Shown one piece after another: positions 1 to 23,817 of a DNA stretch of 23,817 bases (position 1 is its first letter; each line of letters begins with the position of its first letter). The notes beneath the pieces were generated by a model. That model was not told where the DNA came from. It did not search any database and saw nothing but the letters and a program-made list of their open reading frames with translations. The stretch spans positions 1 to 23,817 of the forward strand of contig NZ_AGFG01000016.1 in the NCBI RefSeq assembly GCF_000226255.1, read 5' to 3'. Origin of the DNA: Desulfovibrio sp. A2 (GTDB taxonomy: Bacteria; Desulfobacterota; Desulfovibrionia; Desulfovibrionales; Desulfovibrionaceae). Position numbers and translations under genes: made by a program.

Positions 1-1458
1 CTGGGCCTTGGCGCGCCGGGCCGCTGGCCCGCCTTTCGCCTGGGCTGGCTTACCGGCATCGCGGGCTCCTCGGCCTGCCTGTACTGGCTGGCCCTGCCCG
101 TGCATGAATACGGCCAGTTGCCCTGGGCGCTGGCCGTGCCGTGCGCCGTGGCCATCGGCGCCTACGTGGGCCTGTACGCCGGGCTGTTCTGCCTTCTGGC
201 GCACCTGACGCGCGACCGGCTCACCCCCTTCCGGCGCGGGCTGTTCCTTGGCTGCGCCTGGCTGCTGCTGGAAATGCTGCGCGGGGTGTTCCTTACCGGC
301 TTTCCGTGGCTTGTCCTTTCCTCCGCCTTCGCCCCATGGCCCGTGGCCGTGCAGGGGGCATCGCTGGTGGGGGCCTATGGCCTGTCCGGCCTGCTGGTGG
401 CCGTGGTGTGCTGGGCCATGGGGGCCATGGCCCCGGAATGCGGCCTGCACTGCCCCGGCGCGCGCCGTACCGTGACGCCCTCTTCGCTGGCCCAGACCCT
501 GGCCTGCGCCCTGGGGGCCTCGCTGGTGGCGTTCGGGCTGGTGGGCTATGGCGCGTATACCCTGTCGCGCGGCCTGCCCAAGGATGGCGAGCCCTTCCGG
601 GTGGCGCTGGTGCAGGGCAACATCGACCAGGACCAGAAGTGGGAGCCCGCCTTCCAGCGGGCCACGGTGGAGCGCTACCTTTCACTGAGCAAGGACGCCG
701 TGTCCGCCGGGCACCCCGCCTTCATCGTGTGGCCGGAAACGGCCATGCCCTTCTACTTCCAGGAACACAAGGAATTCGGCCCGGCCATCCGCGCCTTTGC
801 CGCCGCCAACCGCACGCCTGTGCTCATCGGCACGCCCGGCTACGTCAACGCCCCCGTGAAGCGCGGCTTTCTGCTGTACAACCGCGCCATGCTGGTGAAC
901 GAGGCGGGCGGCGACGCCGGGCACTACGACAAGGAGCACCTTGTCCCCTTCGGCGAATACGCTCCCCCCGGCCTGGACATGCCCTTCCTGGAAACCCTGA
1001 TGCAGGGCGTGGGCGACTTCACCCCCGGCGCCGCCGTTGCCCCGCTGCGGCTCGGCAACCTTGCGCTGGGCATACTCATTTGCTATGAAACTATTTTTCC
1101 GGAACTGGCCCAGCAACGCGTTGCCGACGGGGCCAACGTTCTGGTGAACATCAGCAACGATGCGTGGTTCGGCACCACGGCGGCCCCGGAACAGCACCTG
1201 CAACTCTCGGTGCTTCGGGCCGTGGAACAGGGACGCTACGTGCTGCGCGGCACCAACACCGGCATCTCGGCCATCATCGACCCGCAGGGGCGCATCGCCG
1301 AGCGCGGCGGCCTGTTCCGGGCCGAGGTGATCGGCGGCATGGCCACGGCCCGCGCGGAAACCACCGTGTTCCACCGGGTGCACCACCTGGTGTGGCCCGT
1401 GGCCTTGGGCCTTGCGGCCGCCGCGCTGCTGCTGCCCACTCGCCGCCGCCGGGCCTGA
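1..1458 (+). CDS. lnt: Apolipoprotein N-acyltransferase, 5' end cut by window
   Basis: Inner-membrane enzyme that adds the third acyl chain to the N-terminal Cys of lipoproteins, the last step of lipoprotein maturation. The frame is open from base 1, so the true start lies upstream; a GTG at 100 is inside the hydrophobic region and is not a credible start. The first ~180 codons in view are hydrophobic (several membrane segments), followed by a nitrilase-type catalytic domain and a final membrane helix near the C-terminus (about 1380-1437). The family's Glu-Lys-Cys triad is visible: Glu in WPETAMPF (codon 736), Lys in YDKEHLVPFGEY (codon 931) and Cys in ILICYETIFPE (codon 1081). The 486 residues or fewer in view fit a protein of about 510-540. 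It is followed 83 bases later by prfB on the same strand. Identification is firm; only the 5' end is missing. Confidence 0.95.
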   Translation: MGLGAPGRWPAFRLGWLTGIAGSSACLYWLALPVHEYGQLPWALAVPCAVAIGAYVGLYAGLFCLLAHLTRDRLTPFRRGLFLGCAWLLLEMLRGVFLTGFPWLVLSSAFAPWPVAVQGASLVGAYGLSGLLVAVVCWAMGAMAPECGLHCPGARRTVTPSSLAQTLACALGASLVAFGLVGYGAYTLSRGLPKDGEPFRVALVQGNIDQDQKWEPAFQRATVERYLSLSKDAVSAGHPAFIVWPETAMPFYFQEHKEFGPAIRAFAAANRTPVLIGTPGYVNAPVKRGFLLYNRAMLVNEAGGDAGHYDKEHLVPFGEYAPPGLDMPFLETLMQGVGDFTPGAAVAPLRLGNLALGILICYETIFPELAQQRVADGANVLVNISNDAWFGTTAAPEQHLQLSVLRAVEQGRYVLRGTNTGISAIIDPQGRIAERGGLFRAEVIGGMATARAETTVFHRVHHLVWPVALGLAAAALLLPTRRRRA

Positions 1459-1541
1459 ACAGAGCGCCGGGCACAACCGCCCGCCCCGCAACGGCCCATC
1501 CCGTTCATCACGCACAACCCCGCAACAGACACACCACCCAC

Positions 1542-2673
1542 ATGCTTCAGCTTGCCGAATTGCGCGCGCGCAGCGCCGCCCTCATCGACCAGTACGCCAC
1601 CCTCTGGGGGCGTCTTTGACCTTGCGGGCAACCGCAACCGCCTCGACGAGATCGAACGCCAGCTTTCCAGCCCCGACGCCTGGAACAACCCCGAAAAGCT
1701 CACCCCCGTCCTGCAGGAAAAAAGCCAGCTGGAAGGCGAGATAACGCGCCTGGAGCGCCTGGAAACCTGCCGCCGCGACGTCACCGAGTGGCTGACCCTG
1801 GCGGAGGAAGAGGACGCCGCTGGCGAACCCGGCCAGGAGGCCCTGGAATCGCTGGCCGAACAGGTTGCCGCGCTGGAAAGCCTGCTGCAGGAGACGGAGA
1901 TGAACCTGCTCCTCTCCGGCAAGGAAGACCGCCTGCCCGCCATCGTGGAAATCCATCCCGGCGCGGGCGGCACCGAGGCCCAGGACTGGGCAGAGATGCT
2001 GGTGCGCATGTACCTGCGCTGGGCCGACACCCACGACATGAAGGCGGAATACCTCGACTATCTCGCGGGCGACGAGGCGGGCGTGAAGAGCGTCACCCTG
2101 CGCATGGCCGGGCCCAACGCCTACGGCCTGCTCAAGGGCGAAAAGGGCATCCACCGGCTCATCCGCATCTCGCCGTTCGATTCATCCGGCCGCCGCCACA
2201 CCTCGTTCGCCTCGGTGGACGTGATTCCCGACGTGGGCCAGGAAATCACCGTGGACATCAAGGAAGCGGACCTGCGCATCGACATCTTCCGCTCCAGCGG
2301 CCCCGGCGGCCAGAGCGTGAACACCACCAGTTCGGCCGTACGCATCACCCACCTGCCCACGGGCATTTCGGCGCAGTGCCAGAATGAAAAGTCGCAGCAC
2401 AGCAACCGCGACACGGCCATGCAGATATTGCGGGCGCGCCTGTACGAACTGGAGCTGCGCAGGCTGGAAGAAGAAAAGAAGGCCCAGTACGCGGGCAAGG
2501 ACGCCATCGGCTTCGGCAGCCAGATCCGCACCTACACGCTGCAGCCGTACCGCCTCGTCAAGGACCACCGCACCAATACGGAAATAGGCGATGTCGAGGC
2601 CGTGCTGGACGGCCGCATTGATCAGCTCCTGCGGGACTACCTCTTGTACCTCCATGGCCAGAAGACCAACTGA
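1542..2673 (+). CDS. prfB: Peptide chain release factor 2, made by programmed +1 frameshift
   Basis: Class I release factor that reads UGA and UAA stops in the ribosomal A site and triggers peptide release. The product is joined from 1542-1616 (25 codons ending Gly-Arg-Leu) and 1618-2670 (351 codons), 376 residues in all, close to the ~365 of E. coli. The stop-recognition tripeptide Ser-Pro-Phe is at 2170-2178 (residues 210-212), typical of RF2 and not RF1. The catalytic Gly-Gly-Gln is at 2305-2313 (residues 255-257) in SSGPGGQSVNTTSSAVR. I chose the ATG at 1542 because the N-terminus MLQLAELRARSAALID continues straight into the family's coiled-coil start; no clear ribosome-binding site precedes it. 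The 3' end overlaps the next gene by 20 bases, suggesting co-expression. An annotator ignoring the frameshift would truncate the protein. Confidence 0.95.
1605..1620 (+). promoter_or_regulatory. prfB programmed +1 frameshift site
   Basis: The sequence TGGGGG CGT CTT TGA C keeps the E. coli arrangement exactly: an internal Shine-Dalgarno-like G run, three bases, the slippery CTT codon, then an in-frame TGA followed by C. The TGA (1617-1619) is the codon RF2 itself reads, so low RF2 slows termination and favours slipping from CTT into the +1 frame (GAC at 1618). This autoregulation is established for the family; here it is inferred from the sequence match. Confidence 0.95.
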
Positions 2674-3595
2674 CGCCGCTCCCCCCGGAGATTCGGGCGA
2701 TTCCGCGCAAGCCTCCCAGTCCTCTCGGCCTGGGCAGCTGCTGGGCGAACTGGACGCCCTGCGCCGCGCGCTGGCCGAAGAGGCCGCCCGCGTCGCCCGT
2801 GCGTCCGATGTCACCGATTCCGGACCGGAACCGCGGGAACTGCCCGACGACGGCCCACTGCTGGCCGTGGCCCGGCTGTTCCCCGGCATGACCCGCCATC
2901 GCTGGCTGGCCCTGGCCGAAGAACACGGCCTGCGCGAGTGGTTCGCCATCGACCTCGACAAGAGCTCCAACTTCAACCTGCGCGAACTGCAAAAGGCCGT
3001 GGAAGAACTGGCTCACCAGCGCGACCACGATCCACTCACCGGCCTGATGAACCGCCGGGCCTTCCTGCGCCAGGTGGAGCTGGAACTTCAGCGCGTGCAC
3101 CGGGGCGGGGCGGAGATCAGCCTGGCCATGGTGGACCTGGACGACTTCAAGCGGGTCAACGACACCTGGGGCCACGCCTGCGGCGACCTCGTGCTGCGCC
3201 GCATGGCCGACGTGCTGCGCGACGCCACCCGCGCCTACGACGTGGCGGGCCGCATCGGCGGCGAGGAATTCGTGCTGCTGCTGCCGGGGGCTTCGCCCAT
3301 GCGCGCCCAGGCCTTGCTGGAGCGCCTGCTGCAGCAACTGCGCGAGGAAACCTTCGAGTGCCGGGGCGAGACCTTCCGGATCAGCTTTTCCTCGGGCATC
3401 GCCGGGTGCAAGGGGGCCACGGTGTGCCGGGCGGAAGAGTTGCTGGACCGGGCGGACAAGGCCCTGTACGAGGCCAAGGGGTCGGGCAAGGCCCGCGTGC
3501 GGGTGTACCGCCTGCCCGGCGTGCCCGACTACGACCGCTCCACCATGGTGCAGTCGGACGAGAAGCAGTTTCTTTTTTCAGGCAACGACGACTAG
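2654..3595 (+). CDS. Soluble GGDEF-domain diguanylate cyclase
   Basis: Predicted to make cyclic di-GMP from two GTP. The 313-residue protein has no signal peptide or membrane segment. Residues 1-115 are a variable region with a low-complexity Ala/Ser/Pro start and charged helices, containing no sensor domain I recognise. The GGDEF domain begins at DHDPLTGLMNRRAF and runs to about residue 290. The active-site motif is Gly-Gly-Glu-Glu-Phe at residues 202-206 (3257-3271), so it should be active. An RxxD inhibitory site (Arg-Ala-Tyr-Asp, residues 193-196) sits exactly five residues before it, so product feedback inhibition is expected. I chose the ATG at 2654, inside the end of prfB, because the upstream part of the frame only shadows prfB. 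A 93-base gap separates it from the next gene, probably in one operon. Confidence 0.9.
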   Translation: MARRPTDAAPPGDSGDSAQASQSSRPGQLLGELDALRRALAEEAARVARASDVTDSGPEPRELPDDGPLLAVARLFPGMTRHRWLALAEEHGLREWFAIDLDKSSNFNLRELQKAVEELAHQRDHDPLTGLMNRRAFLRQVELELQRVHRGGAEISLAMVDLDDFKRVNDTWGHACGDLVLRRMADVLRDATRAYDVAGRIGGEEFVLLLPGASPMRAQALLERLLQQLREETFECRGETFRISFSSGIAGCKGATVCRAEELLDRADKALYEAKGSGKARVRVYRLPGVPDYDRSTMVQSDEKQFLFSGNDD

Positions 3596-3688
3596 CCGGG
3601 GCGAACGGCCCCGCGCCCGCGCCGTTTGCGGCGAAGGGCGCAAGGCCATGGCCCGCGAGCCCCACGGGGCCGCATCCACGGACGGAAC

Positions 3689-4507
3689 ATGACGCAGAAC
3701 ACCACACTCAGCGTTTCCATACTCAGCGGCAAGGGCGGCGTGGGCAAGACCAACATCGCCCTCAACCTCGGCTACTGCCTGTATCGCGGCGGGCACCCCC
3801 TGCTGCTCATGGACTGCGACCTCGGGCTGGCCAACCTGGACGTGCTGCTGGGCATCGCGCCCGACAGGAACATGCAGGACCTTCTGGACAGCGACGCGGC
3901 CCCGCGCGACATCGCCGTGCCCATCGAACAGGGTGGGTTCGATTTCCTGCCCGCCGCCTCGGGCGTGCCCGAACTGGTGGAGATGGACGGGGACATGCGC
4001 GCCCTGCTGGTGCGCAAGCTGGAACCGCTGTTCGCCGCCTACAACTTCCTGTTCCTGGACCTTGGCGCGGGCATCAACCCCACGGTGCTGGCCTTCGCGG
4101 CCATGACCCACCTGCGCATCGTCATCGTGACGCCGGAACCCACCTCGCTCACCGACAGCTACGCGCTGATGAAGGTGCTTTCCACCCAGCACGGGGTGCG
4201 CGACTTCTTCGTCATCGTGAACCAGGCGGAATCGCGCAAGGAAGAAACCCAGACCTTCGAGCGCCTGGCCGCCGCCTGCCGCAAGTTCCTGGACATAGAG
4301 CCGCAGTTCCTGGGCGGCGTGCGCCTGGACAAGGCCCTGCCCGATGCGGTGCGCAAGCAGAAGCCGCTGATGCGCGTTGCGCCGCAATCTCCTGCCGCAC
4401 AAGACCTTTTTTCCATCGCGGTCAAGCTGCAACGCATGCGCGCCGCCCTGCTGCCGGAACTGGCGAACAAGCGCCCCTTGCGCGCCCTTGCGGAAGAGCC
4501 ATATTAA
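3689..4507 (+). CDS. MinD/FlhG-type (ParA superfamily) ATPase
   Basis: P-loop ATPase of the MinD/Mrp/FlhG group, 272 residues, cytoplasmic or membrane-associated. The deviant Walker A motif GKGGVGKT is at residues 14-21, followed by MDCDLGLANLDVLLG, which is typical of MinD and the flagellar-number regulator FlhG. Later conserved stretches include FLFLDLGAGI (Walker B region) and VTPEPTSLTDSYALMK, which is very FlhG/YlxH-like. The ATG at 3689 is preceded by GGACGGAAC; the upstream in-frame extension has no family resemblance. No minC, minE or flagellar gene is in the window, so whether it places the division site, controls flagella or does something else cannot be decided here. It follows a c-di-GMP synthase gene, which is compatible with a role in motility or polarity, but that is inference. 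Confidence 0.85.
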   Translation: MTQNTTLSVSILSGKGGVGKTNIALNLGYCLYRGGHPLLLMDCDLGLANLDVLLGIAPDRNMQDLLDSDAAPRDIAVPIEQGGFDFLPAASGVPELVEMDGDMRALLVRKLEPLFAAYNFLFLDLGAGINPTVLAFAAMTHLRIVIVTPEPTSLTDSYALMKVLSTQHGVRDFFVIVNQAESRKEETQTFERLAAACRKFLDIEPQFLGGVRLDKALPDAVRKQKPLMRVAPQSPAAQDLFSIAVKLQRMRAALLPELANKRPLRALAEEPY

Positions 4508-4511
4508 CCCC

Positions 4512-4540
4512 TTGAAACCTTGACCATCTTCGGCCATAGT
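4512..4540 (+). promoter_or_regulatory. Candidate sigma70-type promoter for the HU/IHF gene
   Basis: TTGAAA (4512-4517) and CATAGT (4535-4540) are separated by exactly 17 bases, matching 5/6 and 4/6 of the -35 and -10 consensus. The site begins right after the ATPase stop codon and would give a leader of about 190 bases before the HU/IHF start. The rest of the 4508-4735 gap shows no gene. Confidence 0.4.
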
Positions 4541-4735
4541 GCGTTCATCGTCTTTGGAGTTGCCCCCCACCCTTCCCCTACCTTGCGGGCAGGAAATCCG
4601 GGCAAGGCGCACCGGTTCCATCCGGCGGCAAGTCCCGCGCGCCCCGCGCGACGATTCGACGTTTTCCGGCCGCCGTCTTCCCGCAGACGTTTTTCGGGGC
4701 GGAACGAACCGCACCGCCGCACCACGGAGGATTCC

Positions 4736-5011
4736 ATGAACAAGAGCGAACTCATCAAGACGCTGTCCGAAGAGACGAACATCCCCATCGAGGAAGCCGC
4801 CATGGTCGTGAACACCTTCGTGGACAGCATGAAGGACGCGCTGACCGATGGCGACCGCGTGGAAATCCGCGGTTTCGGCAGCTTCAAGGTCAAGGACTAC
4901 GGCGGCTACTCCGGCCGCAACCCCAAGACCGGCGACATGGTCGTGGTCGAGCCCAAACGCCTGCCTTTCTTCCGCGCCGGGAAGGAACTGAAAGAATTCC
5001 TCAACGACTAG
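4736..5011 (+). CDS. HU/IHF family DNA-bending protein
   Basis: A 91-residue nucleoid-associated protein of the HU/IHF family, a dimer that binds and bends DNA. The N-terminal helical part (MNKSELIKTLSEET) is followed by the conserved RGFGSF strand and the beta-arm motif GRNPKTG, whose proline intercalates into DNA. The closing PFFRAGKELKEFLND matches the usual C-terminus. The length is typical. A strong ribosome-binding site GGAGG lies at 4727-4731, five bases before the ATG. The ending resembles IHF-beta (PHFKPGKEL-like), but in this lineage several HU paralogues exist, so I give no subunit symbol. The next reading frame begins 3 bases after the stop. Confidence 0.92.
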   Translation: MNKSELIKTLSEETNIPIEEAAMVVNTFVDSMKDALTDGDRVEIRGFGSFKVKDYGGYSGRNPKTGDMVVVEPKRLPFFRAGKELKEFLND

Positions 5012-5014
5012 GCG

Positions 5015-6208
5015 ATGATCCTGCGACCATCGCCTGACGGCACGGCGGCACGGGCTCTCCGTGCCGCCGCCCCGGCGCTTCGCCCGTTTCCGTTCCCCCA
5101 TTTCCAGCTTCGCCAGCCGCGCCCGCACGGGGTTGCGGCGTGGGTTGTCCGTTGCCTTGCGGCAACGGCGCTGTGCGTGCTGCTGGCCGCCTGTGCACGG
5201 CCTGATGGTGACGCCTCCGCAACGCGGGCGCACGTCGGCTCGCCCCCCGCGCCTTCCGGCCCGGCGGCTGGCACGGCCGCGCCCGCAACGGCAACGCCGC
5301 GCAGCCTGGCCGACTTCGCCCTGCTAGGGCAGGGCGCGCCCCTGCCCGCCGAGGACGCCGGCGTCCGGACCGACGCAGCGCAAGGCCCCGTGCTGCGCAT
5401 CCTGTACAACGCCAGCACCAGGGGCACGTTGCATCCCTGCCCCTCCTGAGGGGGCGGCACCTCTGGTGGGCTTGCCCGGCGGGCGAGCATGTTCAGACAG
5501 TGGCGCGGACAGGATGGCATTCCCACCCTGGTGCTGGCCGGGCCCGATGAATTTCCGGCCGACGTGGGCGAGGACGCCGAGGGCCGCCTGGCCCCCATGG
5601 TGCGCAAGGCCTACGATCTGCTGCGCGTGGACGACGGCTACCTTTCCGGCGCTGCCGCCGCCTGGTTCCGCGACCACGCGGGCGGCGCGCCCGCAGGATT
5701 CCGCGAAGTGGGCGGCCAACCCGCAACGCGCGTCCACGCCGTGGCCGGGCGCAAGGTGGCCGTGGTCTTCCTGCCCGCGCTGCCGAAGCCGTGGGAAGAC
5801 CCCACGCCCGCCCTGGCCGCGCAGGCCGTGCGGGCCGGGATTGCCGCGCAGGAGCGCGCGGACCTCGTCATCGGCGTGGCGGCATGGGGCGGACTTGGCG
5901 AACGGCGCTACCTGGCCGAACTGGGGCAGGCCTTCCACATCCTGCTCGGCGGGGGCATCGGCACCGGGTTCGACGGGGTCGTGGACGGCGCGGCACCTTC
6001 GCTGCTATGGTCCCGGCCAGACATGGAGGGCCGCAGCGTCAACGTGGTGGACGTGCTGGCCTGGCCCGAACGGGCGCAAGGACGCCCGCAGCCCCGGCAC
6101 TGGATCGTGGGCATGGATATTTCCGTCCGGCAGGTTCCCCTGAAGGACGCCGTGGAGCCGGACCCTGTCGTCGAGGCGGTCGTCGGCACGGTTCCCGCCG
6201 CGAGGTAG
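5015..6208 (+). CDS. Candidate selenocysteine-containing UshA-like lipoprotein (TGA at 5447 read as Sec)
   Basis: One frame, 397 residues if the in-frame TGA at 5447-5449 (residue 145) is decoded. The N-terminus has a hydrophobic stretch ending LLAAC (lipid-attachment Cys at residue 60), so the product should be an exported lipoprotein. After an Ala/Pro-rich linker comes LRILYNASTRGTLHPCPS, then the TGA, then GGGTSGGLARRASMF. From memory, relatives of UshA-type 5'-nucleotidases have a Cys-containing PCGC or PCxxC motif just before GGLARRAT, so Cys-Pro-Ser-TGA reads naturally as a CxxU redox or metal motif. The remainder (LVIGVAAWGG, ILLGGGIG) resembles a degenerate phosphoesterase fold lacking clear metal ligands; activity is unknown. 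Weak points: the only in-frame ATG (5015) gives an unusually long 45-residue start before the hydrophobic segment and has a poor ribosome-binding site. Alternatives are a nonsense-mutated pseudogene, or a separate 239-codon gene from ATG 5489. Confidence 0.65.
5043..5069 (+). repeat. Perfect 11-bp inverted repeat after the HU/IHF gene
   Basis: CGGCGGCACGG (5043-5053) pairs perfectly with CCGTGCCGCCG (5059-5069) around a 5-base loop GCTCT. It lies 32 bases after the HU/IHF stop and inside the presumed 5' end of the Sec lipoprotein frame. It could be an attenuating or terminating hairpin, although no T run follows. If so, it limits read-through into the next gene or means that gene's real start lies downstream. 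Confidence 0.5.
5447..5488 (+). promoter_or_regulatory. Candidate bacterial SECIS element (TGA plus hairpin)
   Basis: After the in-frame TGA (5447-5449) comes a hairpin: GCTTGCCC (5470-5477) pairs with GGGCGAGC (5481-5488) over 8 bp with one G-U pair, leaving the loop GGC (5478-5480). The loop begins 28 nt after the TGA and has G in its first two positions. Bacterial SECIS elements bound by SelB are known to have a short stem, a small loop with G in position 1 or 2, and about 16-37 nt from UGA to loop. All are met. GC-rich DNA forms hairpins by chance, so this supports but does not prove Sec decoding. Confidence 0.6.
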
Positions 6209-6259
6209 ACAGCGCAACGCGCGCCCGCCCGGCCCCGGCCAACACAAGGAGCACGCAGC

Positions 6260-7108
6260 ATGAGCGGCAAGGCACGCACCGTACCCATACACAAGCTGCA
6301 CGGGTGCGGGAACGACTTCGTATTCATTGACAACCGGGCGCTGCGCCTGCCCCTGGCGGCCATGCCCGACTGGGCCCGCGCGGTGTGCCGCCGCGCCTTC
6401 GGCGTGGGGGCCGACGGCCTCGTCTTTCTGGACGAGACGCCGAAGGACCGCGAAGGCGACTACATCTGGCACTTCTACAACGCGGACGGCTCGCGCGCCG
6501 AGATGTGCGGCAACGCATCCCGCTGCGCGGCGCTCTTGGCCGTTGAACTGGGCTTTGCCGGGCCGAAGCACGTCTTCGGCACCGACGCCGGGCTCATCCG
6601 CGCAGAGGCCGACGTGGCGGCGGGGATGGCCAAGGTGGAACTGACCCCGCCGCGCGACCTGGCCCTGGGCATCGAACTGGATCTCGGCCAGGGCCGCGAG
6701 ATGGTGCACTTCGTGAACACCGGCGTGCCGCACGCCGTGGTGTTCCAGCGCGACGCCTCGGCCGTGGACGTGCGCACCCTTGGCGCGGCCCTGCGCCGCC
6801 ACGCGCACTTCGCCCCGGCCGGGACCAACGCCAACTTCGCGCAGGTCATCGACCGCAGGAACATCCATCTGCGCACCTTCGAGCGCGGGGTGGAGGACGA
6901 AACCTACGCCTGCGGCACCGGCGCGGCGGCGGGCGCGTTCATCGCCCATGCGCTGGGGCTTACCGAATCCACGGTGAATGTCAGGAGTTCCGGCGGCGAA
7001 ATCCTTGGCATATCCATCGAGGGCGGCTCGGTCTTCCTTTCCGGCAAGGCCGTGCGCGTCTTCTCGGGCGAAATGTTCCCGGAGGGGCTGGGGCTGGCCC
7101 TGGCGTAA
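6260..7108 (+). CDS. dapF: Diaminopimelate epimerase
   Basis: Converts LL- to meso-diaminopimelate for lysine and peptidoglycan synthesis, in the cytoplasm, without cofactor. The 282-residue length is normal. [11 protein letters not shown] near the N-terminus is the family signature. The two catalytic cysteines are visible: Cys83 in MCGNASRC and Cys218 in ACGTGAAAG. The first motif has Asn-Ala-Ser where many homologues have Asn-Gly-Ala or Asn-Gly-Ser, a mild variation next to the active site. The ATG at 6260 is preceded by AAGGAG (6246-6251) at good spacing. The gap from the upstream lipoprotein gene is 51 bases, and dapA follows after 131 bases, so the two dap genes probably share expression. 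Confidence 0.96.
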
Positions 7109-7239
7109 CGCACCCGGCCCGGCGGGCCCCCCTTGCCTTGCCGCGCGTTCAGGCCGCGCGGTCGGCAGGGAAGGCGGCCATCACGGGCGCGGCGTGCCGC
7201 AAGGCCGGGGCAGCAGGTACCCGGTCCAAAGGAGGCAAC

Positions 7240-8118
7240 ATGCAGTTTCAAGGCGCTTTCACCGCTCTCGTCACGCCGTTCCGCAACGGTGCCGTGGACG
7301 AGGAACGCTACCGCGCGTTCATCGAATGGCAGATCGAACAGGGCATCAACGGCCTTGTCCCCTGCGGCACCACGGGTGAATCGGCAACGCTCACCCATCA
7401 GGAGCACAAGGACGTCATCCGCATCTGCGTCGAGCAGGTGAAGGGCCGCGTGCCCGTGCTGGCCGGCGCCGGTTCCAACAACACCCGCGAGGCGGTGGAG
7501 CTTACCCGCTACGCCAAGCAGGCCGGGGCCGACGGCGCGCTGCTGATCACCCCGTACTACAACAAGCCCACGCAGGAAGGGTTGTACCAGCACTTCAAGG
7601 CCATCGCCGCCGAAGTGCCCATGCCCTTCATCGTGTACAACGTGCCAAGCCGCACGGGCACCAACCTGTGCCCGGAAACGCTGGCCCGCATGAAGCGCGA
7701 CATTCCCGAGGTCATCGGCATCAAGGAAGCCACGGGCAACCTGATCCAGGTTTCGGAAATCATCGAGTACTGCGGCGCGGACTTCCAGGTGCTTTCGGGC
7801 GACGACTTCACCGTGCTGCCGCTGCTGGCGGTGGGCGGCTGCGGGGTCATTTCCGTGAGTTCCAACGTGGTGCCCGCCAAGATGGCCGAACTGTGCCGCG
7901 CCTTCTTCGAGGGCGACCTGGCCACCGCGCGCCGCGTGCACTACGAGATTGCGTCCATCAACCGCGCCATGTTCCTGGAAACCAACCCCATCCCGGTCAA
8001 GACGGCCCTGTCCATGATGGGCAAGATGGAACTGGAGCTGCGCCTGCCCATGGTGCCGCTGCAACCGGCCAACCAGTCGCGCCTGCGCGACATCCTTTCG
8101 GCGGCGGGCATCGTCTAG
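7240..8118 (+). CDS. dapA: 4-hydroxy-tetrahydrodipicolinate synthase
   Basis: Condenses pyruvate with aspartate semialdehyde, the first committed step of the diaminopimelate/lysine pathway. The 292-residue protein has the expected aldolase-class I residues at the same numbers as in E. coli or within one: Thr44-Thr45 in CGTTGES, Tyr133 in YNVPSRTG and the Schiff-base Lys162 in GIKEATGN. The ATG at 7240 follows a perfect AAAGGAGG (7228-7234); the frame extends upstream to 7138 but that part lacks family similarity. The 131-base gap after dapF contains only a weak 7-bp inverted repeat (7141-7147/7155-7161). A terminator follows. Confidence 0.97.
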
Positions 8119-8167
8119 CCGCCGGGTCCGGCCTCGCGCCGGGCCTTGCCTGTCCGCGCAACATCAC

Positions 8168-8200
8168 GGGGGACGCCGCACGGCGTCCCCCGTTCGTCTT
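8168..8200 (+). terminator. Rho-independent terminator after dapA
   Basis: GGGGGACGCC (8168-8177) pairs with GGCGTCCCCC (8182-8191), a 10-bp perfect stem with loop GCAC, followed by GTTCGTCTTTCC, a T-rich though interrupted tail. It starts 49 bases after the dapA stop. Confidence 0.8.
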
Positions 8201-8643
8201 TCCGCAACGCGCATTCCGCAAGGCCCACGCCGAACGGCAATTTCGCCCGGCGACGCCGCATGCCCCAAGCAGCGCACTGCAACATGCCGCCTCCTTACGC
8301 CAAAGCGCCCTGCCAGCCGCCGCTGCGTCCCTGCGTCATGCCCCCGTGCGCCCCGCGCGCAACGCGAACCCCGCGCAAAACAACTTGGCAGCAGGCGCGC
8401 TTCCAGCTAGCCTGTTACATGAGCCCGCATGATGATTCGCTACCGCCGCGCCGCAGCGCCCTTACGCGCAGCATTCCCGCCCCGGTGCATGAAGCCGGGG
8501 CGCGGGTGGACCGCGCCGACGTTGCGCGAACGTCACGCCGACATCACGCGGGCCGATGGCCCCGGCGCCCCCGGCCTGCCTAAACAATGGCCGGAACGTG
8601 CCGATAAGCCTCGCACAAGACGCACCGTTTCCGGGAGTACCGC
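8201..8643. other. Gene-poor leader region before the chemotaxis gene
   Basis: I see no convincing gene in these 443 bases: short open frames have no ribosome-binding site and Arg/Pro-rich shadow composition. TTGGCAGCAGGCGCGCTT at 8385-8402 has a sigma54-like GG-N10-GC spacing and a good TGGCA, but a poor -12 part. It could equally serve as a weak -35 (TTGGCA). The region presumably holds the promoter of the chemotaxis gene. Confidence 0.4.
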
Positions 8644-10953
8644 ATGCGCTTCAAGAGCATCTCCACGCAGATCACCGTCCTTACCGGCGGACTGGTCATC
8701 TTCTTCATGTGCGCGTTCGTGTTCATCGCGTCCAAGACCGCCTACGACGGCATGCTGCGCACCGAGACGGCCAACATGGCCCAGGTGGGGCAGCAGATAG
8801 AGAAGGTGGCGGAAGACTTCGTGACCGGCAACCTCACCGCCGTGCGCGGGCTTGCGCAGCAGAAGGCGCTGGCCAGCGGCGTGCTGTACGGCAGCGCCAG
8901 CCTGGTCATGAAGGACCAGTTGCAGCAGACCCTGAAGGGCAACCCCCACTACGCCGCCATCTACGCCTACGATGCCACGGGCAAGGTGCTTGCGGGCTAC
9001 ACGGCGGACGGCCAGGAGATATCCGGCAAGCCGCTGGAAATGCCCGAGGCGCTTGCCGCCACGGGCGCGGGCAAGGAATTCGTCGGCGCCACGCCCTTCA
9101 AGGGCCCCAAGGGCGACGTGCTGTTCGCCATCGCGGCACCGGTGCTCAACGTCATGGGGCAGTCGGGCGGCGGCATCGCCATCACCCTCAACTGGACGAG
9201 CTTCAGCGCCCGCTTCGTGGAAAGCGTGAAGTTCGGCCAGCAGGGCTACCCCTTCGTGCTCGACGCCAAGGGCAGGTTCATCTCGCACCCCAACAGGGAT
9301 CTGCTGTTCTCCGACGCGACGAAGTACGATTTCGTCCGCAACATCATGGCCCAGCAGACGACCCAGATCGAATACCCCTGGGACGGCAAGTCCAAGATCC
9401 TCGTCAGCCGCACCATGCCGCTCACGGGGTGGAAGATCTGCTCCTCCGCCTACGAGGACGACCTGGCCGGGGTGGCGCGCCAGCAGCGCATGCTGCTGGC
9501 GGTGGTGGGGCTTGTGGCCATCATCGCCCTTACCGGCTCCATCGTGCTGCTGACCCGACGCGTCATCCTTGGCCCCATGAACCGCATCCGCGACTTCTCG
9601 GGGCGCGTGGCCGGGGGCGACCTGCGCGCCGTCATGGAAGGCGCATACCGCTACGAACTGGACGACCTGGCCCGCTCCATCCAGTCCATGGTGGCGGACC
9701 TGAAGGAAAAGCTGGGCTTCTCGCAGAGCGTGCTGGAGGCCATGGTGGTGCCCGTGCTGATCGTGGACCGCGAGGAACGCACGGTGTTCACCAACAAGGC
9801 CTGCATGGACATGCTGGAAATCGACACCGATCCCAAGGCGCAGTACGGCCGCACCCTGGCCGAGGTGTTCTACAACGAGCCCGGCCGCAAGACCGCCGTG
9901 GGCCGGGCCATGAACGAGAAGACCAGCATCACCAACCTCGAGGTGATCATCACCGGCCACAAGGGCGGCAAGGTGGACGTGCTGGCCAACGTCACCTATC
10001 TGCAGGACCTGGACGGCAAGGTCATCGGCGGGTTCTGCCTGTACATCGACACCACCGAGATGAAGCGCCAGGCCGCCATCATCGCCCAGCAGAACGAACG
10101 CATCGCGCGGGCCTCGGCAGAGGCCGACGACGTGGCCTCGCAACTGGCCGCCGCCTCGGAAGAGCTTTCGGCGCAGATAGAGCAGTCCGCGCGCGGGTCG
10201 GACATCCAGCGCGAGCGCACGGCCGAGGCGGCCACCGCCATGGAGCAGATGAACGCCTCCGTGCTCGAGGTGGCCCGCAACGCCGGGGGCGCCGCCGAGA
10301 TGGCCGAAAAGGCCAAGACCCGCGCCCAGGAAGGGGCCGGGGTGGTGGACGGCTCGGTGCGCACCATCCAGCATGCCCATGAGCTTGCCTCGCACCTCAA
10401 GGCAGACATGGCCGAGTTGGGCACCCAGGCCCAGGGCATCGGCCAGATCATGAACGTCATCGCCGACATCGCCGACCAGACCAACCTGCTGGCGCTCAAC
10501 GCCGCCATCGAGGCGGCGCGGGCCGGGGACGCGGGGCGCGGCTTCGCCGTGGTGGCCGACGAGGTGCGCAAGCTGGCCGAAAAGACCATGACCGCCACCA
10601 ACGAGGTGGGCAGCGCCATCCGGGGCATTCAGGAAAGCGCGCGCAAGAACATCGACAACACCGAAAAGGCCACCGCCGCCATCGAGGAAGGCACGGGCAT
10701 GGCCCGCCGCTCGGGCGACGTGCTGCGCGAGATCGTGGGCCTTGTGGAAAGCACCGCCGACCAGGTGCGCTCCATCGCCACCGCCTCGGAACAGCAGTCT
10801 GCGGCCAGCGAGGAAATCAACCGCTCCACCGACGAGATCACCCGCATCGCCGCCGAAACGGCCGAGGCCATGCGCCACTCGTCGCAGGCGGTGGAGGACG
10901 TTTCGCGGCTGGCCTCGGATCTGAAGCGGATCATTGGTGATATGCGCAGCTAA
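8644..10953 (+). CDS. Methyl-accepting chemotaxis protein with periplasmic sensor, HAMP and PAS
   Basis: Transmembrane chemoreceptor of 769 residues that should signal through CheW/CheA. Order: membrane helix 1 (about 10-30), a ~250-residue periplasmic region with Cache-like features ([22 protein letters not shown]), membrane helix 2 (about 283-304), HAMP (about 305-355), a PAS domain (about 360-470, [19 protein letters not shown]), then the long methyl-accepting coiled coil. The highly conserved hairpin tip [20 protein letters not shown] is near residues 618-637. No C-terminal NWETF-type CheR/CheB tether is seen. The ATG at 8644 has GGGAG six bases upstream. The ligand cannot be read from the sequence; an internal PAS domain suggests an additional cytoplasmic, perhaps redox or small-molecule, input. 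It stands alone between terminators. Confidence 0.95.
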
Positions 10954-10990
10954 CGCTGCGTGGGGCGACATGCGCAGCTGACGCCGCGTG
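10942..10990 (+). repeat. Imperfect direct repeat spanning the chemoreceptor stop codon
   Basis: ATGCGCAGCTAACGCTGCGTG at 10942-10962 recurs as a copy with two changes at 10970-10990 (19 of 21 bases the same), a 28-base period. The first copy holds the final Met-Arg-Ser and TAA of the chemoreceptor. Confidence 0.7.
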
Positions 10991-11009
10991 TCGTACCGCA
11001 ACGACTTCG

Positions 11010-11045
11010 AGGGGGAGGAACCATGAAGTTCCTCCCCCTTCGTCA
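11010..11045 (+). terminator. Strong terminator between convergent genes
   Basis: AGGGGGAGGAAC (11010-11021) pairs with GTTCCTCCCCCT (11028-11039), a 12-bp perfect stem with loop CATGAA, followed by TCGTCATTTTG. It ends the chemoreceptor transcript and could also serve the convergent cyclase gene on the other strand. Confidence 0.85.
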
Positions 11046-11076
11046 TTTTGTAGTCAAAAGGCGGAGCCCGACCGGG

Positions 11077-11811
11077 TCACGGCACGAACGCCGTGACGGC
11101 CACCGGCGCGCCCGTGCCGCCGCACAGCGGCAGCGGGGCCAGCAAGACGTGCGCCCCGGTGGCGGGCAGGCCATCCAGCGCGGCCAGGCATTCCACCACC
11201 ACCGCCCCGGCGGCCAGGGCCATGCGATTGCACAAAAATTCTCCGTCGTCGGGGGCATCCACGCCGTGGGTGTCGATGCCGATGCCCCGCGCCCCGCGCG
11301 CGTGCACCAGCAGGTGCACCGCATCCGGCGTGAACGAGGGAAACCGCATGGGCGGCGCGGCTCCGGGCCCGGCGCGCAGCGCCCCCCACTGGATTCCCAT
11401 GAACCGTTCCGGCTCGTTCCACAGCCGGTGCCAGCCAGTGTTGCACACGAACAGGCAGCCGCGCGGAACCCGGCCGTTGGCCTCCTCCCACGCCAGCACG
11501 TCGTCCGGCGTGCAGCGCGCGCCGGGGTCCGCCGCCGCCCGCGCACGCAGGTCCAGCACGGCCAGCGGCAGCAGCAGCGGCCACGGGGCCGCCGCGCGCA
11601 CGTCCGCCCCGCCCGGCAGGAACGAGCCGGGCGCGTTGACGTGGGTGCCGCCGTGCTCCCCCATGGCGAAGGCGCGCAGATCGTAGCCGTCTTCTTCACG
11701 GCAGGCCATTTCCAGAAAGGTCACCGGCGGGTCGCCCGGCCAGCGCGGCATGCCCGCGCCTATGGGGTGACTCAGGTCCGCCAGGCGGGTGAAGGTCAGG
11801 CCGTGGGGCAT
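11077..11811 (-). CDS. Cyclase-family (kynurenine formamidase-like) metal hydrolase
   Basis: A 244-residue protein of the cyclase / arylformamidase family. Family marks are DLSHPIGAGMPRWPGDPP at the start, HGGTHVNAPGSF (His53, His57, Asn59) and GIDTHGVDAPDD. Most members bind a divalent metal through HxxxHxD and a further His; here Asp is replaced by Asn (residue 59) and the usual following His is Gly or Ser, so metal binding may differ or belong to a subgroup with a different reaction. No tryptophan-degradation genes are nearby. The ATG at 11811 is preceded on its strand by a GGGGGGA run. Its start overlaps the end of aspA by 16 bases, so it is translated with aspA; a link to aspartate or amide metabolism is only inference. 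Confidence 0.85.
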   Translation of the reverse strand: MPHGLTFTRLADLSHPIGAGMPRWPGDPPVTFLEMACREEDGYDLRAFAMGEHGGTHVNAPGSFLPGGADVRAAAPWPLLLPLAVLDLRARAAADPGARCTPDDVLAWEEANGRVPRGCLFVCNTGWHRLWNEPERFMGIQWGALRAGPGAAPPMRFPSFTPDAVHLLVHARGARGIGIDTHGVDAPDDGEFLCNRMALAAGAVVVECLAALDGLPATGAHVLLAPLPLCGGTGAPVAVTAFVP

Positions 11812-13250
11812 GCGTCCCCCCCGCCCTGTTCGTTCGTGCCGTGCCGGTGGCCGCGCACGTCGCGCGGACCCAGCATCTTGGCCGGGTCCATCAGGTCGTC
11901 GTATTCCTCCGGCCACATCAGGCCGCGCTCCACAAGCAGGTCGCGCGGCGTGCGCCCGGTGGCGCGGGCATCCTTGACCACGGCGGCCGCCGCCTCGTAG
12001 CCGATGACCGGGGCCAGCGCCGTGACCATGCCCAGCGAGCCGTGCAGCAATTCCAGGCAGCGTTCGCGGTTGGCGGTAATGCCCTCCACGCAGCGCATCC
12101 GCAAGATGCGCGCAGCGCGCGTCAGGATTTCCAGCGACTGGAACAGGTTGCAGGCCATGATGGGGCCGAACACGTTCAGTTCCAACTGCCCCGCCTCCGC
12201 CGCGAGGGTCACCGTAAGATCGTTGCCGATGACCTGCTGGCAGACCTGGTTGACCAGTTCCGGAATCACCGGGTTGACCTTGCCGGGCATGATGCTGGAG
12301 CCCGGCTGCACGGCGGGCAGGGATATCTCGCCAAGGCCGGTGAACGGCCCGGACGACAGCAGCCGCAGGTCGTTGCATATCTTGGAAAGCTTCACGGCCA
12401 CGCGCTTGAGCAGGCCGGACAGGGTGACGTAGGCCCCCGCGTCGCTGGTGGCCTCCACCAGGTTGGGCGAAAGGGACAGCGGCAGCCCGGTGATGTCCGC
12501 CAGCCGGTCGCAGACCAGCGGCGCGTAGCCGGGCACGGTGTTGATGCCGGTGCCCACGGCCGTGGCCCCTATGTTCACCTCGCACAGCAGGCGGGTCACC
12601 TCGGTCAGGCGCTCGGTGTCCTCGCCCACGGTCACCCCGTAGGCCGCGAATTCCGCGCCCAGGGTGATGGGCACGGCGTCCTGCAACTGGGTGCGGGCCA
12701 TCTTGATGACGTCGGCGAAAGCCTCGCCTTTGGCATGGAAGGCGTCGCGCAGTTCGCGCAGCGCGCCGCCAAGGTCGCGCGCGTACCACACCAGCGCAAT
12801 GCGCAACGCCGTGGGGTACACGTCGTTGGTGGACTGCGAGAGGTTGACGTGGTTCAGCGGGCTGACCACGCCGTACTCGCCGCGCGCATGGCCCAGGAGC
12901 TCCAGCGCGCGGTTGGCGATGACCTCGTTGGCGTTCATGTTCACCGAGGTGCCCGCCCCGCCCTGGATCACGTCCACCACGAACTGGTCGTCGAAGCGAC
13001 CCGCGCGCACCTCGCGGCAGGCCTGCACGATGGCCTGCCCCACGCCGCCGTCCAGCAGGCCCAGTTCCATGTTGGCCAGTGCGGCGGCCTTCTTCACGGC
13101 GGCCAGCGCCTGCACGAAGCGAGGATGGCGGCCGATGGTCTGGCCGGTGACGTCGAAGTTCTCCAGCGCCCGCAGGGTCTGCACGCCGTAGTAGACGTGC
13201 GCGGGCACCTTGCGTTCGCCAAGGCTGTCGCGCTCGATGCGGTATTCCAT
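11796..13250 (-). CDS. aspA: Aspartate ammonia-lyase
   Basis: Reversibly deaminates aspartate to fumarate and ammonia; in sulfate reducers it feeds fumarate metabolism. The 484-residue protein starts MEYRIERDSLGERKVPAHVY, very close to AspA and unlike class II fumarase. The superfamily signature GSSIMPGKVNP (catalytic Ser loop) lies near residue 317, and SKICNDLRLLSSGP and GNDLTVTLAAEAGQLELN are AspA-like. The ATG at 13250 has AAGGA about 10 bases upstream; the frame continues upstream without family similarity. The C-terminus carries an extra polar tail (HRHGTNEQGGGDACPTA) that overlaps the next gene's start. A cluster of GGACCA half-sites lies 100-230 bases upstream (see repeats). Confidence 0.93.
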   Translation of the reverse strand: MEYRIERDSLGERKVPAHVYYGVQTLRALENFDVTGQTIGRHPRFVQALAAVKKAAALANMELGLLDGGVGQAIVQACREVRAGRFDDQFVVDVIQGGAGTSVNMNANEVIANRALELLGHARGEYGVVSPLNHVNLSQSTNDVYPTALRIALVWYARDLGGALRELRDAFHAKGEAFADVIKMARTQLQDAVPITLGAEFAAYGVTVGEDTERLTEVTRLLCEVNIGATAVGTGINTVPGYAPLVCDRLADITGLPLSLSPNLVEATSDAGAYVTLSGLLKRVAVKLSKICNDLRLLSSGPFTGLGEISLPAVQPGSSIMPGKVNPVIPELVNQVCQQVIGNDLTVTLAAEAGQLELNVFGPIMACNLFQSLEILTRAARILRMRCVEGITANRERCLELLHGSLGMVTALAPVIGYEAAAAVVKDARATGRTPRDLLVERGLMWPEEYDDLMDPAKMLGPRDVRGHRHGTNEQGGGDACPTA

Positions 13251-13346
13251 GGATGTGGCGTCCTTGGGCAAGGGGTTCCGGGTGAACGTGATGCGCCGCG
13301 CAATGGATGCCCAGCGGCGAACCGTGCCGTCCTGAGCGGCGCGCAT

Positions 13347-13478
13347 GGCGGACCATACCACCCTTGCCGCCGCCCGCCTATGGTCCGCCGGGATGGTCCA
13401 TTGCGGACCAGTGCGGCCCGCCGCGCGCCGTCGCGGAGCGGACACGCCGTGGGTTCGCCCCGGCTCGCCGGGACCATA
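13347..13478. repeat. Cluster of GGACCA/TGGTCC half-sites upstream of aspA
   Basis: Five copies in 132 bases: GGACCATA at 13350-13357, TATGGTCC at 13379-13386, ATGGTCC at 13393-13399, GGACCA at 13405-13410 and GGACCATA at 13471-13478. The first two form a perfect 11-bp inverted repeat (13347-13357 with 13379-13389); the next two form a second, TGGTCC-N5-GGACCA. On the - strand the first copy contains TGGTATGGT, an extended -10-like sequence facing aspA. This looks like an operator array for an unidentified regulator. The 13251-13566 gap otherwise holds only the terminator of the cyclophilin gene. Confidence 0.5.
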
Positions 13479-13490
13479 CGCGGTGCGCAA

Positions 13491-13535
13491 CGCAAAACGA
13501 AAGCGCCCCGTCACCCTTGCCGGGCGCGGGGCGCT
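13491..13535 (-). terminator. Terminator after the cyclophilin gene
   Basis: AGCGCCCCG (13502-13510) pairs with CGGGGCGCT (13527-13535) around a 16-base loop. On the - strand the stem is followed by TTTCGTTTTGCG, a T-rich tail, which sets the direction. It lies 32 bases beyond the stop of the peptidyl-prolyl isomerase. Confidence 0.75.
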
Positions 13536-13566
13536 GCCGATGCGCTCTTGTCTGTCGTACCGCGAA

Positions 13567-14166
13567 CTACTTCGCCGCCGGGGACAGCACGGTGGCCTTC
13601 TTGATGACCACGGCCGTGGTGGGCACGTTCTCGAACGAACCCACGGTGGCGGTGCGCACCGCCTTGATCTTGTCCACCACGTCGGTGCCTTCGGTCACCT
13701 TGCCGAACACGGCATAGCCCCAGCCCTGCATGGTGGGGGCGCGGTGGTCGAGGAAGGCGTTGTCCTTCACGTTGATGAAGAACTGGGCGGTGGCGGAATG
13801 CGGGGCCATGGTGCGGGCCATGGCCACGGTGTACTTCTCGTTGCGCAGACCGTTGTTGGCCTCGTTCTCGATGGGTTCGCGGGTGGGCTTTTCACGCATC
13901 TTCTCGTCGTAGCCGCCGCCCTGGATCATGAACCCGTCGATGACGCGGTGGAAAATGGTGCCGTCGTAGTGACCGGCCGCAACGTATTCGCGAAAGTTGG
14001 CGGCGGACTTGGGGGCCTTTTCGTCATCCACTTCGATGACGATGTCGCCCATGCTCGTTTCCAGCTTGATCACCGTGTGTCCCCTCTGTGCCGAAGCCGC
14101 CATGGCGGTTCCGTGACCTGCGAACGCGAAAAGGGCCGTAAGCGCGGCCAGCAGCAACCAACGCAT
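13567..14166 (-). CDS. Periplasmic cyclophilin-type peptidyl-prolyl isomerase
   Basis: Cis-trans prolyl isomerase assisting folding of exported proteins, 199 residues. The N-terminus ([17 protein letters not shown]...GTAMA) is a classical signal peptide with likely cleavage after Ala-Met-Ala near residue 23. The cyclophilin core follows: [14 protein letters not shown] with catalytic Arg74, QFFINV, and [10 protein letters not shown] with the Trp of the cyclosporin-binding region. The ATG at 14166 has GGAG eight bases upstream on its strand. It stands alone, with a hairpin on either side. It is PpiA-like, but I avoid a symbol because several cyclophilins occur in such genomes. Confidence 0.93.
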
Positions 14167-14348
14167 GCTTTGCTCCGGGAGTGTGATAGTTGGATGGGCG
14201 AACCGCCCGTGCCGGTGCCATTACCAGAAGCGCCACCGCAGGGCAATCGGCATGGCGTACCAATGGGCGGCGGGTGTGCAGGCTGTGCACCGCAGGCAAT
14301 GTACCCCCTGCGCACCTGCAACCCTGTGCGACAGAAGGGATCGTCAAT

Positions 14349-14383
14349 GCGGGCGGCAAGTACCTATAGGTCTCGCCGCCCGC
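14349..14383 (-). terminator. Hairpin downstream of clpB, probable terminator
   Basis: GCGGGCGGC (14349-14357) pairs with GCCGCCCGC (14375-14383); the loop itself contains the palindrome ACCTATAGGT (14362-14371). It begins 30 bases after the clpB stop. No good T run follows on either strand, so direction and mechanism are uncertain. The rest of the 14167-14412 gap shows only the leader of the cyclophilin gene. Confidence 0.5.
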
Positions 14384-14412
14384 CATGCCGATCGGTTCAG
14401 GCTCAAGAATTG

Positions 14413-17001
<2,589 letters not shown>

Positions 17002-17150
17002 ATCTCTCATTCCCCCTTGCCCGGCGGGGCCGGGCCAAGAATGCGGTGTGCCCTGGGGCGGCGGCCTGCCCCTTCGGTCAAAGCCGGGGGCGGCGCGCCC
17101 GAAGGCGGAAATTCCGTGATGGAGCGGCCAACCCGGCGCGGGGCGGCTCG

Positions 17151-17489
17151 CTACCGTTGCGCTTCCAGTTCCCGCACCCTGCGTTCCAGACGGTCGATGC
17201 GGTCCAGCAAATCCACCACGATGGTGCCGCCAAGGCTGGACAGCTCGAAGTCGGCGCAGATGCGTTCCAGTTTGCGGGTTCGGTACACGTCCAACCGGCG
17301 GAACAGATACCCTTCGCCCGCCGTACGGCGCGGTTCCAGCCAGCCCAGTTCGATCAGCTCACCCAGGCGGCTGGGGTGCACGCCGGATATCTGAAGGAAT
17401 TCCGCCCAGGCGATGAATTCTGAACGGATGGGCAGTTCACCGCCCTGCGCAAGGTCGTGTCCGTGGTCGTGTCGTTCGTTGGGGCACAT
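17151..17489 (-). CDS. cbpM: CbpM-like MerR-type chaperone modulator
   Basis: A 112-residue protein with an N-terminal MerR-like winged helix ([25 protein letters not shown]) and a C-terminal coiled coil ([19 protein letters not shown]). In gamma-proteobacteria CbpM binds the J domain of CbpA and inhibits it; position directly after a CbpA-type gene supports this role here. The helix-turn-helix part could also bind DNA like HspR, which controls clpB and dnaK operons in other bacteria, so a repressor role is a real alternative. The ATG at 17489 has a very strong GGAGGTGA upstream. The gap from cbpA is 88 bases. Confidence 0.75.
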
Positions 17490-17577
17490 CAGGCGTCACC
17501 TCCGGATGAAAATCGGGCCGTGTTGTTCCCGTGCCTGCCCTGTTCCGCGCCAGTCCTGTCGCACTGGCCCTGGCGCG

Positions 17578-18528
17578 CTACTCCCGCGCCCGGAACGCGG
17601 AGGTCCGGGCCAGTTCCTGCCACAGTTCCCGTTCGCGCTCCGTGGGTTCGCCCGGCGTGCGGATGCCGATGCGCACGTACTGGTCGCCGCGCGCCGCGCC
17701 GCTGCCCAGCCCCTTGCCGCGCAGCCGCAGCTTGCGCCCGCTGCACGCGCCGGGGGCAATGGTCATGTCCACCTCGCCGTCCAGCGTGGGCACGCGCACC
17801 GTCGTCCCAAGCGCCGCCTCCCATGGGGCCAGTTGCAGGTCGTAGATCACGTTGTCGCCATCCAGGGTGAACTGCGGATGCGGGGCCATGCGCACCTTCA
17901 GGTACAGGTCGCCCGCCGGGCCGCCGCCCATGCCGGGGTCGCCCTGCCCGGCCAGCCGGATGCGGGCCCCCTCGCGCACGCCGGCGGGTATGTTCACCTC
18001 CAGCGTCTTGGTGCCCCCGTTGGCCTCGCGCAGGGACACGGCCTTGCGGCCGCCCCGGAAGGCTTCTTCCAGCGTCAGCGAAAACTCCGCCTCCACGTCG
18101 CGCCCGCGCCGCTGCCGGGCGGAAAAATTGCCGAACGGATCCGGCCCGAAGCCGCCCTGACCTCCCGGCCCGCGCGCCCGCGCGCCGCCCCCGAACAGCG
18201 TCTCGAAGAAGTCGCTGAACCCGCCGCCTTCAAACCCGCGCCCGCCGAAGTCGAAGCGCACGTTCTCGAAGCCGGGCGCGCCCTGAAACTGCTGCCCGTG
18301 CTGCCAGTTGGGCCCGAGCTGATCGTAGAGACGACGCTTTTCGTCGTCCTTGAGCACCTCGTAGGCTTCGTTGATTTCCTTGAAGCGATCTTCCGCGTTC
18401 TTGTCGCCGGGATTGAGGTCCGGGTGATACTTGCGGGCAAGCTTCTTGTACGCCTTCGAGATGTCGTCGCGCGGGGCGGAACGCTCCACGCCCAGCAATT
18501 TGTAGTAGTCCTTGTATTCGACTGCCAT
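17578..18528 (-). CDS. cbpA: CbpA-type DnaJ co-chaperone (class II J protein)
   Basis: Hsp40 protein of 316 residues stimulating DnaK. The J domain occupies about residues 5-70 with His-Pro-Asp at 35-37 (KYHPDLNPG). A Gly/Phe-rich linker (GFENVRFDFGGRGFEGGGF) follows, then the two beta-barrel substrate-binding domains (from about RRGRDVEAEFSL). The CxxCxGxG zinc fingers of true DnaJ are absent, which with the adjacent cbpM gene argues for CbpA. The ATG at 18528 (MAVEYKDYY) fits the family; AAGGAG lies about 11 bases upstream. It is first in the cluster and has a promoter candidate 55-80 bases upstream. Confidence 0.92.
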   Translation of the reverse strand: MAVEYKDYYKLLGVERSAPRDDISKAYKKLARKYHPDLNPGDKNAEDRFKEINEAYEVLKDDEKRRLYDQLGPNWQHGQQFQGAPGFENVRFDFGGRGFEGGGFSDFFETLFGGGARARGPGGQGGFGPDPFGNFSARQRRGRDVEAEFSLTLEEAFRGGRKAVSLREANGGTKTLEVNIPAGVREGARIRLAGQGDPGMGGGPAGDLYLKVRMAPHPQFTLDGDNVIYDLQLAPWEAALGTTVRVPTLDGEVDMTIAPGACSGRKLRLRGKGLGSGAARGDQYVRIGIRTPGEPTERERELWQELARTSAFRARE

Positions 18529-18581
18529 CTCGCCTAGCTCTCCTTTATCGACGATACGTGCCGCAAACCTGCTGCCATTGT

Positions 18582-18609
18582 AGGATAATCCGGTGCGCCG
18601 TGGTGTCAA
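18582..18609 (-). promoter_or_regulatory. Candidate promoter of the cbpA-cbpM-clpB cluster
   Basis: On the - strand a perfect -35 TTGACA (18604-18609) is followed after 16 bases by TATCCT (18582-18587), four of six bases of the -10 consensus. CTTGAC also fits the start of the sigma32 -35, but no CCCCAT-like -10 follows, so a housekeeping promoter is the better reading. A second TTGACA lies 16 bases further upstream. Confidence 0.5.
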
Positions 18610-18901
18610 GCGGCGCAATGTCAAAAGACCGACGCGCCGGGCGGCGCACCGGCCCGCAGCGCTTGGCCGGAGCAGGAAATCAGGTGGCGCCCCGCTGCCG
18701 CCGAGGGCACCGCGAACCCGCGCGGATCCGGCCAGCCGACTTCCTGCCCTTCACGCAACTACTCATACCACTCGCCCACTCGCCCCACTCGACGGACGCC
18801 GCCCGCTGCGCTACACACGCCGGACAAGCCGTGCGACGGGCCACCCGGCAATGGCGCGCCCGGCATCCGTCATCCTCAACCGGCCAAGCCACCGTCACCG
18901 C
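18610..18901. other. Divergent intergenic region, no gene seen
   Basis: Apart from the chaperone promoter next to it, I find no structured element or credible gene in this part of the 373-base gap. The deacetylase frame is open throughout (it extends back to 18593), with an alternative ATG at 18851, but the encoded Arg/Pro/His-rich segment looks non-coding. Confidence 0.5.
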
Positions 18902-20035
18902 ATGTCCGCACCCCGCCCCGTCACGTTCTCCGGCCTTAAAAGCCTTCCCGTGCTGATGTACCACTACGTCAGCCGCAAGAAAAATCCCATCGCCGTCCAC
19001 CCAGACACCTTCGAGGGCCACTGCCGCGCCATGCGTCGCGCCGGGTGGACCGGCATCGGGCTTGCCGAGGCCGAGGCGTATCTTCTGGGCCAGGCCCCGC
19101 TGCCGCCGCGCAGCGCGCTGATCACCTTCGACGACGGGTTTCTGGACAACTACGTGTACGCCTGGCCCATCCTGAAGCAGTACGGGCACAAGGGCGTCAT
19201 CTTCGCCGTGACGGGCAGGCTGGAGCAGGGCACGCCGCGCCCCACCCTGGACGACGTGCGCGCGGGCCGCGTCCGCGAGGACGGGCTGCCCCGCGTGGAC
19301 CAGCCCTACGTGCGCCACGTACTGGGCTTTGACGAGCGCAAAGACCTGTTCTGCAACTGGGACGAGGCGCGACTGATGGAAGCCGACGGCACCATGGCCA
19401 TCGCCGCCCATTCCCACTGGCACCACGCCGTGTTCGCCAAGCCGGAATACAAGGGATTTCACGCCCCCGGCCACCGCACGCGCACCTTCGACCGGGTGGA
19501 CTTTCCCGTGCCGTGGGGGCTGCCGGCCTTTCCGCAGCGGCCCGCCCTGCTGCGCCGCGCCTTCGTGCCCGACCCGCAACTGGTGGACGCCATCCGCGGC
19601 CTTGTCCCGCAGGACAAGGCCGGGGCTTATGCATTTCTCAAGAATGCCACCCGGGTGCAGGAACTTGAAGCGCTGGTTGAAGGGTTCGCGGCCACCTCAT
19701 CCGGCCTCGGCAACCACGAATCCGACGCCGACCGTACCGCCCGCATGACCTGCGAGCTGTCCGACTGTGCCGTCACCCTGGCCCGCGAACTGAGACACCC
19801 CGTGCGCTCGCTGTGCTGGCCGTGGGGCGCTTACTGCGAAGAGGCCCGCGACATCGCGCGGGCCTTGGGATTTTCCGTGTTCTTCGCCACCACCATGGGT
19901 GAAAACCTGCCCGGCAGCGCCGCCCACGTCCACCGCTTCAAGGCCAAGGACAAGCCCGGCTCGTGGCTGCTGCTGCGCCTGTTCCTGTACTCCCGCCCCT
20001 GGTTGGCCCGGCTGTACGCGAAGATGCGGTTGTAA
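18902..20035 (+). CDS. Polysaccharide deacetylase (NodB/CE4 family)
   Basis: Carbohydrate esterase 4 family protein, 377 residues, predicted to remove N-acetyl groups from a glycan. Motif 1 is Thr-Phe-Asp-Asp-Gly (residues 75-79), supplying the catalytic base and a metal ligand; motif 2 is HSHWH (residues 170-174), supplying two His metal ligands. The start PVLMYHYVSRKKNPIAVHP is typical of the lipopolysaccharide or exopolysaccharide deacetylase subgroup. The stretch between motifs 1 and 2 is longer than usual, with a Pro-rich insert (PRPTLDDVRAGRVREDGLP). No signal peptide is seen, so it may act in the cytoplasm on precursors. Neither the ATG at 18902 nor the one at 18851 has a clear ribosome-binding site; I chose the one next to the conserved domain. 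Confidence 0.85.
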   Translation: MSAPRPVTFSGLKSLPVLMYHYVSRKKNPIAVHPDTFEGHCRAMRRAGWTGIGLAEAEAYLLGQAPLPPRSALITFDDGFLDNYVYAWPILKQYGHKGVIFAVTGRLEQGTPRPTLDDVRAGRVREDGLPRVDQPYVRHVLGFDERKDLFCNWDEARLMEADGTMAIAAHSHWHHAVFAKPEYKGFHAPGHRTRTFDRVDFPVPWGLPAFPQRPALLRRAFVPDPQLVDAIRGLVPQDKAGAYAFLKNATRVQELEALVEGFAATSSGLGNHESDADRTARMTCELSDCAVTLARELRHPVRSLCWPWGAYCEEARDIARALGFSVFFATTMGENLPGSAAHVHRFKAKDKPGSWLLLRLFLYSRPWLARLYAKMRL

Positions 20036-20065
20036 AAGAGAAAAGAAGAACGGGAACAAAAGAAC

Positions 20066-20105
20066 GCGGGGGAAGGGAACTTTTGAAAAAGTTCCCTTCC
20101 CCCGC
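20066..20105 (+). terminator. Very long hairpin terminator after the deacetylase
   Basis: Nineteen bases (20066-20084) pair perfectly with 20087-20105; the core is GGGGGAAGGGAAC against GTTCCCTTCCCCC. The stem carries its own T and A runs (TTTT/AAAA at its tip). It starts 30 bases after the stop. I remember near-identical hairpins at the ends of many Desulfovibrio genes, followed like here by GCACCCCCAACCCT and a CAAAACTTTT tail, so this is probably a dispersed repeat family acting as a terminator. It lies between convergent genes. Confidence 0.85.
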
Positions 20106-20180
20106 ACCCCCAACCCTCAAAACTTTTCAACGGGGTTACGTAGAGCCGTTCACATCACTGAACTTGCATATCCTACGCGC

Positions 20181-20327
20181 CTCCCCTTTTACAAAATGGG
20201 GGTGCAGGGGACGGCAGCCGTTATGCGAGTCTTCGAGCATTGCCCTAGCCGTTAGGTGAGTGAAACGAACCTTACGGATAGGGGCCGCAAAGCGCGGCTG
20301 CCGATCGCAACGCGCCTAGCCCCCTGC
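20181..20327. repeat. Nested inverted-repeat block between convergent genes
   Basis: GCAGGGG (20204-20210) mirrors CCCCTGC (20321-20327), and CGGCAGCCG (20212-20220) mirrors CGGCTGCCG (20295-20303). Inside them an imperfect hairpin pairs 20242-20257 with 20269-20285 around GAGTGAAACGA. To the left lies CCCCTTTTACAAAATGGGG (20183-20201). The segment is less GC-rich than its surroundings and holds no gene. It may be the terminator region of the aldolase gene, an untranslated structured RNA, or a palindromic repeat unit interrupted by an insertion. The whole 20036-20358 gap is covered by this and the hairpin before it. Confidence 0.5.
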
Positions 20328-20358
20328 CCGCCGGAGGCATAAAGAAAATCTTCCCCCC

Positions 20359-21384
20359 CTACCCCAGTGCCTTCACGGCGTCGGTGAAGGCCCGCACGTC
20401 TTCCTCGGTGGTGTCGAAGCTGGTCATCCAGCGCACCTCGTGCAGCACCGGATCCCATTCGTAAAAGTAGAAATCCTGCTGCAACCGGGCGATGTGCTCG
20501 GGCGAGAGGCGCGCGAACACCGCGTTGGCCTCCACCGGCCGGGTGATGGTGACATGGGGCAGGCCGCGCAGGTTGTCGGCCATCAGCCGGGCCATCTGGT
20601 TGGCGTTGCGGGCATTTTCCAGCCACAGGCCGTCGTGCAGCATTTCGATGAACTGCGCGGCGATGAAGCGCATCTTCGAGATGAGCTGCATGCCCTGTTT
20701 GCGGATGAAGTTGAATTCGCGCGACAGTTCGGGGTTGAAGAAGATCACCGCCTCTCCGAACATCATGCCGTTCTTGGTGCCGCCAAAGGACAGCACGTCC
20801 ACGCCCGCGTCGCGGGTAAGTTCCGCAAGGCTCACGTCCAGCGCCGCCGCCGCGTTGGCCAGCCGCGCGCCGTCCATGTGCAGCAGCATGCCGTTGGCGT
20901 GGGCGAAATCGGCCAGGGCGCGCACCTGCGCCGGGGAATACACGGTGCCAAGCTCGGTGGACTGGGTGATGGAAATGACCCGGGGCTGGCTGTGGTGGAA
21001 GTTGCCGATCATGTGCAGCAGCGGCACCACGTCCATGACCCGGATGCGCCCGTCGTGCGAGGGGATGACCTGGAGCTTGGACCCGGTGACCGATTCCGGC
21101 GCGCCGCATTCGTCCACGTTGATGTGCGCCACGTCCGCGCAGACCACCGAATGCCACGGCCGGGTCACGGCGCGCAGCCCCAGCACGTTGGCAGCCGTGC
21201 CCAGAAACACGAAGTACATGTCGATGTCCGGCCCGAAGTGCTGGGCGAACACCTCTTTCGCCTGCTCGGTGTACGGGTCCTGCCCGTAGGGGCGGGCCTG
21301 CCCGGCGTTGGCGCGCTCCATGGCGGCGAGAATGCGCGGGTGCACGCCCGAGGTGTTGTCGCTGGCGAAACTCTTGAGGCTCAC
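20359..21384 (-). CDS. Low-specificity threonine aldolase (PLP-dependent)
   Basis: Beta-eliminating lyase family enzyme, 341 residues, cleaving L-threonine or L-allo-threonine to glycine and acetaldehyde. Seen: SFASDNTSGVHPRILAAM at the start (family hallmark), HMDGARLANA with Asp171 and Arg174 contacting PLP, and SFGGTKNGMM with the Schiff-base Lys204. It begins with GTG (21382-21384), supported by AGGAGA eight bases upstream; no ATG fits. It lies 117 bases after the glycosyltransferase on the same strand; the gap has only a 6-bp GGGCGG/CCGCCC hairpin, so co-transcription is possible but no shared function is apparent. LtaE of E. coli is the nearest named relative; specificity cannot be read here. 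Confidence 0.9.
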   Translation of the reverse strand: MSLKSFASDNTSGVHPRILAAMERANAGQARPYGQDPYTEQAKEVFAQHFGPDIDMYFVFLGTAANVLGLRAVTRPWHSVVCADVAHINVDECGAPESVTGSKLQVIPSHDGRIRVMDVVPLLHMIGNFHHSQPRVISITQSTELGTVYSPAQVRALADFAHANGMLLHMDGARLANAAAALDVSLAELTRDAGVDVLSFGGTKNGMMFGEAVIFFNPELSREFNFIRKQGMQLISKMRFIAAQFIEMLHDGLWLENARNANQMARLMADNLRGLPHVTITRPVEANAVFARLSPEHIARLQQDFYFYEWDPVLHEVRWMTSFDTTEEDVRAFTDAVKALG

Positions 21385-21501
21385 TGGTGTGTCTCCTGCT
21401 CTAGCTCTTGCGTGGCGGAGCGGCGTGGGCGGCCCCGCCCGTGGTGCATGGTGTGGCGGCGCGGACGCGCCGTCGGGATGGGGAAATATGTGGCGGGCTG
21501 G

Positions 21502-22842
21502 TCAGGCCCCGCGCGTGCGGTCAAGGGTGTCCGGGCCATCTGGACCATCTGGACCATCTGGGGTGTCTGGGGTGTCTGGGGTGTCCGGGCCATTCAGGCG
21601 GCAGGCGCCTTGCCACACGCCGCGGCACACGTCCCGGTAGACGGCAAGGGTGCGATTCAGAAAGTCCGCCCGGTGCAGGCTGGCGATGCGCAGACCGCAG
21701 GCGTCGCGCAATATTTCCAGCCACGGCGGGCTGTCCATGGCGTGGGCGATGGCACCGGCCATGGCGGGCACGTCGCCGGGCTCCACCAGCGCGCCCTGGG
21801 GCAGAAGGTCGGGCATGACCCCCACGGTGGTGGACACCAGCGGCCTGTCGCAGGCCATGATCTCCAGCGCGGCGCGGGCAATGGTTTCCGACCACAGCGA
21901 GGCCACCACCCCAAGGTCCATGGCCGAGATGCACGCCGCCACGTCCGGCCGCTTGCCGGTGATCACCGAACTGTCCTCGATGCCCGCCTCGCGCAGCCAG
22001 CCGCGCACCGTGGCCTCGGGCGTGGCGGAATCGAACCCGGCCAGCATAAGCCGCAGGTTCGGACGGGGCGTGCCGTCCCAGCGGCCCGCGCGCAGCCCCG
22101 CCACCGTCTCGATAAGTTCGCGCTGGCCCTTCACCGCGTCGAACCGGCCCAGCAGCCCCACCACGAAATCGTCGTCCGCCCAGCCGTATTCGGCGCGCAC
22201 TCGGGCGCGGCCCGCCGCGTCGAACCGGAACACGCCCTCGTCCACCCCGCCGAGGATGGTGTGCACCCGGTCTGCGGGCACGCCCATTTCATGGATGAAG
22301 TGCCCGGCCATCACCGAGTTGGTGGCAATGACCGCATCGGCCACGCGGGTATGCAGGAACAGATTGGGCCGGTTGCCTTTCGGCAGGCGCTGGTCGCCGC
22401 GCGTGCGCACCAGCCCGAAGCGGTGCGGCCCGCGCGCGTGCAGCGCCTTCAACAGGCCCCACAGCACGAAGGCTTCCCCCCGGTGGCAGTTGACCACGTG
22501 GGGGCGAAAATCGCGCACGATGCGGTGCAGCGAGCCGTACAGCCCGGCAAGGGTGACGGGATTGGCGGCATTCAGCGGCAGGGGGATGGGGTCCAGCCCC
22601 CAGGCGCGGGCGCGCTCGAAGGATTCGGTGCCCGCAAGGCCCAGCACCAGGGTTTCGTGCCCGGCCTCGCGCAACAGGCGGGCCAGCATCATGCCGTACC
22701 ACGCCGTGGCGTTGAACCAGCGCACGTTGACCACCTGGATGGTGCGCAACGGCGTGTCGCCCCCCACGGGGGACGGCGCTGCGGCGGGTACGGCCGCATG
22801 GGTGGCGGGGGCTGGTGCGTTCACGGGCACGTCATGCCGCAA
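21502..22842 (-). CDS. GT4-family glycosyltransferase with repeat-coded C-terminal tail
   Basis: A 446-residue GT-B fold glycosyltransferase. The N-terminal domain has VVNVRWFNATAWYGMMLARL and HVVNCHRGEAFVLWGLLKAL; the C-terminal domain has VVGLLGRFDAVKGQRELIE and the Glu-x7-Glu motif in SETIARAALEIMA, typical of retaining GT4 enzymes using nucleotide sugars. No membrane segment is evident. Acceptor and sugar are unknown; a role in surface polysaccharide or lipopolysaccharide is likely, and a deacetylase gene lies nearby. The last ~25 residues (PDTPDTPDTPDGPDGPDGPD) come from a 9-bp tandem repeat and are outside the catalytic fold. The start is uncertain: TTG at 22842 or GTG at 22830 or 22824, none with a good ribosome-binding site; the Ala/Pro-rich first 30 residues are not conserved-looking. 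Confidence 0.85.
   Translation of the reverse strand: MRHDVPVNAPAPATHAAVPAAAPSPVGGDTPLRTIQVVNVRWFNATAWYGMMLARLLREAGHETLVLGLAGTESFERARAWGLDPIPLPLNAANPVTLAGLYGSLHRIVRDFRPHVVNCHRGEAFVLWGLLKALHARGPHRFGLVRTRGDQRLPKGNRPNLFLHTRVADAVIATNSVMAGHFIHEMGVPADRVHTILGGVDEGVFRFDAAGRARVRAEYGWADDDFVVGLLGRFDAVKGQRELIETVAGLRAGRWDGTPRPNLRLMLAGFDSATPEATVRGWLREAGIEDSSVITGKRPDVAACISAMDLGVVASLWSETIARAALEIMACDRPLVSTTVGVMPDLLPQGALVEPGDVPAMAGAIAHAMDSPPWLEILRDACGLRIASLHRADFLNRTLAVYRDVCRGVWQGACRLNGPDTPDTPDTPDGPDGPDGPDTLDRTRGA
21527..21589. repeat. Seven-unit 9-bp tandem repeat in the glycosyltransferase 3' end
   Basis: Units of nine bases from 21527: GTGTCCGGG, CCATCTGGA twice, CCATCTGGG, GTGTCTGGG twice, GTGTCCGGG. On the coding (-) strand they give Pro-Asp-Thr and Pro-Asp-Gly triplets. 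Because the unit is a multiple of three, copy-number change alters tail length without a frameshift. Confidence 0.9.
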
Positions 22843-22989
22843 TCGCCCGGCAATGACAACCCCCGGCAGTTCCGCGCCACCCGGCTGGCAGAAGAAGCCG
22901 TGTGCCGGGAAAGCCGCGCGGAATGTCCGGGGGCATGAAATGCATGCAAGGGCATGGGGCCGCCCCGGGCGCGCCGCCTGCGCGCCGGG

Positions 22990-23619
22990 CTACACCCGCG
23001 CGCTCAAACCGGCAAGAAACGTGGCCTGCCCACCGGTGAAGTCCATTATCTGCGAGGACGCGCCGTCCTCGCTCCACCACGCGCTCATGGCTTCCATCTG
23101 CAGGCGGGTCTTCACGTCCTGGGCGGAATATCCTTCCGCCTTGCGGGCCTTCTCGAGGTTGGACAACGTCTGGATCTTCTGAAACTTTTTGACCATGTCC
23201 GGGTTGTCCTTGAAATACTTCTCGATCTTGGCCTTGTCCTCGCTATCGGTGATCACCGAGACGCCACCGGTCTTCTCGTTGGTGACCACCCGGAATTCCA
23301 CGTCCTTGTCCACGCCGAGTTTGGTCAGGTCTTCGCGCACCTTGGCGGAAAACTCCTCCTCCAGGTCCTTGCGGTAGTCCTCCACCATGCTGAAGGTCAG
23401 CTTGCCGCTGGCGTTGGGAGAAATTTCCTTCAGCACGGCGGAAAGCTGGCTCAGGTAGTCGAGCGAAAGCCCGGTCACCGTGTTGGACGAAGAGGACGAG
23501 GTGGATGAAGAAGAGGCGGACAAGGAGGACGAGCCGCTCTCCGCCTGTTCCTGTGCCTTCTTCATCGAAAGGTCGATGCCGTAGGTGCCGTAACTGCTGT
23601 AGATGGACGAGATGGACAT
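22990..23619 (-). CDS. Unrecognised Ser-rich-linker protein, sigma54-promoted
   Basis: A 209-residue protein I cannot assign to a named family. Residues 1-27 (MSISSIYSSYGTYGIDLSM...) are Ser/Tyr-rich with no signal peptide; residues 28-46 are a nearly pure Ser linker; the rest is soluble, helical and charged (YRKDLEEEFSAKVREDLTKLGV, EDKAKIEKYFKDNPDMVKKF), ending in LEKARKAEGYSAQDVKTRLQ and FTGGQATFLAGLSARV. The ATG at 23619 has GGAGG four bases upstream; the in-frame ATG at 23682 lies within the promoter and is rejected. A flexible, Ser-rich, signal-free N-terminus is reminiscent of proteins exported by flagellar-type systems, and sigma54 often drives flagellar genes, but this is inference. 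Its composition is clearly less GC-biased at the protein level (many Lys and Ser) than its neighbours. Confidence 0.8.
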   Translation of the reverse strand: MSISSIYSSYGTYGIDLSMKKAQEQAESGSSSLSASSSSTSSSSSNTVTGLSLDYLSQLSAVLKEISPNASGKLTFSMVEDYRKDLEEEFSAKVREDLTKLGVDKDVEFRVVTNEKTGGVSVITDSEDKAKIEKYFKDNPDMVKKFQKIQTLSNLEKARKAEGYSAQDVKTRLQMEAMSAWWSEDGASSQIMDFTGGQATFLAGLSARV

Positions 23620-23670
23620 GCTGCCTCCGGGGCGGACGATTTTTCCGGGTTCCGCCTTTACGTTTCTTAA

Positions 23671-23687
23671 TGCATCGGCCATGCCAG
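23671..23687 (-). promoter_or_regulatory. Sigma54 (RpoN) promoter for the Ser-rich gene
   Basis: On the - strand CTGGCATGGCCGATGCA matches the sigma54 consensus YTGGCACGRNNNTTGCW with only two differences; the invariant GG (-24) and GC (-12) are ten bases apart. Transcription would start near 23660, about 40 bases before the ATG at 23619. It implies control by an enhancer-binding activator. Confidence 0.7.
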
Positions 23688-23695
23688 CGCGGACT

Positions 23696-23711
23696 CACGG
23701 CAGTTGCCGTG
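23696..23711. promoter_or_regulatory. Palindrome upstream of the sigma54 promoter
   Basis: CACGGCA (23696-23702) and TGCCGTG (23705-23711) form a perfect 7-bp inverted repeat with a 2-base centre, just upstream of the -24 element. It is a candidate activator or repressor binding site, though closer than most enhancer sites. The remaining 23712-23817 shows no gene that I can support. Confidence 0.4.
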
Positions 23712-23817
23712 CCGACATCCATCCCCGCGCTTTCCGGGCGCGCGCGGCCATCCCCGCGCACGCGCATCCGCCAGCGCATACCGCCGCGCCATAGGCGGTG
23801 AAACCATTGGACGCCAC

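What the first reader, a model, noticed from the sequence alone, without database searches (positions are those of the whole stretch)
5015..6208. Probable unannotated selenoprotein: UshA-like lipoprotein with a Cys-Pro-Ser-Sec motif
The two frames 5015-5446 and 5450-6205 are in register and separated by one TGA. The TGA completes a CxxU motif right before GGLARRA, a place where relatives (from memory) have Cys, and the N-terminal half carries a lipoprotein signal while the second half has no proper start of its own. Standard pipelines would call a truncated lipoprotein plus a separate protein. Selenocysteine is known in Desulfovibrio formate dehydrogenases and hydrogenases; I do not recall it in this nucleotidase-like family. 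A degenerate phosphoesterase with a Sec-containing redox or metal site in the envelope would be new.
Basis: partly seen in the sequence, partly recalled or inferred. Interest (0 to 1): 0.88.

Follow-up and report, generated by a model that had tools for sequence, protein, structure and literature searches.

The report
Known UshA-like selenoprotein, family 2
The in-frame "stop" almost certainly encodes the rare amino acid selenocysteine in an exported protein of a sulfate-reducing bacterium, but this protein family is already catalogued, so the gene is an easily truncated member of a known family whose job is still unknown.

Summary
In detail: 5015-6208 is one reading frame broken only by TGA 5447-5449 (codon 145). 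The selenoprotein reading is strongly supported; the novelty is not. The protein matches NCBIfam NF049981 "UshA-like (seleno)protein family 2" (228.9 bits, cut-off 140), listed as a CxxU selenoprotein family in a 2026 review.

Comparative evidence: the UGA column is Sec in 78 and Cys in 15 of 93 relatives. A hairpin fitting the published bSECIS limits follows the UGA in 45 of 48 distinct Sec genes and 1 of 12 distinct Cys genes (39 and 0 when a longer stretch is folded). The genome has selA, selB, selD and tRNA-Sec. Ten gene-bearing genomes without a selA match carry only Cys copies, and none has selB over its cut-off.

The gene lies between ihfB and dapF/dapA in a conserved order. Its predicted fold is the UshA/SoxB phosphoesterase domain, with most metal-ligand positions lost. 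Best guess: an exported thiol/selenol oxidoreductase on a dead phosphoesterase scaffold. Function is untested. Interest low.

The parts
5015..6208 (+). whole coding sequence, 397 residues with UGA read as Sec145
5183..5194 (+). lipobox LAAC, residues 57-60 (lipid-anchor signal, by sequence only)
   Evidence: same motif in L014 and L087
5393..6184 (+). UshA-like domain, residues 127-390
   Evidence: NF049981, 228.9 bits, cut-off 140; fold search
5438..5440 (+). Cys142 codon TGC, the Cys of CxxU
5447..5449 (+). TGA decoded as Sec145
   Evidence: Sec or Cys in 93 of 93 relatives
5470..5488 (+). bSECIS-type hairpin: 8 bp stem, loop GGC, 28 nt between UGA and loop, -12.8 kcal/mol
   Evidence: limits as given in PMC13188914
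5489..5491 (+). internal ATG (codon 159) from which truncated database entries start
4736..5011 (+). ihfB-like gene directly upstream (conserved neighbour)
6260..7108 (+). dapF downstream (neighbour)
   Evidence: TIGR00652, 233.8 bits

Best explanation
The gene is a member of UshA-like (seleno)protein family 2 (NF049981). The ribosome reads UGA 5447-5449 as selenocysteine with the help of the hairpin at 5470-5488 and the genome's SelA/SelB/SelD/tRNA-Sec (shown by comparison, not by experiment). The product is exported and probably lipid-anchored (inferred from sequence). It has the UshA/SoxB phosphoesterase fold (predicted) but has lost most metal ligands of that class. The Cys142-Sec145 pair follows the loop that in UshA carries the first metal ligands. 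Most likely it is an envelope thiol/selenol oxidoreductase: the selenolate attacks an oxidised sulfur, selenium or peroxide substrate in the old active-site pocket, Cys142 resolves it as a selenenylsulfide, and a periplasmic donor re-reduces it (all inferred). Odds: identity as a Sec-decoded family member about 0.97; the redox mechanism about 0.5.
For: Identity: NF049981 over cut-off; Sec/Cys in 93 of 93 relatives; hairpin in 45 of 48 distinct Sec genes and 1 of 12 distinct Cys genes; Sec machinery in the genome; ten genomes without a selA match have only Cys copies and no selB over the cut-off. Redox reading: CxxU motif; Cys replaces Sec, needing 6 changes on the tree; metal-ligand columns mostly lost; Cys142-Sec145 and lipobox Cys60 are the only Cys/Sec after the export segment of the window protein; relatives L034, L035, L036 and L044 carry four CxxCH heme motifs behind the same domain, and L034 and L030 match a cytochrome c-554-type model there.
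Against: No activity, label or mass-spectrometry data. L040 and L042 keep Sec without the partner Cys. 40 of 68 family-2 rows have a further Cys after the motif, so the pair is not always alone. The heme-bearing relatives belong to the sister family, not to family 2. The motif loop is modelled with low confidence (model residues 21-30, mean pLDDT 63), so its geometry is not known. The start codon is uncertain.
Confidence: 0.85

Rival explanations
1. The UGA is an ordinary stop: a pseudogene, or two separate proteins, a short lipoprotein and a 239-aa protein from ATG 5489.
For: An in-frame ATG exists at 5489 and database entries start there. Three distinct Sec rows lack the hairpin at the usual place, and in a 48-nt fold six of 48 show no hairpin within the limits used.
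Against: Sec or Cys in 93 of 93 relatives; hairpin contrast between Sec and Cys genes; stop-free Cys copies in genomes that lack selA and selB; conservation on both sides of the UGA.
Confidence: 0.03
2. The Sec/Cys pair is a metal- or ligand-binding site: the degenerate domain is a periplasmic binding protein or sensor for a soft metal or a selenium/sulfur compound, without redox turnover.
For: The enzyme's metal ligands are mostly gone while the fold stays. L040 and L042 keep Sec without the Cys. PMC2398784 counts the UshA-like family among those without a conserved Cys-based redox motif (passage).
Against: Sec is costly for a plain ligand (general knowledge); the Cys partner is kept in 90 of 93 rows; cytochrome modules in the sister family.
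Confidence: 0.25
3. It is still a hydrolase, phosphoesterase or SoxB-like thiosulfohydrolase, with Sec/Cys as a metal ligand or nucleophile.
Against: Most UshA metal-ligand columns hold non-ligands in the 68 family-2 rows; no Pfam match at E up to 1; no SoxB or UshA model among NCBIfam matches of the window protein at E up to 1.
Confidence: 0.12

Closest known systems
UshA-like (seleno)protein family 2, NCBIfam NF049981
   Same: Over the curated cut-off, CxxU motif, Sec or Cys in the same column
   Different: Nothing that sets it apart; within its genus it has a lipobox and a long linker, while most other members looked at have an ordinary signal peptide
UshA-like (seleno)protein, NCBIfam NF041198 (CxU; COG0737 UshA-like of PMC2398784)
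   Same: Same domain and Sec/Cys column; intermediate sequences such as L038 match both models
   Different: Motif PCGU instead of PCPSU; some members carry heme motifs behind the domain; the window protein scores 17.5 bits against a cut-off of 275
UshA / ecto-5'-nucleotidase (CD73)
   Different: Metal ligands mostly lost; no C-terminal substrate domain in the 397 residues; Sec/Cys pair after the first loop
Thiosulfohydrolase SoxB
   Different: No SoxB model among matches of the window protein at E up to 1; metal ligands mostly lost

Membership tests
UshA-like (seleno)protein family 2 (NF049981) | score over the curated cut-off | tested here: met
   228.9 bits against 140; 221.5 bits in the genome search
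UshA-like (seleno)protein family 2 (NF049981) | CxxU or CxxC motif before GG-x-x-R-R | tested here: met
   PCPSU-GGGTSGGLARR; Sec or Cys in 93 of 93 relatives
bacterial selenoprotein gene | bSECIS hairpin: loop 3-9 nt with G in the first two places, stem 4-16 bp, 16-37 nt spacing, energy -7.5 kcal/mol or lower | tested here: met
   loop GGC, 8 bp, 28 nt, -12.8 kcal/mol; limits from PMC13188914
bacterial selenoprotein gene | selA, selB, selD and tRNA-Sec in the genome | tested here: met
   354.6, 613.6 and 356.1 bits for selB, selA, selD, each over its cut-off; tRNA-Sec 80.2 bits, gathering score 47
bacterial selenoprotein gene | selenium in the full-length protein | not testable with these tools
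   needs 75Se labelling or mass spectrometry
UshA-like (seleno)protein (NF041198) | score over the curated cut-off | tested here: not met
   17.5 bits against 275
UshA / 5'-nucleotidase | phosphoesterase domain fold | tested here: met
UshA / 5'-nucleotidase | conserved dimetal ligands (D, H, D, N, H, H, H, H; positions recalled) | tested here: not met
   window has S, R, D, G, A, A, G, G in these columns
UshA / 5'-nucleotidase | C-terminal 5'-nucleotidase domain | tested here: not met
   no Pfam match at E up to 1 in the 397 residues
SoxB (TIGR04486) | match to the SoxB model | tested here: not met
   not among NCBIfam matches at E up to 1

The most novel reading that the evidence does not exclude
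A phosphoesterase scaffold that lost its metal centre was turned into a selenocysteine-dependent redox enzyme of the cell envelope. In the sister family electrons would pass through attached multiheme cytochrome modules; family 2 would be the stripped-down form that meets a separate donor.
Probability: 0.35. Interest if true: 0.55.

Novelty: already known. Interest (0 to 1): 0.22.

Why it matters
The family is already recognised as selenoproteins, so the window adds one member that gene callers can truncate. What would matter is the function: an exported Sec protein found in 150 of 288 sampled genomes of the family, mostly at one conserved chromosomal place, on a phosphoesterase fold without its metal site. 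Lineages without the Sec machinery keep the gene with Cys, which suggests chemistry that selenium improves but does not uniquely allow.

Tried and rejected
Plain stop or pseudogene: rejected by the Sec/Cys column, the hairpin contrast and the sel-gene contrast. Rfam at gathering thresholds gave no match in the window. Folding 63 nt around the UGA gave an unremarkable z-score of -1.44; the comparison between genes was informative, the energy alone was not. The search for related loci on genome contigs found 3 loci, so the genome search was used. The search for homologous proteins gave 5 and 12 proteins, truncated or Cys forms among those read. Neighbour genes gave no functional lead.

Papers: seven searches were answered; none of their listings showed a functional study of NF049981. 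Of PMC13188914, PMC2398784, PMC9312934, PMC1794560, PMC1914089 and PMC3897727 I saw passages found by term; in PMC8318568 the terms sought did not occur; all others I saw only in listings.

Limits of my counts: one search read minus-strand loci on the wrong strand and was replaced. The 93 rows come from best-scoring loci and loci that I chose, without duplicates and without domain scores of 30 bits or less; they are not a random draw. In one search a fixed-distance rule picked a wrong residue for six Cys rows with small insertions or deletions (L138, L139, L142, L143, L144, L149); their Cys was read from the printed sequences and their hairpin values are out of register. Also one more Sec gene (L127) lacks the hairpin at the usual place. 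The tree did not leave out the Sec column. The 134/19 split of selA was made by reading two output lists. P0004 was not read.

Full report
What is there. The frame 5015-6208 is open except for one TGA at 5447-5449. Read through, it gives 397 residues: a hydrophobic export segment with lipobox LAAC (57-60), a variable linker, and a domain from about residue 127 with PCPSU-GGGTSGGLARRA. The first 59 codons change about evenly at all three codon positions between relatives, while the part after the UGA changes mostly at third positions. A strong hairpin lies within that leader, just after ihfB. The start at 5015 is therefore the least certain part. Database entries for close relatives start at the internal ATG, codon 159 (P0002, P0003, P0005, P0006). 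Named relatives place the window near Nitratidesulfovibrio; the family and phylum names used below are inferred from that, since the genome collection bears codes.

What family it is. The protein matches NCBIfam NF049981, "UshA-like (seleno)protein family 2", at 228.9 bits against a cut-off of 140. PMC13188914 lists NF049981 as a CxxU selenoprotein family taken from GenBank annotation (passages); a search for the accession found only that paper. A related CxU family was reported from ocean metagenomes in PMC2398784 (passages). An older table in PMC1794560 lists eight selenoproteins for Desulfovibrio vulgaris without an UshA-like one (passage). So the selenoprotein call is right and the claim of a new family is not.

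Is the UGA really Sec? Five lines agree. (1) In 93 distinct relatives from fetched loci the column is Sec in 78 and Cys in 15. (2) UGA and flanks are kept in four same-genus relatives. (3) A hairpin whose loop begins 29 nt after the UGA is formed by 45 of 48 distinct Sec genes of family 2 and 1 of 12 distinct Cys genes when the local 25 nt are folded. When 48 nt are folded the counts are 39 of 48 and 0 of 12; any hairpin within the limits used appears in 42 of 48 and 2 of 12. Both groups encode the GG-x-x-R-R protein motif there, so protein constraint alone does not explain the contrast. In the window it has 8 pairs, loop GGC and -12.8 kcal/mol, within the limits printed in PMC13188914; 49 of 5000 synonymous recodings reach 8 pairs. 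The three Sec exceptions (L096, L098, L118) form other loops nearer the UGA. The Cys gene that keeps the hairpin (in L110) lies beside a Sec paralogue, as after a recent Sec-to-Cys change. (4) The genome has selB, selA, selD (itself with one in-frame TGA) and tRNA-Sec. (5) Of 288 genomes of the same family, 153 match NF049981, 150 over the cut-off, and 230 match selA, 227 over the cut-off. Reading the lists together, 134 of the 153 match selA and 19 do not. Ten of the 19 have only stop-free copies, all with Cys, and 0 of these ten has selB over the cut-off; six of the ten are at least 92% complete. Nine of the 19 keep a TGA copy; seven of these have selB over the cut-off, and the other two (G546, G647) show short selB-like pieces, so missing selA there is probably assembly loss. 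Against a strict rule, G399, G400 and G401 have Cys copies with selA and selB, and G502 has a Cys copy with selB and a weak selA match.

Evolution and place. On a tree of 92 rows, 24 with Cys, the Sec/Cys state needs 6 changes, at least 3 forced by well-supported branches. The order lnt-prfB-GGDEF-MinD-like-ihfB-[gene]-(dapF)-dapA is kept in outline: ihfB was found in 28 of 41 loci examined, 2 more end before it, and the other 11 are second Cys paralogues (4) and distant relatives (7). In a draw of 395 genomes of the same phylum 153 match the model, 6 over the cut-off.

Verdict. Observation confirmed, selenoprotein reading supported, family already known, function open.

Noticed in passing
window 1542-2673: prfB (release factor 2) begins at ATG 1542 and runs in frame into CTT TGA (1614-1619) after a G-rich stretch, with the rest of the gene in the +1 frame: the well-known programmed frameshift of RF2 (recalled).
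   Followed up: partly
window 5043-5069: Strong hairpin just after ihfB, within the first codons of the annotated frame (shuffles folding as well: 0 of 200 for 5003-5100); may explain why the leader looks conserved at DNA rather than protein level.
   Followed up: partly
L010 406-1338: The genome's selD also carries one in-frame TGA, as in known Sec-containing SelD.
   Followed up: no
L105-L110: Tandem Cys and Sec copies of the family side by side; the Cys copy in L110 still has the SECIS-like hairpin.
   Followed up: partly
L114, L117: Second, Cys-only paralogues beside genes with pilin-type N_methyl motifs, in L114 also a type II/IV secretion ATPase; L115 and L116 look alike by eye.
   Followed up: partly
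L104, L119, L121, L122: More distant members lie beside an HD/YfbR-like gene (2 of 2 tested: L121, L122) and a CCG/4Fe-4S gene (3 of 3 tested: L104, L119, L122).
   Followed up: partly
L034 and L030, C-terminal part: UshA-like domain followed by a cytochrome c-554-type region: 4 CxxCH motifs in L034, 2 in L030, which ends at a contig end.
   Followed up: partly
L124 8792-11848 (minus strand): Two adjacent frames (191 and 810 aa) look by eye like a formate dehydrogenase split at a Sec codon near a distant family member.
   Followed up: no
genomes of code g3: Many genomes of this genus match selA but not NF049981 (for example G109, G076, G427-G436), so the gene seems absent there while the Sec machinery stays.
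   Followed up: no
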